Of a stretch of 64,000 nucleotides of DNA, positions 1-64,000 are shown piece by piece. The stretch is taken from contig NZ_JACNMJ010000004.1 of NCBI RefSeq assembly GCF_014526325.1, positions 62,001-126,000 on the forward strand, given 5' to 3'. A program made the position numbers and the translations under genes. Position 1 is the stretch's first letter; every line of letters starts with the position of its first letter. The stretch is from Psychroserpens algicola (GTDB lineage: Bacteria > Bacteroidota > Bacteroidia > Flavobacteriales > Flavobacteriaceae). Under the pieces are notes generated by a model. The model ran no database searches and was not told the origin of the DNA. It saw only the letters and a program-made list of their open reading frames with translations.

Positions 1-17
1 AGATATTTTAGTGTATA

Positions 18-51
18 AAAAAAAGCCCAACCTTTCGATTGAGCTTTTTTT
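18..51 (-). terminator. Rho-independent terminator of the OmpA-like gene
   Basis: An A7-GC arm (18-26) pairs with a GC-T7 arm (43-51). An inner C-A-A/T-T-G stretch extends the stem past one C-A mismatch. On the minus strand the hairpin ends in a U-run, about 20 bases after the stop of the gene ending at 72. Confidence 0.75.
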
Positions 52-71
52 ATTTAAGACTTTATTGGGAA

Positions 72-929
72 TTAATTTCCAGCTGATAAATTTTTCATTT
101 CTTCTTCAACCATTTCATAGAACTGGTCAATTTTAGGTAAAACAACGATTCGAGTTCGTCTGTTTTTTGCTTTATTTTCAGCAGTATCATTTTCAACTAA
201 AGGTACATAGTAACTACGACCAGCAGCAATTAATTGTTGCGGATTTACCTCTAATTCTTCAAGCACACGAACAACAGATGTTGCACGTTTAACACTTAAA
301 TCCCAGTTGTCAACTAATACACCTTTAGAATAAGGTACGTTATCTGTGTGAGATTCTACCATTGCTTCAAAGTTTGGCTTGCTGTTAATTACAGCGGCTA
401 CTTTTGCCAATACTTCTTTGGCTCTATCAGTAACATTATAGCTACCAGATTTAAATAATAATTTGTCTGCAATAGAAATAAATACAACGCCTTTTTCTAC
501 ATTAACCTCAATATCAGGATCGCTAATACCAACAGCTTTCTTTAAGCTGGATACAATAGCTAAAGTAACACTGTCTTTTTTAGTTAGCGCATCTTGTAAA
601 CGTGTAATTTTTAAATCTCTTTCTTTTAAACTTTCTAAAGATTTTTCAAGATTTTCAGCACCTTTTTGAGTTAAGGTTGTTAAATTTCCTTTAGTATCAA
701 TTAAGTCTTGATTAGCCTTTCGTAAATCTTCAAGCTGATCTTTCATAGTTTCCACACGTGCCACTGCTGCAGCTTTATCAGACAAGCAACTGTTTAGTTT
801 AACAGTAGCAGAATTTAATAAGTCTTGAGTTTCTTTTTGCTTTTCTTCAAGTGCCATATATTCTTTCTTTGATACACATGAAGTCAAAATAAACATCCCA
901 GCAACACTTAATAGCATTAATTTTTTCAT
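72..929 (-). CDS. OmpA/MotB-domain lipoprotein
   Basis: This is a 285-residue outer-membrane lipoprotein likely to tie the envelope to peptidoglycan. The N-terminus is a lipoprotein signal ending in L-T-S-C (about residues 15-18). Residues about 20-120 are charged and heptad-like, which suggests a coiled coil. The C-terminal 130 residues are an OmpA-like domain with the S-H-T-D-N motif and the N-K-A-K-N-R-R-T-R-I stretch that binds diaminopimelate in this family. The gene stands alone, with a promoter-like TAATTTTG upstream and a terminator right after it. The partner proteins are not visible. Confidence 0.9.
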   Translation of the reverse strand: MKKLMLLSVAGMFILTSCVSKKEYMALEEKQKETQDLLNSATVKLNSCLSDKAAAVARVETMKDQLEDLRKANQDLIDTKGNLTTLTQKGAENLEKSLESLKERDLKITRLQDALTKKDSVTLAIVSSLKKAVGISDPDIEVNVEKGVVFISIADKLLFKSGSYNVTDRAKEVLAKVAAVINSKPNFEAMVESHTDNVPYSKGVLVDNWDLSVKRATSVVRVLEELEVNPQQLIAAGRSYYVPLVENDTAENKAKNRRTRIVVLPKIDQFYEMVEEEMKNLSAGN

Positions 930-982
930 AATTGATTTTAAAATTTAGTTATAAAATTTCTTTGTTCATTTTTAGAACATTT

Positions 983-990
983 CAAAATTA
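983..990 (-). promoter_or_regulatory. Putative -7 element of the OmpA-like gene
   Basis: The minus strand reads TAATTTTG, matching the Bacteroidota -7 consensus TAnnTTTG. It lies 54 bases before the start codon. No clear TTG -33 element is seen at the usual distance. Confidence 0.4.
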
Positions 991-1049
991 GATAAAAGAA
1001 CTATTGGTATTAGCTTATTTAACTAAAATTTTAACACATTTACTAACAA

Positions 1050-2030
1050 TTAGAAATGGCGACGTTTTTTAAGGAAATATGACCATAGGATTGACGTCCT
1101 TTCATAGTAATTTGGCACTAATTGCGACTGCCTTCTCTGCTTTAAAAGTTTAGGAAGATGCGAATAGTAACTGAAATGTGCTCTGAGAATTGCCCAGAGA
1201 TGAGAGAATTTTAAGTTTATTAAAAACCTCATGGCTGCAACACCATCTAAAACAAGTCTGATAGTTATAATTCCGAAGAGAAAACCATGAGCATTTTTTG
1301 TGATAGTAAACAGGTTATTTCTAAAATTGAGATATGTTTTTTGAGGATTGCTGGCATGTAATGTTGCGCCACCAACATGGTAAACTGTTGATGTGCCAAT
1401 GTATGTTGCTTGGTGTCCTAAGTTGTATGCTCTCCAGCATAGGTCAATTTCTTCAAAGTGGGCAAAGTAGGATTCATCAAAACCATTGAGGTGGTTAAAG
1501 ACTGATTTTCTGATAAAAAAGCAAGCGCCAGAAGCCCAAAATATAGACGTTGAATCATCGTACTGTCCATGATCTTTTTCTACAGTATCGAACACACGAC
1601 CTCTGCAATAGGCATAACCATATTTATCTACAAAGCCACCTGCAGCTCCTGCATATTCAAAATATGATTTGTTTTTATAATCCAAAATTTTAGGTTGGAT
1701 TATGGCAGTGTGTTTATTGGTGTCAAATTCAGCTATAACAGGAGTGAGCCAGTTTGCAGTGACTTTAATATCGCTATTAAGTAAGCAAAATAGTTCAGCA
1801 TCAATATGTTTTAAGGCATCATTATAACCTTTGGCATAGCCTCCGTTTATGGTGTTTTGTATGATGTGAACTTGCGGAAAGTTTTCTTGTAAAAATGTAA
1901 CAGAATTATCTGTCGAAGCATTATCTGCTACATATACAGTAGCGTCTTGTGAATGTTGAAGCACAGAAGGCAAGAATTGCTCCAGCAATTGTTGCCCGTT
2001 CCAGTTGAGTATGACGACAGCTAGTTTCAT
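1050..2030 (-). CDS. Family 2 glycosyltransferase
   Basis: This 326-residue protein is a GT-A fold glycosyltransferase, probably of the rhamnosyltransferase (WbbL-like) type that adds sugars to surface polysaccharide. The start V-V-I-L-N-W-N-G and the V-A-D-N-A-S-T-D-N-S stretch (residues 34-43) are the nucleotide-sugar pocket, and N-S-D at 85-87 takes the place of DXD. A W-A-S-G-A-C-F-F-I-R stretch and F-D-E-S-Y-F-A-H-F-E-E-I-D-L follow, as usual in the acceptor half. The C-terminal 90 residues are basic and partly hydrophobic, so the protein may sit on the membrane. Its ATG overlaps the stop of the upstream nuclease-like gene by 4 bases, so the two are co-translated. Acceptor and donor cannot be told. 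Confidence 0.9.
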   Translation of the reverse strand: MKLAVVILNWNGQQLLEQFLPSVLQHSQDATVYVADNASTDNSVTFLQENFPQVHIIQNTINGGYAKGYNDALKHIDAELFCLLNSDIKVTANWLTPVIAEFDTNKHTAIIQPKILDYKNKSYFEYAGAAGGFVDKYGYAYCRGRVFDTVEKDHGQYDDSTSIFWASGACFFIRKSVFNHLNGFDESYFAHFEEIDLCWRAYNLGHQATYIGTSTVYHVGGATLHASNPQKTYLNFRNNLFTITKNAHGFLFGIITIRLVLDGVAAMRFLINLKFSHLWAILRAHFSYYSHLPKLLKQRRQSQLVPNYYERTSILWSYFLKKRRHF

Positions 2031-2473
2031 TTATAATCAGGAATAGATTTTAGAAACTCATAGCGTTCCTTTTCAAAATCCATCACGCAATAATAATGAT
2101 TAATTCCGTTAGTTACCATCAAATAACTCGCATTTAGCGCTAAGTTATAGCGTGCAATTTGATCAAAAGTACTTTGATTTATCTTAATTTTATATGATTT
2201 ACATTCAACAATGAGGAGTATACTTCCGTTGGGATTAAATACAACAATATCATAGCGCTTGGTTAAGCCATTCACTTTGAGTTCTTTTTCAACATTAATT
2301 AACGATTTAGGATAATTTTTATGTTGAATTAAATACTGCACACAGTTTTGGCGAACCCATTCTTCAGGTTGTAAAACAATGAATTTTTTACGAATCTCAT
2401 CGAAAATAGAAACTTTATTTTCGTTACTTTTGAAACGGAATAAAAACTTTGGAAAATTGAGTTCTTGCAGCAA
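2027..2473 (-). CDS. HsdR N-terminal-like PD-(D/E)XK nuclease domain protein
   Basis: The 148-residue protein matches the stand-alone type I restriction R-subunit N-terminal domain family (HSDR_N_2). A PD-(D/E)XK core is visible: E62, D75 in R-Y-D-I-V-V-F, then E90-C91-K92 on the next strand. No helicase or HsdM/HsdS partner is nearby, so it is not a restriction system; the role is unknown. The start is TTG at 2473, because no ATG or GTG exists near the N-terminus and a strong promoter ends about 20 bases upstream. It is divergent from holA and overlaps the glycosyltransferase start. Confidence 0.75.
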   Translation of the reverse strand: MLQELNFPKFLFRFKSNENKVSIFDEIRKKFIVLQPEEWVRQNCVQYLIQHKNYPKSLINVEKELKVNGLTKRYDIVVFNPNGSILLIVECKSYKIKINQSTFDQIARYNLALNASYLMVTNGINHYYCVMDFEKERYEFLKSIPDYK

Positions 2474-2492
2474 AGCGAATACAGATTTTCCT

Positions 2493-2523
2493 CAAAGTTA
2501 CTCTACTAAAATTGAAATCCAAA
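2493..2523 (-). promoter_or_regulatory. Strong Bacteroidota-type promoter for the HsdR_N-like gene
   Basis: On the minus strand TTTG (2523-2520) is followed by 19 bases and TAACTTTG (2500-2493), a full match to the TTTG-N19-TAnnTTTG consensus. The predicted transcript start is near 2486, giving a leader of about 13 bases to the TTG start at 2473. Confidence 0.65.
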
Positions 2524-2575
2524 AGCACTATCTGTTTTTTTGGATGATATAACACAGTTAAAGGATTTTCACAGT

Positions 2576-3580
2576 TTGGACGAGGTAAAAAAAATAGTAG
2601 CCGATATAAAAAAAGGAAATATTAAACCCATTTATTTATTAATGGGAGAAGAGCCTTATTATATTGATGCAATTTCAAATTATATAGAGAAAAACGTCCT
2701 CGCTGAAGAAGAGAAAGGCTTTAATCAAATGGTGCTTTATGGTCGTGATATTACTGTAGATGATATTGTAAATCATGCTAAACGATATCCAATGATGGCT
2801 GAGCGCCAAGTTATTATTGTTAAGGAAGCTCAGGATTTATCACGAACAATAGAAAAACTGGTAAGCTATACCGATCAGCCTCAACCAACAACGGTTCTGG
2901 TTCTAAATTATAAGTACAAAAAAATAGATAAACGTAAGGCGATTTACAAATCGATTAAGAAATCGGGTGTTGTTTTTGAAAGTAAAAAGCTTTATGAAAA
3001 TCAGGTTGCCGAATGGATTCGTCGTGTATTAGCTAGTCAAAAATATACCATTTCCCCAAAAGCTGCTCAAATGCTTGTTGAGTTTTTAGGAACCGATTTA
3101 AGCAAGATTAATAACGAGCTCGAAAAATTAAAAATAGTATTGCCTGAAGGGACACAAATTTCTGCAGCGCATATAGAAGAGAATATTGGAATTAGTAAGG
3201 ATTATAATAATTTTGAATTGCGTAAAGCTATTGGAGAACGCAATACTGCTAAAGCATTTAAGATTATTAATTATTTTGCCGACAATCCAAAAGATAACCC
3301 AATGGTTATAACTGTTTCGTCGTTGTTTAATTTTTTTTCACAGTTATTACATTTTCATGGTTTACATGATAAATCACCTAGAAATGTCGCTTCGGCATTG
3401 AAAATCAATCCTTATTTTGTGAATGAATACATTTCTGCGGCTCGCAATTTTCCGATGAAAAAAGTAAGTCAGGTTGTCGCTTCACTTCGCGAATTTGATG
3501 TTAAAGGTAAAGGCGTGAATTCTAATTCGGTACCACATGGCGACCTCTTAAAAGAGCTACTCGTACATATTTTTAATTAG
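2576..3580 (+). CDS. holA: DNA polymerase III subunit delta
   Basis: This is the clamp-loader delta subunit, which opens the beta sliding clamp for loading. Landmarks are I-K-P-I-Y-L-L-M-G-E-E-P-Y-Y-I-D near the N-terminus, K-L-Y-E-N-Q-V-A-E-W-I at the domain border, and the helical C-terminal collar domain with L-L-K-E-L-L-V at the end. The open frame reaches back to a TTG at 2540. I prefer the TTG at 2576 (M-D-E-V-K-K-I-V-A-D-I), which fits the usual flavobacterial N-terminus and gives 334 residues. No ATG start exists. The gene is divergent from the HsdR_N-like gene. Confidence 0.85.
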   Translation: MDEVKKIVADIKKGNIKPIYLLMGEEPYYIDAISNYIEKNVLAEEEKGFNQMVLYGRDITVDDIVNHAKRYPMMAERQVIIVKEAQDLSRTIEKLVSYTDQPQPTTVLVLNYKYKKIDKRKAIYKSIKKSGVVFESKKLYENQVAEWIRRVLASQKYTISPKAAQMLVEFLGTDLSKINNELEKLKIVLPEGTQISAAHIEENIGISKDYNNFELRKAIGERNTAKAFKIINYFADNPKDNPMVITVSSLFNFFSQLLHFHGLHDKSPRNVASALKINPYFVNEYISAARNFPMKKVSQVVASLREFDVKGKGVNSNSVPHGDLLKELLVHIFN

Positions 3581-3704
3581 TTTTAAGACTCCTTAACACT
3601 ATCTATTAAATCTTCGTTAAACCCTTGAAACTATTGGGTTTTTACTATCAATTTGGTTATACTGTATATATATAATTATTAACAATTAAAATTAAAATAC
3701 AGAC

Positions 3705-4265
3705 ATGAACAATTTAGAAGGAAAGACTGTTGCGATATTAGCAACTAATGGATTTGAAGAAAGTGAATTAGAATCACCAATGAATGCCTTAAAAGAAGCT
3801 GGAGCACATGTAGACATTGTTTCAGAGTCGTCTGGTGAAATTAAATCCTGGGCTGATGGTAATTGGAGTAAAGCCTATACCGTAGATAAAACTTTGGATC
3901 AGGTGTCAGAATCTGATTATAATGCTTTAGTGCTACCTGGTGGTGTTATTAACCCAGATCAGTTGAGACGTAATGAAACAGCAATACGTTTTGTAAAGTC
4001 GTTCTTTGCGAATAAGAAACCTGTTGCAGCTATTTGTCACGCGCCATGGATACTGGCAGAGGCTGATGTATTACAAGGTCGTAAAGTGACCTCGTTTAAC
4101 TCTATTAAACGAGATTTGGTGAATGCAGGAGCCAAATGGGAAGATAGCGAAGTAGTTGTCGATGAAGGTTTGATAACTAGTAGAAACCCAAATGATTTGC
4201 CAGCATTTAATGCTAAATTGGTAGAAGAAGTTTATGAAGGCAAGCATAAAATGCAAACCGCATAA
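3705..4265 (+). CDS. DJ-1/PfpI family protein
   Basis: This 186-residue protein belongs to the class I glutamine amidotransferase-like PfpI/YhbO group, whose members act as stress proteins or proposed glyoxal/deglycase enzymes. The nucleophile elbow is A-I-C-H-A-P-W with Cys111, and the family features A-T-N-G-F-E-E-S-E-L near the N-terminus, L-P-G-G-V and the ending T-S-R-N-P-N-D-L-P-A-F are all present. It is monocistronic and closed by a perfect terminator. The substrate is unknown. Confidence 0.9.
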   Translation: MNNLEGKTVAILATNGFEESELESPMNALKEAGAHVDIVSESSGEIKSWADGNWSKAYTVDKTLDQVSESDYNALVLPGGVINPDQLRRNETAIRFVKSFFANKKPVAAICHAPWILAEADVLQGRKVTSFNSIKRDLVNAGAKWEDSEVVVDEGLITSRNPNDLPAFNAKLVEEVYEGKHKMQTA

Positions 4266-4283
4266 TTTATACTTTATATATTG

Positions 4284-4317
4284 AAAAAGCAGAATCATAA
4301 CGATTCTGCTTTTTTTT
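4284..4317. terminator. Bidirectional terminator
   Basis: A perfect 13-bp stem (4284-4296 with 4302-4314) has a 5-base loop, A-run on the left and T-run on the right. It serves the DJ-1 gene on the plus strand and the membrane protein gene ending at 4316 on the minus strand. Confidence 0.9.
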
Positions 4318-4738
4318 ATGTAGATGAAGATGTCCTTTTTACAGCTAATGTTCCACCGAGCCATGCCATTGGAATATAGGCAAGAAGTATATCAGCTATT
4401 GTGAACCATGTTGGTCCTGAGAGCATATAATTTACCATAATTCCACCAATGAGGAATAAAACACCAATAGCCAGTGCGAATTTCATTTTATGACTGACGG
4501 CAATACTTGCAGCGATTAGTGCTCCAACAAAAGTTCCTAATGCATGAGCTAAAAACGGAAAAATAAAATATTTAGCATCTAACGTGGGCATTACCTGAGC
4601 CATTGCATCCATATCGTTGATGTCGACACCGTTAATAGGAACTATCTTATGACCAGCCATGATTAATCCCATGTTGACAAAGCTACCAACAAGCCAACCA
4701 ATAATAACAGCCAGAATATTTCTTAATATTGGATTCAT
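4316..4738 (-). CDS. Small integral membrane protein, unknown function
   Basis: The 140-residue protein has about four hydrophobic segments (near residues 7-29, 58-80, 87-107 and 113-132) separated by a short acidic loop (N-D-M-D-A-M). I recognise no enzyme motif; it resembles unnamed membrane proteins common in flavobacteria. Its stop codon lies inside the T-run of the shared terminator, so the gene uses the same hairpin as the DJ-1 gene that faces it. Confidence 0.7.
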   Translation of the reverse strand: MNPILRNILAVIIGWLVGSFVNMGLIMAGHKIVPINGVDINDMDAMAQVMPTLDAKYFIFPFLAHALGTFVGALIAASIAVSHKMKFALAIGVLFLIGGIMVNYMLSGPTWFTIADILLAYIPMAWLGGTLAVKRTSSST

Positions 4739-4806
4739 AATATGTGATTTAGTTAGTTTAATATATGGTTAAATGCATCATGCTTCTAAGTCATGCTACT
4801 TGTTTA

Positions 4807-5163
4807 CTAATAACTTTTAAGTTTTTTAAATTTTACTTTAGCTTCAGATGGTAAGGTGCTTTCAAGATACAATTTGAAACCTAATAATAATCTTAGTTCT
4901 TTGGTGTTTCCAATGTCTAGAGGGATTGACTTTGTTGTTTTTCCTTCCTTGTTTTGAATTTTAATAATCAAGTTATTTTCTCCAGAATTTTCAATAATGA
5001 CAAGGCTGTTGTGATCTGGATATGGATTTATTACAGCATTTTGATCGACAGATTTATCTGTTACTCTTATCGTTTGTGTAGGGCTGAAATCTGAAGTGGA
5101 TTGCGCAAAAGCATGGTGTTGGGCAATGCACAAAAAGACAATTATTGGATATACATATTTCAT
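4807..5163 (-). CDS. Secreted protein, unknown function
   Basis: The 118-residue protein starts with a Sec signal peptide ending A-F-A-Q (about residue 21). The mature part of about 97 residues is rich in beta-type sequence (S-L-V-I-I-E-N-S-G-E-N-N-L-I-I-K) and basic at the C-terminus. No domain is recognised. It is likely periplasmic and monocistronic. Confidence 0.6.
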   Translation of the reverse strand: MKYVYPIIVFLCIAQHHAFAQSTSDFSPTQTIRVTDKSVDQNAVINPYPDHNSLVIIENSGENNLIIKIQNKEGKTTKSIPLDIGNTKELRLLLGFKLYLESTLPSEAKVKFKKLKSY

Positions 5164-5291
5164 CGAATTTGGGTAATTTAAGTTAAACGTAAGTTAAGTT
5201 GTATCATTATAAATATACAAATTATCTTTTTTAGAGTGAATTTGAAAGTCGAAATATTAGATTAATAGCTGTTTACGGCTCTTAAAGTAGG

Positions 5292-5771
5292 CTATAATGC
5301 CTCAATGTCTTCAAGTATGATGGTGTAGTCATATTGTAGGTCTTCATGAAGTTTTACTATTTTTTTTCTTACAGCTTCTATCGTTCGGTCATAAATATTG
5401 AATAAGGTTGTATTGCGTTTTATAGATGGAGACATCGTTTTAAGTTTCTTACAAAAATAGAGTAGAAGTTCAATTTCAGTTTCTTTGTTAAGCGAGTATC
5501 GGATATACTTTTTGGTTGTTCTTAAGATTTTGCGAACACTCTTTTTTATGTAGAAATAACTATTAGTGTTTATAGCTTCAAATTGCTCGTCAATCTCTTC
5601 TTTTACAGTTTCAATATAACCAGCTTCACTATCGGCTTCAAACAGTAAGTAGGTGAGGAGTTCTTTATTTTCCTTTTTAAAACGAGATAAACGTAAGCAA
5701 AGTTCAGCTAACTCTTCATTAGATTTATGTTTGAGTTCTTTTCTAATAGTGACTACCGAAACCGCTTTCAT
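5292..5771 (-). CDS. Cytoplasmic helical protein, unknown function
   Basis: This 159-residue protein has no signal peptide or membrane segment. It is highly charged (K/E-rich) and predicted nearly all-helical, with leucine spacing such as E-E-L-A-E-L-C-L-R-L-S-R-F and E-I-E-L-L-L-Y-F-C-K-K-L. I know of similar unnamed proteins in Flavobacteriaceae but no function. No partner gene is close. Confidence 0.65.
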   Translation of the reverse strand: MKAVSVVTIRKELKHKSNEELAELCLRLSRFKKENKELLTYLLFEADSEAGYIETVKEEIDEQFEAINTNSYFYIKKSVRKILRTTKKYIRYSLNKETEIELLLYFCKKLKTMSPSIKRNTTLFNIYDRTIEAVRKKIVKLHEDLQYDYTIILEDIEAL

Positions 5772-5802
5772 ATCATATAGATTTATATAAGGTCAATATA
5801 CT

Positions 5803-5831
5803 AAAAAAGGCCACCAATATGGAAGCCTTTT
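5803..5831 (-). terminator. Terminator after the HsdR-unrelated helical-protein gene's upstream region
   Basis: On the minus strand an AAAAGGC arm (5831-5825) pairs with GCCTTTT (5811-5805), followed by further T. The loop is 13 bases. It lies about 25 bases after the stop of the secreted protein gene that ends at 5855, which is the gene it serves. Confidence 0.65.
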
Positions 5832-5854
5832 GTTATAGGAATTTAAATCAATCA

Positions 5855-7288
5855 TTAGTTGCAAGCGCTATACTCATCAACAATGACTTTTAAGTTTTCA
5901 AAATTGCTCAAATCAAATTCTTGATTATTAATATCTTCAGAAAGTGATTTACAAGATTTGATGAACTTTGCCAAAGCATTTGATACTTTTTCATTTTTTC
6001 GGTCATCAATCATAAAACCTACTTTAGTATCTGCGAATTTTAAAACATAGGTTTCAGGCTCACCTGGTTTTGATAATACTTTATGCTCACCTTTGTTATA
6101 TTCTATCTTGTAGAAATATGAATTATCGAATCCGAGATTACCAGCATTGGATAATTTTTTTAACGCATTACCTTTGGTTTTCATACCGTAGAACATCTGT
6201 TCTTCACCATCTACAGTTGCCGCGAACATAATATTATTTCTTGCAGCAAAACGTTTTGTACGTAAGCGGCCTTTGTCATTATTGTATTTAATACTGACAA
6301 ATTTACCATACTTATCAATGGTGTTCATATCATATAAATCGCTTTCCTGTTGCGTGGGATCTAGTTGTAATTCTTCAAAAATGGCATAAATTGTTCCTGT
6401 GTATTTTGTACCGTCTTCATCTATGACATATCCAGGCACACCATAAAGGTTGATGCTGTTTTCTTTAGCAACTTTTACTTTTTCATTATGTAATCGTGCT
6501 TTGTATGCTTTAGCTTCATGTCCTAATGTATAATCTCTTCCTAATAGTTCTTCAACAAAAATCTGAGCAAATGATCTAGAGAATCGACCAGTCATCATTG
6601 TTCTAGAACCATGGTCGAATTCAAAATCTTCATCAGTAAATGTTTTTGCTTTTACAGTCGTGCATGTCGAACAGCCTGTTGCAGTTCCTATAAGGATTCC
6701 ATCCAAATCTGTAACACTGTAGCTATTATTTCCGTAGGACACACGACCCATAATTTTTGTTCCGGTAGCACCTCCAAATAGAATGGTTCCGTCATCTTTT
6801 ACAAATGGATTATACTGGCCAATTTTAGCATCACGTTCAGCTTGATCATTTTTGGCTGCAATTACTGTTTTTGCATATGTATGACTTAAGACTTCACGTT
6901 CTTCAGCAAAAAAGGCATCTACAGCTTTCATGTCTATGCCATCTGTAGTAATTAACTTGTATTTGGCACTAAGCAGTTTGATGATTAATTTTGTCGGACT
7001 GAAGGATGTCATTAGTACTTCATAAGGAATTTCTGTTTTTGTTCCATCAACAGCGGTCAGTTCAAGCCACTGAAAACCTTCAGTAGTCGATGCCGACATG
7101 CCTTTAAAAACCACATCAAATGCTTTTTCTCCTGAAAGTGTAGAGAATAAATAATTGTCGCGTAGTTCAGTATCTACTTTTGCTACTTCTTTTCCGTCGA
7201 AAGTCACAATGCCTTTCTTAACTTTAATTTTTTGAGTAAAACTGAGTATTGGTAAAGCTAATAATGCTATTACAATAATTTTTTTCAT
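5855..7288 (-). CDS. Large secreted protein, unknown function
   Basis: A 477-residue protein with a Sec signal (M-K-K-I-I-V-I-A-L-L-A-L-P-I-L-S, cleaved near F-T-Q). The frame opens at 7300, but the ATG at 7288 puts the lysines directly before the hydrophobic core and is preferred. The mature part is mostly beta/mixed, with a C-S-T-C-T-T pair mid-protein that could form a disulfide or bind metal, and a last Cys in the C-terminal E-Y-S-A-C-N. I recognise no family. It stands alone with its own terminator. Confidence 0.65.
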   Translation of the reverse strand: MKKIIVIALLALPILSFTQKIKVKKGIVTFDGKEVAKVDTELRDNYLFSTLSGEKAFDVVFKGMSASTTEGFQWLELTAVDGTKTEIPYEVLMTSFSPTKLIIKLLSAKYKLITTDGIDMKAVDAFFAEEREVLSHTYAKTVIAAKNDQAERDAKIGQYNPFVKDDGTILFGGATGTKIMGRVSYGNNSYSVTDLDGILIGTATGCSTCTTVKAKTFTDEDFEFDHGSRTMMTGRFSRSFAQIFVEELLGRDYTLGHEAKAYKARLHNEKVKVAKENSINLYGVPGYVIDEDGTKYTGTIYAIFEELQLDPTQQESDLYDMNTIDKYGKFVSIKYNNDKGRLRTKRFAARNNIMFAATVDGEEQMFYGMKTKGNALKKLSNAGNLGFDNSYFYKIEYNKGEHKVLSKPGEPETYVLKFADTKVGFMIDDRKNEKVSNALAKFIKSCKSLSEDINNQEFDLSNFENLKVIVDEYSACN

Positions 7289-7320
7289 AATTGAGTTCAA
7301 TAAAATTCGAATTATCTCAT

Positions 7321-7340
7321 ATCTGAAAAATATTTCAGAT
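7321..7340. promoter_or_regulatory. Perfect inverted repeat upstream of the 477-residue secreted protein
   Basis: ATCTGAAA and TTTCAGAT (7321-7328, 7333-7340) form an 8-bp perfect inverted repeat around AATA, 33 bases before the start codon. The position suits an operator or a leader hairpin. Confidence 0.3.
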
Positions 7341-7393
7341 CAAGAGCCGAAAATACAACAATTAAGTTGCACATATAGTTATGTGTTTCTTTT

Positions 7394-7657
7394 TTACAGA
7401 TTGTAGTGTTTTCTGATAGTTTTTTTAACTTTCACTAATCTGACAATACCAATAATGAGAAGTATTAAAGAGACAATAATTAAAATGATACCGTAAGATT
7501 TTAAGTCGGAAAAAAATTCGAGTTTTAAAATGGTAACACCTGTACCCAAAATGACCAGAAAGGTTCTAAAATAGGCTAAAAATGTACGTTCATTTGCTAA
7601 TTTTGTTCGCTCTATAGCCAGCCAATCTCGTGTAATAAGAGGGTTTTCCTTACTCAT
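7394..7657 (-). CDS. DUF202 (YidH-like) membrane protein
   Basis: The 87-residue protein shows the DUF202 signature L-A-I-E-R-T-K-L-A-N-E-R-T-F-L-A-Y-F-R-T followed by two transmembrane helices (about 33-50 and 55-75). The family's function is not established. Its start codon meets the DoxX stop (shared base 7657), so it is the last gene of a three-gene operon with the DoxX and methyltransferase genes. Confidence 0.9.
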   Translation of the reverse strand: MSKENPLITRDWLAIERTKLANERTFLAYFRTFLVILGTGVTILKLEFFSDLKSYGIILIIVSLILLIIGIVRLVKVKKTIRKHYNL

Positions 7658-8037
7658 TATTTTTTCATGCCATCAATGGAGTATTTTCCTGCTCCAGTTA
7701 GAAATAATACCAGAAATGCTATAAAGAAAAGTAAAGCATGCTCTTTAGTCGCCAAATCATCCTTAGCATGAATTACAAAAGCGGCAACAAACATGGTAAT
7801 AAATGCTGGAATAGCAGCCCATTTTGTTTTAAAACCTATGATTAGTAAAACAGGAGCTAGGACTTCGCCAATTAAGGCAAGAATGAGTGATATGGTTGGT
7901 CCAACACCTATTGGGTCTCCAAAATCTGAAGGATTAGATAACATGCTTAATTTAGGAATGCCATGTGTTAGCATAAACCCGCCAAAACCTACTCTTAGGA
8001 TGAGTAGGGCTAAATCTGTGAAGTTTCTTTTCATCAT
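7657..8037 (-). CDS. DoxX family membrane protein
   Basis: A 126-residue, four-helix inner-membrane protein of the DoxX/YphA family. The typical L-L-I-L-R-V-G-F-G-G-F-M-L-T-H-G-I-P-K-L start, the P-I-G-V-G-P turn and the H-A-K-D-D-L-A loop are present. Members are linked to quinone or thiosulfate redox chemistry, but most are unassigned. It begins 12 bases after the methyltransferase stop and abuts the DUF202 gene. Confidence 0.9.
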   Translation of the reverse strand: MMKRNFTDLALLILRVGFGGFMLTHGIPKLSMLSNPSDFGDPIGVGPTISLILALIGEVLAPVLLIIGFKTKWAAIPAFITMFVAAFVIHAKDDLATKEHALLFFIAFLVLFLTGAGKYSIDGMKK

Positions 8038-8049
8038 AATAAAAAATGT

Positions 8050-9660
8050 TTAGTTAATACCTTTTAAAAGATTGACACTTACTGTTGCCAATTCGTTATT
8101 AGGAAATTTTGAAAAATAATTAGGGTCTGGATGTAAGCCAGCTTCTTTTGCAATAGCATTAAAGACATCGACTTCTAAAATGTATTGATCACTATAGCCA
8201 TGAGTGGCATCATAAGCAGTGGCTGCTGTTTTGCCAATGTTTTTCGCTACCAATTTAGGATTTACAGTATGTAATTCGATCATTAACAACCCAAATCGTT
8301 CTACATAAGGTTTCCATTTTGTGAGGTGTTCTAAAAGCGAATCTTCAACAGTATTATTATTTAAACGTTGTCCTAAAGACGCATAAGCGCCATGAGACTG
8401 ACTTACTCTTTGTGTGGTAGTTTTTGGTGTTTCCCAAATACGATTATGATCTAAAAACGTTCTAACATTTAACAAGTCTCTTAATTCAATGTTATAGTCT
8501 TCTTTCAAATCTTTGGCTAAAATATCTGGTCGTCCAATATCTCCCCAAATCACTTTCGCCCAAATATCAGCTTTAATGAGATTAGCTCTTGTCACCTTTA
8601 ATGCTGCCTGGTTAAAATCTGCTCCAACCAAAAGTAAGGGATGTTCATCTAATAATTTTCCGCGGTGAGTCTGGTATTCAATAACATCAAAAATATGTTG
8701 AATAAATGCTCCATTACCACAACCCATATCTAAAATTCCTTTGGGTTGCTCGTCAATAGGTTTATTAAAAAGCTTTATGATGACTTCATCTATAACTTTA
8801 AAATAGGTGGAATGCGCACCACCACTTCCCCAAACATTCATTTCACGATGGACATGTTTTTCGGTATCATCTGGAGATGAAGTTTTCAAAATTTTAGGGT
8901 TTCCGAAGATTAAATCGTCTAAATGAATAAAAGTAGGCAGATAGGATACAGTAACACCATAAGCACTTGCTCGTTTTGCAAAGAATAGACCTTCATCTGT
9001 AAATTGATAGGTGTTTTTTTTCTTTTTAAACCAACCTAATTGCGCTAAAAAATCGAGAATTTTTTTAAAACTTTCTGGATCTTTATGGTATTCTTCGGCA
9101 GTAAATGAAGCTTCCATAAAATACTTATGGAAAAGTCCATTAACACCTAAAAGGACAATAATCGGACCAGCGATAACACCTTCGATATGTTTTAAAATTT
9201 GGTAATCTACAGTGTTTTCATCAGAAATATCTAATCCGAAATTATGTTCAAAAGCTTTAAAGATGGGATCCAGAGCAATAAATGCATCAGTACTTATCAT
9301 TTTATCTTCAGCAAAACGATCAGAATATTTCAACAAGTTAACTACAGGCTCATAAAGATGGACTAAGTCAAAAGCACTTTTACTCTTTTCATTTGTAGTA
9401 TAAGTAATCGTATTTGTTGAATTGTCAATAGTCTGATCTAACCAGCCTTGTGATGCAAGCACGTGTAATGCTACATTTAGGTAGCCTTCATTAGCATTAA
9501 AAGCAGCTGCAAGTGATGTTATATCTGAATTCTTTTGTTGGAGTAAATGTGCCAACACACCTTTTTGATGAAGTGTATAAGCAGAAGTTGCAGTAGCAAT
9601 GCCATCTAAATGTCTGAAGATTGTACCACGCAATTTTACTTTATCATCTTTTGATAGCAT
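8050..9660 (-). CDS. Class I SAM-dependent methyltransferase with N-terminal winged-helix region
   Basis: The 536-residue protein is longer than a simple methyltransferase. The first 110 residues (D-G-I-A-T-A-T-S-A-Y-T-L-H-Q-K-G-V-L) look like the dimerisation/winged-helix part of O-methyltransferases, the middle (130-280) is helical, and the SAM site is G-I-L-D-M-G-C-G-N-G-A-F (about 290-301), with V-G-A-D-F-N acting as the second motif. The tail E-V-D-V-F-N-A-I-A-K-E-A-G is a late-family helix. It may belong to the AprA-like methyltransferases known from natural-product assembly, but no such cluster is here. It leads the operon with DoxX and DUF202. Confidence 0.75.
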   Translation of the reverse strand: MLSKDDKVKLRGTIFRHLDGIATATSAYTLHQKGVLAHLLQQKNSDITSLAAAFNANEGYLNVALHVLASQGWLDQTIDNSTNTITYTTNEKSKSAFDLVHLYEPVVNLLKYSDRFAEDKMISTDAFIALDPIFKAFEHNFGLDISDENTVDYQILKHIEGVIAGPIIVLLGVNGLFHKYFMEASFTAEEYHKDPESFKKILDFLAQLGWFKKKKNTYQFTDEGLFFAKRASAYGVTVSYLPTFIHLDDLIFGNPKILKTSSPDDTEKHVHREMNVWGSGGAHSTYFKVIDEVIIKLFNKPIDEQPKGILDMGCGNGAFIQHIFDVIEYQTHRGKLLDEHPLLLVGADFNQAALKVTRANLIKADIWAKVIWGDIGRPDILAKDLKEDYNIELRDLLNVRTFLDHNRIWETPKTTTQRVSQSHGAYASLGQRLNNNTVEDSLLEHLTKWKPYVERFGLLMIELHTVNPKLVAKNIGKTAATAYDATHGYSDQYILEVDVFNAIAKEAGLHPDPNYFSKFPNNELATVSVNLLKGIN

Positions 9661-9739
9661 AGAGTAATCAAGTTTACTATAAATATAGAAAACCTTTTAT
9701 AATAAACCTTAACAGGACCTAAAATTCTAAATGGAAAAT

Positions 9740-12151
9740 TTACCTGAGTTTTGGATAGTCTTCAGGGTTGACTTCGTGCATAACGTCATAAACTGCTTCA
9801 AAAATATCTTCTGCTGAAGGCTTAGAAAAGTAATCACCATCGGTACCATAAGCAGGACGATGAGCTTTTGCAGCTAAAGTTTTTGGCTGACTGTCTAAAT
9901 ACTGAAATGCATTTTGAGTGTTCAGAATTTCATTTAGAATATATGCAGAGGCACCACCAGGAACATCTTCGTCAATAACCATTAATCGGTTTGTTTTTTC
10001 AATACTTTTAACAATGTCATGATTGATGTCAAAAGGTAATAAAGACTGTACATCTATAACTTCGGCATCAATACCAACCTGTAGTAATTCTTTTGCGGTT
10101 TGTTCAACTATTCTAAGTGTTGAACCATAAGATACGAGTGTAATATCGGTTCCTTCCTTAATAGTTTCAACAACGCCAATAGGAGTTTTAAACTCACCGA
10201 TATTAGTAGGCATCTTTTCTTTGAGACGATAGCCGTTTAAGCACTCAATAATTAAGGCAGGTTCATCAGTTTCTAAAAGTGTGTTATAGAATCCTGCTGC
10301 TTTAGTCATGTTTCTAGGCACAAGAACACGAATACCTCTTATAAGGTTGATAATAGCACCTAATTGTGAGCCAGAATGCCAGATTCCTTCCAAACGATGA
10401 CCACGCGTTCTTACAATCAAAGGGGCTTTTTGTTTTCCTTTGGTTCGGTATTGCAAGGTCGCCAAATCATCACTCATGATCTGTAATGCATATAAAATGT
10501 AATCTAAGTACTGAATTTCAGCAATTGGTCGTAAACCACGCATCGCCATTCCTATACCTTGACCTAAGATTGTAGCCTCTCTAATTCCGGCATCAGCAAC
10601 TCTAAGTTCTCCATATTTCTCCTGAAGTCCTTCTAAACCTTGATTTACATCACCAATATTCCCAGAATCTTCTCCAAATATTAAAGCTTCAGGATAGGTG
10701 TTGAAAATCGCATCAAAATTATCTCTTAATATTAATCGTGCGTCGACTAATTCAGAATCGTTATTGTAAGTTGGTTTTACTTCGGAAGTATGTAAAACAG
10801 ATTGATTCGATTCACTGTATAAATGCGAACTGTATTCGGGTTGAACTTTTGAAATATACGCGTTAATCCAGTTTTGAAGCGTTGTTTTTTCGTTAGATGT
10901 TTCACCAACTAAATAGCGTAATGTTTTTCTACTGGCAGATAAGACATCTTTTCTGCAAGGTTCATCAATCTCTTTTAAATCTTTAATTATTTTAGAGATA
11001 AAAGCTTTATTGGCACTTTGTTCCGCAGCTTTAGAGATTAAATCTACTGCTTGATATTGTTCTTGTAAAATAGGTTTCAGATAAGCATTCCATGCTGCTT
11101 TTTTTCCTTCTCTAACGCTTTTTTTGATAGATTTATCCAGAGCGTCGAGTTCTTCTTCGGAGGCGATGTTATTTTCAATCATCCACAAACGCATTTGGGC
11201 AATACAATCAAACTCGGTTTCCCAGGCTAAACGTTCTTTGCTTTTGTAGCGTTCATGGGATCCCGAAGTCGAATGCCCTTGAGGTTGCGTAAGTTCAACA
11301 ACATGAATCATAACAGGAACATGTTCTTCGCGAGCAATTTTTTCGGCTTTTTGATAAGTTTCTACCAATGCAGAATAATCCCAACCGTTTACTTTTAAGA
11401 TTTCGTAGCCTTTATTTTGTTCATCTCTTTGAAACCCTTTTAAGATTTCAGATATATTTTCTTTTGTAGTTTGATGTTTGGCATGAACTGATATACCGTA
11501 TTCGTCATCCCAGATACTTATAACCATAGGAACCTGTAATACACCAGCAGCATTGATAGTCTCAAAAAACAGGCCTTCACTGGTACTAGCGTTACCAATT
11601 GTTCCCCAAGCTATTTCATTTCCTTTGTTAGAGAAATTAGTAGTATCAATACCTTTAACATGCCTATAAATTTTTGAAGCTTGAGCTAAACCCAGAAGTC
11701 TTGGCATCTGACCAGCAGTAGGAGAGATGTCTGCACTAGAATTTCTTTGTTCGGTAAGGTTTTTCCATGCGCCATTCTCATCTAAACTATGAGTTCCAAA
11801 GTGACCACCCATTTGGCGTCCTGCACTCATAGGATCTGCTTCAATAGACGTATGTGCATATAAACCAGCAAAAAATTGTTGAATATTTAGTTGGTCTATT
11901 GCCATCATTAAGGTTTGATCTCGATAGTAACCTGAACGAAAATCTCCATTTCTGAATACTTTTGCCCAAGCCAATTGAGGCACTTCCTTACCATCACCAA
12001 AGATGCCAAACTTAGCTTTTCCTGTAAGCACTTCACGACGACCTAATAAACTACATTCTCTACTCGTGACTGCAATTTTATAATCGTTTACAACTTCGTT
12101 TTTAAAGTCAGTAAAAGTGATGTTGGTTGTTACTTCAGTTTCTGTTGGCAT
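9740..12151 (-). CDS. 2-oxoisovalerate dehydrogenase E1, fused alpha and beta subunits
   Basis: This 803-residue thiamine-diphosphate enzyme catalyses the decarboxylation step of the branched-chain 2-oxoacid dehydrogenase complex. Residues about 1-400 are the alpha half (G-Y-Y-R-D-Q-T, M-S-A-G-R-Q-M-G-G-H, and the TPP-region S-I-W-D-D-E-Y-G-I). The beta half follows from about 460 (A-L-I-F-G-E-D-S-G, I-L-G-Q-G-I-G-M-A-M-R-G, R-T-R-G-H-R-L, V-I-D-E-D-V-P-G-G). Fused E1 is common in Bacteroidota, where it feeds iso-branched fatty acid primers. E2 and E3 are not in the window. It is a single-gene unit with its own promoter. Confidence 0.93.
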   Translation of the reverse strand: MPTETEVTTNITFTDFKNEVVNDYKIAVTSRECSLLGRREVLTGKAKFGIFGDGKEVPQLAWAKVFRNGDFRSGYYRDQTLMMAIDQLNIQQFFAGLYAHTSIEADPMSAGRQMGGHFGTHSLDENGAWKNLTEQRNSSADISPTAGQMPRLLGLAQASKIYRHVKGIDTTNFSNKGNEIAWGTIGNASTSEGLFFETINAAGVLQVPMVISIWDDEYGISVHAKHQTTKENISEILKGFQRDEQNKGYEILKVNGWDYSALVETYQKAEKIAREEHVPVMIHVVELTQPQGHSTSGSHERYKSKERLAWETEFDCIAQMRLWMIENNIASEEELDALDKSIKKSVREGKKAAWNAYLKPILQEQYQAVDLISKAAEQSANKAFISKIIKDLKEIDEPCRKDVLSASRKTLRYLVGETSNEKTTLQNWINAYISKVQPEYSSHLYSESNQSVLHTSEVKPTYNNDSELVDARLILRDNFDAIFNTYPEALIFGEDSGNIGDVNQGLEGLQEKYGELRVADAGIREATILGQGIGMAMRGLRPIAEIQYLDYILYALQIMSDDLATLQYRTKGKQKAPLIVRTRGHRLEGIWHSGSQLGAIINLIRGIRVLVPRNMTKAAGFYNTLLETDEPALIIECLNGYRLKEKMPTNIGEFKTPIGVVETIKEGTDITLVSYGSTLRIVEQTAKELLQVGIDAEVIDVQSLLPFDINHDIVKSIEKTNRLMVIDEDVPGGASAYILNEILNTQNAFQYLDSQPKTLAAKAHRPAYGTDGDYFSKPSAEDIFEAVYDVMHEVNPEDYPKLR

Positions 12152-12170
12152 AGCTGTGAATTATCTGCTG

Positions 12171-12201
12171 CAAATTTAGCTATTTTTAGCCAATAATACA
12201 A
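12171..12201 (-). promoter_or_regulatory. Promoter of the fused E1 gene
   Basis: On the minus strand TTG (12201-12199), 20 bases, then TAAATTTG (12178-12171) match the TTG-N19-21-TAnnTTTG consensus. The predicted transcript start is about 13 bases before the ATG at 12151. Confidence 0.55.
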
Positions 12202-12303
12202 CGTCTAACATTGTTATATTGTTGCGAATATTTCAAAAAAAATCGATTTTTAAGATAAATTTATCAATAATATTTAAAAAAACGGAATATGGTTAAGAAT
12301 TTG

Positions 12304-15138
12304 TTAATACCATTTTCTTCTAAAAAGGCCTAGTAGTATTTGAGGATCTACTGTAAATTTAATCCTGATTTTCTGGTCATAATTAGGTTGTGCTATTTCC
12401 CAACCTAAGTTAGAATATACGGGGAAATATAATTCGAAAAAATCGGTGACCAAATCTACTTTAATACCCGAATCATATACAAAAGCAGGATTAAACCCTT
12501 TATTTTTTACCAAACCTATATCACCATAAGCTTCAATATAACGCCAAATTGTGGTGCTCACATTTGCGGTAGTCATCCATTGGTTGGCGAATGGGGTTTT
12601 TAGTTTAGATTTAAAACCACCTTCTGCAATAATAATTTGCTGGCTAAATATCCCTGAATCTTCAGAACGTCCCAAATAGTTATAATCAAAAAGATAATCG
12701 GTTGGTCGATCTAAAGCGAAACTGAAGTAGTCTGATGCAGGATCGGTATTATTGTATAAAAATGTTCCTGCAAAAAGGCGTAAGTTAAACTGTCGGTTGT
12801 TTTCTGATAGTTTTCGATACTCATAATTTACAGCAACTTTTCCGAAGTTATTGGCAAACTGCACATCATAAAACCATTTGTAAAAATCTACCAGACCAGG
12901 ATTGGTGTTGATATATCTAAGGTTAATGACATTATAATCGGGTTCTACCAAATCTTCAATTATAGCATTTTCGCCAACTTCACGAGAAATGCCAACATAG
13001 CGCAAGTTTAAAAATCGTCTTTGGTTAGACCTGAAATTGTCATTATCTCTAAATGAAAAAGATATGTTAGGTGTTAAAATGGTTACGAAAGAGTCTTCGG
13101 CAAAGGCGTTGTACTTGGCAATCATACCATAGGTTATGTTAAATAAATCTGTTCCTTCAATATTATGTGTGTAAAAAATGCTACTGCTACCTGTTAGCGA
13201 CTTTGATTTTGTAGCATAAACAGGAGAGAAGCGATAATTTAATTTTTTTCGGAGAATAGATTTGTTATAAAATTTAGCACCAAGAGTTAATCCGTCGTAA
13301 ATGTTTCTGAATTCAACCTGAGGCATAATAAAAACCTGATTGTAGTTTGGGTCTTCAATATCTTTAAATAATCGAAATTGAAATGGTTTATTCGTTATAA
13401 AAGATCCTTTTAACGATTTGTAATTATCCCTTAAGTTAAACTCTGGCAAGACATTATCATAGTTTAAAACGAGCTTGTCTAGACTGTCTCGTGGTATGGT
13501 CAAACTTTTGTATTTGCCAACGTTTTCAATCCAGGATTTTGAAACAATAGAATCATCACGCAACGCAAATAAAGATACAGGCACGTTGGTTTTACGCTTG
13601 TTTTTTATGGTAATTGTGATTGAGTCTTCAGTTTTTTTAATGGTTTTAATTTTGAAATCTATTTTCTTACTAGAGTCAATATAGTCTGTGAAAAACCAGT
13701 TGATGTCTTTGTCAGTTTTAGATTTAAGAAGTTGCTCAAAGGCGTTTGAGCTGGTGATTTTGAGTTGGTTGTTTTCTAAATATTCTGAAATGGTCGTTTC
13801 AAGTACATCGGCGTTAACGTAATCGTCCAGATAGCGCAAACCAATACCAGCTTTATATTTTCCGGCGATATTTGAATTGAATTTAATCAACGAATCTTTT
13901 GAAGTTGTTAGGGGTTGATCTCGATTTGTTCGTGCCATTTGCATATAAAACAAATTAAACTGATCATTATAGCCTAAGTCAGCCGCATGAAAAGATCTGA
14001 TTCCCCAAACATTTGCTAGTTTACCTAAAAGTTTGGTGTCTGGGTAATGTAATTCTACATATTTCATCAAATAGTAGATTTGCACACCATCTCTTAACCA
14101 ATAATCTTTTCGCGGATTAATAAGTAAGGTGTTTTCTAAATAATTATTGAGTGCCGTTTTTAAGAGTTTTAACTCGTATTGAAAATTATCTGGAAACGGT
14201 AATATGAAATCAGGTAACTGATTTAAGCCGTATAAGGGATCTTTTTTATAATCGTTTTTCGTAATTAGTAAACGCTCGTGCGGATAAGCGGCAAGATGTT
14301 CAGAAATAAATCGTGTAATTTTATCTGTAATTAATGCTTTTTCTTCGGGAGTTACACCTTCACTTGACAAATCGGAAAAAATGGTAAAATTATCGGTTTG
14401 AACAAATTTAAACTGAGAGAATTTGGTGAGTATCAAATGGGTGTTGACACGATTTTTTCCGTATAAAAAGAAACTTTGTTTATCAATGGTTTGCTTAACA
14501 TTGGTGGTATTGAGTTCTGATACAAGTTGATAATTAAGAGGGAATTCTATTTCAAATGTCAAATCAGCTTTTGGGATGTATAAATCGTCTAAATTTTTAT
14601 TACTGTAGTATTGCCAATCACCATTATAGACTGCTGGAGTAATATACCAGTACTTTAAGTTAAGGTTTTTGTCAGGACTAATTCCGTAACCTGTAAAATT
14701 ATCATCTGGCAACACAACATCGTAGGTTAGCTTGATATCATAAGATTCGTTAGGTAATAGCGGTGTATTTAAATTAACTTTAATAACATCCGGATGGTTT
14801 TTCAAATCTGAAAATTCCAAAGCATTACCTTTCTCGTCATTAAGTTTTGTAATAACGGTAAAACCACGTTGTTCACTTTTTGCAAAATGAAACTTATCAC
14901 TAAATTCTTCGGTAAATCGTTTTGCTAATGGTGTTTTTTTAGTTGAATAAGCGTTATTCCAGTCATTGAGATAAATTACAGAAAGCGTATCATTGCTTTC
15001 ATTTTGATACCTGATGCGCTGATTGATTTTTATGGTCTTAGCATCAATATCAACTGAAGCTTTTAAGTCAATAGAATTTTGACTAAAAGTAAATAAACTC
15101 CACAAGGAGATGAATAAGGGAATAAGACGTTTTGGCAT
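12304..15138 (-). CDS. Degenerate M1-aminopeptidase-like domain fused to an outer-membrane beta-barrel
   Basis: A secreted 944-residue protein (signal peptide ending T-F-S-Q). Residues about 20-220 resemble the N-terminal beta domain of M1 peptidases (Y-W-Y-I-T-P-A, L-T-F-E-I-E-F-P), and 240-500 the catalytic fold. At the place of HEXXH it reads L-L-K-T-A-L-N-N-Y-L-E-N, then W-L-R-D-G-V-Q-I-Y in place of W-L-x-E-G; no zinc site is left, and GAMEN is also absent. From about 570 to the aromatic ending R-R-K-W-Y it is a beta-barrel like that of surface-antigen (BamA/TPS-type) proteins. The start is ATG 15138, one base overlapping the nuclease stop (TGATG). It is likely a binding or export scaffold; the function is unknown. 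Confidence 0.75.
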   Translation of the reverse strand: MPKRLIPLFISLWSLFTFSQNSIDLKASVDIDAKTIKINQRIRYQNESNDTLSVIYLNDWNNAYSTKKTPLAKRFTEEFSDKFHFAKSEQRGFTVITKLNDEKGNALEFSDLKNHPDVIKVNLNTPLLPNESYDIKLTYDVVLPDDNFTGYGISPDKNLNLKYWYITPAVYNGDWQYYSNKNLDDLYIPKADLTFEIEFPLNYQLVSELNTTNVKQTIDKQSFFLYGKNRVNTHLILTKFSQFKFVQTDNFTIFSDLSSEGVTPEEKALITDKITRFISEHLAAYPHERLLITKNDYKKDPLYGLNQLPDFILPFPDNFQYELKLLKTALNNYLENTLLINPRKDYWLRDGVQIYYLMKYVELHYPDTKLLGKLANVWGIRSFHAADLGYNDQFNLFYMQMARTNRDQPLTTSKDSLIKFNSNIAGKYKAGIGLRYLDDYVNADVLETTISEYLENNQLKITSSNAFEQLLKSKTDKDINWFFTDYIDSSKKIDFKIKTIKKTEDSITITIKNKRKTNVPVSLFALRDDSIVSKSWIENVGKYKSLTIPRDSLDKLVLNYDNVLPEFNLRDNYKSLKGSFITNKPFQFRLFKDIEDPNYNQVFIMPQVEFRNIYDGLTLGAKFYNKSILRKKLNYRFSPVYATKSKSLTGSSSIFYTHNIEGTDLFNITYGMIAKYNAFAEDSFVTILTPNISFSFRDNDNFRSNQRRFLNLRYVGISREVGENAIIEDLVEPDYNVINLRYINTNPGLVDFYKWFYDVQFANNFGKVAVNYEYRKLSENNRQFNLRLFAGTFLYNNTDPASDYFSFALDRPTDYLFDYNYLGRSEDSGIFSQQIIIAEGGFKSKLKTPFANQWMTTANVSTTIWRYIEAYGDIGLVKNKGFNPAFVYDSGIKVDLVTDFFELYFPVYSNLGWEIAQPNYDQKIRIKFTVDPQILLGLFRRKWY

Positions 15139-16409
15139 CAATGTGCAACTACAAATTTTAAAGGTTTAAACTGAAATTTTGAACTTGTAATATAATAGAT
15201 ACCATTTGCAAATTGCGATGTATCTATTTCAATTAACGAATTATTAACGTCTATAGTTTTTATAAGTTGTCCTAAGCTATTATAAAGAGTTAAAATTAAC
15301 TGATGTTGCAGGCTGGCATCTACACGAATTTTAATCATGTCATCAGCCAGATTGGATCCTAAAAAAGAAATTGGTGCTTCAGAAAAAAGATCGCTCACAC
15401 CCAGTAAGGTTTGATTGGTTTGCAACTCCAACGTCACAGGAAGATGATCACTAAAATTATAAAGTGCATCTCTAATAAAAAAAGAGTAGTCTGTTCCCGA
15501 ACAATCACTTGAGTTAATTTCACGATTATAGCATTGTGAATTAGCATTATTACCATAAACCTGATAGCTATCTTGCACAAAAGATAATTCTGGATTGTTT
15601 GTCATAAACGAAGACGTCATTATAAAATCAAATCGATCATCAAATCCTCCGGTAGATCCGCCTAAACCAGATTGTGTTCTTGTAGATTGTGTAAATACAT
15701 CTATAAAAGTAGAATTATTATGCCAGTTCCCAATCCTATCGGCTGGGTCTTCAAAATCGATAGTATTGTTATTAGCAGAATCTATAAGTTCTTGAAATGC
15801 AGGTTCTGAACTTCTGTAGACATTAAAATCACCAGCTAATACGATATTACTGTCAGCATCAAATGTATTTAAATATGTTGTTAAATCTTGTGTCATTTGT
15901 AATCTAGCTGCTTCATTATCTTCACCTTGTGAAGCTTTTAAGTGACAAACAATAACATCTACAATCACGGGGTTTGTATCCTGATTTGTTGTGTTTAGCT
16001 TTAACTCGTAATGATTAAAATCCCTAAATATGGTTGTAACTATAGTTTGACTTTCTAAGATAAACTTCGAACTGTCGTAATACAATAATTGCTGCAAATC
16101 ATTTTGATCGCTTATCGTATCATCTGACGTATTTAATTCAAAAACCGCACTCTGATAATTCGGATTTATAAACTGAAGTGACGTTAAAATGGTATTAGCA
16201 CCAGTACTATTATTCAATTCACAAACCATAAAAAGATCAGGTTGATAATCATCTAAAATAACTTCAAGATATTGTAATCTATTAGGCACAGCGTCTTCCA
16301 ACGGAAAGTTTAATAAATTATAAAACATCAGTTTAAAATTTTCTTGTGCGCCAAGAGACTGCATTATGAAAAGGCATGCCACAGCATAAAGAGGTAATTT
16401 CTTAATCAT
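15138..16409 (-). CDS. Secreted endonuclease/exonuclease/phosphatase with T9SS sorting tail
   Basis: The 423-residue protein has a Sec signal (ends L-G-A-Q) and an EEP-fold hydrolase domain of about 310 residues: M-F-Y-N-L-L-N-F at the start, E (V-C-E-L-N-N), the H-L-K-A-S and G-D-F-N-V motifs and the final S-D-H-L-P-V. Residues about 345-423 are a type A T9SS C-terminal domain (L-T-L-Y-N-S-L-G-Q-L-I-K, ending K-F-V-V-A-H), so the enzyme is exported across the outer membrane. DNA or a phosphoester is the likely substrate. It overlaps the M1-barrel gene by one base (TGATG). Confidence 0.88.
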   Translation of the reverse strand: MIKKLPLYAVACLFIMQSLGAQENFKLMFYNLLNFPLEDAVPNRLQYLEVILDDYQPDLFMVCELNNSTGANTILTSLQFINPNYQSAVFELNTSDDTISDQNDLQQLLYYDSSKFILESQTIVTTIFRDFNHYELKLNTTNQDTNPVIVDVIVCHLKASQGEDNEAARLQMTQDLTTYLNTFDADSNIVLAGDFNVYRSSEPAFQELIDSANNNTIDFEDPADRIGNWHNNSTFIDVFTQSTRTQSGLGGSTGGFDDRFDFIMTSSFMTNNPELSFVQDSYQVYGNNANSQCYNREINSSDCSGTDYSFFIRDALYNFSDHLPVTLELQTNQTLLGVSDLFSEAPISFLGSNLADDMIKIRVDASLQHQLILTLYNSLGQLIKTIDVNNSLIEIDTSQFANGIYYITSSKFQFKPLKFVVAH

Positions 16410-16445
16410 AGCGGTAATCTTGAAATTGTCTAATTGATATGTTGA

Positions 16446-17135
16446 CTAGAAGTTTGGACTTAATCCGTATTCTTTATAGAATTTATCTAGTATTGATATG
16501 ACTTCATCTGCAGAATCGACAACATGAATTAAATCTAAATCTTTTGCACTTATATTATTATTAGCGTCTAATAGAGTGGCTTTAACCCAATCCATTAAAC
16601 CTTCCCAAAATTCGGTACCTACAAGTATAATCGGGAATTTTTCTATTTTATTGGTTTGAATTAATGTAATCGCTTCAAAAAGCTCATCCAGTGTTCCAAA
16701 ACCTCCAGGCATCACTACAAAACCTTGAGAATACTTAACAAACATTACTTTTCTTACGAAGAAATAATCAAAATCTAAGCTCTTATCATTATCGATATAA
16801 GGGTTGTCATGCTGTTCAAAAGGAAGATCGATATTTAACCCAACCGAAGTTCCACCGGCAATATGCGCACCTTTGTTACCAGCTTCCATAATTCCTGGTC
16901 CACCACCAGTAATCACTCCATATCCATGGTCAACTATTTTAGTAGCAACTTCTTCAGCTAGCTTATAATATTTATGATCTGGTTTTGTTCTGGCAGAACC
17001 AAAAATAGAAACACATGGTCCAATTTTACTAAGCTTTTCGTAACCATTTACGAATTCGCCCATAATTTTGAAAATTGCCCATGAGTCGTTTGTTTTAATC
17101 TCATTCCAACCTTTGTGGTTTTGTTCTTTTCTCAT
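16446..17135 (-). CDS. LOG family protein (TIGR00730), nucleotide 5'-monophosphate phosphoribohydrolase-like
   Basis: The 229-residue Rossmann-like protein has both LOG motifs: G-G-G-P-G-I-M-E-A-G-N-K-G-A (about 80-93) and P-G-G-F-G-T-L-D-E-L-F-E (about 140-151). Family members release the base from (cytokinin) nucleoside 5'-monophosphates. Bacterial relatives are also called lysine decarboxylase-like by error. It sits alone, 36 bases upstream of the nuclease gene on the same strand, and may share its transcript. Confidence 0.9.
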   Translation of the reverse strand: MRKEQNHKGWNEIKTNDSWAIFKIMGEFVNGYEKLSKIGPCVSIFGSARTKPDHKYYKLAEEVATKIVDHGYGVITGGGPGIMEAGNKGAHIAGGTSVGLNIDLPFEQHDNPYIDNDKSLDFDYFFVRKVMFVKYSQGFVVMPGGFGTLDELFEAITLIQTNKIEKFPIILVGTEFWEGLMDWVKATLLDANNNISAKDLDLIHVVDSADEVISILDKFYKEYGLSPNF

Positions 17136-17169
17136 ATATACTATATTATTTAAAATCTACTCAAAGTCA

Positions 17170-17177
17170 CAAAAATA
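17170..17177 (-). promoter_or_regulatory. Putative -7 element of the LOG-family gene
   Basis: Minus strand TATTTTTG, a TAnnTTTG match 35 bases before the start codon at 17135. No TTG -33 partner is clear. Confidence 0.35.
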
Positions 17178-17235
17178 AGTGAAATAGTAATAAAAATCGT
17201 TACTATGTTCTTATTAAGTTGAGCGACTTATAAAC

Positions 17236-17261
17236 AAAAAAAGCAATCCTAAGCGGATTGC
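17236..17261 (-). terminator. Terminator of the lmo0937-type gene
   Basis: GCAATCC (17243-17249) pairs with GGATTGC (17255-17261) round a 5-base loop. On the minus strand the stem is followed by a T7 run. It lies 26 bases after the 55-residue gene's stop. Confidence 0.85.
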
Positions 17262-17287
17262 CTTAAGTATAATTACGTGTTTAATAT

Positions 17288-17467
<180 letters not shown>

Positions 17468-17579
17468 TTAAGTTAGATCTAAATATAATTACTGTTGAGA
17501 TAACTTAAAAATAATGAGAGTGATAGCACTAATAAATTAATCGATAAAGGACATATTTGCTTTAAGCCGCCTATAAACT

Positions 17580-20411
17580 CTATTTGAGTTCCTTTTTAAG
17601 AAACTGAGCCGTATAGCTTTTTTTATCTTTAACTATTGCTTCAGGAGTGCCTTTTGCTACCACTTTTCCGCCACCTTGTCCGCCTTCATATCCAATATCT
17701 ATAATATAATCAGCCATTTTGATGACATCAAGGTTGTGTTCAATGATTAAAACAGTGTTCCCTTTGTCAACCAATTTGTTTAAAACGAGCATTAATACTC
17801 TAATATCTTCAAAATGTAGTCCTGTAGTAGGTTCGTCAAGTATGTAAAATGTATTTCCGGTATCGCGCTTACTTAACTCTGTTGCTAATTTGATACGTTG
17901 TGCTTCTCCACCAGATAAAGTCGTACTTTGTTGTCCGAGTGTAATATAACCCAAACCAACATCTTTGATTGTTTTAAGTTTCTTGTGAATTTTTGGTATA
18001 TGCTCAAAGAAGTCCACCGCTTCAGAAATGGTCATGTTTAAAACATCGCTTATCGATTTGCCTTTGTATCTTATTTCTAAAGTTTCTCTGTTAAAACGTT
18101 TTCCTTGGCAGGTTTCACATTCGACATACACATCTGGGAGGAAGTTCATTTCAATAACGCGTAATCCACCTCCTTGACAGGTTTCACAACGTCCGCCTTT
18201 AACATTAAAACTAAAACGACCTGGTTTGTAGCCACGAATCATCGCTTCAGGAATTTTAGCAAACAGGCTTCGTATTTCACTAAACGTACCAGTGTACGTT
18301 GCAGGATTACTTCGAGGCGTACGGCCTATAGGTGATTGATTGATATCGATAACTTTATCGCAATGTTCAAGCCCTTTGATACTTTTATATGGCATTGGTT
18401 TTTTAACGCCATTAAAATAGTAGGCATTCATTATTGGATATAATGTTTCATTGATTAAGGTCGATTTTCCACTTCCAGAAACACCAGTGATACCAATCAT
18501 TTTTCCCAGAGGAAATTCAACTGAAACGTTCTTGAGGTTATTACCTGTACATCCTTTGAGTACTATTGCTTTGCCATTTCCTTCTCGACGTGACTTCGGA
18601 ACAGGAATTTCTTTTTTACCATTGAGATAATCTGCTGTAAGCGTATCATGGGTGAGGAGTTCTTTCGGACTCCCAATGCTGATAATTTCGCCTCCATATT
18701 TACCTGCTTTCGGACCAATATCAATCACATAATCGGCACGTTCAATCATGTCCTTATCATGTTCTACAACAATGACCGAATTTCCGATATCACGAAGTGC
18801 TACAAGCGAATTAATTAATTTTTCATTATCACGCTGGTGTAAGCCAATACTAGGCTCATCTAAAATATAAAGCACACCGACTAACTGAGATCCAATTTGA
18901 GTGGCAAGTCTAATACGTTGCGCTTCACCTCCAGAAAGCGATTTTGAACTTCGGTTAAGCGACAGATAGTCTAAGCCTACATCTAAAAGAAATTGCAGCC
19001 TTGCATTTATTTCTTTGATGATTTCTTCAGCAATTTTAAATTGCTTACTAGAAAGCTTTTCGTTAATCGATTTAAACCAGTTTGCTAAATCTACAATATC
19101 TTTATTAGCTAATTCTGCTATGTTTAATCCGTTTACTTTAAAATAGAGAGATTCTTTCCTTAAACGAGAGCCTTCACAGGTCGGACATTTAACCTTATCC
19201 ATATAATCTTTGGCCCAACGTTTAAGTGAAGTGGTTTCAGCATTTTTATACTGACTTTCTATGAAATTAGCAACGCCTTCAAAATCAATCTTGTATTCTC
19301 GTGTTACACCTAAAGTTTTACTTTCTACCGAAAATTTATCATTTCCACCATACAAAATCATCTGTTTGGCTTCGGAAGGAATAGAGCTAAAAGGATCTCC
19401 CAAACTGAAATTAAAGCGCTGAGCTATGGTTTCAAACTGCTTAAAAATCCAGCTGTTTTTTTGTGGACCATGTGGTGCTAATGCGCCAGCTTTTATGGAA
19501 AGTGTTGCATCAGGAACAATTTTGTTTTCGTTAACCTGATATAAGGTTCCAATCCCATTACAGGTTTGACAAGCGCCTTTAGGAGAATTAAATGAAAAGT
19601 TATTAGGCTCTGGATTTGGATATGATATGCCAGTAGACGGACACATTAAATTACGACTAAAATAACGGGTTTCATTAGTGTCATGATCGAGAACCATAAG
19701 CACATCATCACCATGATACATCGCTGTATGTATAGTTTCTGTTAAACGTTTGTCATTATCATCCGTATCATCAATTTTTAATCGGTCAATGACAATTTCT
19801 ATATCATGAGTTTTATAGCGATCCAGTTTCATGCCTTTGACCAAATCACGAATTTCACCATCGGCTCTTACTTTTACAAAACCCTGTTTTGCAATTTGCT
19901 CAAAGAGTTCACGATAATGTCCCTTACGTGAGCGTATGATAGGAGAGAGGATGTTTACTTTTTTGCCTTTGTAACTGTCTTTGATAAGCTCTTTAATTTG
20001 TTCATCGTTATAGCTTACCATTTTGTCACCAGTGTTGTAACTATAAGCATCACTGGCACGAGCGTACAATAGTCTTAAGAAATCATAAATTTCGGTAATG
20101 GTACCAACGGTTGAACGAGGCGACTTACTGGTTGTTTTTTGTTCAATTGCTATTACAGGAGAAAGCCCATCAATTTTATCGACATCAGGACGTTCTAATC
20201 CGCCTAGAAACTGACGCGCATAAGCCGAAAAAGTTTCAATATAGCGACGTTGACCTTCAGCATAAATGGTGTCAAAAGCTAATGATGATTTACCACTTCC
20301 CGACAAACCAGTTATGACCACCAGTTGTTCTCTTGGTATACTTACATCAATATTTTTAAGGTTATGAACTCTGGCTCCTTTAACCTCTATAGCGTCGTCG
20401 AATTTACTCAT
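17580..20411 (-). CDS. uvrA: Excinuclease ABC subunit A
   Basis: This 943-residue protein is the damage-recognising ATPase of nucleotide excision repair. Both nucleotide-binding halves are complete: Walker [10 protein letters not shown] near residue 34 and G-V-S-G-S-G-K-S-T near 645, with the L-S-G-G-E-A-Q-R-I signatures in each. Zinc-binding CxxC pairs are seen at C-Q-T-C, C-P-T-C and the C-terminal C-E-T-C-Q-G-G-G ... C-E-T-C-Q-G-K. Length is as usual for the family. It is monocistronic. Confidence 0.97.
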
Positions 20412-20449
20412 AAATGGGCTTGAAATGGTGTGTTTTACTCACAAAGTTG

Positions 20450-20457
20450 CAAAGGTA
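20450..20457 (-). promoter_or_regulatory. Putative -7 element of uvrA
   Basis: Minus strand TACCTTTG matches TAnnTTTG and lies 39 bases before the uvrA ATG. A -33 element is not clear. Confidence 0.45.
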
Positions 20458-20541
20458 CGATTTTTAGTTGTTAATTTATGATGAAGAGTGCATTGAGGAT
20501 TAGTGTTACTAACTTTAGGATATTCTGAAGAAATAAGGCAC

Positions 20542-20568
20542 AAAAAATGCGCTGAATTCTCAGCGCAT
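20542..20568 (-). terminator. Terminator of the 116-residue secreted protein
   Basis: ATGCGCTGA (20547-20555) and TCAGCGCAT (20560-20568) make a perfect 9-bp stem with a 4-base loop. On the minus strand it is followed by a T-run (20547-20542), 24 bases after the stop codon at 20592. Confidence 0.85.
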
Positions 20569-20591
20569 AATTAGTTATAACATGTTAAATC

Positions 20592-20942
20592 TTATTTTGA
20601 GACAGACAATTCTCCTGCTTCTAGTGATGCTTTATAGTTCGCTTTAACTTCACTCAAATAGCCGAAAAACTTAGAGCCATCTTTTTTCTTTAAAATGACA
20701 TAAGTTGTTCCGTCATCTTTAGTTTTTATTTCAGAAACAACAACAGCATTACCATAAACGCTATTGTAATTTGCTACTTTACCACGCTTGATTAAAATAT
20801 TTGCCTTTGGAAAATAGACATGGTTAAATTTTTGAGCATAAGGCTCATTGATTTCTAAAACATCACCAACTTTAGGTTGATCTTGCGCTTCAGTATTAAT
20901 GCATAATCCTAAAAACAAGAGTATAAAAAATAATTTTTTCAT
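20592..20942 (-). CDS. Small secreted protein, unknown function
   Basis: The 116-residue protein starts with a Sec signal (M-K-K-L-F-F-I-L-L-F-L-G-L-C, ends T-E-A-Q). The mature part of about 97 residues holds a short beta-rich domain with V-G-D-V-L-E-I-N-E-P and K-K-K-D-G-S-K-F-F-G-Y-L. I recognise no domain; it resembles small exported proteins found across Flavobacteriaceae. Monocistronic with a clean terminator. Confidence 0.7.
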   Translation of the reverse strand: MKKLFFILLFLGLCINTEAQDQPKVGDVLEINEPYAQKFNHVYFPKANILIKRGKVANYNSVYGNAVVVSEIKTKDDGTTYVILKKKDGSKFFGYLSEVKANYKASLEAGELSVSK

Positions 20943-21049
20943 AATTAAAAGACTTTAAAATTAGAATTATTTAAAAATAAAAAGAATTATTAGGAGTAGC
21001 AATTTTTTAACAATAGAAATTTTTAATCATAAAAACGTTATATGAGCTA

Positions 21050-21080
21050 TTGGAAATACTATTAATTTTATTTAGGTTTG
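21050..21080 (+). promoter_or_regulatory. Promoter of the 175-residue protein gene
   Basis: TTG (21050-21052), 20 bases, then TAGGTTTG (21073-21080): a full TTG-N20-TAnnTTTG promoter, ending 22 bases before the ATG at 21103. Confidence 0.6.
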
Positions 21081-21102
21081 AAATCAACTTAAACATGTAT
21101 TT

Positions 21103-21630
21103 ATGCAATTATTAGGAATTGGTTCTAGAATAGACCACAACGAATTTGGTAAAGGTGTTGTCACCAATGTCACTTCAAAACATTATTGGGTAACCTTTAT
21201 GGATAATGGTTTAGAAACGATTGATATTGATAGCGACTTTGAAGTTATCGAAGCTTGTGAAGATGAAGTTGACTCTGTAAGTTTTGCTGAAGTTGAAAGT
21301 AGTCTCGTTCATATTTTAAAACGCTGGAGTGATGTTACTGAAATTGTTCCTATTGCTGAAAAATGGAAAGGTGGTAAATTAATTATGGAACCAGGAGATA
21401 CTAATTTGCAAGGGAAAGAGTTGCCCATTGACAGTTTCTTTCATAAAATCACGATGGTTCGCGATCGTTTACGTGTGATGGAGCAAAAAATCAATTCCAG
21501 TTCTAATCTTGACGAGCAAGAAAAAATAGATTTACAGCAATATATCACGCGTAGCTACGGAAGTTTAACAACATTCAATGTGTTGTTTAAATTGAAGTCG
21601 CAGCAGTTTGTCGGACAAAAGTCTAAATAA
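21103..21630 (+). CDS. Conserved flavobacterial protein with Tudor-like N-terminus
   Basis: The 175-residue cytoplasmic protein begins G-I-G-S-R-I-D-H-N-E-F-G-K-G-V-V-T-N-V, the G-x-R-V-x-H-x-x-F-G-x-G-x-V pattern of small Tudor/SH3-like domains seen at UvrD C-termini and in CarD-like proteins, which bind nucleic acid or protein. The rest (residues 60-165) is helical and charged. I know no function. It is the only plus-strand gene between 4,266 and 29,200, with its own consensus promoter. Confidence 0.7.
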   Translation: MQLLGIGSRIDHNEFGKGVVTNVTSKHYWVTFMDNGLETIDIDSDFEVIEACEDEVDSVSFAEVESSLVHILKRWSDVTEIVPIAEKWKGGKLIMEPGDTNLQGKELPIDSFFHKITMVRDRLRVMEQKINSSSNLDEQEKIDLQQYITRSYGSLTTFNVLFKLKSQQFVGQKSK

Positions 21631-21675
21631 TGATTAGAAAATCAGATCACAGGATAAAATCACAACTTGATTGAT

Positions 21676-22404
21676 TTACTGATCGTTTTGTGAGGTTTTA
21701 ATATCATCAATTTCCAATCCGAAAAAGAAAAACTTATGAAATGTTGGTAATTGTGCTCCAGTTGTTGTAGTCGTCCAATCTTGCCATGAAGCTTCCAGCC
21801 CGTCTATAGGTAAAATATCAACCCACATTTGATAGCTTAAAGGTTTTCCTGAGTCATCCAAATGCCACAGGTACGAATCTCCTGGTGTAGATCCTCCTGA
21901 AGTATAGGTGACTAATAGCGCCTCTTTGCCATTCTTTGTTGTTACCAATCGACGTTCAACACCGTCATCAAGCACCTTGTAAGGCGCCACCAGCCAGAAC
22001 GTATCGTTATTGAATAAATCTACAGCTTTATTGATGTAATCCTCAGCATCTTCTCCAGTATACCGTTCTTCAGATAGAAAAACTTCAGATGTATCATGAT
22101 CTTGTAAATCTAAATTGACTTTAATGTTTTTCCAGTAGACTTCACAGGTGTTATTTGTTTTATGCCATTTAAAATGATGTCGTTTCTTAAATGTAAATTC
22201 AATATAATCTGTTGCTTTATAAGCTTCATAATCGAGAGCATTTAACATTTTTGTTGCTAATTGATGAGCTTCTTTGCCTTCGGTACCTGTAGGTAAATCT
22301 TCATTATATTTAAAGTACATGTACGCATAAAGTAGGAGTGATGGTAAGGTGAAAAAAATGATAACTCCTCCAATAATTTTTAGAATCTTTTTAGGTTTAG
22401 GCAC
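21676..22404 (-). CDS. Membrane-anchored protein, unknown function
   Basis: A 242-residue protein with one N-terminal transmembrane helix (about 8-28, I-I-G-G-V-I-I-F-F-T-L-P-S-L-L) after a basic start, and a periplasmic domain. The domain contains W-K-N-I-K-V-N-L-D-L and G-K-E-A-L-L-V-T-Y-T-S-G-G-S-T-P-G-D-S-Y-L-W, likely beta-sheet. I recognise no family name. It follows the ATP-grasp gene by 62 bases on the same strand and may share its transcript. Confidence 0.65.
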   Translation of the reverse strand: MPKPKKILKIIGGVIIFFTLPSLLLYAYMYFKYNEDLPTGTEGKEAHQLATKMLNALDYEAYKATDYIEFTFKKRHHFKWHKTNNTCEVYWKNIKVNLDLQDHDTSEVFLSEERYTGEDAEDYINKAVDLFNNDTFWLVAPYKVLDDGVERRLVTTKNGKEALLVTYTSGGSTPGDSYLWHLDDSGKPLSYQMWVDILPIDGLEASWQDWTTTTTGAQLPTFHKFFFFGLEIDDIKTSQNDQ

Positions 22405-22466
22405 GTTGATTTATTTTTTTAGTTTAAATGTCTTTTTATAATTCTGAAATGAGATTATTTAAGTTA

Positions 22467-23369
22467 CTAGCTTAATTTTTGTTTGACACCTTTTGCTAAC
22501 GATAATGCAGCTTCCTTATGATGTCTAAACCATAATTCGGGTTCGATAAGTTCTAATTCTGAAAGCGCTATATTACCATCATTATCTTCAAAAATATCAA
22601 CTCTGGCATAGATTGGTAATTCCGGACAAGCTTTAACTGCCAATTCAGCAAAATTAATCTCTTCTTCTGAAGGTGTATAGTCTTCAATACTTCCTCCAAA
22701 ATCATCTTGTACTCTAAAATCACCAGCTTTGGCTTTTTTTAGAATGGCGTGCGTAAATACACCATTAAAAACCATCATAGATATTTCTCCTTTTGATACG
22801 ATATTATATTGAAAGGGCTGTAGCATCATAGCTTCGTTAGCAATCAAATTTTGAAATTGCGTTTCGTGTGCTGCTAGATTATCAAGATTCAATTTATAAG
22901 TATGTCTTGCCGCTCCAGATACACAGGGTTTTAAAACAGTTTCATGCCAGTCGAGTATATCGTGTAACTGCGCTAAGTTAACTTTGGCGCCTTGTTCAAT
23001 AAAATGGCTTTCCGCAATATGAATACCTTTGTTTTGTAAATCTAAAAGGTAGTGTTTGTCTATATTCCAACGGATAATGGCTTCAGAGTTTAGTAATATC
23101 GTCTGTTTTGAGATGCGTTCTAACCATTCTGAAAATTCAGGAAAGCGATCAAAATAATCCCAGGTGGTGCGAAACAGAACAGCCTTAGTTGTTGACCAGT
23201 CAAAAAACATGTCATCCCAGGCGAGACGTAAGGTTTTGAGCCCTACTTGCTCTAGAGCGTGATACACGAGACGGTCTTCATAATACACATTGTGTTTATA
23301 ATCATCTGTTTTAGAATCGTTCAAGTAGCGGCTGTCAGTAAGGATAACCACATCAAAATCAGTATTCAA
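22467..23369 (-). CDS. ATP-grasp enzyme, glutathione synthetase-like
   Basis: The 300-residue protein has the ATP-grasp layout: an N-terminal Rossmann-like part (D-V-V-I-L-T-D-S-R-Y, F-R-T-T-W-D-Y-F), a V-L-K-P-C-V-S-G-A-A-R nucleotide loop, and the C-terminal metal-binding Y-A-R-V-D-I-F ... L-S-E-L-E-L-I-E-P. The last motif matches the prokaryotic GshB/DcsG branch, which forms amide or ureido bonds. The substrate is unknown. It is 15 bases downstream of the tricorn-like protease gene, probably in the same operon. Confidence 0.8.
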   Translation of the reverse strand: MNTDFDVVILTDSRYLNDSKTDDYKHNVYYEDRLVYHALEQVGLKTLRLAWDDMFFDWSTTKAVLFRTTWDYFDRFPEFSEWLERISKQTILLNSEAIIRWNIDKHYLLDLQNKGIHIAESHFIEQGAKVNLAQLHDILDWHETVLKPCVSGAARHTYKLNLDNLAAHETQFQNLIANEAMMLQPFQYNIVSKGEISMMVFNGVFTHAILKKAKAGDFRVQDDFGGSIEDYTPSEEEINFAELAVKACPELPIYARVDIFEDNDGNIALSELELIEPELWFRHHKEAALSLAKGVKQKLS

Positions 23370-23384
23370 AAGCGTGTCATTTAA

Positions 23385-26300
23385 TTAGTTGTCATTTTTG
23401 TAGCCTTCAGGACGCATAGAACGCACAGGAGCAGCAGGTTCAGGCATTAACTCAAATTCATTATTTTTCAATTGTTTTAGAGCTTCTTCGACAGCACGTT
23501 CCAATTGAGGATCTTTGCCTTCTAGGACCAGTTTTGGATGCTGAATGACTTCAATATCTGGAGCGACGCCAACTCCTTCAACAGCCCAGTTTCCGTCTAC
23601 GTCATAAAAACCACCACGAGGAGCTACCATTCGGCCACCATCAATAAAACGTGGTGTGTCCCAGGTTCCAACTAAACCTCCCCAGGTTCTGGTACCAACT
23701 AACAATCCTAGGTTAGCTTTTTTAAACATATACGGAAGTAAATCACCACCAGAGCCAGCTCGTTCGTTAATAATCATCACTTTCGGACCCCAAATTCCGG
23801 CCATTGGAGTAGTCCACGGTCGATTTGTATTCGTTTTACTATTGAAATACCCGAAGAGTTGACGATTCATAATATCTATCATATAATCTGCTGCAGATCC
23901 ACCACCATTATTACGTTCGTCAATAATAGCTCCTTTTTTATCCTGCTGAGAAAAATAGTAACGGTTAAAAGATGTAAAACCACCTCCACCAGTGTTAGGC
24001 ACATAAACATAAGCGAGTTTCCCGTTAGAAAGTTGGTCGACCTTACGACGATTACTTTCAACCCAGTCGACATAGCGTAAATTACGTTCACTTCTAACAG
24101 GTTTAATTAAGACCGTTTTGGCACCATTCATAGAAGGTTTGCTATTGATAGTGATGTTGATTTCACGACCTGCCGTTTGTTCAAGTAATTGATAAGGATT
24201 GACATTATCTGACACTGGCTTTCCGTTTATAGCTAAGATATAATCACCCTCGTTAATTGAAAGTCCGGGTTGTGCCAAAGGCGCATTTGTACCAGGATTC
24301 CAGCGTTCGCCTGTATATATTTTATCAATTTGATAAGCACCATTTTTGGAACTAATATCGGCTCCTAAGAGTCCGACAGGAACAGTATCCACATCTGGCA
24401 TATCACCTCCTGAGACATAAGAATGTCCGACAGCAACCTCACCACTCATAATATCTACAACGTAGTTAAGGTCTGTTCTGTGGCTGACATGATCTATCCA
24501 AGGTGCATACCAGTTATAGACGTCATCCCAAGGCGCACCATGTACATTATCTACATATAAAAAATCACGCATAAAACGCCAGCCTTCTTTAAAAATCTGA
24601 TGGTATTCTTCTTTTGGGTTAACTTGTATTTTAAGGTTGGTATTGATTTTATCTTTAGTGAAATTTGGCTTACCAGAAGTTCCTGAAATTGACCACTGTC
24701 CGCTTTTATTTATGAGAGTAGACTTTCTATCTGCGGAAATAATCATTTGTTGAACTCCTTCGGCAAAGTCATTCGCTTCGTCTTTTTCAGTATCATAATC
24801 GTGAATTTTCACGCCATTTCCACCATCAATAGCTTCAGCAACAAAAACATGATGTTTAGGACCATTTGAAAGAGATACATAATTACCACTAGGCAAACTT
24901 AAGGCTACGGCTCTATCAAATAGACCATCGGTATCTATAGTTACGACGATACCTTCTGAAGGATTAAGGTCTAATTTAGGTTCATTGTCTTTCTCATCTT
25001 TTTCTTCTTTCTTTTTCTTAAATTCGTCAACTTTGTCTTTTACTGATACTAACTCCTCATCCGATTTAATATGGTTGGGTGCTTTGTCCGAAGCATTTAA
25101 GACAACAGCATATAAACTACGAGTGGTTTCTGGGTCATACGAACTCATATCGAGCCATCCTGTTGCGAGTCCGTAATTTGTACTGGCCAATGTGTATAAA
25201 TATTTTCCTGAGGCATCCCAAACCGGACTAATAGCATCTGCTATAGGATCGGTAATAGGTACTATTTTTTTAGAATCAATATTGTAGGCATAAATCGATT
25301 TAAAATTGCTGTTATTTTGCTTTGCATAAGCAATCCATTTGCTGTCTGGAGACCAAACAGGATTCATCGAACGGTTGGGATGTGCATAACCTTCGGTGTC
25401 AGCTTTAATCGCTTTTTTTGAATCTAAATTGATAATCCAGATATTGAAATCGGTATCTGTATAGGCTATATGTTTACCATCTGGAGACCAGTCGGGTTGA
25501 AAGTAAAATGTTGTATTAGGTAATTTAATAGATGTTTGATTTTGACCGTCCTGATCGGCAATAACTAATTGATATTCGCCACTTTTATCAGAAAACCATG
25601 CGATTTTATCACCTTTAGGAGACCAAATAGGTGTTCTGTCTGCAATACCAGACGAGTTTGTTAAATTTCTCCAGGTTCCATGTTCTTTTGGAACTGTGAA
25701 AATATCACCACGATGTTCAAAAACAGCACGCTTACCATTTGGCGATATATTAGGGTTGGTTAATTGCGATCCTGTTACATTTTCCCAACGAGTACGCGCA
25801 AAATTTAAATCGGCTTTAACCTGTATGTTTAGTGTTTTTGAGATACCATTTGAAGGGTCTAGCGTATGTAGTAATCCACCTTGTTCGTAGACAATTTTAT
25901 CTTGACTGGCATCCAAACTTTTGACATCAAATTTCTTGTGAAACGTGAGTTGCTTTTCGGTTTTTGTTTGAGGATCAAATGACCAGATGTTACTGGTATA
26001 GTCGCGTTCAGATAAATAATATACAATACCATCAAGCCAAACAGGATAGAGGTGCCGCTCTTTGTCCAATTGAGGTGTTGTGATTAAATCTTTAGTTTTA
26101 AGGTTAACAATCCAGATAGGCATGGCTTGTCCGCCACGATAATTACGCCATTCTGGATCCCAAGATGTTATAGGAGTATAAGCGATATGAGTCCCGTCAG
26201 AAGATATTTCGCCATAAGCAGCTCGAGGAATATCAAGCGCTTTGGGTAAACCTCCTTTTGGGGAAACCGTAAAAAATTTATTGGTTTGAGTAGGCCTGCC

Positions 26301-26672
26301 TTCACGACCCGAACGAAATAATATATGACCTTCTGGTGTCCAGCCTTCAACAAAATCAGCAGACGGATGGTAAGTTACACGCTTAGGTTCGCCACCTTCA
26401 CTAGGCATTACAAACACATCAAAATTACCATCGTATTGTGCCGAAAAGGCTATCCATTTTCCGTCGTTAGAGAAGTGCGGACTCAATTCATAACCATCGT
26501 CGCTTGTTAGTCTAATAGCTGTTCCACCATTGGTAGATGCTTTCCACAAATCATTAGCATAAATAAAAACTACATCATTGCCATGAAGCGTAGGTTGACG
26601 TAAAAGTTTTGTGTTTTGAGCTGAGACTGTAATCGTAAATACACCAAGAAAGGCAATTATAAATCGTTTCAT
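23385..26672 (-). CDS. Tricorn-like S41 family serine protease
   Basis: A secreted 1,095-residue protease (signal ends V-S-A-Q) that degrades peptides in the periplasm or at the surface. Residues about 25-550 form TolB-like beta-propeller repeats (D-G-K-W-I-A-F-S, W-S-P-D-G-K-H-I-A-Y-T-D). A K/E-rich linker at 540-560 is followed by a second beta segment, a PDZ domain (about 770-850; G-D-Y-I-L-A-I-N-G-K-P-V) and the S41 core with histidine in G-E-V-A-V-G-H-S-Y and nucleophile in E-R-A-G-S-G-G-D-L. All motifs needed for activity are there. Confidence 0.92.
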   Translation of the reverse strand: MKRFIIAFLGVFTITVSAQNTKLLRQPTLHGNDVVFIYANDLWKASTNGGTAIRLTSDDGYELSPHFSNDGKWIAFSAQYDGNFDVFVMPSEGGEPKRVTYHPSADFVEGWTPEGHILFRSGREGRPTQTNKFFTVSPKGGLPKALDIPRAAYGEISSDGTHIAYTPITSWDPEWRNYRGGQAMPIWIVNLKTKDLITTPQLDKERHLYPVWLDGIVYYLSERDYTSNIWSFDPQTKTEKQLTFHKKFDVKSLDASQDKIVYEQGGLLHTLDPSNGISKTLNIQVKADLNFARTRWENVTGSQLTNPNISPNGKRAVFEHRGDIFTVPKEHGTWRNLTNSSGIADRTPIWSPKGDKIAWFSDKSGEYQLVIADQDGQNQTSIKLPNTTFYFQPDWSPDGKHIAYTDTDFNIWIINLDSKKAIKADTEGYAHPNRSMNPVWSPDSKWIAYAKQNNSNFKSIYAYNIDSKKIVPITDPIADAISPVWDASGKYLYTLASTNYGLATGWLDMSSYDPETTRSLYAVVLNASDKAPNHIKSDEELVSVKDKVDEFKKKKEEKDEKDNEPKLDLNPSEGIVVTIDTDGLFDRAVALSLPSGNYVSLSNGPKHHVFVAEAIDGGNGVKIHDYDTEKDEANDFAEGVQQMIISADRKSTLINKSGQWSISGTSGKPNFTKDKINTNLKIQVNPKEEYHQIFKEGWRFMRDFLYVDNVHGAPWDDVYNWYAPWIDHVSHRTDLNYVVDIMSGEVAVGHSYVSGGDMPDVDTVPVGLLGADISSKNGAYQIDKIYTGERWNPGTNAPLAQPGLSINEGDYILAINGKPVSDNVNPYQLLEQTAGREINITINSKPSMNGAKTVLIKPVRSERNLRYVDWVESNRRKVDQLSNGKLAYVYVPNTGGGGFTSFNRYYFSQQDKKGAIIDERNNGGGSAADYMIDIMNRQLFGYFNSKTNTNRPWTTPMAGIWGPKVMIINERAGSGGDLLPYMFKKANLGLLVGTRTWGGLVGTWDTPRFIDGGRMVAPRGGFYDVDGNWAVEGVGVAPDIEVIQHPKLVLEGKDPQLERAVEEALKQLKNNEFELMPEPAAPVRSMRPEGYKNDN

Positions 26673-26865
26673 ATTGGGTTGGTTTTAGGTGTTAACTTAA
26701 GAAGTTAAAGATACGAAAATGTAATAAGGCGTATTATTGAGAAATGTTAAAATACCGTCTTATACCTTGTAATTATTTACTTATACAAATCAATAATTGC
26801 GCACAATTAAATGGCGTGTAAAGGTTGATGTGATTTTGGGTATTTATAGATTAAAAAATAGTTTT

Positions 26866-28584
26866 TTAAAATCCAACTGCGGCATCATCACCACGATAAT
26901 CGGCACCACCTTCAAGAGTACCATCTTTTAAAACAAGAATAGCATCTACTTTTCCAATAACAGGTGTGCGTTCTTCGTTTATAGTATAACCTTTGGCTTC
27001 AAGTTGGGTTAGTAGTGATGCATCAAATCGGTTTGGCTCCATTCTAATTTCTTCGGGCAGCCATTGATGATGAAATCTAGGCGCATCAACAGCTTCCTGC
27101 ATGGTCATATCAAACTCATGAACATTTAAAATGGTTTGTAAAACAGAAGTGATAATGGTCGAACCTCCAGGAGTTCCAACCACCATAAACAAGTTGTCAT
27201 CTTTTTCAACAATGGTTGGTGTCATAGCACTTAGCATTCGTTTTTGTGGTGCAATAGCATTGGCTTTTCCGCCTATGAGTCCGTACACATTAGGAACACC
27301 AGGTTTACTACTAAAATCATCCATTTCATTATTAAGAAAAAAGCCTAATTCATCAGCATAAAGTTTAGAGCCATAAGCGCCATTAAGCGTTGTAGTTACT
27401 GCTACTGCATTTCCAAACTGATCAACGATAGAGTAATGTGTTGTTTCTTCATGCTCTTTAAATTGTATCTGTTCGGAAATTTCCATAGTAAAATCAGGGA
27501 TATTGCCATAAGAAATAGTACCTGAAGGCGTTGCTTTATCAAAAGTGAAATGCTTCATTCGGTTTTTTAGATAGGCATCAGATAATAAATCGTCAATAGG
27601 AATAGTCACAAAATCTGGATCACCCAAATAATAGCTCCGATCAGCATAGGCCTGTTTTTCTGCTTCGACAATGACCTGGATGGCTTCAAGAGAATTCTGT
27701 TCATATTGACTCAAATCAAAAGGCTCTACCATCTTCATAATTTGTGCTAAACAGAGTCCGCCAGATGATGGCGGTGACATCGATATGATAGACAAATCAT
27801 CATAATTAAACCGTATAGGATCACGCCACTGAGCACGATATAAGGCTAAGTCTTCTAACGTCATAATACCACCACGTTGATTGAGAAATTCTATCAATTG
27901 AACGGCTGTTTCTCCTGTATAAAATTCATCACGTCCGTTTTTAGCAATGCGTTTAAGAGTTTCGGCCAGTGCCTGATTTTTATAAATTGACTGTGCTGCA
28001 ACATCTTTATTAACGGGTACTTGCTTTCCGTTTACGGCAGTTATAATACTATCATATTTTACGAAACGCTTATGTTGTTTTTCTGTGACTTTAAAACCAT
28101 TTTCAGCTAGTGCAATTACAGGTTCTAATAAGGTTTTAATAGGAAGACTGCCGAATTTTTCGTGAGCTGCAAAAATTCCGGCAATAGTGCCTGGGACACC
28201 TACCGCGTAAGCGCCGACCGTACTTTTATCTGGAATCACATTTCCGAGGGTATCTAAATACATATCGCGACTTGCTGCTAAAGGTGCTTTTTCGCGATAA
28301 TCTAAAGCACCAGTTTCACCAGAATTAAGACGATATACCATAAAGCCACCACCTCCAAGGTTTCCTGCATACGGATAGATAACTGCAAGTGCCATTTCGG
28401 TAGCAAACATAGCATCAAACGCATTACCGCCTTGCTCCAAAATGTCACTACCTATTTTAGAGGCTTCATGTCTGGCAGAAACAACCATTGCATTTTGAGT
28501 TATAACACCTCGTTTTATAGGTGGATCGGTTTTGCATGACGTCAGGGACATTGCAATTAGTAAAAGCGTTAATTTAATTTTCAT
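26866..28584 (-). CDS. ggt: Gamma-glutamyltransferase, lipoprotein form
   Basis: This 572-residue Ntn-hydrolase transfers or hydrolyses gamma-glutamyl groups of glutathione. The N-terminus is a lipoprotein signal with L-T-S-C. The autocleavage/catalytic threonine is T382 in E-T-T-H-Y-S-I-V-D, with the family's G-N-A-V-A-V-T-T-T-L-N, M-S-P-P-S-S-G-G and V-V-G-T-P-G-G-S motifs. So it makes a large and a small subunit. Its start overlaps the ACP phosphodiesterase stop by 11 bases (28574-28584), which suggests translational coupling. Confidence 0.93.
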   Translation of the reverse strand: MKIKLTLLLIAMSLTSCKTDPPIKRGVITQNAMVVSARHEASKIGSDILEQGGNAFDAMFATEMALAVIYPYAGNLGGGGFMVYRLNSGETGALDYREKAPLAASRDMYLDTLGNVIPDKSTVGAYAVGVPGTIAGIFAAHEKFGSLPIKTLLEPVIALAENGFKVTEKQHKRFVKYDSIITAVNGKQVPVNKDVAAQSIYKNQALAETLKRIAKNGRDEFYTGETAVQLIEFLNQRGGIMTLEDLALYRAQWRDPIRFNYDDLSIISMSPPSSGGLCLAQIMKMVEPFDLSQYEQNSLEAIQVIVEAEKQAYADRSYYLGDPDFVTIPIDDLLSDAYLKNRMKHFTFDKATPSGTISYGNIPDFTMEISEQIQFKEHEETTHYSIVDQFGNAVAVTTTLNGAYGSKLYADELGFFLNNEMDDFSSKPGVPNVYGLIGGKANAIAPQKRMLSAMTPTIVEKDDNLFMVVGTPGGSTIITSVLQTILNVHEFDMTMQEAVDAPRFHHQWLPEEIRMEPNRFDASLLTQLEAKGYTINEERTPVIGKVDAILVLKDGTLEGGADYRGDDAAVGF

Positions 28585-29182
28585 CGTGGAGTTGAGTTTC
28601 TATGTCTTTTAGTTTTGTAGTTGTAAATGCCTGAAGTTCTTCAAAAAATGAGGTGAATTCTGCTTCAAATTCTGAATAAAATTCTTTGAGTTCAATGGTG
28701 GCAGTATTCATACCTGATTTAAGTTGTGTTCGTCGGTTCATGCCCTCTAAAACTTTTTGTATCCCTTCAATTTTAGCATAACTTAATAACCAATTACCAG
28801 CAATCATGTGTGGCATCATTTTTTTAATACGAGCAGGTAATAGTTCGAAATGATCACCTAACAAATTGTAAAAGCTATCTATGTACTCGTCTAAAGGAGT
28901 TTCACAATAATTTTTCCAGTTTTTGGCAAGAAAATGATCGTATAATATGTCGACAATTACACCACTATAATGTCCGTAGTTTTTATGTAAACGTTTCGTG
29001 CTTTGTCTAACTGTTGGGTGTGCATCAGTAAAGGTGTCTATATGGCGATGTAACAGGATGCCTTTTTGAATTCCTACAGGAAATTTTTTATAGTGTTTTC
29101 CTCGAATACCATCAGCAATAAAGTTACCGATAGTGATTTGATCATCGTTGTTAGAAAGATAAATATGGGCAAGAAAGTTCAT
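28574..29182 (-). CDS. acpH: Acyl carrier protein phosphodiesterase
   Basis: The 202-residue protein removes the phosphopantetheine arm from acyl carrier protein. The AcpH (DUF479) features are present: M-N-F-L-A-H-I-Y-L-S start, G-N-F-I-A-D, H-R-H-I-D-x-F-T-D-x-H-P, Y-G-H-Y-S-G-V-I-V-D-I-L-Y-D-H-F-L-A, all the metal-binding His/Asp residues. It is divergent from the acyltransferase gene and overlaps ggt by 11 bases. Confidence 0.92.
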   Translation of the reverse strand: MNFLAHIYLSNNDDQITIGNFIADGIRGKHYKKFPVGIQKGILLHRHIDTFTDAHPTVRQSTKRLHKNYGHYSGVIVDILYDHFLAKNWKNYCETPLDEYIDSFYNLLGDHFELLPARIKKMMPHMIAGNWLLSYAKIEGIQKVLEGMNRRTQLKSGMNTATIELKEFYSEFEAEFTSFFEELQAFTTTKLKDIETQLHDEN

Positions 29183-29196
29183 TCAATAAATATATG

Positions 29197-29204
29197 TATT
29201 TTTG
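29197..29204 (+). promoter_or_regulatory. -7 element of the acyltransferase-glmM unit
   Basis: TATTTTTG matches TAnnTTTG. A transcript would start near 29211, which excludes the TTG at 29202 as start codon and favours the TTG at 29223. Confidence 0.45.
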
Positions 29205-29222
29205 AGTTCAAAATGTTTATAC

Positions 29223-30290
29223 TTGGATAGATTACCCAATTTAGATCCGCTTCGTTTTTTTCTAGCTTCGTTGGTTATATGTTTCCATACACCACAACTA
29301 TGCAGAAACCAGGGACTTCCGTATTTTTTAGATGCTCCGATTTTTAATAGAGGTACAGAAGCCGTTTATATGTTTTTTGTACTGAGTGGGTTTTTGATTA
29401 TCCGACTTATCTACAGGTATAAACAAAGGGACGACTTTTCTATACGAAAGTTTTACATTCGTCGGATACTTCGGATTTTTCCATTGTACTATTTAATTGT
29501 CGCATTTGGCTTTTTGTTTTATTGGCTCATTTTACCTGCGTTACATATTCCTTTTGAAAATAATTATAACCTAGGAGAAGGTGTCTTACTGGCTACTTTT
29601 TTTCTACCTAATGTGTTTTCAAAATTGTATATGCCTGGAGGTATTCTTGAAGTGCTTTGGTCTATAGGTATAGAAGAGCAATTTTATATAATAATAGCGC
29701 CTTTACTCTACATGATTAGAAAGCACAAAATAGTCATGATTTTAGTACTATTAACCGTTGTTTATTTTATAGTCTATCACTTAGACGGTCTCGAGGTTTT
29801 AAGACGATATAAGTTTGTATATTTCTTTTTATTTTCAGGAGGAATTATCGCTATTCTGGAAGAGAAAAAATATCTTGAATTTTTAAAGCGTCACTGGATC
29901 ATACCGCTTTGTATAGTTGTAGCAACCCTGTTATATTTTGTAACCGATATAGTTCAATTTGAACAGCTTTGGTTAAGTAATTTAACGACCATGATTTTGT
30001 TTGGTTTGTTTATTCATAGTTTGGCACATAATAATTTTGGAAGAACTATAAATAATAGGCTGTTAAATCATCTTGGGCATATTTCTTACGGCATTTATAT
30101 GTTCCATGTTATTGCGCTCAATGTTGTCGTTTTTTTTATGCTAAAAATTCAAAAGCATGAAATTTTTAATACTACAATAACAATACTTTTAATTTATATA
30201 CTGACTTTTGCACTAACGATACTTCTGGCGCATTTGTCTTACAAGTATTTTGAATCTTATTTTTTAAAACTGAAAACAAAATTTAGATAA
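29223..30290 (+). CDS. Acyltransferase 3 family membrane protein
   Basis: An integral membrane O-acyltransferase of about 355 residues that likely modifies a surface glycan. The family marks are the L-D-P-L-R-F-F-L-A-S-L-V-I-C-F-H start with its catalytic-type His, the V-Y-M-F-F-V-L-S-G-F-L-I motif, R-R-I-L-R-I-F-P-L-Y-Y and about ten transmembrane segments. No ATG lies near the N-terminus; the candidates are TTG at 29202 and 29223, and I chose the second from the promoter position. The stop TAA overlaps the glmM ATG by one base (TAATG). Confidence 0.85.
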   Translation: MDRLPNLDPLRFFLASLVICFHTPQLCRNQGLPYFLDAPIFNRGTEAVYMFFVLSGFLIIRLIYRYKQRDDFSIRKFYIRRILRIFPLYYLIVAFGFLFYWLILPALHIPFENNYNLGEGVLLATFFLPNVFSKLYMPGGILEVLWSIGIEEQFYIIIAPLLYMIRKHKIVMILVLLTVVYFIVYHLDGLEVLRRYKFVYFFLFSGGIIAILEEKKYLEFLKRHWIIPLCIVVATLLYFVTDIVQFEQLWLSNLTTMILFGLFIHSLAHNNFGRTINNRLLNHLGHISYGIYMFHVIALNVVVFFMLKIQKHEIFNTTITILLIYILTFALTILLAHLSYKYFESYFLKLKTKFR

Positions 30291-31678
30291 TGACACTTAT
30301 AAAATCAATCTCAGGAATTAGAGGAACAATAGGCGGAAATGTTGGTGATAATTTAACACCAATTGATGCCGTTAAATTTGCTTCTGCTTATGGTACATGG
30401 ATAAAGCAACAACGTGATAAAGATAGCTACAGAGTTGTCGTTGGTAGAGATGCGAGAATTTCTGGAGAAATGATTCAAAATTTAGTGATGAATACTTTGG
30501 TCGGACTAGGGATTCACGTGATTGATTTAGGACTTTCAACAACGCCAACTGTAGAAGTTGCAGTTCCTATGGAGCATGCCGATGGAGGGATTATATTAAC
30601 TGCAAGTCACAACCCAAAGCAATGGAATGCACTCAAGCTATTAGACGCTAAAGGCGAATTTCTGAATGGAGAAGAAGGTGCTAAAATTCTAGATATAGCT
30701 GAAAGTAATGACATGCAATTTGCTGATGTGGATAGTTTAGGAAAAATTACGGTCAATGACGCTTATATCGATTTACATATCGATGAGGTTTTAGATATGG
30801 ATTTGGTAAATGTTGAAGCCATAAAAAAAGCTAATTTTAAAGTAGTGGTAGATGGTGTTAATTCAACCGGAGGAATTGCGATACCGTTGCTTTTAGAGCG
30901 ATTAGGCGTGCATCCTGTGAAATTATATTGTGAGCCTAACGGACAATTTCCTCACAATCCTGAACCGCTAAAAGAACATTTAACCGATTTGTCCAAAGCC
31001 GTGGTAAAAGAGCATGCCGATTTTGGTATTGTTGTAGACCCAGATGTAGACCGTTTGGCATTTATGGACGAAAAAGGAGAGATGTTTGGCGAAGAGTACA
31101 CTTTGGTGGCCTGTGCGGACTATGTATTAAGTCAAACACCTGGCAATACAGTTAGTAACATGAGTTCTACAAGAGCACTTCGTGATATCACTGAAAAACA
31201 TGGCGGAACTTACGAAGCTAGCGCAGTAGGCGAAGTGAATGTTGTTAACCTGATGAAAAAAAATAATGCTATCATTGGAGGCGAAGGTAATGGCGGAATT
31301 ATTTATCCTGAGTTGCACTACGGAAGGGATGCACTTGTTGGTGTAGCTTTATTTTTAAGTTTGCTTGCTGAAAAGAAAATGGACGTTAGCGATTTAAGAG
31401 CATCGTATCCAAACTATTTTATGAGTAAGAAGAAAATACAATTAACTCCCGGATTAGATGTGGATGGTATTTTAAATGCAATGGAAACTAAGTATGCTCA
31501 TGAAAACTTAACGACAATTGATGGCGTAAAAATAGATTTTGCAGATTCGTGGGTGCATTTAAGAAAGAGTAATACAGAGCCAATCATTAGAATATACACC
31601 GAAGCACCTAGTCAGCTTAAAGCCGATGAATTAGCAAATCGTATTATTTCTGAAATTAAAGCAATAGCAAATATTTAG
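30290..31678 (+). CDS. glmM: Phosphoglucosamine mutase
   Basis: The 462-residue alpha-D-phosphohexomutase converts glucosamine 6-phosphate to glucosamine 1-phosphate for cell-wall and lipid A precursors. The catalytic serine is in T-A-S-H-N-P-K-Q-W-N-A-L, the metal site is D-P-D-V-D-R-L-A, the sugar loop is G-E-G-N-G-G, and the phosphate loop S-N-T-E-P-I-I-R-I is near the C-terminus. The whole family can be hard to split; GlmM is the best fit over phosphomannomutase by context. It overlaps the acyltransferase stop by one base. Confidence 0.82.
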   Translation: MTLIKSISGIRGTIGGNVGDNLTPIDAVKFASAYGTWIKQQRDKDSYRVVVGRDARISGEMIQNLVMNTLVGLGIHVIDLGLSTTPTVEVAVPMEHADGGIILTASHNPKQWNALKLLDAKGEFLNGEEGAKILDIAESNDMQFADVDSLGKITVNDAYIDLHIDEVLDMDLVNVEAIKKANFKVVVDGVNSTGGIAIPLLLERLGVHPVKLYCEPNGQFPHNPEPLKEHLTDLSKAVVKEHADFGIVVDPDVDRLAFMDEKGEMFGEEYTLVACADYVLSQTPGNTVSNMSSTRALRDITEKHGGTYEASAVGEVNVVNLMKKNNAIIGGEGNGGIIYPELHYGRDALVGVALFLSLLAEKKMDVSDLRASYPNYFMSKKKIQLTPGLDVDGILNAMETKYAHENLTTIDGVKIDFADSWVHLRKSNTEPIIRIYTEAPSQLKADELANRIISEIKAIANI

Positions 31679-31702
31679 TATCTTTAACTAAAGTTATTTA
31701 TT

Positions 31703-33208
31703 ATGATTTCTACGGAAGTTTCACAGTCTACATCTTCAGAACTTGAATTGTATTTTAATACGTTCAGGAAGCATATCATTGGAATAGATCAGGAGTTTGA
31801 ATCGCCTTTTGGAACAAAAAAAATCATCTACACAGACTGGACTGCATCTGGTCGTTTGTATCGACCAATTGAAGAAAAATTATGTAATGAATTTGGACCA
31901 TTTGTAGCCAATACACATACCGAAACTACTGTTTCTGGTACAGCGATGACTAAGGCATATCACGAAGCAAAGCACATTATAAAAGATCATGTAAATTGTA
32001 ATGATGAAGATGTGCTTATTGTTTGTGGCAATGGTATGACTGGAGTGGTTAATAAATTTCAAAGAATTTTAGGCTTAAAAGTCCCTGAAAACCTTAAAAA
32101 ATATACGTCTGTTCCCGATGATATTAGACCTGTAGTTTTTATTACCCATATGGAACATCATTCTAATCAAACATCTTGGTTAGAAACCATTGCTAAAGTT
32201 GAAGTGATTCCACCAGATGAACAGGGTTTATTTTGTTTGAAAAATTTAGAAGTTTTACTTGAAGAATATAAAGATCGTCCTTTAAAAATAGCTTCAGTTG
32301 TTGGAGGTTCGAATGTGACAGGAATCGAAACACCTTGCCATGACATAGCAGAGTTGATGCACAAACATGGTGGTGTTTGCTTTGTTGATTTTGCCTGTTC
32401 AGCACCTTATGTAGATATCAATATGCATCCTGAAAATGAACTTCAAAGTCTGGACGCGATTTTCTTTTCACCTCATAAATTTTTAGGAGGACCAGGAACT
32501 TCAGGGGTTTTAATTTTCAATAAGAAATTATACAAAAACATGATTCCTGATTGTCCAGGAGGCGGAACAGTTAGTTGGACCAATCCTTGGGGCGAGCATA
32601 AATATATTGACAATATTGAAGACCGTGAAGATGGCGGAACACCAGGTTTTTTACAAACGATAAAGACAGCTTTAGCTATCAAGTTGAAAGAACAAATGGG
32701 AGTAGATAATATTCTCAAAAGAGAGCATGAGATTGTGAGTACAATTTTCAATAGACTAGGATCTGTTGAAAACTTACATATTTTGGCAGGTCAGCATCAA
32801 GACCGTTTGGGAGTTATTTCATTTTATATTGATGATTTACATTACAACTTAGGCGTTAAATTGTTGAATGATCGTTTTGGAATTCAAACACGTGGAGGTT
32901 GCAGTTGTGCAGGAACTTACGGACATTACTTATTACACGTAGATCAGCAAACAAGCCATGAATTAACAAATGAAATTTCAATTGGTGATTTGGTTCGTAA
33001 ACCAGGTTGGATTAGAATGTCTATTCATCCAACAACAACTAATGAAGAAATTGATTTTGTTTGCGATAATATTATTGCATTAGCTCAACATCATGAAGAA
33101 TGGTCAAAAGATTATGAATACCAAGGTAAGACCAATGAGTTTCTTCATAAATCTTTAAAGCATCAAAAGACCGATACGAGTCAAATTAAAGACTGGTTTA
33201 CGCTTTAA
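31703..33208 (+). CDS. Class V aminotransferase-fold PLP enzyme (cysteine desulfurase-like)
   Basis: The 501-residue protein has the PLP lysine in F-F-S-P-H-K-F-L-G-G-P-G-T-S-G, the H-M-E-H-H-S-N-Q and D-F-A-C-S-A-P-Y motifs, and a R-G-G-C-S-C-A-G-T-Y-G stretch that holds a candidate active-site cysteine as in NifS-like enzymes. The extended N-terminus (first 70 residues) and about 500-residue length differ from IscS/SufS. It could be a desulfurase or another PLP enzyme; no sulfur-assembly genes are near. It follows glmM by 24 bases. Confidence 0.75.
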   Translation: MISTEVSQSTSSELELYFNTFRKHIIGIDQEFESPFGTKKIIYTDWTASGRLYRPIEEKLCNEFGPFVANTHTETTVSGTAMTKAYHEAKHIIKDHVNCNDEDVLIVCGNGMTGVVNKFQRILGLKVPENLKKYTSVPDDIRPVVFITHMEHHSNQTSWLETIAKVEVIPPDEQGLFCLKNLEVLLEEYKDRPLKIASVVGGSNVTGIETPCHDIAELMHKHGGVCFVDFACSAPYVDINMHPENELQSLDAIFFSPHKFLGGPGTSGVLIFNKKLYKNMIPDCPGGGTVSWTNPWGEHKYIDNIEDREDGGTPGFLQTIKTALAIKLKEQMGVDNILKREHEIVSTIFNRLGSVENLHILAGQHQDRLGVISFYIDDLHYNLGVKLLNDRFGIQTRGGCSCAGTYGHYLLHVDQQTSHELTNEISIGDLVRKPGWIRMSIHPTTTNEEIDFVCDNIIALAQHHEEWSKDYEYQGKTNEFLHKSLKHQKTDTSQIKDWFTL

Positions 33209-34100
33209 CTTTATTGTAGTCTTCAGGAGATTTATCTTTATGTTTCCAGCGTTTATGAGTCCATAAATAGTATTGTGGCGCTTCATAAATTTGTTTTTCA
33301 ACCAAGCGAAAAAATAAATCAGTTATATCGTAATCTTTAAACTCTTTGGCGTTTTCGGTTATGGTTTCAAAAGTGGTTTCGTAATAGCCTCTTTTTAAAC
33401 GTTTCACTCTGAAGAAAACTACAGCTAAATCTAAACGTTTTGCAAGCATTTCGGCACCTGTGTGCATTGGAACCTTATATCCCATAAATTCTCCCCAATG
33501 TAAGGCTTTAAAAGGTTTTGCAGATTGATCTGAAACAAAACCGCAAATAAAAACATTGCCTTCTACTTTCGATTTCATTAAGGTAGGAATGGTTTCTTTA
33601 GTCGTAATTAAATGGCTGTTATACTTGGCACGAATGCGCTTAATTAATTTGTCAAAATACTTATTGGCTAAACGTTTATAGACAGCATAGCCTTTGTTAT
33701 CTATATAGTTTTGAAGAATAAATATCCATTCCCAGCTGCCGTAATGCGCACACATTAAAGCTACACTTCGATTATTTTTTTCGAGGTTTTGTAAGAGTTC
33801 GACATTAGAAAATGTAAATCGCTTGAGCATTTGTTGTTCAGAAATGGTCAAGGATTTTATAGCTTCTACCATCATGTCACAGAGGTGGTGGTAGAATTGC
33901 TTAGTAATCAGGTTAATTTCTTTGTCATTTTTCTCTGGAAAAACTAATCTTAAATTGTATTGAACTGTTTTTTTTCTATATCCGAAGATGCGATAAATAA
34001 AGAGGTACAAAAAGTCTGAAAACGCATAGAGTAGTCTAAACGGTAATATTGAAACCAACCATAGAAGCGGATAAATTAAAATGTAAACGAGAAATTGCAT
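33198..34100 (-). CDS. Lysophospholipid acyltransferase family (LpxL/HtrB-like)
   Basis: A 300-residue protein with an N-terminal hydrophobic stretch, the C-A-H-Y-G-S-W-E-W-I motif (HX4D/E-type catalytic His/Glu pair) and the S-D-Q-S-A-K-P-F-K-A-L-H-W-G stretch of the LpxL group, so it probably adds a secondary acyl chain to lipid A. The frame opens at 34175, but ATG 34100 (M-Q-F-L-V-Y-I-L) gives the usual start and leaves room for two promoters. It converges with the PLP enzyme gene and overlaps its end by 11 bases. Confidence 0.88.
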   Translation of the reverse strand: MQFLVYILIYPLLWLVSILPFRLLYAFSDFLYLFIYRIFGYRKKTVQYNLRLVFPEKNDKEINLITKQFYHHLCDMMVEAIKSLTISEQQMLKRFTFSNVELLQNLEKNNRSVALMCAHYGSWEWIFILQNYIDNKGYAVYKRLANKYFDKLIKRIRAKYNSHLITTKETIPTLMKSKVEGNVFICGFVSDQSAKPFKALHWGEFMGYKVPMHTGAEMLAKRLDLAVVFFRVKRLKRGYYETTFETITENAKEFKDYDITDLFFRLVEKQIYEAPQYYLWTHKRWKHKDKSPEDYNKVKA

Positions 34101-34108
34101 TAATGTGT

Positions 34109-34116
34109 TAGATTTG
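34109..34116 (+). promoter_or_regulatory. -7 element of the rhomboid gene
   Basis: TAGATTTG, a TAnnTTTG match 30 bases before the ATG at 34147. A good -33 partner was not found. Confidence 0.4.
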
Positions 34117-34122
34117 TAATGG

Positions 34123-34130
34123 CAAATATA
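34123..34130 (-). promoter_or_regulatory. -7 element of the LpxL-like gene
   Basis: Minus strand TATATTTG (TAnnTTTG) about 22 bases before the ATG at 34100, supporting that start over the longer frame. Confidence 0.45.
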
Positions 34131-34146
34131 ATTATAATAAAAGTCT

Positions 34147-34797
34147 ATGGGTAGTTTTAGTTTATTTACTGTCATTATTATTGCAGCTAATGTATTAATA
34201 TCCTACAAGGGTTTTAATGACTATAGTTTTTTTGAACGCTATAAGTTTAATGTTGGTAGTATCAGGAGAGGTGAGCAATTTAGAATGTTCAGTTCTGGGT
34301 TTTTGCATGCAGATACAACACATTTGTTGTTTAATATGCTCACACTTTACTTCTTTGCTGATCGCGTCATTTATTTTGTAGGGCAAGTAAATTTTCTAAT
34401 TGTGTATGTTGGTAGTTTGGCTTTAGGAAGTTTACTCTCTCTTTATTTTCATAAAAATGAATACCATTATAGTGCAGTTGGAGCCAGTGGAGCTGTTACA
34501 GGAATTTTATATGCTGCCATACTTTTAGATCCTAGAATGAGTATCTATATGTTTTTTATACCGATTCCTATACCAGCATATGTTTTTGGAATAGTATATC
34601 TTTTGTATTCTATTTACGGTATGAAAAATCGTGTCGGTAATATTGGACACGATGCGCATTTTGGAGGCGCAGTAGGAGGTTACCTGATTACTTTAATATT
34701 ACAACCTTCATTATTTAAAACCGATTTACTGATGATAGGTTTGCTAGCCTTACCGATTGTTATTTTGTTTATCATGCATAAAACAGGAAAAATTTAA
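34147..34797 (+). CDS. Rhomboid family intramembrane serine protease
   Basis: A 216-residue membrane protease with six to seven helices. The catalytic serine lies in G-A-S-G-A-V-T-G (about residue 117) and the histidine in the H-D-A-H-F-G-G-A-V-G-G motif near residue 170. The H-L-L-F-N-M segment in helix 2 supplies the oxyanion His/Asn. It cleaves single-span membrane proteins; the target is unknown. It is divergent from the LpxL-like gene and shares a two-way terminator with the TlpA-like gene. Confidence 0.92.
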   Translation: MGSFSLFTVIIIAANVLISYKGFNDYSFFERYKFNVGSIRRGEQFRMFSSGFLHADTTHLLFNMLTLYFFADRVIYFVGQVNFLIVYVGSLALGSLLSLYFHKNEYHYSAVGASGAVTGILYAAILLDPRMSIYMFFIPIPIPAYVFGIVYLLYSIYGMKNRVGNIGHDAHFGGAVGGYLITLILQPSLFKTDLLMIGLLALPIVILFIMHKTGKI

Positions 34798-34804
34798 ATC
34801 ATAA

Positions 34805-34840
34805 AAAAAAGCCTTTATACAGATGTGTGAAGGCTTTTTT
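34805..34840. terminator. Bidirectional terminator
   Basis: AAAAAAGCCTT (34805-34815) pairs perfectly with AAGGCTTTTTT (34830-34840). It separates the converging rhomboid and TlpA-like genes and has A and T runs for both strands. Confidence 0.88.
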
Positions 34841-34856
34841 ATTTTCAGAAAGTCAT

Positions 34857-36014
34857 TTAGTCTAACAACTCCGATATTTTTGCTTCCAAATCGGCTCCTC
34901 TTAAATTTTTGGCGATGATAGTTCCGTTTTCATCTAAAATAAACGTTGCAGGAATAGATCTGATGTTATAAGCTCTAGCAACAGGATCATTAAAATAGCT
35001 CAAGTTAGAAACATGGTTCCATGTTAATTTGTCTTGCTCAATCGCTTTTGTCCAAGCGTCCTTAGGATCTTTTTGTCTTGATGTACCATCTAAAGAGACA
35101 CCAATAATTTCTAAGCCTTTACTGTGATATTTGTTGTATACTTTCACGACATTAGGATTTTCTCTTCGGCATGGTCCACACCAAGCAGCCCAAAAATCAA
35201 TAATGGTTACTTTTCCGAGGGCATCGTCTAAAGCTAGTTGTTTTCCATCTGGAGTTGGTGCTGTAAATTTAGGAGCAACTTTGCCAATTTCAATAGCACT
35301 TAAAGCTTCACGTTGTCTTTTTACAGCGTCTAATTTTGCTTTAACATCACTACCAAATTTTGAGTTGGTAAGACTACTATCTAATCCATCAAAAAGTTCG
35401 GTTACCTGATTAAAATCGGTGTCTCTCTGACTCATTAATTTGTCGATTAACACCATCGCGTATAAGCTTTTTGGATGCTCTTTGATATAATTGATTGGCA
35501 TTTCAGAAACTTGCTTATTTAATTCAGCGTACTCAGCAGTCAGTTTGTTTTTCTCTTCAGCACTAGCAGCAGTACGTATTTGACCACCAAGTTGATTGCG
35601 TTTAGTAGAAATGTCTTGAACTTTAGCTTCATAAGCTATTAAATCTTCATTGGCTTTAGTTCCCGAAATTTTAGACGCTCTAATATTGTCTTTATTTAGT
35701 TCAACAGATATGGCTTTGTTCTCAACAATAATAGGTAATGTCCCTTTAATACTGTTTCCGCTTAACAACCAAACTTCAGGGTTGACTATTTTGCCATCAA
35801 ATGTAAAACGTTCATTCATCACAACTGCTGTATCTCTGGTAATCATTTTGCCACGTTGGTCATTAGATTTAAGATAAACTCTTATACCATTGTATACTCC
35901 AGGAGCTGTTCCTGAGATAATATAACCATCTGATGGCTGTTCTACAGATTTACTATCAGTTTTACAGGAAGCCAGTAACATACCTACTAATAAAATTGTA
36001 ATTATCTTTTTCAT
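34857..36014 (-). CDS. TlpA-like thiol:disulfide oxidoreductase with DUF4369
   Basis: A 385-residue lipoprotein (L-L-A-S-C) on the periplasmic side of a membrane. The N-terminal half (residues 27-120) is a DUF4369 domain, followed by a helical linker, and residues about 245-385 are a thioredoxin-like TlpA domain with the active motif C279-G-P-C282 in F-W-A-A-W-C-G-P-C and the cis-proline I-P-A-T-F near residue 360. It probably reduces or oxidises secreted cysteine proteins. This gene layout is typical of Bacteroidota. Confidence 0.92.
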   Translation of the reverse strand: MKKIITILLVGMLLASCKTDSKSVEQPSDGYIISGTAPGVYNGIRVYLKSNDQRGKMITRDTAVVMNERFTFDGKIVNPEVWLLSGNSIKGTLPIIVENKAISVELNKDNIRASKISGTKANEDLIAYEAKVQDISTKRNQLGGQIRTAASAEEKNKLTAEYAELNKQVSEMPINYIKEHPKSLYAMVLIDKLMSQRDTDFNQVTELFDGLDSSLTNSKFGSDVKAKLDAVKRQREALSAIEIGKVAPKFTAPTPDGKQLALDDALGKVTIIDFWAAWCGPCRRENPNVVKVYNKYHSKGLEIIGVSLDGTSRQKDPKDAWTKAIEQDKLTWNHVSNLSYFNDPVARAYNIRSIPATFILDENGTIIAKNLRGADLEAKISELLD

Positions 36015-36039
36015 GTGTTTATGTTTAAATTTAATACTA

Positions 36040-36047
36040 CAAATATA
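36040..36047 (-). promoter_or_regulatory. Putative -7 element of the TlpA-like gene
   Basis: Minus strand TATATTTG matches TAnnTTTG, 26 bases before the ATG at 36014. Confidence 0.4.
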
Positions 36048-36123
36048 ATAAGTTAGATGAAAGCGCCTATTAAGAAAAACTTAAAGAAGCGAAGGAAATT
36101 TAATTATAAATAGAAAATTGCAA

Positions 36124-36131
36124 TACTTTTG
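36124..36131 (+). promoter_or_regulatory. -7 element of mnmE
   Basis: TACTTTTG matches TAnnTTTG and ends 16 bases before the ATG at 36148. Confidence 0.45.
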
Positions 36132-36147
36132 TGAAAAATAAAAACCA

Positions 36148-37539
36148 ATGACACATCAAGATACAATTGTTGCATTAGCAACCGCTTCAGGTAGTGGTGC
36201 CATTGCGGTAATTAGACTTTCTGGAAATGATGCGATTACTATTGCTGAGAGCTGTTTTAAATCGGTAACACCAAATAAGTTACTCGGTAAACAGCAAACT
36301 CATACTATTCATTTAGGTCATATCGTGGAGGAAGAACGTGTTTTTGATGAAGTTTTAATTTCGGTATTTAAAAATCCAAATTCGTATACTGGCGAAGATG
36401 TGGTCGAAATTTCTTGTCATGGTAGTTTATATATTCAGCAAGAGATTATTCAATTATTTCTTCGGAAAGGTTGTCGAATGGCTAATGCAGGAGAGTTTAC
36501 TTTACGTGCTTTTTTAAACGGAAAATTAGATTTATCACAAGCTGAAGCTGTCGCCGATTTGATTGCTAGTGATAATGAAGCTTCTCATCAAGTAGCGATG
36601 CAACAAATGCGTGGTGGGTTTTCTTCGGAAATAGCTAAACTCAGAGAAGAGCTTCTTAATTTTGCTTCGCTCATAGAATTAGAATTAGATTTTGCTGAAG
36701 AAGATGTTGAGTTTGCAGATCGCTCTCAGTTTAAAGACTTGGTAGAAAGAATCACCTTTGTTTTAAAACGTTTAATCGATTCGTTTGCCGTTGGGAATGT
36801 GATAAAAAACGGAATTCCTGTTGCTATCGTTGGAGAACCAAATGTTGGTAAATCTACATTACTCAATGCTTTGCTTAATGAGGAACGCGCAATTGTTTCA
36901 GAAATTGCAGGAACCACACGTGATACGATTGAAGATGAAATTTCAATAGGCGGTATAGGTTTTCGATTTATTGACACAGCTGGAATCAGAGAAACTAAAG
37001 ATGTTGTTGAAAGTATAGGGATTAAAAAAACATTTGAAAAGATTGATCAGGCTCAGGTCGTAATCTACTTATTTGATGCCGATAAGTTTAAAGCGCAGAG
37101 TTCGACATTAAAAGTTGAATTAGAAAAAATCAAAAATAAATATCCACAAAAACCGCTTATTGTCATTGCTAATAAAATTGATAAGGTTGATGATATTTCA
37201 ATTTCTAAATTACAATCAGAGATTCCGGAAATAAAGTTATTATCAGCAAAAACGGGTTTTGGTGTAGACGAATTAACCAATTCACTGCTCAATTTAATCA
37301 ATACAGGAGCTTTGCATAATAATGAAACCATCGTCACTAACTCGAGACATTACGATGCCTTGTTAAAGGCTTTTGAGGAAGTTCAAAAAGTGAAGTATGG
37401 TTTAGAAACAGGCTTATCGGGTGATTTATTGGCTATCGATATCAGACAAGCTTTATATCATTTTGGTGAAATTACGGGAGAAATCACTAATGATGATTTG
37501 TTGGGTAATATTTTTGCTAATTTCTGTATTGGGAAATAG
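36148..37539 (+). CDS. mnmE: tRNA uridine-5-carboxymethylaminomethyl(34) synthesis GTPase
   Basis: The 463-residue GTPase works with MnmG to modify U34 of several tRNAs. The N-terminal folate-binding domain starts D-T-I-V-A-L-A-T-A-S-G; the G domain has G-E-P-N-V-G-K-S-T (about 229-237), D-T-A-G and N-K-I-D; the C-terminal end is the invariant F-C-I-G-K. All hallmarks are present, length is as usual, and the gene stands alone after a TAnnTTTG promoter. Confidence 0.97.
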   Translation: MTHQDTIVALATASGSGAIAVIRLSGNDAITIAESCFKSVTPNKLLGKQQTHTIHLGHIVEEERVFDEVLISVFKNPNSYTGEDVVEISCHGSLYIQQEIIQLFLRKGCRMANAGEFTLRAFLNGKLDLSQAEAVADLIASDNEASHQVAMQQMRGGFSSEIAKLREELLNFASLIELELDFAEEDVEFADRSQFKDLVERITFVLKRLIDSFAVGNVIKNGIPVAIVGEPNVGKSTLLNALLNEERAIVSEIAGTTRDTIEDEISIGGIGFRFIDTAGIRETKDVVESIGIKKTFEKIDQAQVVIYLFDADKFKAQSSTLKVELEKIKNKYPQKPLIVIANKIDKVDDISISKLQSEIPEIKLLSAKTGFGVDELTNSLLNLINTGALHNNETIVTNSRHYDALLKAFEEVQKVKYGLETGLSGDLLAIDIRQALYHFGEITGEITNDDLLGNIFANFCIGK

Positions 37540-37556
37540 GAGTTACCAAAGTTTTA

Positions 37557-37564
37557 TATATTTG
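37557..37564 (+). promoter_or_regulatory. Putative -7 element of the AraC-type regulator gene
   Basis: TATATTTG matches TAnnTTTG, 70 bases before the proposed TTG start at 37635. Confidence 0.4.
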
Positions 37565-37634
37565 TTTGTTAGTGAATAAGAAACAAAATAGGAGTTGCCT
37601 CGTCTTATCGGTAAATTAACTAAATTCTTGAAAA

Positions 37635-39431
37635 TTGCCAATTCCTTCTAAATCCATAGCAGTCTTACCATTTGTTAATATGAGTAGTGATGCCGACAAC
37701 GACTATTTTTGTGATGGTATAACTGAAGAAATTATTAATGCATTAACAAAAATTGAACACCTTAAAGTTATTGCGAGAACCTCATCTTTTGCTTTTAAAG
37801 GTAAAAGTATTGATATTAGGGAAATTGGTAAGCAATTAGAGGTAAATACAATTCTTGAAGGTAGCATTAAAAAATATCAGGAAAGAGTCAGAATTACAGC
37901 ACAATTAATAGATGTCGAAGATGGCACGCACTATTGGTCAAAAAGGTTTGATCGGGAATTAGTGGATATTTTTGAGTTGGAAGATGAAATTAGTCTTTTG
38001 ATTGCTGATAAAATCAGGGAAAACTTTGGTCATTTAGAATTTGGAGAGCAGCTGGCCGAACACCCAAATATTTCTACTCAAGCTTATCAAGATTTTTTAA
38101 AAGCTAAAAATTTAATTGCTCAGTTTAATAAAGATTCCATTTTAAAGGGAATTACGATCTTAAATCATATAATCGAGGAGTTTCCTAATTTTGCTCTGGC
38201 TCATGTCAATATTCATTATGCATATAATAGTATGGCAGCTGGTGGATTGATGCCCGTAAAGGAAGCTTTTGAAATTGGTGAAATTCATCTCAAAAAATCT
38301 CACCAGTTAAATGTAAACATCCCAGAAGTATATCATTCATTAGGTTGGGATGCTTTGAATAAAAAATGGGATTTTAAAACCGCTGCTTCTCATCTTAAAA
38401 AAGCATTACAATTAAAACCGGGCTATTCTGACGCGCATCAAAAATTATTTATCACATTAATTTTAGAAGGCAACCTCGAAGATGCTAATTTTCATATACT
38501 TAAAGCGTATGCATTAGACCCTCTAAATGATTTAAATAATTATTTCATGGGTTACAACGCCTACATCAATAAAGATAGAGAGGCTATTATTACGTATTTT
38601 GAAAAATGTTTTGAAATAAACAATAAATTCATTGTAGGTTATGGCATATACGCCTTAGCTCTGGCTTTCCAGAACAGGCCTTACGAAATAATTAGAGTTG
38701 CCAATAGTATCCCTGAGATGGAAGGCTCTACAATGGAGCAGTTAATTATGACAACCATCGCGAATTGTTTATTACAAGAAAACTCAAAAGTAGAAACTAA
38801 CTTAAATTCATTAACACCATTACTCAACTCCGATAGTCGAGAACGCGTTAGATTTTTCTTAATATACATTTACACTTTACTTAAGCAATATGATGATGCT
38901 TTAGACTTAATCGATGAAGGTATTATACATAAAGAGCCATTAATGACGCTCCTTAAAGTAGACCCTTTATTAAAACCTTTGCATGCTATTGAACGTTTTA
39001 ATAAGCAAATACAAACCATTTTTACTTTATCAAATCAAAGTCAGTCGAAAATAGAAGTTGTTGAAAAGCAATTGCTTTCTCAAGATCAAATAGCAGATTA
39101 TAGACAAGCAATAATGTCTTTAATGGAAGAAGATAAATGCTTTTTGGACACTGCATTATCGTTACGAACTTTAGCCAGTAAAATCAATATCCATCCTAAT
39201 CATTTGTCATGGTTGCTAAATGCGAGTTTCAAAAAAAACTTCAACGATTTTATAAATTCTTATCGCTTAGCTTATTTTAAATCTATAGCATTAAAACCAG
39301 AGTTCAAACATATAACAATACTAGGTTTGGCCTACGATAGTGGTTTTAATTCAAAAAGTGTCTTTAATACCTTTTTTAAGAAAAATGAAGGTATTACGCC
39401 AAGTAAATGGGTACAACAACACGCTAATTAG
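37635..39431 (+). CDS. TolB-like/TPR/AraC-type transcriptional regulator
   Basis: A 598-residue cytoplasmic regulator. Residues about 7-140 are the TolB-like domain found next to adenylate-cyclase-type and LuxR/AraC regulators (K-S-I-A-V-L-P-F-V-N-M-S, F-C-D-G-I-T-E-E-I-I-N-A-L, G-S-I-K-K-Y), 150-460 contain TPR-like repeats, and 500-598 are an AraC/XylS helix-turn-helix (S-L-R-T-L-A-S-K-I-N-I-H-P-N-H-L and the second H-I-T-I-L-G-L-A-Y-D-S-G-F). A TGA stands two codons upstream in frame, so TTG 37635 or the later ATG 37680 is the start; family alignment favours TTG. It probably controls the hydrolase gene that follows. A broken copy of its 5' end lies at 45.5 kb. Confidence 0.82.
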   Translation: MPIPSKSIAVLPFVNMSSDADNDYFCDGITEEIINALTKIEHLKVIARTSSFAFKGKSIDIREIGKQLEVNTILEGSIKKYQERVRITAQLIDVEDGTHYWSKRFDRELVDIFELEDEISLLIADKIRENFGHLEFGEQLAEHPNISTQAYQDFLKAKNLIAQFNKDSILKGITILNHIIEEFPNFALAHVNIHYAYNSMAAGGLMPVKEAFEIGEIHLKKSHQLNVNIPEVYHSLGWDALNKKWDFKTAASHLKKALQLKPGYSDAHQKLFITLILEGNLEDANFHILKAYALDPLNDLNNYFMGYNAYINKDREAIITYFEKCFEINNKFIVGYGIYALALAFQNRPYEIIRVANSIPEMEGSTMEQLIMTTIANCLLQENSKVETNLNSLTPLLNSDSRERVRFFLIYIYTLLKQYDDALDLIDEGIIHKEPLMTLLKVDPLLKPLHAIERFNKQIQTIFTLSNQSQSKIEVVEKQLLSQDQIADYRQAIMSLMEEDKCFLDTALSLRTLASKINIHPNHLSWLLNASFKKNFNDFINSYRLAYFKSIALKPEFKHITILGLAYDSGFNSKSVFNTFFKKNEGITPSKWVQQHAN

Positions 39432-39457
39432 GCTAACTTCTCACTTTCAATTCCGAA

Positions 39458-39481
39458 CGTTCTAAATTATAATTTAGAACG
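39458..39481. promoter_or_regulatory. 24-bp perfect palindrome, candidate operator
   Basis: CGTTCTAAAT-TATA-ATTTAGAACG reads the same on both strands (10-bp arms, 4-base centre). It lies 26 bases after the AraC-type gene and 62 bases before the hydrolase ATG. With no U-run it is more likely a protein site than a terminator. Confidence 0.45.
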
Positions 39482-39543
39482 ACTCATAACTGTTTGTACA
39501 GCAATTTTGCAGTATTAAATAATCAATTAAAAAACATATAGTT

Positions 39544-40623
39544 ATGACCACCTTACACAAACCTTTAATAGTATTTATAATAGCAACAATAATGCTTTTT
39601 GTGTCCTGTTCAAGTGATGATGATGCGCATCAACCACTAACTCAGTATACAACGATTGACAATTTATTAACCGAAATCGATTTTCAAGGCTATGCCATTG
39701 TCACTAAAAATGGAAACGACTTAGTGCGCCAAGGTTACGGATTAGCAAATCAAGGTACAGCTTTGCCTCAAGATGTTAATCTGGCTTACCGCATAGGTTC
39801 TGTTACTAAAACTTTAACAGCAGCAGCTATAATACAGCTAAAGCGTGATGGGTTAATTAGTAGTTTTAATCAAACCTTAAATGAATTTGATCCAGAATTT
39901 CCTAACGGTAGTCAAATTACTATTGCTCAGTTATTATCGCATCAATCGGGTATTCCAGATTATCAATTTGTAGTTGAAGATGCCTACGAACAAGGAGTAA
40001 CCTTGGATGAAGACGATATCTACGAAGTTATTTTAGAAATGATTTCAGAAAACGGTTTCAATTTCGTACCAGGTTCTAATAAACAATATAGCAACTCCAA
40101 TTTTCTAATCGCTGCGTTATTAATTCAAGAATTAACTCAGATGTCTTACCACGAGTATATTCAGCAAAATATCTTTAATCCGCTAGGAATGGCTGATACC
40201 TATAAAGGGACCAATGTGATCAACACTGAAACGCATGCTGAAGGTTATAAAAACGGTAGTATTAATAGTACGTACCCAATGACTATAGCTTTTGGTGTAG
40301 GTGATTTTAGTAGCACGCCGAAAGATATGGAAACTTGGACCAACGCCGTGAAGACAAACTGGTTTACAGAGACTGAAAAAGCCGACATATTTGCTGATGA
40401 TGTACCAAGCGGTTTTGTTGATTTTGGTTTAGGTTGGTTCACCACACAGGAGAGCAACACTACACTATTCTGGCATGGAGGCGATATTAATGGCTATTGG
40501 AGTATGATTGGTTTTATACCAGAATATAATGCGACCATAGTCCTGTTAAGTAATCATCAAGACGATACAGGCACACAACGTAACACGATCATTGAACAAT
40601 TATTAACAAATGCGTTTAATTAA
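39544..40623 (+). CDS. Beta-lactamase-fold serine hydrolase, lipoprotein
   Basis: The 359-residue protein has a lipoprotein signal with Cys22 (L-F-V-S-C), then a class C-type beta-lactamase fold. The S-x-x-K motif is S86-V-T-K89 in Y-R-I-G-S-V-T-K, Y-S-N is in K-Q-Y-S-N-S-N-F, and H-G-G in F-W-H-G-G-D-I is the third motif. It is probably a D-Ala-D-Ala peptidase or esterase rather than a resistance enzyme; the true substrate is unknown. It lies just downstream of the AraC-type regulator and the 24-bp palindrome. Confidence 0.88.
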   Translation: MTTLHKPLIVFIIATIMLFVSCSSDDDAHQPLTQYTTIDNLLTEIDFQGYAIVTKNGNDLVRQGYGLANQGTALPQDVNLAYRIGSVTKTLTAAAIIQLKRDGLISSFNQTLNEFDPEFPNGSQITIAQLLSHQSGIPDYQFVVEDAYEQGVTLDEDDIYEVILEMISENGFNFVPGSNKQYSNSNFLIAALLIQELTQMSYHEYIQQNIFNPLGMADTYKGTNVINTETHAEGYKNGSINSTYPMTIAFGVGDFSSTPKDMETWTNAVKTNWFTETEKADIFADDVPSGFVDFGLGWFTTQESNTTLFWHGGDINGYWSMIGFIPEYNATIVLLSNHQDDTGTQRNTIIEQLLTNAFN

Positions 40624-40646
40624 ACGGCTTAATACATTCAGAAGTA

Positions 40647-41507
40647 ATGCAACACACCAACGTTTTATTAGCAGGCGCAACAGGCTATCTGGGCAGGCAT
40701 TTATTAAAGGTTTTAATCGAAAAGCGACATCAGGTAATTGCAGTTGTTCGAAACCCGGATAAATTAATAAATACTAACGAAAGTTATTTAGAAATAAAAC
40801 AAGCCGAAGTCACAAGACCTGATACGTTAAGAGATATTTGTAAAGGCATAGATACCGTTATTTCTACCGTTGGAATTACAAGGCAAAAGGATGGATTAAC
40901 CTATATGGATGTCGATTATCAAGCAAATATAAATTTGCTCGAAGAAGCTAAAAAGGCTGGTGTAAAGCACTTTGTGTATGTATCTGCAATTAATGGAGAT
41001 AAATACCGAAACCTAAAAATCTTTGAGGCCAAGGAAAAATTTGTCGATGCTTTAAAATTTTCAGGGTTAACCTATACCATCGTAAGACCTAATGGTTTTT
41101 TTTCCGATATGAAAGATGTTTTACATATGGCTAAATCTGGTCGTGTCTATGTATTCGGATCAGGTCATCAAAAATTTAATCCTATTCACGGTGAGGATTT
41201 AGCGACAGCCATTATAGATGCATTAAACGATAAGCCTAAAGAAGTAACTATTGGTGGGCCAGATGTATTAAGTCTTAACACTATTAGTCAGCTTGTATTG
41301 ACAGCACTTAATAAGCCTGTTAAAATAGTGCATTTGCCGAATTGGTTAAGGAAATTAACGCTTTGGAGTTTAAGAACATTTACCTCTGTTAAAACCTATG
41401 GGCCGATTGAATTTTTTCTAACCTTAATGGCAAAAGACAATATAGCACCAACCTATGGCAATCATCATTTAAATGATTATTTTAGAGAAGAAGCCAAAAC
41501 TATATAA
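40647..41507 (+). CDS. Atypical SDR / NAD(P)-binding protein
   Basis: A 286-residue NmrA/TMR-like short-chain dehydrogenase-fold protein. The nucleotide site is G-A-T-G-Y-L-G-R-H (about 9-17), followed by V-V-R-N-P-D-K and D-T-V-I-S-T-V-G-I, and F-V-Y-V-S-A-I-N-G takes the place of the catalytic strand; the YxxxK pair of classical SDRs is not evident. C-terminal hydrophobic residues hint at membrane contact. It is 23 bases after the hydrolase and 18 before the acetyltransferase, so the three may be co-transcribed. Confidence 0.85.
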   Translation: MQHTNVLLAGATGYLGRHLLKVLIEKRHQVIAVVRNPDKLINTNESYLEIKQAEVTRPDTLRDICKGIDTVISTVGITRQKDGLTYMDVDYQANINLLEEAKKAGVKHFVYVSAINGDKYRNLKIFEAKEKFVDALKFSGLTYTIVRPNGFFSDMKDVLHMAKSGRVYVFGSGHQKFNPIHGEDLATAIIDALNDKPKEVTIGGPDVLSLNTISQLVLTALNKPVKIVHLPNWLRKLTLWSLRTFTSVKTYGPIEFFLTLMAKDNIAPTYGNHHLNDYFREEAKTI

Positions 41508-41525
41508 AGCATAAATAGTAATCAT

Positions 41526-42143
41526 ATGAAAATTCCAGATCCAGATACTGTGTTTCCGTTATCGCATTATAAGAACCTTTGCTTTCTGAAAAACTATATC
41601 AATAATCCTAATATTATTGTAGGGGAATATACGTATTATGATGATTTTGAAGATGTTTCAAACTTTGAAAAAAACGTAAAATATCATTTCGATTTTATAG
41701 GTGATAAACTTATTATTGGTAAATTTTGTACGATAGCTTCCAATACTACTTTTATTATGAATGGCGGCAATCATTTAACAGAAGCTGCATCAGCTTATCC
41801 GTTTGCCATCTTTGGTGGTGCTTGGGAAAATGCGATGGAAGGCAAAAGTTATCCAAGCAAAGGTGATACAGTTATCGGTAATGATGTGTGGATAGGTCAC
41901 AACGTAACTATTATGCCTGGTGTTCATATAGGTGATGGTGCTGTCATTGCAGCAAAAGCAGTCGTTACCAAAAACGTTGAGCCTTATACTGTTGTTGGAG
42001 GTAATCCTGCAAAACTCATTAAAAAGCGGTTTTCAGAAGCCATTATCATAAAACTTCTACAACTACAATGGTGGGATTGGGATATTGAGCGCATCACAAC
42101 ACATGTTGATAAACTCACTTCTAGACCTGAAGCGTTATTTTAA
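41526..42143 (+). CDS. Vat/CatB-like O-acetyltransferase
   Basis: A 205-residue left-handed beta-helix acetyltransferase of the xenobiotic group. Features are the start [16 protein letters not shown], the loop F-I-M-N-G-G-N-H with the catalytic-type histidine, hexapeptide repeats ([20 protein letters not shown]), and the C-terminal W-W-D-W. This whole pattern is that of virginiamycin-type (VatF-like) and CatB enzymes, which acetylate streptogramin A or chloramphenicol. Resistance is possible but cannot be claimed from sequence. A terminator follows. Confidence 0.85.
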
Positions 42144-42168
42144 ACCAGAATTCTATAGCTCAAAACTT

Positions 42169-42200
42169 GGCTTAGCATTATACATGTTAAGCCTTTTTTT
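42169..42200 (+). terminator. Terminator of the SDR-acetyltransferase unit
   Basis: GGCTTA (42169-42174) pairs with TAAGCC (42188-42193); an inner CAT/ATG pair extends the stem. Seven T follow. Confidence 0.8.
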
Positions 42201-42354
42201 ATATTCTGTTGTTTTAAATTTCCTAAAATCAGGTATTAGTTCTGAATATCAAAAAGGTTTGAAATCATAATTCAGGACGACGAGCTTTAACTTCTGGCAT
42301 TTCTTTGCATCATCAAATTATCAATCAAAAACGAATACTTAAATACACATCAAA

Positions 42355-42999
42355 ATGAAAAAACTATTAATCATCAGCTTAACACTTTGTACGTTAAATG
42401 TTCTCGCACAACGTAATACAGAATCATTACAATCTAATGATACAGATTTCAAATACAGAATTAGCTTCCCTGCCATTATCTTAGGTAATATTGGTGAAGG
42501 CGGCAAAAGAACCAACACGCAACACATTGAATTACATGTAAAACGTGAATTAAATTCAAAAGACATCATTGGTGTGAAATTCGCTACTTGGAGATTATTT
42601 CAACCCATGGGGATTCAGTGGTGGGATGGACTTACTGACAAAATAGATTCTGAAACAGAATTTTATCCTGGGTATCTGCGCGAAACAGGTTTAGGAATTT
42701 CTTATCAGCGAATGCTATGGAAAGGACTATTCGCTTCAGTAGAAGTGTTACCACAGTACAAAACGTATTTAGACTTAAATAATAAGAAAATAGCAAACGG
42801 TTTTAAACTTTATACGTCTTATCACATTGGGTATCATTTTGCTTTTGGGAAAAAGAAACAGTTTTTTATAGAACCTCAATTTCATTGTCAAAACTGGATG
42901 ATTGACACGAATACACCAGAAGAATTTAAACAATTAGATAACAAATGGAAATCTTATTTCCTTTTTGAACCTAACCTTTATATAGGTGTAAAATTTTAA
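42355..42999 (+). CDS. Outer-membrane barrel-like protein, unknown function
   Basis: The 214-residue secreted protein (signal ends V-L-A-Q) has alternating beta-strand patterns with aromatic ends (Y-Q-R-M-L-W-K-G-L-F-A-S-V-E-V-L-P-Q, K-L-Y-T-S-Y-H-I-G-Y-H-F-A-F-G) and ends in N-L-Y-I-G-V-K-F, a typical outer-membrane terminus. It is likely an eight-strand barrel. The leader has an ATCAATCAAAAACGAA stretch like those at the duplicated leaders at 45.9 and 47.7 kb. Function unknown. Confidence 0.65.
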   Translation: MKKLLIISLTLCTLNVLAQRNTESLQSNDTDFKYRISFPAIILGNIGEGGKRTNTQHIELHVKRELNSKDIIGVKFATWRLFQPMGIQWWDGLTDKIDSETEFYPGYLRETGLGISYQRMLWKGLFASVEVLPQYKTYLDLNNKKIANGFKLYTSYHIGYHFAFGKKKQFFIEPQFHCQNWMIDTNTPEEFKQLDNKWKSYFLFEPNLYIGVKF

Positions 43000-43093
43000 T
43001 ATAGGTTGAAATAATGATTGTATTCTGCTAATGATTGTAGCAAATTTAATGTTCAAACGTCTCTATATTATATATCAATCAAAAAAATAAATT

Positions 43094-44191
43094 ATGTTTA
43101 AAAAATATCGAATAATTAAATGGATACTAAAGAGTCTAGCTGTTATTATAACGATTATCGTTATGATAGGCTTATATATAGCAAGTTTATTACCAGCTGA
43201 AGACACCACATTAATTCACAGTAAGGCAAGCGATATATCGTATATTACTAACGATGTGCCTTCTTATCGAGGTAAAATTCTCGCTGTTGTAACGAGTATA
43301 GATTCTTTAGGAACAAGCGGAAAGGGAACAGGCTACGAACTTACAGAGTTAGCAAGAGCTTATTATGTGTTTAAAGCTAATGGTTTTGACATTGATATCG
43401 CAAGTCCTTTAGGAGGGAAGCCACCTGTAGTTATAGATGATGACGATATGGGGCTTTTTGATTATGCATTTTTGAATGACTCCATTGCGCAATCCAAAAC
43501 CAATAACAGTTTGTTATTAAAAGACGTAAAACCTGAAGCCTATGAAGCTGTTTACTTTGTTGGAGGAAAAGGAGCGATGTTTGATTTTCCAAATAATAGA
43601 TTCATTAAAGCACTAATACAAGACTTTCATAAGAATGATAAAGTAATAGGCGCCGTTTGCCACGGACCTGCGGCATTGATCAATGTAACCTTAGAAAATG
43701 GGGAATCATTTTTAAAAAATAAACAAGTAAGCGGTTTTACCAATAAAGAAGAACTGTTACTAATTCCCAAAGCAGCATCCATATTTCCATTCTTATTACA
43801 AGACAAATTAATAGATCAGGGAGCTGAATTTAATGAAGGTATTATGTATCTAGAAAAAATCAGTCATGATCATAATTTAATTACAGGACAAAATCCGTGG
43901 TCAGTATGGGTGTTGGCCGAAACTATGGTAAGACAATTGGGATATACACCAAAGTCAAGAACAATAACAGCTGAAGAAAATGCTGTTAAAGTTTTATACA
44001 CTTACGCTATCAAAGGTAAAGATAAATCTAAAGAAGAAATTAAGCAGATCATTGCAGATAATAAACAATCTATTTCAAGAGAATTACTAATTAGTCATAG
44101 TGCTATTTCAGTATTACAAGGTGATTTAGGAAAATTTTACAATCTTATACGTTTAGCGTCTTATGCTAAAGACATTGAATCTAATACATAG
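43094..44191 (+). CDS. Membrane-anchored DJ-1/PfpI (Hsp31-like) protein
   Basis: A 365-residue protein with an N-terminal membrane helix (about residues 12-32), followed by a class I glutamine amidotransferase-like domain of the Hsp31/ThiJ kind. The nucleophile is C189 in G-A-V-C-H-G-P-A-A-L, preceded by the Y-F-V-G-G-K-G-A-M motif and L-A-S-P-L-G-G-K-P. The C-terminal 80 residues are a helical extension. The likely role is glyoxal or aldehyde detoxification at the membrane, but this is not proved for this branch. It is 6 bases before the second serine hydrolase, so an operon is likely. Confidence 0.85.
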   Translation: MFKKYRIIKWILKSLAVIITIIVMIGLYIASLLPAEDTTLIHSKASDISYITNDVPSYRGKILAVVTSIDSLGTSGKGTGYELTELARAYYVFKANGFDIDIASPLGGKPPVVIDDDDMGLFDYAFLNDSIAQSKTNNSLLLKDVKPEAYEAVYFVGGKGAMFDFPNNRFIKALIQDFHKNDKVIGAVCHGPAALINVTLENGESFLKNKQVSGFTNKEELLLIPKAASIFPFLLQDKLIDQGAEFNEGIMYLEKISHDHNLITGQNPWSVWVLAETMVRQLGYTPKSRTITAEENAVKVLYTYAIKGKDKSKEEIKQIIADNKQSISRELLISHSAISVLQGDLGKFYNLIRLASYAKDIESNT

Positions 44192-44197
44192 AAAATT

Positions 44198-45319
44198 ATG
44201 AGAACACTAGTGATAAGCCTATGTTTTTTGACAAACCTCCTTTTTAGCCAGCAAACTATAGAAAAGGACATTAGGAACTTGTTAAATACCGAATTAGAAA
44301 AAGATAACATTAAAAGTAGTTTGTTGCATGTATATTCTAAATCTAAAGGCATCAATATTCAGCTGGCTGAAAGTTCGAAAGACACTATAAAGACGAACAG
44401 TCCTTTTTATACGGCAAGTATAACCAAAATGCTAACAGCAACGTCTATTGGTATTTTAAAAGATCAAAAGAAGTTGAGTTTTGAAGATAAAATCCGTAAT
44501 TACCTGCCAGAGTCAATTATTAATAAGCTTCATGTCTTTCAAGGAAAAGAGTATTCAGACGTACTAACAATTGCACATTTATTGCAGCATACTTCGGGCT
44601 TGCCAGACTATTTCACAGATAGTACAATTGATGAAAGCCCAAACATCATCAATCAATTACTCATGGATACTCATAAGTCTTGGTCGGCTCAAGAAATGAT
44701 TCAGTTTACTAAAGCAAAGATGAAGCCTCATTTTGTTCCTGGAGAAGGTTATCATTATACAGATACAGAATATGTGCTTTTAGCCTTAATTACTGAAAAC
44801 ATAAGTGGTCTGCCTTTAAGTCAATTCTTTCAGAAAAATATTTTTCAACCATTAAAAATGAATGGAGCTTATGTTAATTTAAAATCATCAGCAAAGGACC
44901 ATGAATTGCCAATGGCTAAATTTTATGTTGGCGACATAGAATTATCTTCTATTCAAAGTTTAAGTGCCGATTGGGGCGGCGGAGGCCTAGTAGCAACAAC
45001 TCAAGATTTGATTAATTTTTTTGAAGCCTATAATAATGATAAAATTATACATAAGAAGACGCGTATAGCCATGCAAAATTGGGTTGATGAAACAGTAGGA
45101 ATGAAATACGGCTTCGGAATACGACAGGTAGCTATTAAAGATATATTGTCTAGTGATACAGATTTGCAACTCATTGGGCATACAGGTAGTACAGCAGCGT
45201 TCTTATGGTACTGTCCGAAATTAGATACTTATATCGCAGGAACTTTAAACCAATTAGAAGCATCAAAAGATGCGCTGAATTTGGTTTTTGAAGTGCTTAA
45301 GATTATAGAAAATAACTAG
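44198..45319 (+). CDS. Secreted beta-lactamase-fold serine hydrolase
   Basis: The 373-residue protein has a Sec signal ending L-F-S-Q-Q, then S74-I-T-K77 as the S-x-x-K motif (Y-T-A-S-I-T-K), Y-T-D-T-E-Y in the place of Y-x-N, and H-T-G-S as the KTG-like triad. So it is in the same fold group as the protein at 39.5 kb but only loosely similar. The likely chemistry is peptidase or esterase. It is coupled to the DJ-1-like gene 6 bases upstream. Confidence 0.87.
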   Translation: MRTLVISLCFLTNLLFSQQTIEKDIRNLLNTELEKDNIKSSLLHVYSKSKGINIQLAESSKDTIKTNSPFYTASITKMLTATSIGILKDQKKLSFEDKIRNYLPESIINKLHVFQGKEYSDVLTIAHLLQHTSGLPDYFTDSTIDESPNIINQLLMDTHKSWSAQEMIQFTKAKMKPHFVPGEGYHYTDTEYVLLALITENISGLPLSQFFQKNIFQPLKMNGAYVNLKSSAKDHELPMAKFYVGDIELSSIQSLSADWGGGGLVATTQDLINFFEAYNNDKIIHKKTRIAMQNWVDETVGMKYGFGIRQVAIKDILSSDTDLQLIGHTGSTAAFLWYCPKLDTYIAGTLNQLEASKDALNLVFEVLKIIENN

Positions 45320-45545
45320 TATGAACACATGTCAAAAATACACAATCAACAGATTGTTGTATAGCAGGTCATAAAATATTTGTCTGGTGTGAATAACAAA
45401 TGATTACAAATGTGATGCATTAATACTTATTCTAATCAGCACTATATCACACTTTATTTATAAATCGTGAAACAAAACAGAGAATCACCCATCTAAGTAA
45501 TAGTCGTCATAAATTTTTAAAGTTGTTAATTCGTTCAAAATTCAC
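45320..45545. other. Gene-free stretch before the regulator fragment
   Basis: AT-rich sequence after the serine hydrolase gene. Both strands have many stops and I see no terminator, RNA or repeat. With the two features that follow it forms a 600-base gap without an intact gene. Confidence 0.5.
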
Positions 45546-45656
45546 AATAGCCTTACCATTTGTTAATATGAGTAATGGTCTTGACAATTAGTGTTTCTAT
45601 GATAGATTAACAGAAGAAATTATCAATGCTTTAGCAAGAATAAAAGGCCTTTTATG
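45546..45656 (+). pseudogene. Broken copy of the 5' end of the TolB/TPR/AraC regulator
   Basis: In one frame it reads I-A-L-P-F-V-N-M-S-N-G-L-D-N-stop-C-F-Y-D-R-L-T-E-E-I-I-N-A-L-A-R-I-K, then a second stop. This matches residues 8-45 of the regulator at 37,635 (I-A-V-L-P-F-V-N-M-S, T-E-E-I-I-N-A-L), with one codon lost, and includes a 23-base identical run starting at the first Leu-Pro. The rest of the gene is missing. It is a remnant of a second regulator copy. Confidence 0.8.
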
Positions 45657-45685
45657 ATTCTTTTCAAAGTTGATAACAGTTTTTA

Positions 45686-45735
45686 TTCTTAAAGTAGAAC
45701 TTTTTAATTCTGTAGTCCACTCAACTTTTATCAAA
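45686..45735 (+). repeat. Leader repeat, copy A1
   Basis: TTCTTAAAGTAGAACTTT and the following 30 bases match 47220-47265 with few changes. In copy B the small membrane protein gene follows; here only the ATGAAAATGTAG remnant of a start is left. Confidence 0.65.
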
Positions 45736-45790
45736 AAAAATAAATGAAAATGTAGAAATATAAACTAAAAAGGATCAAGAACTTATAGGA

Positions 45791-45936
45791 AATCTACAAT
45801 TCATCATTTTAAATCAACAGTTCGGTTATTCAACTTCATAATTACCTTTTTTTTATAGGAAATTTGCACTGCAATTAAAAACATCATTAATCAAAATAAC
45901 AATCAAAAAACGAACAATTATGACATCAATTAAAAT
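45791..45936 (+). repeat. Duplicated promoter/leader, copy A2
   Basis: The block covers the leader and first 5 codons of the gene at 45,920. It is almost the same as 47572-47715 (146 against 144 bases; I see about ten differences, mostly near the ends). It includes AACAGTTCGGTTATTCAAC and a TATAGGAAATTTGCACTG stretch. The two copies drive unrelated genes. Confidence 0.85.
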
Positions 45937-46522
45937 GAAAAATAGATTTATTATGCTATTTGCATTGGTAATCCTTAGTGCTTGTAATGAGAAAGCTAAA
46001 TCAGGTATGACTCAACAACCAATACTAGCCGATTATGCTATTGGAGAAACATGGGTGTGGAAGTATAAAGGCGTGACCACCGAAGGAGAGGTGAGATCTG
46101 AAGGAACAGACACTCGAGAAATCATAGAAGTTAACGGTGAGTTACATATAACTATCGGCAAAGACACTATCCCTGTTGCAGACATTGTAAAGCCTGAAGA
46201 CAGCAAGACGCCAAAGTACGATTGGCCGCTTAAAGAAGGGAAAAAGTGGGTATATGAAGAACACTGGACCAGTCAAGATGGCACTACAGGAAAACAAAAA
46301 CTGAACGCTGAAGTATTGTCCTATAAAGAAGAAACAGTAGAAGCTGGAACTTTTATGGCATATACGATTCATTATAATGGTAATATCACAAATTCCAGAG
46401 GTTATAATGCAGTTGTAGATGAGGTTTGGTTGTATGCGCCTAAGGTTAAAAACTTTATTAAGCTAACGCAAAAGCAAGATGATTTTGTGTATAATGAAGA
46501 GCTCGTTGAGTATGTAAACTAG
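45920..46522 (+). CDS. Lipoprotein, unknown function
   Basis: A 200-residue lipoprotein (signal to L-S-A-C, Cys at about 22). The mature domain is beta-rich, with W-V-W-K-Y-K-G, W-P-L-K-E-G-K-K-W-V-Y-E and D-E-V-W-L-Y-A-P-K-V-K-N-F-I, a pattern seen in unnamed periplasmic lipoproteins. I give no function. The ATG at 45,920 is kept because the same M-T-S-I-K start and leader precede the gene at 47,699; the ATG at 45,935 is an alternative. Confidence 0.7.
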   Translation: MTSIKMKNRFIMLFALVILSACNEKAKSGMTQQPILADYAIGETWVWKYKGVTTEGEVRSEGTDTREIIEVNGELHITIGKDTIPVADIVKPEDSKTPKYDWPLKEGKKWVYEEHWTSQDGTTGKQKLNAEVLSYKEETVEAGTFMAYTIHYNGNITNSRGYNAVVDEVWLYAPKVKNFIKLTQKQDDFVYNEELVEYVN

Positions 46523-46675
46523 TAATCTATGCTAAAACAAGTTAGCTTAAGATGAGATTAATATTAAAATGCGAATATTCTAGTTTTAGCTAGTTTGATA
46601 AGAGGTGTTAACTTAAGTAATTACGCTGTTGTTAGTTGATTTTCACTTTTGTTAAGGATATAAAACACTTACCAT

Positions 46676-47200
46676 ATGTTACAATTACATGTAAAGTCAA
46701 TTAATCATGATTATTTTTTAATAGCATGGCAGCTTTATAATGAGGCTTTTCCTAAACATGAAAGACGATCATTACAAAGTCAATCTAAGCTTTTCGAAAA
46801 TCCAGATTATAGATTTTACGTGTTTATAGAGGATGATATGCTTATTGGGTTTATGCTGTGGTGGAATTTTAAAGATTTCCGATACATCGATCATTTTGCT
46901 GTAACTAAATCAAAAAGGAATAATGGTTTTGGAGCCAAAATTTTAAAAGCATTTATAAAAGGAAATTCTAAACCTACTTTATTAGAAGTTGAATTACCAG
47001 ATAACTTAATTGATAATAGACGTATTAAGTTTTATGAACGATTGGGTTTTAAATTAAATCTGCATGAGTATAAAGTACCATCAAGCATTGATGATAGTAA
47101 AATAGATTTATTGGTTATGACGTATCCTAAATTGATATCTAAAGAAAATCTGTGCAAATTCGTGTTTAATAATCACCCGATTATTTTTAAGACGTTTTGA
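46676..47200 (+). CDS. GNAT family N-acetyltransferase
   Basis: The 174-residue protein has the GNAT pattern: P-K-H-E-R-R-S, D-Y-R-F-Y-V-F, F-A-V-T-K-S-K-R-N-N-G-F-G-A-K-I-L (the acetyl-CoA pyrophosphate loop R/K-x-x-G-x-G) and N-R-R-I-K-F-Y-E-R-L-G-F-K-L. The acceptor is not known. It stands alone, between the duplicated leaders. Confidence 0.85.
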   Translation: MLQLHVKSINHDYFLIAWQLYNEAFPKHERRSLQSQSKLFENPDYRFYVFIEDDMLIGFMLWWNFKDFRYIDHFAVTKSKRNNGFGAKILKAFIKGNSKPTLLEVELPDNLIDNRRIKFYERLGFKLNLHEYKVPSSIDDSKIDLLVMTYPKLISKENLCKFVFNNHPIIFKTF

Positions 47201-47219
47201 TAATTGTAATGAGTTCTGG

Positions 47220-47265
47220 TTCTTAAAGTAGAACTTTAAATTCTTCCAATCACTCTACTTATAAA
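47220..47265 (+). repeat. Leader repeat, copy B1
   Basis: Counterpart of 45686-45735, starting TTCTTAAAGTAGAACTTT. It lies directly before the small membrane protein gene and so may carry its promoter. Confidence 0.65.
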
Positions 47266-47288
47266 AGTAATATATAATGACGTAAACA

Positions 47289-47471
47289 ATGAATAAAATG
47301 AAAACTAAAAACAGTAAAAATGGTATTAGAGTCGCAATCGGTGTAATTTTTGGGGTGCTCGTAGGTGTGTTTACTTCTAATTTAGCATTATGGCTACCAA
47401 TAGGGATTGCTGTTGGAGCAGGATTAGAATATACATCTCAAGAAAGCCAAAATAACAATAGTGAACATTAA
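47289..47471 (+). CDS. Small membrane protein, unknown function
   Basis: A 60-residue protein with a basic start (M-N-K-M-K-T-K-N-S-K-N-G) and one or two hydrophobic segments rich in glycine (V-A-I-G-V-I-F-G-V-L-V-G-V-F, L-W-L-P-I-G-I-A-V-G-A-G-L). The tail is polar (S-Q-E-S-Q-N-N-N-S). Its first codons ATGAAyAAAATGAAAAC recur in two stubs at 48.4 and (in part) 49.3 kb. The matching place between copies A1 and A2 has lost this gene. Confidence 0.65.
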   Translation: MNKMKTKNSKNGIRVAIGVIFGVLVGVFTSNLALWLPIGIAVGAGLEYTSQESQNNNSEH

Positions 47472-47571
47472 TATTTGCTGAAATTATCATTCTGTTTCAA
47501 TACTAGATTTTACTTGTAGAGTAAACGCGTTAAGTGGTTTTATTACAGAAATAATATCAGACGTTATAAAT

Positions 47572-47715
47572 AATCTACAAGTCATCACTTTAAATCAACA
47601 GTTCGGTTATTCAACTTTATAATTACCTTTTTTTTATAGGAAATTTGCACTGCAATTAAAAACATCATTAATCAAAATAACAATCAAAAAAAACAATTAT
47701 GACATCAATTAAAAT
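47572..47715 (+). repeat. Duplicated promoter/leader, copy B2
   Basis: Counterpart of 45791-45936 (see that entry). It ends in the fifth codon of the gene at 47,699. The offset between A1/B1 is 1,534 bases and between A2/B2 1,781 bases; the 247-base difference is the small membrane protein gene and flanks. Confidence 0.85.
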
Positions 47716-48316
47716 CAAAACAATCAAAAAACAACTTTTATTAAGAATGGCTTGTGTTGCCTTTGCATTAGTATCAAGTATCACATACGCACAAAACACA
47801 AATCAAGAAACAACAACACAAAGAGAGGGTTTCATCTTTGAGTTCGCAGTAGGAGGAGGTATCATCAGTATAGAAGATAGTGCGGGCATTCAAACGTTCG
47901 ATAAATCTCAAGGAACATTCGTTTTTCCAGATTTAAAGTTTGGCCATATGTTAAATGAAAAACTCGCCATTACTATTTCTATGCCAGGAAACATCTACGA
48001 ATTTCAAGATAACGACAGGCACTTTGGAGGGTTTATTCCATCGCTGCAATATTGGGTAAAAGATCGCTGGTGGATTCATGGAGGCATTGGTCTAGCCATA
48101 GATGCGCCAGCACTATACGATATTAAAGACGATGTAAATGACGATTGGAACTTTGGTTGTGCTGTTATGGCAAGTACAGGCTACGAATTTTACAAGAAGA
48201 AAAACTTTGCACTTAATGTTCAGTCTAAATTAGTGTTTGGTCGTGCGTCTTTAGATGGAGATGCGCACAGAGATGCAGTAATCTTTAATGTAGGATTAGG
48301 GTTTAGTTGGTTGTAA
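47699..48316 (+). CDS. Outer-membrane barrel-like protein, unknown function
   Basis: A 205-residue secreted protein with a long basic start (M-T-S-I-K-I-K-T-I-K-K-Q) and a signal ending T-Y-A-Q. The mature part alternates strands (F-E-F-A-V-G-G-G-I-I-S-I, W-W-I-H-G-G-I-G-L-A-I, I-F-N-V-G-L-G-F-S-W-L) and ends in an aromatic, as outer-membrane barrels do. It resembles small OmpW/opacity-like proteins but I assign no family. The leader is a copy of that at 45.8 kb. Confidence 0.65.
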   Translation: MTSIKIKTIKKQLLLRMACVAFALVSSITYAQNTNQETTTQREGFIFEFAVGGGIISIEDSAGIQTFDKSQGTFVFPDLKFGHMLNEKLAITISMPGNIYEFQDNDRHFGGFIPSLQYWVKDRWWIHGGIGLAIDAPALYDIKDDVNDDWNFGCAVMASTGYEFYKKKNFALNVQSKLVFGRASLDGDAHRDAVIFNVGLGFSWL

Positions 48317-48375
48317 GCTTCAACCCGAATTAAGCAATAGGTTATGTATTACATCAATCGGGTTTTATTTCAATA

Positions 48376-48453
48376 ATGAACAAAATGAAAACACTAAAAA
48401 TTAATCTATTGCAATATATTCTATTGTTATGTGCCATTAGTGCAAAACTGTAA
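48376..48453 (+). pseudogene. Signal-peptide stub
   Basis: A 25-codon frame M-N-K-M-K-T-L-K-I-N-L-L-Q-Y-I-L-L-L-C-A-I-S-A-K-L then stop. It is like the stub at 49,274 (M-K-T-L-K-N-Y-L-L-L-F-L) but lacks any mature domain. I read it as the remnant of the first part of a secreted protein gene. Confidence 0.45.
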
Positions 48454-48498
48454 CAATTAATCTGTTACATAGTCAGAACTAATAAAATTAAATAATTT

Positions 48499-49209
48499 AT
48501 GATTGTAAATACAGAACAGAAAAATTTAATTAAGACCGCTAGAATAACTGGCTTATGGTATTTAATGATGGCTATTACAGGAATTCTTGGGTTTATGGTC
48601 TTTCATTCTCAAATATTTGTCTCTGGTAATCCTGAACAAACGCTAACAAATTTAGTAGAATTAGAATCTACAGCAAGAATTAGGTTGCTATTAGAGTTTG
48701 TTATAGTAATATCACAAGCACTTACCGCAGTTTGGTTTTTCAAATTATTTAAAGATAATTACGAATGGGAAGCTTGGACTCTAGGTATATGGGGAATTGT
48801 AAATGCTTTAGCCATAATGATAAGTGCAATTTCAATCGCCTCAGCAATAGGTATTGCAAATTCTGATATAAGTGCTGTGGAAGACAAAGTTTTACTAATT
48901 AGGGTTTTTCAAAATATAATTTCAAATGCTTGGGGTATTGGCAGCCTATTTTTTGGTTTATGGTTATTTCCCATGGGATACATAGTTATCAAATCTAAAA
49001 GATTGCCTATTTGGTTAGGAAGAGTTATCATTTTAGGAGGTATAGGCTATCTAATTTCTACAGTTATACACTACGCCGGAATAGATTTTAGCTTCAATAG
49101 ATTTCTTACTCTACCTGCAACCATTGGTGAGTTTTGGATGATTGGTTATTTGCTAATTTTTGGAATAAGACCTAATAATGGAGTGAAATTAAATGGAAAC
49201 TTAAAATAA
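48499..49209 (+). CDS. DUF4386 family membrane protein
   Basis: A 236-residue integral membrane protein with about six helices. The start K-T-A-R-I-T-G-L-W-Y-L-M-M-A-I-T-G, the A-R-I-R-L-L-L-E-F-V loop and W-G-I-G-S-L-F-F-G-L-W-L-F-P-M-G-Y fit DUF4386, whose role is unknown. It is flanked by decayed stubs on both sides and is likely intact. Confidence 0.82.
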   Translation: MIVNTEQKNLIKTARITGLWYLMMAITGILGFMVFHSQIFVSGNPEQTLTNLVELESTARIRLLLEFVIVISQALTAVWFFKLFKDNYEWEAWTLGIWGIVNALAIMISAISIASAIGIANSDISAVEDKVLLIRVFQNIISNAWGIGSLFFGLWLFPMGYIVIKSKRLPIWLGRVIILGGIGYLISTVIHYAGIDFSFNRFLTLPATIGEFWMIGYLLIFGIRPNNGVKLNGNLK

Positions 49210-49273
49210 TGCTGAATGTCGAACATAATAAAAAAAATGTCACAAGTTGCAGCAGAATATTTATATGACTAAA

Positions 49274-49372
49274 ATGAAAACATTAAAAAATTATCTATTA
49301 CTATTTCTTCTATTGCTATGTTCTATTAGTATAGCGCAAACCAAAATAATGTCGTTTGAGAATGTAATGTAA
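49274..49372 (+). pseudogene. Signal-peptide stub, second copy
   Basis: A 32-codon frame M-K-T-L-K-N-Y-L-L-L-F-L-L-L-L-C-S-I-S-I-A-Q-T-K-I-M then S-F-E-N-V-M and stop. The signal and cleavage site (I-A-Q) are complete, but only about ten mature residues remain. It is related to the stub at 48,376. Confidence 0.5.
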
Positions 49373-49384
49373 TACCAATGACCA

Positions 49385-49627
49385 GTGTTAAGTATTCAAA
49401 TACTTTGGCAAATGCTATGGAACTCAACACAGGTAAAGTTTGCAGCCACAGGTATGAAAAAAACTAAAGATTTAAAACGATTATTGAACGATCTGGTGCG
49501 CTTTTTTAGTGAACATAAATTGCATACCAATATAGATTGTACCTATGGTTTGTTAGAAATCGCAAAGGCCCATCAATATCTCGAAACGGGTCGTAAAGTT
49601 GGTAATGTAGTTATTATCAATCCATAA
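49385..49627 (+). pseudogene. C-terminal fragment of a medium-chain dehydrogenase/reductase
   Basis: The 80-codon frame from 49,385 ends Y-G-L-L-E-I-A-K-A-H-Q-Y-L-E-T-G-R-K-V-G-N-V-V-I. This is the C-terminal helix and last strand of zinc-type alcohol dehydrogenase/quinone reductase proteins (L-E-x-I-x-x-A-H-x-Y-L-E-x-G-x-x-x-G-K-V-V-I). The nucleotide-binding and catalytic parts (about 250 residues) are missing upstream, so the gene is truncated. Confidence 0.7.
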
Positions 49628-49653
49628 ATAATCAATCAAAAAATGAACAGTAT

Positions 49654-50511
49654 ATGCTTTTTAAATCACAAGAAGGAAAAGAAAAAATCCTAACCCTTTA
49701 CAATCAAAAGTTAAGGGAGCTGAATATTGAATATTCAGAGAACACCATTGACACAAAGTTTGGACTCACTAATGTCATACGTGTTGGTGATACTAATTTA
49801 CCACCTTTACTATTAATACATGGAACTGGTGGCTGTGCGCCTCAAATTTTAGATTCCTTCCCTAATTTGTCGTCAACCTATTGTGTGTATGCAATTGATG
49901 TACTGGCTCAACCCAATAAAAGTGCCGAAAACAGATTAGATATGAAATCTTTAGATTATGGAAAATGGCTTATAGAAGTCATCATAAAACTAAGACTCAA
50001 AGAAGTAACCTTGGTTGGGTTTTCATTTGGTGGCTTTATCAGTTTAAAAGCCTTAGAATTTAACGAAACACCAATAAAGCAAGTATTCTTAATTGCACCT
50101 GTTTATATCGTAAATGGCAACCCGATTCTAAATGTGTGGCACATGTTTATTCCTTTAAAAAAGTTCATGAAAACTAATAATCAAGCGTATATAAAAAAAG
50201 TAATGGATGTCCTTTTTTCTGAATATGATGAGTTTGCATTAAACTACATGTCAAATACGTTTCTAAACTGTAATATGGATTTTTCACCGTTGCCTGTAAT
50301 ATCAAAAAAATCAGCAAAACAAATAAAAACACCAATCACCATTTTCGCTGCTGAAAAAGACATCATGTTTCCAGGTAAAAAGATGATAAAAAGAGCCAAG
50401 CAACTATTTACTGCTTTAGAAGAAGTGGTTTTACTAAAAGGATCTAAACATGTTCCAAGTGTAAAAGACTTTAAAGCAATTGAAGAACTAATTATTGATA
50501 AAAGCGAATAG
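49654..50511 (+). CDS. Alpha/beta hydrolase
   Basis: A 285-residue cytoplasmic hydrolase. The oxyanion region is L-L-I-H-G-T-G-G (about 52-59), the nucleophile elbow is G-F-S-F-G-G (about 125-130), the acid is likely in F-A-A-E-K-D-I-M-F-P, and the histidine in K-G-S-K-H-V-P-S near the C-terminus. All triad elements are present. Ester, lactone or haloalkane substrates are all possible. It is the last gene before the glucan locus and shows no link to it. Confidence 0.85.
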   Translation: MLFKSQEGKEKILTLYNQKLRELNIEYSENTIDTKFGLTNVIRVGDTNLPPLLLIHGTGGCAPQILDSFPNLSSTYCVYAIDVLAQPNKSAENRLDMKSLDYGKWLIEVIIKLRLKEVTLVGFSFGGFISLKALEFNETPIKQVFLIAPVYIVNGNPILNVWHMFIPLKKFMKTNNQAYIKKVMDVLFSEYDEFALNYMSNTFLNCNMDFSPLPVISKKSAKQIKTPITIFAAEKDIMFPGKKMIKRAKQLFTALEEVVLLKGSKHVPSVKDFKAIEELIIDKSE

Positions 50512-50569
50512 TATACTAATTACTCAATAAGTTTTACTTTCTGTATTGTGAAATAGTAATAAATTTCAT

Positions 50570-50601
50570 TGTAGAGGTAAATTAATAGTATGTAGAGGTA
50601 A
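50570..50601 (+). promoter_or_regulatory. Direct repeat TGTAGAGGTAA, candidate regulator site
   Basis: The 11-base word occurs at 50570-50580 and 50591-50601, exactly 21 bases (two helix turns) apart. Its complement TTACCTCTACA differs at one base from TTACCACTACA at 53505-53515 upstream of susC, and at two from TTGCCTATACA at 53493-53503. Confidence 0.5.
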
Positions 50602-50628
50602 TAATCCACAAATAATGTTACCATACAA

Positions 50629-50663
50629 AAGTTGTATATTGTACTCAATTCATGATACAACTT
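50629..50663. promoter_or_regulatory. Inverted repeat at the regulator start
   Basis: AAGTTGTAT (50629-50637) and ATACAACTT (50655-50663) form a perfect 9-bp inverted repeat with a 17-base spacer, 4 bases before the regulator ATG. It could be an autoregulatory site or a leader hairpin. Confidence 0.4.
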
Positions 50664-50667
50664 ATAA

Positions 50668-53472
50668 ATGTTAGCATACCGAAACGTATTGGTTTTTCTT
50701 TTCTTTACAGTATTTAATCTTGTAATATCTCAGGAATTACCACCTATACAAAACTTTACCACAGAAGATTATGTTGCTGAAAATCAAAACTGGTCCATTA
50801 GTCAAGGTGACGATCAGTATATCTATGTAGCTAATAACTTAGGACTTTTAGAATATAATGGTGCTAAATGGCAATTGTATGAATCTCCCAATAAAACAGT
50901 TCTCAGGTCTATTGAAACGGTTGGTAATCGCATTTATACAGGAGGTTATATGGAGTTTGGATACTGGGAACGAAACAATCTCGGATCTCTTGAGTACACA
51001 TCTTTATCCCAAAAAATTGATGTTAGCCTTGTAGAAGATGAGCAATTTTGGAACATCATCGCATTAGATGGCTGGATTTTATTTCAGTCTTTAAATCGAA
51101 TTTATATTGTTAATTCTTCAGACTTATCAGTTAAAACAATCGATTCAGAAACAGAATTATCTAAAATGATCATTGCTGATGACGTCTATTTTCAGAAAAA
51201 AGGGATTGGATTATTTAGAATCGTTAATGGTAAAGCTGAAATAGTTTCTGATGATTCAATTCTAAAATCGAATACGATTGTTAATGCTTTTCGTCTTGAT
51301 GATATTTTTTTAATTCAAACACAAGAACGTGGTTTTTTTATTTTAAATGCTGAAGGATTACAACCATGGGATATTCCAGCAAATGAAGTGTTACTTAAAA
51401 CCAGTGTGTTTAGTAGCCTTAAACTTAAAAATGATTCGTTTGCCATCGGAACAATTTCTGAAGGTATTATTTTAATGACTCCTGAAGGAGAAATTAGTTA
51501 TACAATAAATCAAGTTAATGGTTTAATTAACAACACCGTTTTGTCAATTTATCAAGATAAAAATCAAAATATTTGGTTGGGTCTTGATAATGGTATCAGT
51601 TTTATAGACCTGACTTCTCCATATCATATATATAAAGATGTAAGTGGTAAATTAGGAACTGTATATGCATCTCTAGCCATTAATGGTACGCTCTATTTAG
51701 GAACTAATCAAGGATTGTTTTACAGAAAAAGAAATTCACTTGATGAATTTAAAATGATTAATGGAACTAACGGACAAGTTTGGGCTTTGAGTTATATAGA
51801 CGGGAAATTATTTTGTGGTCATAATAAAGGCACAATGGTTATCGAAAATTATAATGTTACGACTACGATTAGCGATGCCATAGGGACTTGGGGTTTTAAA
51901 CGTATTCCTAATACATCTCATTTAATTTTGCAAGGAAATTTTAACGGACTTAATGTCCTAGAAAAAAACAATGGTACTTGGACCTACAGAAATAAAATTG
52001 AAGGAATTGACATTTCCAGCCGGTTTTTTGAATTTGCAAATAATAAACTTTATGTAAATCATGAATTGAAAGGCCTCTACGAATTAAAAATTGATAGTAA
52101 TTACCAATACGTAGAAGATATTGCACGAATAGATGGTATTTATAATGGTGTAGGTTCTAATGCTCTAAAATACAACGGAGAATTAATTTATGTGTCCTCT
52201 GAAGGTGTGTTTAAACAATACGAAAACAAAAAGTTCAAGATTGATACTATGTTTTCGGCGTTGTTTAAACCCTTTAAAAGGTTAACTACAATGATGAATG
52301 TTAATGGTGAAGACAATTTGGTCTGGAGGTATGCCGATAATAATATTGCTTTTATTTCCTACGGAGACATGAGCGAAAAGCCTAATATTGAGTTGTTTCC
52401 AGTATCTAGTTCTATAACGAATGTTGTTTCAGGTTTTGAAAATGTAACAAAAATTGATAGCGATGAATATTTAGTGGGTGGATATAATGGTTACTTGCTC
52501 ATTAATGATAAAATCCCTGCACCAAAAAAAGAGTTTGATATGGTTATCAATAGTATTGAAGCTCATGAAATAGACCAGCCAAAAGACCGTTTAGATCCTG
52601 CAATTGAAGAGACTTTTAGTAACAAAAAAAATAATATAAGTTTTGATTACAGTTTTGCTAATTATGGAGAAATTATAGAAAATCAATATCAGTACCAGCT
52701 TTTAGGTCTGTCTGATAATTGGTCTGATTGGTCGGCAAACCCATCTCATAAATTTGAAAATTTGCCTTTCGGAACCTATACATTTAACGTGAGAGGCAAA
52801 GCAGGTAACACAGTAACAAAAAATATCGCATCCTATACATTTACTATTAAACGGCCGTTGTTGCTATCTAATTTGGCAATTGCATTATATATCTTATCTG
52901 TAGTAATCATACTATTGATCATTCACTATTATTATCGAAAATACTATAGAAATCAGCAACAAAAAGTTATTGAGAAGTCAAAACGAGAATTGGAAGTTAG
53001 AGAATTAGAAAATGCTCAAAAACTCATGGCCTTAAGAAATGAACAATTGCAACAAGACATAGATAATAAAAATAGAGAGTTGGCAATATCTACCATGAGC
53101 CTAATAAAAAAGAATGAGTTTTTAAATAGTATCAAAGATGAATTAAAGAATACTGAGCCTACAAAAGGCTTAAACCCAGTAATAAAAATTATTGATAAAA
53201 ATCTAAATAATACTGATGATTGGAAGTTTTTTGAAGAAGCTTTTAATAATGCAGATAAAGATTTTCTCAAAAAAGTTAAAGCGAAGCACTCTACTTTAAC
53301 ACCTAACGATTTAAAACTTTGTGCGTATCTCAGACTCAATTTATCGTCAAAAGAAATAGCACCTTTGCTTAATATTTCACCTAAAAGTGTAGAGGTTAAA
53401 CGTTATCGATTGAGAAAAAAAATGAACTTACCGCATGAATCTAGCTTAACAAATTATATTCTTGAAATTTAG
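50668..53472 (+). CDS. Membrane-spanning propeller/Y_Y_Y/LuxR regulator of the glucan locus
   Basis: A 934-residue one-component regulator. A signal (about 1-22) is followed by a periplasmic propeller of two-component-regulator type (D-K-N-Q-N-I-W-L-G-L-D-N-G-I), a Y_Y_Y domain (about 653-725; Y-Q-L-L-G-L-S-D-N-W-S-D-W), a transmembrane helix (about 733-757), a coiled coil (765-830) and a C-terminal LuxR-type helix-turn-helix (L-S-S-K-E-I-A-P-L-L-N-I-S-P-K-S-V-E-V-K-R-Y). There is no kinase, so ligand binding outside is passed straight to the DNA-binding end, as proposed for SusR. It stands immediately upstream of susC. Confidence 0.9.
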   Translation: MLAYRNVLVFLFFTVFNLVISQELPPIQNFTTEDYVAENQNWSISQGDDQYIYVANNLGLLEYNGAKWQLYESPNKTVLRSIETVGNRIYTGGYMEFGYWERNNLGSLEYTSLSQKIDVSLVEDEQFWNIIALDGWILFQSLNRIYIVNSSDLSVKTIDSETELSKMIIADDVYFQKKGIGLFRIVNGKAEIVSDDSILKSNTIVNAFRLDDIFLIQTQERGFFILNAEGLQPWDIPANEVLLKTSVFSSLKLKNDSFAIGTISEGIILMTPEGEISYTINQVNGLINNTVLSIYQDKNQNIWLGLDNGISFIDLTSPYHIYKDVSGKLGTVYASLAINGTLYLGTNQGLFYRKRNSLDEFKMINGTNGQVWALSYIDGKLFCGHNKGTMVIENYNVTTTISDAIGTWGFKRIPNTSHLILQGNFNGLNVLEKNNGTWTYRNKIEGIDISSRFFEFANNKLYVNHELKGLYELKIDSNYQYVEDIARIDGIYNGVGSNALKYNGELIYVSSEGVFKQYENKKFKIDTMFSALFKPFKRLTTMMNVNGEDNLVWRYADNNIAFISYGDMSEKPNIELFPVSSSITNVVSGFENVTKIDSDEYLVGGYNGYLLINDKIPAPKKEFDMVINSIEAHEIDQPKDRLDPAIEETFSNKKNNISFDYSFANYGEIIENQYQYQLLGLSDNWSDWSANPSHKFENLPFGTYTFNVRGKAGNTVTKNIASYTFTIKRPLLLSNLAIALYILSVVIILLIIHYYYRKYYRNQQQKVIEKSKRELEVRELENAQKLMALRNEQLQQDIDNKNRELAISTMSLIKKNEFLNSIKDELKNTEPTKGLNPVIKIIDKNLNNTDDWKFFEEAFNNADKDFLKKVKAKHSTLTPNDLKLCAYLRLNLSSKEIAPLLNISPKSVEVKRYRLRKKMNLPHESSLTNYILEI

Positions 53473-53475
53473 CAA

Positions 53476-53505
53476 CTATACATTTAACAATTTTGCCTAT
53501 ACATT
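53476..53505 (+). promoter_or_regulatory. Direct repeats upstream of susC, candidate regulator site
   Basis: CTATACATT occurs at 53476-53484 and 53497-53505, 21 bases apart, and CTACATT follows at 53510-53516. The spacing equals that of the repeats upstream of the regulator gene. Confidence 0.5.
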
Positions 53506-53518
53506 ACCACTACATTTG
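53492..53518 (+). promoter_or_regulatory. Putative susC operon promoter
   Basis: TTTG (53492-53495) and TACATTTG (53511-53518) match the -33 and -7 elements but are only 15 bases apart instead of 19-20. The -7 element overlaps the candidate regulator site, which fits activator dependence. It implies a leader of about 180 bases. Confidence 0.4.
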
Positions 53519-53709
53519 TACTATACGACATACTACAACGATGTAAATTGATATTTGATATAGGCTTGAATCCCTTTAAAAAACAGTCCTTTTTTGTTAA
53601 TTTTATATAATTTAGTGCAATTTATTGCGATGTATATTTTTTGTATGGGTATTTTTTATTGATTTCGTAAATAGATGTAATAAGTTTACACTATAACAAA
53701 CAAATCAAT

Positions 53710-56700
53710 ATGACAACAAAAATTTTTTCCTTAATCTTTTTAGTATTTACTTCTTTTGCATTTAGTCAGGAAGTTGATGTTAGAGGAACAGTAACAGATC
53801 AAGTCTCTGGCGAACCCTTGCCAGGTGTAAACATTCTTGTCAAAGGAACTTCTATTGGAGCTTACACAGATTTTGATGGTAATTTTGAAATTAAAAATAT
53901 CCAAGTAAATTCAGTTTTAGTTTTTACCTATGTAGGATTTAAAGACCAGGAAGTCATTGTTAAAAATGATGAACCACTTTCCGTTAGATTAATACAAGAT
54001 TCAGAGTCATTAGACGAGGTCGTTATTATTGGATATGGATCGCAACGAAAAGAATTAGTCACTGGAGCGTATTCAAGTATTGATGCAGAAAGTATCGTTG
54101 AAACTAATCCTACCAGAATTGAAGAAGCATTAAAAGGAAGCGCTGCTGGTGTTCAGGTTAATGCAAATTCTGGTTCTCCTGGTGCAGCTCTTAACATTCG
54201 AATTAGAGGTATTACTACCAATGGTGACAATTCACCGCTAGTAATTGTAGATGGTGTAAATATCGGAAACGATTTAAGTATTATTGACCCTAATGATATC
54301 GAAAAAATGGATATCATTAAAGATGCAAGTTCGGCAATTTATGGTGTACAAGGTGCAAATGGTGTTATTCTGATTACTACAAAATCGGGTAAGAAAAACC
54401 GAAAAACGAAATTCTCATACAATTCGTATTATACAATTCAGGAAGCCGACAATCAAATTGATTTGCTTAATAATTACGAATACGCAGTATATGTAAATGA
54501 AACCGAAGCGGCAGATGGTAATCCAATACCATATCCTAACCTTCAGAATATAGAAAACAATACCGATTGGCAAGACGAATTATTCGAACGTGCGCCAATG
54601 TTTAATCACAATCTGAGTATTACTGGTGGATCTGAAACGACATCCTACGGTTTTAGCGCAAGTTATTTTGCTCAGGATGGTGTTATCGCTAGTGATAAAT
54701 CTAATTATAAGCGATGGACGATTAAAAACAACTTGGGTGTAGATGTTACTGAAAAATTAAGGTTGAATACATTTTTACTGTATACCAATATTAGAAGTAA
54801 AGCAATTCCTGAAGGCGGAAGAGGTTCAGCGCTATATTATGCTTTAAACGCATCTCCATTAACTCCTGTATTTGATGATTCTACTCCTGCTAATATTTCA
54901 GGAGGTTATGCTTTTATCGGACAAGAGCAAGGAAATGAAATTATCAATCCACTAGCACTTATTAATAACACGTATAACGAAGGTTATGCAGATCGTTTTA
55001 CTGGTAAAGTAGAGTTAGAATATGATATTATTGATAACTTAAAAGCAACATCAAGGTTTAATTTTAATTATTCAGACTTTGGTGGACGATCGTATTTTCC
55101 TCTACAATACTACGGATTAGGAAAAGTGGTAAATAATGTACAGTTGGATGCTAACAACCCTGAAGCATTTGATCTCGATAGAAATGATGATGGTATCAGA
55201 GACTTGTATAGTACTGTGGCAGAAAACTCACAACATGCTTTCGATTATACTTGGGAAAATTTTGTTGATTACAGCAAAACGTTTAATGACAAACATAATT
55301 TCAACGTCTTATTAGGAACATCTATTAGAAGCGAAATTTATAAAGGATTTTTTGGTTCGGGACCTTTAAATAGCGGACCAGATACGTGGTCAAACGCTTA
55401 TTTAGGAAATACAAACTCTATCATTCAGGTTGTTGATGACGAGGTTACGTCAAGTTTAGTTACTGCTGCCGATGGTAGAAATGAAAACAGATGGTATTCT
55501 TTCTTCGGACGTATTCAGTATGATTACGAAGGAAAATATATATTATCAGCAATGGTTAGACGTGATGCTTCTACTAAATTCGGACCTAATAACAGAGTTG
55601 GTAACTTTCCATCGATTTCAGCAGGTTGGCTAGTGTCTAACGAAGAGTTTTTTGATGTAAATTTTATTAATAAACTTAAAGTTAGAGGAAGCTGGGGAAT
55701 CACTGGTAACGATAAAATAGGTAACTTTAGATGGTTAGGTCTTTTACAAGGAACTTCAGGCGAAGCTACTTATCCTTTTGATGATTTATTATCTTTTGGA
55801 AACGCTGTTGGTGCTTTAGCTAACCCAGATTTAAAATGGGAAACCAATACGCAAACAAATATTGGTGTTGACTTAGGTCTATTTGATAATAAGTTAAACT
55901 TAACGGTTGATTATTATAAGAAAACAACAGAAGATTTATTATTAGTTCCTGAGGTTTCAGGAATCTTAGGATCGACAGCTGGTGGTAGTTCAGCACCTTT
56001 TGTAAATGCTGGTACTATCGAAAATAAAGGTATTGATCTTAGTATCAATTACAGTCACGATTTTAATGAGGATTTTAATATTAGTGTGGGTTATACTCTT
56101 ACAAGTATTAAAAATAAAGCGCTTAAAGTTAATAATGCTGCAGGATTTATTCCTGGAGGTCTTTTCGGATTAAATCAAACGACATCACGATTCCAGACGG
56201 GATTGCCAATTGGTGTGTTCTACGGACTTAAGATGGATGGCATCTACCAGAATCAGGCAGAGATTGATGCGCTTAACACAGATACAAATAACGATGGTGT
56301 TATTGATGGATTGGATGCACCTTTTCAGGCGAATGCAAGTCCTGGAGATATACGATATGTTGATGTAGATGGTGATGGCGTTATTGAATACGGAAGTAGT
56401 GATGACCAGACAGTTATTGGTAATCCTATTCCAGATTATACGATGGGCTTTAATTTAAATATCAATTATAAAAGTATTGATTTCGGAACATCATTATATG
56501 CTTCAATAGGTAACGACATTGCACGTAGTTATGAACGATTTTTAACTTATAGTAATAAGCCAAACTTTTATTTAGATAGATGGACAGGTGAAGGGACTTC
56601 AAATACGGTACCTCGTGCATCAAATACGGCATCTAATAACTATTTGTTTTCATCATTCTTCGTTGAAGATGGTTCGTATTTAAGAATTCAAAATGTTCAG

Positions 56701-56910
56701 TTAGGCTACTCGCTACCTCAAGCGATATCAGAAAAATTAAACCTAGATAAATTTAGAATTTATGTCGCTGTAAATAACCTATACACATTTACAAAATATA
56801 GAGGATACAATCCAGATGTATCAAACGCCAGTCCGTTAGGAGCAGGTGTTGATCTTGGACAATATCCTCAAACAAGAACTTTTACAACAGGTATCAATGT
56901 TTCATTTTAA
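53710..56910 (+). CDS. SusC/RagA family TonB-dependent transporter
   Basis: The 1,066-residue outer-membrane transporter imports oligosaccharides with SusD. It has a Sec signal (ends F-S-Q), a carboxypeptidase-regulatory-like domain (about 24-100; G-V-N-I-L-V-K-G-T-S-I-G-A-Y-T-D-F-D-G), a plug with the family stretch Y-G-S-Q-R-K-E-L-V-T-G-A-Y-S-S, V-I-V-D-G-V and D-A-S-S-A-I-Y-G-V-Q-G-A-N-G-V-I-L-I-T-T, and a barrel of 22 strands ending F-T-T-G-I-N-V-S-F. It leads the SusCD operon. The gap to susD is 10 bases. Confidence 0.96.
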   Translation: MTTKIFSLIFLVFTSFAFSQEVDVRGTVTDQVSGEPLPGVNILVKGTSIGAYTDFDGNFEIKNIQVNSVLVFTYVGFKDQEVIVKNDEPLSVRLIQDSESLDEVVIIGYGSQRKELVTGAYSSIDAESIVETNPTRIEEALKGSAAGVQVNANSGSPGAALNIRIRGITTNGDNSPLVIVDGVNIGNDLSIIDPNDIEKMDIIKDASSAIYGVQGANGVILITTKSGKKNRKTKFSYNSYYTIQEADNQIDLLNNYEYAVYVNETEAADGNPIPYPNLQNIENNTDWQDELFERAPMFNHNLSITGGSETTSYGFSASYFAQDGVIASDKSNYKRWTIKNNLGVDVTEKLRLNTFLLYTNIRSKAIPEGGRGSALYYALNASPLTPVFDDSTPANISGGYAFIGQEQGNEIINPLALINNTYNEGYADRFTGKVELEYDIIDNLKATSRFNFNYSDFGGRSYFPLQYYGLGKVVNNVQLDANNPEAFDLDRNDDGIRDLYSTVAENSQHAFDYTWENFVDYSKTFNDKHNFNVLLGTSIRSEIYKGFFGSGPLNSGPDTWSNAYLGNTNSIIQVVDDEVTSSLVTAADGRNENRWYSFFGRIQYDYEGKYILSAMVRRDASTKFGPNNRVGNFPSISAGWLVSNEEFFDVNFINKLKVRGSWGITGNDKIGNFRWLGLLQGTSGEATYPFDDLLSFGNAVGALANPDLKWETNTQTNIGVDLGLFDNKLNLTVDYYKKTTEDLLLVPEVSGILGSTAGGSSAPFVNAGTIENKGIDLSINYSHDFNEDFNISVGYTLTSIKNKALKVNNAAGFIPGGLFGLNQTTSRFQTGLPIGVFYGLKMDGIYQNQAEIDALNTDTNNDGVIDGLDAPFQANASPGDIRYVDVDGDGVIEYGSSDDQTVIGNPIPDYTMGFNLNINYKSIDFGTSLYASIGNDIARSYERFLTYSNKPNFYLDRWTGEGTSNTVPRASNTASNNYLFSSFFVEDGSYLRIQNVQLGYSLPQAISEKLNLDKFRIYVAVNNLYTFTKYRGYNPDVSNASPLGAGVDLGQYPQTRTFTTGINVSF

Positions 56911-56920
56911 TTTAAGACAC

Positions 56921-58378
56921 ATGAGTATTAAAAAAATAACAGCTTTCGTATTAATCTTGGCTTGCATGTCATGCGAAGATTATTTAGAGATATTGCCGGA
57001 AGGCCAGGAAAATACTGAGAATTATTTCAATTCACAGTCAGATTATGAAGACGCACTTGTAGGTGTTTATGATTTATTATCAACAACCTATCTTCATAAT
57101 TTATTGGGAGAAATCGCATCTGATAACAGTTTATGTGGTGGAGAATCTCCAACAGACGTTCTAGATTGGCAGCAAATTGATGATATGACGCACACTCCTG
57201 ATAATGGTGCGTTGCGTAGTGTTTTTCAATTTATGTATGCCGGAATTAGTCGTGCTAATTATATAGTAGAATTTCAAGATAAGACCGATTTTGAAGGCAA
57301 AGACCAGATTCTTGCTGAAAACTTATTTTTAAGATCTTACTATTACTTCGAATTGGTGAAGTTTTTTGGAGATGTACCGCTTTATACTGAAAGTAGAATT
57401 AGTATAGAAGGATCACAATCAATTGATAGAACACCTAAAGCAGAGGTTTATGCTCAGCTTGAAGCAGACTTGCAAACTGCTATTGATAATCTTCCATGGC
57501 AACAAGGTCAGAGTGGAAGAGCAACCAAAGGAGCTGCATTGGCATTGTTAGGAAAAATTTATTTATACCAGGATAAGTTTGAGGAAGCAGCCATAACGCT
57601 TGATCAAGTAATCAATTCTGGACAGTATCAGTTGGTTGAAGACTTCGGAACTATCTTTTTAAATTCTAATGAAAACAATATAGAATCTGTTTTCGAAATA
57701 CAATATTTCGGAGGAGAAGGTGGAGGTTTCGATTGTTTCCAATGTGTTGAAGGGAACATAGCCGTTGGATTCATGGGACCTAGATTTACAGGTGGAAACT
57801 TTTCACCATTTACATCTGGTTTTAGTTTTAACCCTCCAACTGAAGAGCTATATAATGCCTATGCTACGAATGATGAAAGACGCGATGCTACCATATTAAA
57901 TATGGACGAATTTGTAGCTGAAAGACCAGACGTCACATTTAATTTGGGGAATACTATAGATTATACAGGATACTATAACAAAAAATACATTCCATATGCT
58001 GAAGCTAATTCAGGTGATGTCAATCTTACGCATAGTAATAATTACCGAGCGATAAGATATTCAGACGTGTTATTAATGGCAGCCGAAGCATTCAATAGAG
58101 GAGGAATTAATGATATTAAAGCAAGAAATTATGTTAATCTGGTAAGAGTTAGAGCTGGACTAGATGAGATTCAAACATCTGGCGCTAATTTAACTCAAGA
58201 TATATATAGTGAAAGACGATTAGAATTAGCTGGTGAAGGTCATCGGTTTTTCGACCAGGTGAGAACAGGGCAAACGAATTCTATACCAAATTTTTCACCG
58301 AAAAATGTGCTGTTTCCTATTCCTAGAATAGAAATTGAATTAGCAGGTAATCGTTGGGAACAAAACGCAGGATATTAA
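56921..58378 (+). CDS. SusD/RagB family glycan-binding lipoprotein
   Basis: A 485-residue surface lipoprotein (lipobox L-A-C-M-S-C) that caps SusC and binds the incoming glycan. Family marks are C-E-D-Y-L-E, F-L-R-S-Y-Y-Y-F-E-L-V-K-F-F-G-D-V-P-L, K-G-A-A-L-A-L-L-G-K-I-Y-L-Y and the R-Y-S-D-V-L-L-M-A-A-E-A ... F-P-I-P-R-I-E motifs, with TPR helices between. The frame opens at 56,846 inside susC, but the ATG at 56,921 gives the lipoprotein signal. Confidence 0.95.
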   Translation: MSIKKITAFVLILACMSCEDYLEILPEGQENTENYFNSQSDYEDALVGVYDLLSTTYLHNLLGEIASDNSLCGGESPTDVLDWQQIDDMTHTPDNGALRSVFQFMYAGISRANYIVEFQDKTDFEGKDQILAENLFLRSYYYFELVKFFGDVPLYTESRISIEGSQSIDRTPKAEVYAQLEADLQTAIDNLPWQQGQSGRATKGAALALLGKIYLYQDKFEEAAITLDQVINSGQYQLVEDFGTIFLNSNENNIESVFEIQYFGGEGGGFDCFQCVEGNIAVGFMGPRFTGGNFSPFTSGFSFNPPTEELYNAYATNDERRDATILNMDEFVAERPDVTFNLGNTIDYTGYYNKKYIPYAEANSGDVNLTHSNNYRAIRYSDVLLMAAEAFNRGGINDIKARNYVNLVRVRAGLDEIQTSGANLTQDIYSERRLELAGEGHRFFDQVRTGQTNSIPNFSPKNVLFPIPRIEIELAGNRWEQNAGY

Positions 58379-58389
58379 AAATAATAGTT

Positions 58390-60477
58390 ATGAAAATAGT
58401 AAAATACGCATTTAGTTTATGTCTTTTAGCACTCGCAATTTATGGTTGCTCTAAAGACGATGATAATTCAAATTTTGTAGATGATATTGCTGCGCCAACA
58501 AATGTGTCGGCAAATGTTGTAGTGACACAAGATAATACAGGATTAGTTACAATTACACCATTAGGAGAAGGTGTAACGATCTTTAGAATTGGTTTTGGAG
58601 ATCAATCAGATCCAGTAGATAATATTCAACCTGGAAATAGTGTAAGTCATACCTATGAAGAAGGGACTTATGAAGCCACTGTAACTGCTACAGGATTGAA
58701 CGGATTAACCACGACGATTGTTCAGCAAATTGTAGTTTCATTTCAAGCTCCTGAGAATTTAATGGTGACTATAGAAAATGATACAGCAATTTCAAGACAA
58801 GTTAATGTAACAGCTTCGGCTGATTTTGCAATATCTTATGAAGTTGATTTTGGTGAAGTTGGGTCAAGTCCAATTATGGCTAACATAGATGATACAGTAT
58901 CGTTTCAATATGAAGCTGCTGGAACGTACACAGTAACAGTAACGGCGTTTAGTGCCGCAATTGAAACGACATCTTATACTGAAGAGTTTGTGGTGACCGA
59001 AATTTTACAGCCATTAGCAGCTGCTCCAACACCTCCAAATCGACAAGATTCTGACGTTATTTCGATGTTTAGCAATGCTTATGAATTAGATGTTAATGTT
59101 AGTTCGTGGCGATCAGATTGGAGTACAAGTACATTAACCGATTTGCAAATTGCAGGTGATGATACAAAGTTTTATGCCGATGCAGATTTCGTTGGAGTAG
59201 AATTTTATGGTGACGCTGCAGTAGATGCCAGTCAAATGGATGCATTTCACCTGGATTTCTGGAGTGTAAATGCAACAACATTTAGAATAAAACTAGTGGA
59301 TTTAGGAGGAACTGCAACCGAAGCGGAAATTGTTTTCGAAGATCTTCCTCAAAATGAATGGGTGTCTATAGATATTCCTATGAGTGATTTTACCGATGCA
59401 GGTATGACTTCAATTAACTCTATTCAACAGTTAATATTCTCAGGAATTCCTGTAGGAACTTTTGATTTCTTTATCGATAATGTGTATTTCTACAGAGCGC
59501 CAACAACAACTGCTGAAGGTTTAGAAGGTACTTGGAGAATGGCTCCTGAAGCGGGTTCTTTAGGCGTTGGTCCGGCTGTTGGTGATATTAGCTGGTTTTC
59601 ATGTGATGCCGATTGTGTGACCTTAAGAGATTGCTATTTTGATGATGCTTATATATTTGGTTCTGACGGATCGTTTACTAACGATTTAGGTGCCGAAAGT
59701 TGGATTGAAGGCTGGCAAGGTGGAGGAGATTCTTGTGGAACTCCTGTGGCACCTCATGATGGGTCAAATTCTGCAACCTATACGTATGACGATGTATCAG
59801 GTACAGTAACGTTAAATGGTACAGGAGCTTTCTTAGGACTTGCTAAAGCAAATAATCAAGGGGAGTTACCAAATGTAGCTGTACCGAGTTCAATCACTTA
59901 TAATGTGACATTTACTGGAGCCAATTCTATAGATGTCTATATTGAATCTGGAGCTGGTGTATTCTGGCAATATAAAATGGTAAGAGATGCTGTAGATTCT
60001 AACCCGTTAGAGGGTACTTGGGTTATGGCTCCTGAAGCTGGATCTTTAGGCGTTGGACCTGCAGTTGGTGATACGAGTTGGTTTGCATGTGATGCCGATT
60101 GTGTGACCTTAAGAGATTGTTATTTTGATGATACTTACGTCTTTGGATCTGATGGTAGCTTCTCAAATAACTTAGGTGCTGAAAGTTGGATCGAAGGCTG
60201 GCAAGGTGGAGGAGACTCTTGTGGAACTCCAGTTGCACCTCATGATGGGTCTAATGCTGCAACTTATACTTACGATGATGCTTCAGGTACAGTAACTATT
60301 GATGGTGTTGGTGCCTACATCGGTTTAGCTAAAGCGAATAACCAAGGGGAGTTACCAAATGTAGCTGTTCCAAGTTCAATTACATATAATGTGACGTTTA
60401 TAGACGCTAATACAATAAATGTTTATGTAGAGTCCGGAGCAGGAGTGTTCTGGCAATATAAACTTGTAAAACAATAA
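58390..60477 (+). CDS. PKD/CBM-like surface lipoprotein with duplicated C-terminal module
   Basis: A 695-residue lipoprotein (A-I-Y-G-C-S-K-D-D), at the SusE/F position. Residues about 35-210 contain two PKD-like domains (F-G-D-Q-S-D-P, V-D-F-G-E-V), 214-375 a beta-sandwich like those attached to flavobacterial laminarinases (P-N-R-Q-D-S-D-V-I-S-M-F, D-F-F-I-D-N-V-Y), and 380-541 and 542-695 two nearly identical modules starting G-T-W-x-M-A-P-E-A-G-S-L-G-V-G-P. Each has four Cys. It probably binds laminarin at the surface. The start is ATG 58,390, 11 bases after susD; the frame opens earlier inside susD. Confidence 0.85.
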   Translation: MKIVKYAFSLCLLALAIYGCSKDDDNSNFVDDIAAPTNVSANVVVTQDNTGLVTITPLGEGVTIFRIGFGDQSDPVDNIQPGNSVSHTYEEGTYEATVTATGLNGLTTTIVQQIVVSFQAPENLMVTIENDTAISRQVNVTASADFAISYEVDFGEVGSSPIMANIDDTVSFQYEAAGTYTVTVTAFSAAIETTSYTEEFVVTEILQPLAAAPTPPNRQDSDVISMFSNAYELDVNVSSWRSDWSTSTLTDLQIAGDDTKFYADADFVGVEFYGDAAVDASQMDAFHLDFWSVNATTFRIKLVDLGGTATEAEIVFEDLPQNEWVSIDIPMSDFTDAGMTSINSIQQLIFSGIPVGTFDFFIDNVYFYRAPTTTAEGLEGTWRMAPEAGSLGVGPAVGDISWFSCDADCVTLRDCYFDDAYIFGSDGSFTNDLGAESWIEGWQGGGDSCGTPVAPHDGSNSATYTYDDVSGTVTLNGTGAFLGLAKANNQGELPNVAVPSSITYNVTFTGANSIDVYIESGAGVFWQYKMVRDAVDSNPLEGTWVMAPEAGSLGVGPAVGDTSWFACDADCVTLRDCYFDDTYVFGSDGSFSNNLGAESWIEGWQGGGDSCGTPVAPHDGSNAATYTYDDASGTVTIDGVGAYIGLAKANNQGELPNVAVPSSITYNVTFIDANTINVYVESGAGVFWQYKLVKQ
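59527..60477 (+). repeat. Tandem in-frame duplication of 486 bases
   Basis: Units 59527-60012 and 60013-60477 encode 162 and 154 residues with only about 22 differences by my count (about 86% identical). The bases are also closely alike, so the copy is recent or kept even by gene conversion. Confidence 0.9.
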
Positions 60478-60489
60478 AGAAAAATTGAT

Positions 60490-62145
60490 ATGAAAAATCT
60501 TATTAAAATAACAGTATTGATGCTTACAATGGCATGCTTTGTCAATTGTGAAGATGATGACGCTACAGTCGGTGATTTAATTGCTCCAACTAACTTGACA
60601 ATAACTGCCGAGGTAATTGGTGTTGATGCCGATAATCCTAATGGTGACGGAAGTGGTTTTGTAAAACTAACGGCTAGTGCTGATAATGCATTGAGCTATA
60701 ATTTTCAATTTGGTGATGGTCTAGAAGCTGTTGTACCATCTGGTGTAAATACACACCGTTATAGTTTGGTTGGATTAAATACTTATACTGTAGTGGTTAG
60801 CGCAGTTGGTACTGGAGGCGTTTCTACTACTGGAACAATAGAGGTTGAAGTTTTTAGTTCTTTTGATGATATTGAAGCAAAAGAATTGTTAAGTGGAGGT
60901 ATCGGATCTTCAAAGACATGGTATTTAGATGCAGCTTCACTAGGACACTTAGGTGTTGGCGGTAATGTTGATATTGCTGCCGATGCATTTTGGTTTCCTT
61001 CATTTTATGCTGCTCAGCCTTTTGAAAAATGTGGAATCCCAATTTCAGATTGCTTGTGTACAGACGAATTCATCTTTAGTCTCGATGCTAGTGAGCAACT
61101 TACGTTTGAGTTGAATAACAACGGACAAACATTTTTTAATGCTAGTCATCAGGGAGTAATTGGTGAAAATGCTGGTGAAGATGCTTGCTTTGACTTTGAT
61201 ACGTCTGGTGTGAGTCTCGTATCTCTGGCGCCTTCTTCATTCGATTGGTCATTAGTACCAGATCCAGATTTTAATGCAAGAGCGACTACAATGAATTTTT
61301 CCGATGATAAATTCATGGGATATTATGTAGGATCATCGTCTTATGATATTATTTCAGTGACAAATACGACATTGTATGTGAGAACAGTTGACGCCTTAAA
61401 TCCTGTTCTGTATTGGTACCACCGATTTACAACAACACCTCCAAATGAAGAATTTAATTCTATTTACAATACTTTAATTTGGTCTGACGATTTTGATACT
61501 AATGGTGCGCCAGATGCTGCAAACTGGACTTACGATCTTGGTGCAGGAGGCTGGGGAAATGGAGAAGTGCAAACCTATACCAATACTGCTGAAAATGTTA
61601 TCGTTGAAGACGGATTTTTAAAAATTACTGCAAAAGCAGATGGCAGTGGATACACTTCAGCGCGTTTGAAATCTGAAAACTTATTCGAATTTACTTATGG
61701 TAGGGTAGAAGTTAGAGCAAAGCTACCTGCTTCTATCGGAACCTGGCCAGCTATATGGATGCTTGGAGCAGACTACGATACAAACACATGGCCTGCTTGT
61801 GGTGAAATTGATATCATGGAACAAACAGGTCAAGATAAAAATAGAGTTTTAGCTACCGTTCACCATCCTGCGGTTTCACCAGGAGCTGGTGACGGATCTG
61901 ATACAATACTAACCACGTCTACTACTGAATTCCATAACTATACTGTAGAATGGACACCAGATACCATTACTTTTTTAGTAGATGATACAGTATACCACAC
62001 TGTTGCTAATTCACTGGATTTACCTTTTGAAAGTGATTTCTTCTTAATTCTAAATATTGCTATGGGAGGAACTTTAGGAGGAGATATTGATCCGGCTTTT
62101 ACAGAAGATAGTATGGAAATTGATTATGTGAGAGTATATCAATAA
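60490..62145 (+). CDS. GH16 endo-beta-1,3-glucanase (laminarinase) lipoprotein
   Basis: The 551-residue lipoprotein (signal to V-N-C) has a PKD-like domain (about 30-125), a beta-rich accessory domain with four Cys (about 130-315) and a C-terminal GH16 catalytic domain (about 325-551). The catalytic stretch G-E-I-D-I-M-E gives E439 as nucleophile and E444 as acid/base; W-P-A-I-W-M-L-G before it and L-N-I-A-M-G-G after it are typical of laminarinases (GH16_3). It cuts beta-1,3-glucan on the cell surface before SusCD import. It lies 12 bases after the surface lipoprotein gene. Confidence 0.93.
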   Translation: MKNLIKITVLMLTMACFVNCEDDDATVGDLIAPTNLTITAEVIGVDADNPNGDGSGFVKLTASADNALSYNFQFGDGLEAVVPSGVNTHRYSLVGLNTYTVVVSAVGTGGVSTTGTIEVEVFSSFDDIEAKELLSGGIGSSKTWYLDAASLGHLGVGGNVDIAADAFWFPSFYAAQPFEKCGIPISDCLCTDEFIFSLDASEQLTFELNNNGQTFFNASHQGVIGENAGEDACFDFDTSGVSLVSLAPSSFDWSLVPDPDFNARATTMNFSDDKFMGYYVGSSSYDIISVTNTTLYVRTVDALNPVLYWYHRFTTTPPNEEFNSIYNTLIWSDDFDTNGAPDAANWTYDLGAGGWGNGEVQTYTNTAENVIVEDGFLKITAKADGSGYTSARLKSENLFEFTYGRVEVRAKLPASIGTWPAIWMLGADYDTNTWPACGEIDIMEQTGQDKNRVLATVHHPAVSPGAGDGSDTILTTSTTEFHNYTVEWTPDTITFLVDDTVYHTVANSLDLPFESDFFLILNIAMGGTLGGDIDPAFTEDSMEIDYVRVYQ

Positions 62146-62178
62146 TAGTATAATTTAATTATTTAGTTAGTCTCGAGT

Positions 62179-62207
62179 ATAAGGTCGAGCATTACACTCG
62201 GCCTTAT
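62179..62207. other. Hairpin between the GH16 and phosphorylase genes
   Basis: ATAAGGTCGAG (62179-62189) pairs with CTCGGCCTTAT (62197-62207), an 11-bp stem with one T-G pair and a 7-base loop. No U-run follows, so an RNA-processing or stabilising hairpin or a partial terminator is more likely than a full stop. Confidence 0.55.
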
Positions 62208-62356
62208 CCTTAGACGATTTAAAGTGAGACAAATCTATATGTACTTGAAACAGAGTAGACTTATATAACGCACTACAGTTTCAAATGAAATTACTTTTGA
62301 ATCACCTTGACTATTTCAGAACAAATTTAACCCCAAAATATAAGTATTAATCATTG

Positions 62357-64000
62357 ATGGTAGAATCTATAATGACTCAAAATCCAATATATATAGGGCA
62401 TAAGGAAGCTTCATTTAACAATGCAGAAGTTACAGGAGAATTGTTAACTATAGAAAACGAAACTTATTATAAAATCTCTAATAGCGATCAAATGAGACCG
62501 TTTTTTATGAGTATAGTAAGTAATTCAAATCATTGGTTATTTATTTCAAGTAATGGTGCTTTAACTGCTGGTCGAAAGGATGCAAATAATGCACTATTTC
62601 CATATTATACAGATGATAAAATAACTGAATCTTCAGAAATTACAGGTAGTAAAACTATTTTTCAAGTTCACAAAGATGATAGAACCTATTTGTGGGAACC
62701 ATTTTCTGCCAGATACCAAGGTGCTTATAAGGTTCAAAGAAATTTGTATAAAAATACATCAGGTAATAAAGTCATATTTGAAGAAGTTAATCGTGATCTG
62801 GATATCACTTTTAGATACCAATGGAATTCTAGTAATCAGTTTGGGTTTGTAAGAAAGGCCAAAATTATAAATATATCTAACCAAAAGATGGATGTGAAAA
62901 TTTTGGACGGACTTCAAAATATTCTTCCTTATGGTTTGGCATCAGATTTTCAAAACTCTGCAAGTAACTTAGTCGATGCTTATAAAAAAAGTGAATTAGA
63001 AGAAGATACTGGAATAGGCATTTTTGCTTTAAGCGCTATAATCGTTGATAAAGCAGAACCTAGCGAAGCTTTAAAGTCAAATACCGTTTGGTTTTCAGGT
63101 CTCGACAATCCAACCCATTTATTATCCTCTCTACAATTGGATAACTTCAGGAAAGGCAAAGAAATCCATCAGGAAAATGATATTAGAGCCGAGAAAGGTG
63201 CTTATTTTATTTCAAAAGAGTTAAGCCTCGAACCTCAGTCTGAAAAGAGTTGGATGTTTGTCGCAAATGTAAATCAAACCATAAGTGCTATTAATTATGT
63301 GTCTCAAAAAATTAAAAGCAATGCTAACCTGGAAGCACTTGTACAACATGATATTGATGCTGGTACAAAACACCTTTTAGAACTTGTTGGCGCATCTGAT
63401 GGCATTCAACTAACAGATGATAAGTTAAGAGATACACGACATTTTGCAAATACACTTTTCAACATTATGAGAGGCGGTATTTTCGATAATAACTACCAAA
63501 TAGAAAAAGGTGATTTTGTGAAATATATGGCTAAGGCCAACAAAAAGGTATCTAAGAAAAAAGAAGATATTTTAAATGGTTTACCTAAGCAATTTAATCT
63601 AGACTTTATAAAAACGCTTGCCGATCAAGATGAGGATAAAAACTTCAAAAGACTATGTTATGAATATTTACCATTAAAATTCAGCCGAAGACATGGCGAT
63701 CCTAGCAGGCCTTGGAACAAGTTTTCTATAAATACTCGTAGTGAAGTTGATGGTTCTAAAATATTAGATTACGAAGGTAACTGGAGAGATATTTTTCAGA
63801 ATTGGGAAACATTAGCGCATTCATATCCTGCATTTATTGAAGGCATGATTCATAAATTCTTTAATGCAACAACCTTTGAAGGTTATAATCCATACCGAGT
63901 CACAAAAGATGGCTTCGATTGGGAAGCAATAGAGGAAGATGATCCATGGTCTTATATTGGTTATTGGGGCGATCACCAAATCATTTACTTGCTCAAATTT
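62357..64000 (+). CDS. GH149-like beta-1,3-glucan phosphorylase (5' part, cut by window end)
   Basis: The frame is open from ATG 62,357 to the last base (548 codons; another ATG is at 62,372). No signal peptide is seen, so the protein is cytoplasmic. It matches the large GH94-related phosphorylases: F-I-S-S-N-G-A-L-T-A-G-R-K-D-A near residue 60, L-W-E-P-F-S-A-R, N-R-D-L-D-I-T-F-R-Y, then R-R-H-G-D-P-S-R-P-W-N, Y-E-G-N-W-R-D-I-F-Q-N-W-E and G-Y-W-G-D-H-Q-I-I-Y at the end. GH149 members phosphorolyse beta-1,3-glucan to glucose 1-phosphate. GH161 or GH94 is an alternative. The catalytic acid lies in the missing half. Confidence 0.7.
   Translation, partial: MVESIMTQNPIYIGHKEASFNNAEVTGELLTIENETYYKISNSDQMRPFFMSIVSNSNHWLFISSNGALTAGRKDANNALFPYYTDDKITESSEITGSKTIFQVHKDDRTYLWEPFSARYQGAYKVQRNLYKNTSGNKVIFEEVNRDLDITFRYQWNSSNQFGFVRKAKIINISNQKMDVKILDGLQNILPYGLASDFQNSASNLVDAYKKSELEEDTGIGIFALSAIIVDKAEPSEALKSNTVWFSGLDNPTHLLSSLQLDNFRKGKEIHQENDIRAEKGAYFISKELSLEPQSEKSWMFVANVNQTISAINYVSQKIKSNANLEALVQHDIDAGTKHLLELVGASDGIQLTDDKLRDTRHFANTLFNIMRGGIFDNNYQIEKGDFVKYMAKANKKVSKKKEDILNGLPKQFNLDFIKTLADQDEDKNFKRLCYEYLPLKFSRRHGDPSRPWNKFSINTRSEVDGSKILDYEGNWRDIFQNWETLAHSYPAFIEGMIHKFFNATTFEGYNPYRVTKDGFDWEAIEEDDPWSYIGYWGDHQIIYLLKF

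Follow-up and report, generated by a model that had tools for sequence, protein, structure and literature searches.

A predicted operator of head-to-tail 11-bp sites for a membrane-bound LuxR-type regulator at a laminarin-type locus of Psychroserpens algicola

Results

Genes and features of the locus

Algal polysaccharides such as laminarin are degraded in large part by marine Flavobacteriia. The window analysed here, a 64,000-nucleotide stretch of the 3.8 Mb genome of Psychroserpens algicola, contains a regulator gene followed by susC, susD, a gene for a PKD protein and a GH16 gene, as assigned by Pfam (Table 1). Beyond the window come a 1159-aa protein without a Pfam match, a GH17 enzyme, a GH2-type barrel, a GH30 enzyme, a sugar transporter and a second GH17 enzyme. 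A susC/susD pair is thus joined to β-glucanases of families GH16, GH17 and GH30, as in a polysaccharide utilisation locus, and from these three families we infer a substrate of the laminarin/β-1,3-glucan type. The true start of the susD-like gene probably lies further in than the listed GTG.

The C terminus of the regulator matches GerE (PF00196) over residues 877–928 with 27.2 bits against a cut-off of 23.5, and the recognition helix of this helix-turn-helix (HTH) domain is ISPKSVEVKRYRLRKK. Its sensor part gives Reg_prop and Y_Y_Y matches in Pfam. No histidine kinase, receiver, AraC or autoinducer domain was present among the Pfam matches with E up to 0.001, and an NCBIfam search returned no match above cut-off. 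In the structural model (mean pLDDT 83), a long helix spanning residues 735–828 joins the sensor to the HTH, with pLDDT below 50 over most of the stretch 781–816; this helix would comprise a membrane span and a coiled coil. Among solved structures, the nearest folds belong to periplasmic sensors from three Bacteroides hybrid two-component systems (HTCS), BT4663, BT3049 and BT4673.

Table 1. Positions of genes and sequence elements in the window
Feature	Position	Strand	Basis or remark
Half-site TGTAGAGGTAA	50570..50580	-	Before regulator gene
Half-site TGTAGAGGTAA	50591..50601	-	Before regulator gene, 44 nt ahead of -7 box
Forward half-site CCATACA in regulator core promoter	50621..50627	+	14 nt ahead of -7 box
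Likely regulator -7 box TATATTGT	50635..50642	+	Fits TAnnTTGY variant given in a passage of PMC9723704
Regulator, 934 aa	50668..53472	+	Reg_prop propellers, Y_Y_Y, long helix, GerE HTH 877–928; Pfam, model, fold search
Distal half-site 1 (CTATACA 53476–53482)	53474..53484	+	Sequence; lags 21 and 32 conserved in K class
Distal half-site 2, 11-bp unit (CTATACA 53497–53503)	53495..53505	+	Sequence, conservation
Distal half-site 3, 11-bp unit (CACTACA 53508–53514)	53506..53516	+	Sequence, conservation
Palindrome CTACAACGATGTAA	53533..53546	none	Sequence comparison
Promoter-proximal tandem GATGTATATTTTTTGTATGGG, two reverse half-sites 11 bp apart	53629..53649	-	Sequence comparison
Likely susC promoter: TTG 53659–53661, N19, TAAGTTTA 53681–53688	53659..53688	+	Conservation; -7 consensus
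susC-like TonB-dependent receptor, first gene of target operon	53710..56910	+	Pfam
susD-like gene	56846..58378	+	ORF counted from GTG
GH16 glucanase	60490..62145	+	Pfam

Repeats on both sides of the regulator gene

A first-pass annotation of this DNA had reported that TGTAGAGGTAA is repeated 21 bases apart before the regulator, and the window indeed holds exactly two copies, at 50570 and 50591. On the susC side, CTATACA, CTATACA and CACTACA stand at 0, +21 and +32, beginning right after the regulator stop codon. Here the reported 21-base repetition of CTATACATT was recovered at 53476 and 53497 and TTGCCTATACA at 53493–53503; TTACCACTACA is also present, at 53504–53514, one base away from the 53505–53515 given for it. 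Two more copies of CTATACATT fall within the regulator gene (52776 and 52833).

Within the window, 2000 dinucleotide shuffles give P = 0.017 for the exact 11-base repeat upstream of the regulator (156 nt) and P = 0.256 for the 9-base repeat upstream of susC (237 nt), the latter not significant by itself. The first-pass annotation had singled out the equal spacing at the two places; shuffles in which both regions have a run of at least 9 at one and the same spacing are rare (P = 0.001).

The tandem is conserved and its shared unit is 11 bp

The decisive evidence for the repeats is conservation rather than within-window statistics. We searched with the tandem pattern AC-nnnnn-CATT-AC-nnnnn-CA, calling a site good when at least 8 of the 10 flank letters agreed, in 121 non-redundant representatives sharing less than 85% identity over the last 350 residues. 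Orthologous loci, to which the first-pass annotation had pointed as the place where its reading could fail, keep the tandem: a good one follows the stop codon in 96 of 121 representatives, as against 245 of 2420 shuffles, 2 of 121 downstream controls and 1 of 121 coding controls. A reversed-sequence control was useless because the flank pattern is mirror-symmetric, and the shuffle, downstream and coding controls were used instead. Most relatives listed carry CTATACA -21- CTATACATTACC -11- CTATACA, or variants of it, immediately after the regulator stop codon; 16 of 101 susC-linked loci are without a good site.

Regulators were classed by X and N in the helix motif [SG][VIL][ED]XNR. Class I has K/R at N and any residue except T at X, class B has K/R at N and T at X, class II has H/Q at N and T at X, and class III has H/Q at N and any residue except T at X. 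Left out of the locus tables were L046–L050 (not regulator loci), L157 (our own locus repeated) and L123 (without the HTH).

Lag spectra of 29 close relatives, our own locus among them, have their peaks at 11, 21 and 32 (z 9.2, 11.0 and 8.8; next 34, z 4.3), and the sole peak in 16 more distant relatives is at 11 (z 7.8). Lag 11 reaches z 13.6 in both HTH classes (89 K, 28 H/Q), and lags 21 and 32 are restricted to the K class (z 8.3 and 13.8); all these scores are inflated by shared ancestry, which alone takes coding controls to |z| of up to about 6, and the downstream stretch gives z 3.3 at lag 11. Since the lag-11 peak is common to both HTH classes, the shared unit is 11 bp. Hence 21 bp, which had been put forward as the defining spacing, is, together with 32, an extra spacing added in the K class.

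A reverse tandem stands ahead of the likely susC promoter

About 135 bp downstream of the distal element lies a GATGTATGTTTTTTGTA-type sequence composed of two reverse half-sites with an 11 bp step. The distance between the distal and proximal elements is 134–138 bp in 50 of 85 class-I loci. In raw counts for class I, where 64 of 106 representatives were measurable, a TA..TT box occurs exactly 50 nt past the proximal element in 46 of the 64 and at any other offset in no more than 6 loci; 15 of the 64 have none. The corresponding raw count for class II is 6 of 13 at 50 nt, and 5 of the 6 class III loci measured have no -7 match. A passage of PMC9723704 gives the -7 consensus of Flavobacterium psychrophilum as TAnnTTTG, with a variant TAnnTTGY. 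In the window, TAAGTTTA is one letter off the TAnnTTTG box, and TTG-N19-TAAGTTTA is the likely susC promoter.

This placement differs from that of the first-pass annotation, in which the distal sites themselves overlapped a promoter with a short spacer. The TACATTTG at 53511–53518 is a literal TAnnTTTG, yet the same octamer recurs in 4 of the 30 loci L001–L030, and any TAnnTTTG within the first 75 nt in 9 of 153 representatives. With a reverse tandem directly ahead of the promoter in Table 1, the earlier placement is therefore probably wrong. Helical phasing of the distal against the proximal element looked suggestive in class counts, but no 10.5-bp period appears once only distinct distances are counted (R 0.15; best fit about 12), so that DNA looping is unsupported. 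In the class II loci L034–L037, an extra TACGTC half-site lies between the two elements.

The palindrome CTACAACGATGTAA is probably a site for another protein. A palindrome near TACAACGTTGTA, which in the window begins 38 nt past the start of the distal tandem, is found in 21 of 106 class I and 5 of 16 class II representatives and in 0 of 28 from the other two classes, with coding controls at 0 except for 4 of 14 in class III. Copies with up to 2 mismatches in the same genome (L191–L194) lie near a divergent fbp-like/GNAT pair, before pyruvate kinase and before a GH31-like gene, these names being read from translations. Such neighbours suggest a central-carbon regulator, but the whole-genome count (14) is lower than that of the control (41).

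Site letters co-vary with the recognition helix

The co-variation set comprised 153 representatives, 120 of them with a good site; the 33 scoring below 8 lie outside the counts of 22 and 98 that follow. When X is T, interior letter 4 is G in unit 1 of 21/22 good sites and in unit 2 of 16/22, as against 0/98 when X is not T. Interior letter 5 is A in both units in 99/100 loci with K/R at N, and T in unit 1 (20/20) and unit 2 (17/20) with H/Q. The T-G rule was first noted on two VETK loci. Twelve further VETK/VETR loci, which need at most one origin on an HTH-free tree, supplied 10 good sites, 9 of them with G; the exceptions are L167, with a good site lacking G, and L170 and L171, without a good site.

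The proximal element is divided along the same classes. TGACGTA occurs there in 13/16 class II, 1/106 class I and 0/31 other representatives, TTCGTTTT in 9/14 class B and 0/139 others, and GTATRTTTWTTGTW in 67/106 class I and 0/47 others; TGATGTA is less exclusive (8/14 class III, also 10/106 class I). A FastTree phylogeny from which the HTH had been left out calls for two origins of X=T and a single K/H switch, as against 5 changes of the site letter G and 8 of T at interior letter 5. With so few changes in the helix residues, the co-variation cannot reach significance by independent pairs, and it reads as a pattern of a few large clades, not of many independent events. Two metagenome-assembled genomes labelled Cyclobacteriaceae (L081, L090) also have class-I regulators followed by similar repeats, possibly through transfer or a binning error.

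The helix aligns to ISPRTVEVHR of FixJ (E 0.0035), placing X at the V of TVEVHR; ComA was also a weak match in this comparison. The NarL residue matching X, V189, presumably contacts bases.

Half-sites at the regulator's own promoter

Self-control of the regulator, the other proposal of the first-pass annotation, is plausible as a lineage-restricted trait. Half-sites 11, 21 or 32 apart occur within 200 nt upstream of the regulator's own gene in 13 of 106 class-I representatives, with shuffle means of at most 0.1 at each lag (103 class-I representatives with enough upstream sequence); for 3 of these 13, the distance from the pair to the start codon exceeds 130 nt. The layout of a reverse half-site 43–45 nt and a forward half-site 13–14 nt before a TA[TC]AT[TC]G box recurs in 9/42 loci, or 8/34 distinct upstream sequences as against 0/2100 shuffles, the box and the distances having been picked after viewing the sequences. 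Among all class-I representatives this layout is found in 8 of 106, and these counts of 13 and 8 rule out autoregulatory sites as a general feature. The reverse half-site, oriented and placed nearly as in the susC proximal element, would fit activation, and the forward half-site inside the regulator core promoter would fit repression.

The distal element has a single match in its genome and probably belongs to the downstream promoter

Could the repeats be sites of another, global transcription factor, such as a catabolite regulator? The separate conserved palindrome indicates that other proteins may act in the region. A global factor is nevertheless improbable, because in the distal and the proximal element alike the letters of the half-sites change with the HTH of the regulator next to them, and because the sites are hardly repeated elsewhere. 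A genome search for the distal tandem that allowed up to 3 mismatches recovered a single match, the exact copy here; a backward control pattern has 7, so that only the exact match counts. For the proximal element the search recovered, besides the exact match, one weak copy at 3 mismatches, with none for the control.

The start of the element directly after the regulator stop codon is what one would expect if it acted in RNA, as a leader, attenuator or terminator of the regulator transcript. We consider this very unlikely. Folding of the single sequence is not unusual (z -0.78 and -0.26 for the susC-side stretches, -1.64 on the regulator side), and a good site is absent from L068, L124 and L101 (scores 6, 6 and 6), three loci whose next long ORF faces the opposite way. 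The next gene was inspected in 19 chosen loci. The 14 with a good site all have their next gene on the same strand; it encodes a TonB receptor in 3 of them, a secreted protein of about 1050 aa in 10 and, by reading, a PKD-like protein in 1. These 14 were taken from loci without the susC signature, which overlooks real receptors (L006, L078, L097). Two loci with a forward gene, L130 and L107, have no good site (scores 5 and 7). The most likely home of the element is therefore the downstream promoter and not the regulator 3' end. Linkage to susC by the TonB signature is weak (P 0.035), because real receptors escape the signature and the sites also precede forward genes of other kinds. The secreted protein of about 1050 aa replaces susC after the regulator, with the predicted operator kept, in L058, L061, L069, L072, L084, L086, L091, L100, L106 and L120.

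Taken alone, the 9-base susC repeat would agree with short words recurring by chance in AT-rich DNA, but for a tandem conserved at the frequency given above when controls stay at 1–10% this explanation is scarcely credible.

Discussion

Conservation together with recognition-helix co-variation makes a binding site of the regulator the best reading of the repeats. We regard it as highly probable that they serve the regulator encoded next to them, a membrane-bound LuxR-type protein of a laminarin-type locus, as an operator built of head-to-tail 11-bp sites. From weak single-window evidence that annotation appears to have picked out a real operator; its assignment to the regulator holds, and its 21-bp rule and its promoter need correction.

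In the mechanism we propose, the sensor half of the regulator would lie in the periplasm and the HTH in the cytoplasm, where it would bind head-to-tail 11-bp units AC-nnnnn-CATT. One predicted tandem, with a third half-site 21 bp upstream, is situated just past the regulator stop codon, and a second, in the opposite orientation, directly upstream of the putative susC promoter. An outside ligand would presumably cause the regulator to occupy both tandems, perhaps with contact between the two elements, and to recruit RNA polymerase and so activate transcription. The same half-sites at the regulator's own promoter in this lineage may serve self-control, as activation or as repression.

Direct-repeat sites have been predicted in Bacteroides for HTCS and SusR-like regulators by Ravcheev and co-workers. 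HTCS combine histidine kinase, receiver and AraC domains. A passage of PMC3878776 describes predicted direct repeats with an average spacing of 21 bp for HTCS regulators of susC/susD-linked loci, and predicted direct-repeat sites with a spacing of 67 or 77 bp for SusR-like regulators. The present regulator shares with HTCS the periplasmic sensor fold and direct repeats near susC/susD-linked loci; whereas HTCS place an AraC-type DNA-binding domain behind a phosphorelay, the protein here carries one LuxR-type HTH, and its predicted operator has an 11-bp unit with a second tandem reversed at the likely promoter. SusR-like regulators are likewise membrane-anchored regulators of polysaccharide loci with predicted direct-repeat sites; among lags scanned up to 45, the spacings here are 11 (21 and 32).

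In its mode of recognition the predicted operator would work like the direct-repeat site of ComA from Bacillus subtilis, without being a member of that group. According to a passage of PMC4797271, ComA binds a hexamer-5nt-hexamer direct repeat, and one added turn abolishes binding within the range tested; the HTH is of the same superfamily and its tandem elements have an 11-bp step (PMC4797271). Unlike the regulator described here, ComA is soluble, also binds an inverted repeat and has another half-site. Membership of the wider NarL/FixJ/LuxR HTH group is indicated by the GerE match and by the alignment of the recognition helix to FixJ, although here no receiver or autoinducer domain was found and the HTH is fused to a propeller sensor via the long helix.

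A 2026 paper (PMC13188888) reports LuxR as the first gene of many such clusters, in a passage that names no binding site. Two other papers were set aside: PMC12125979 concerns Vibrio XylR, and the text of PMC10766802 contains neither LuxR nor SusR. In the open literature, with subscription papers mostly outside the search, we found no described operator for LuxR-type locus regulators of marine Flavobacteriia.

On balance, we lean towards a code in which helix residues 910 and 911 would set two letters of the 11-bp unit, the distal and the reversed proximal copies would evolve together, and regulator–target pairs would be predictable across many marine polysaccharide loci. If such a code is true, V910T would shift the preference to ACCACGACATT and K911H to ACTACGTCATT. 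Given a conserved operator that tracks the helix reading it, targets, promoters and the specificity of regulators could be predicted directly.
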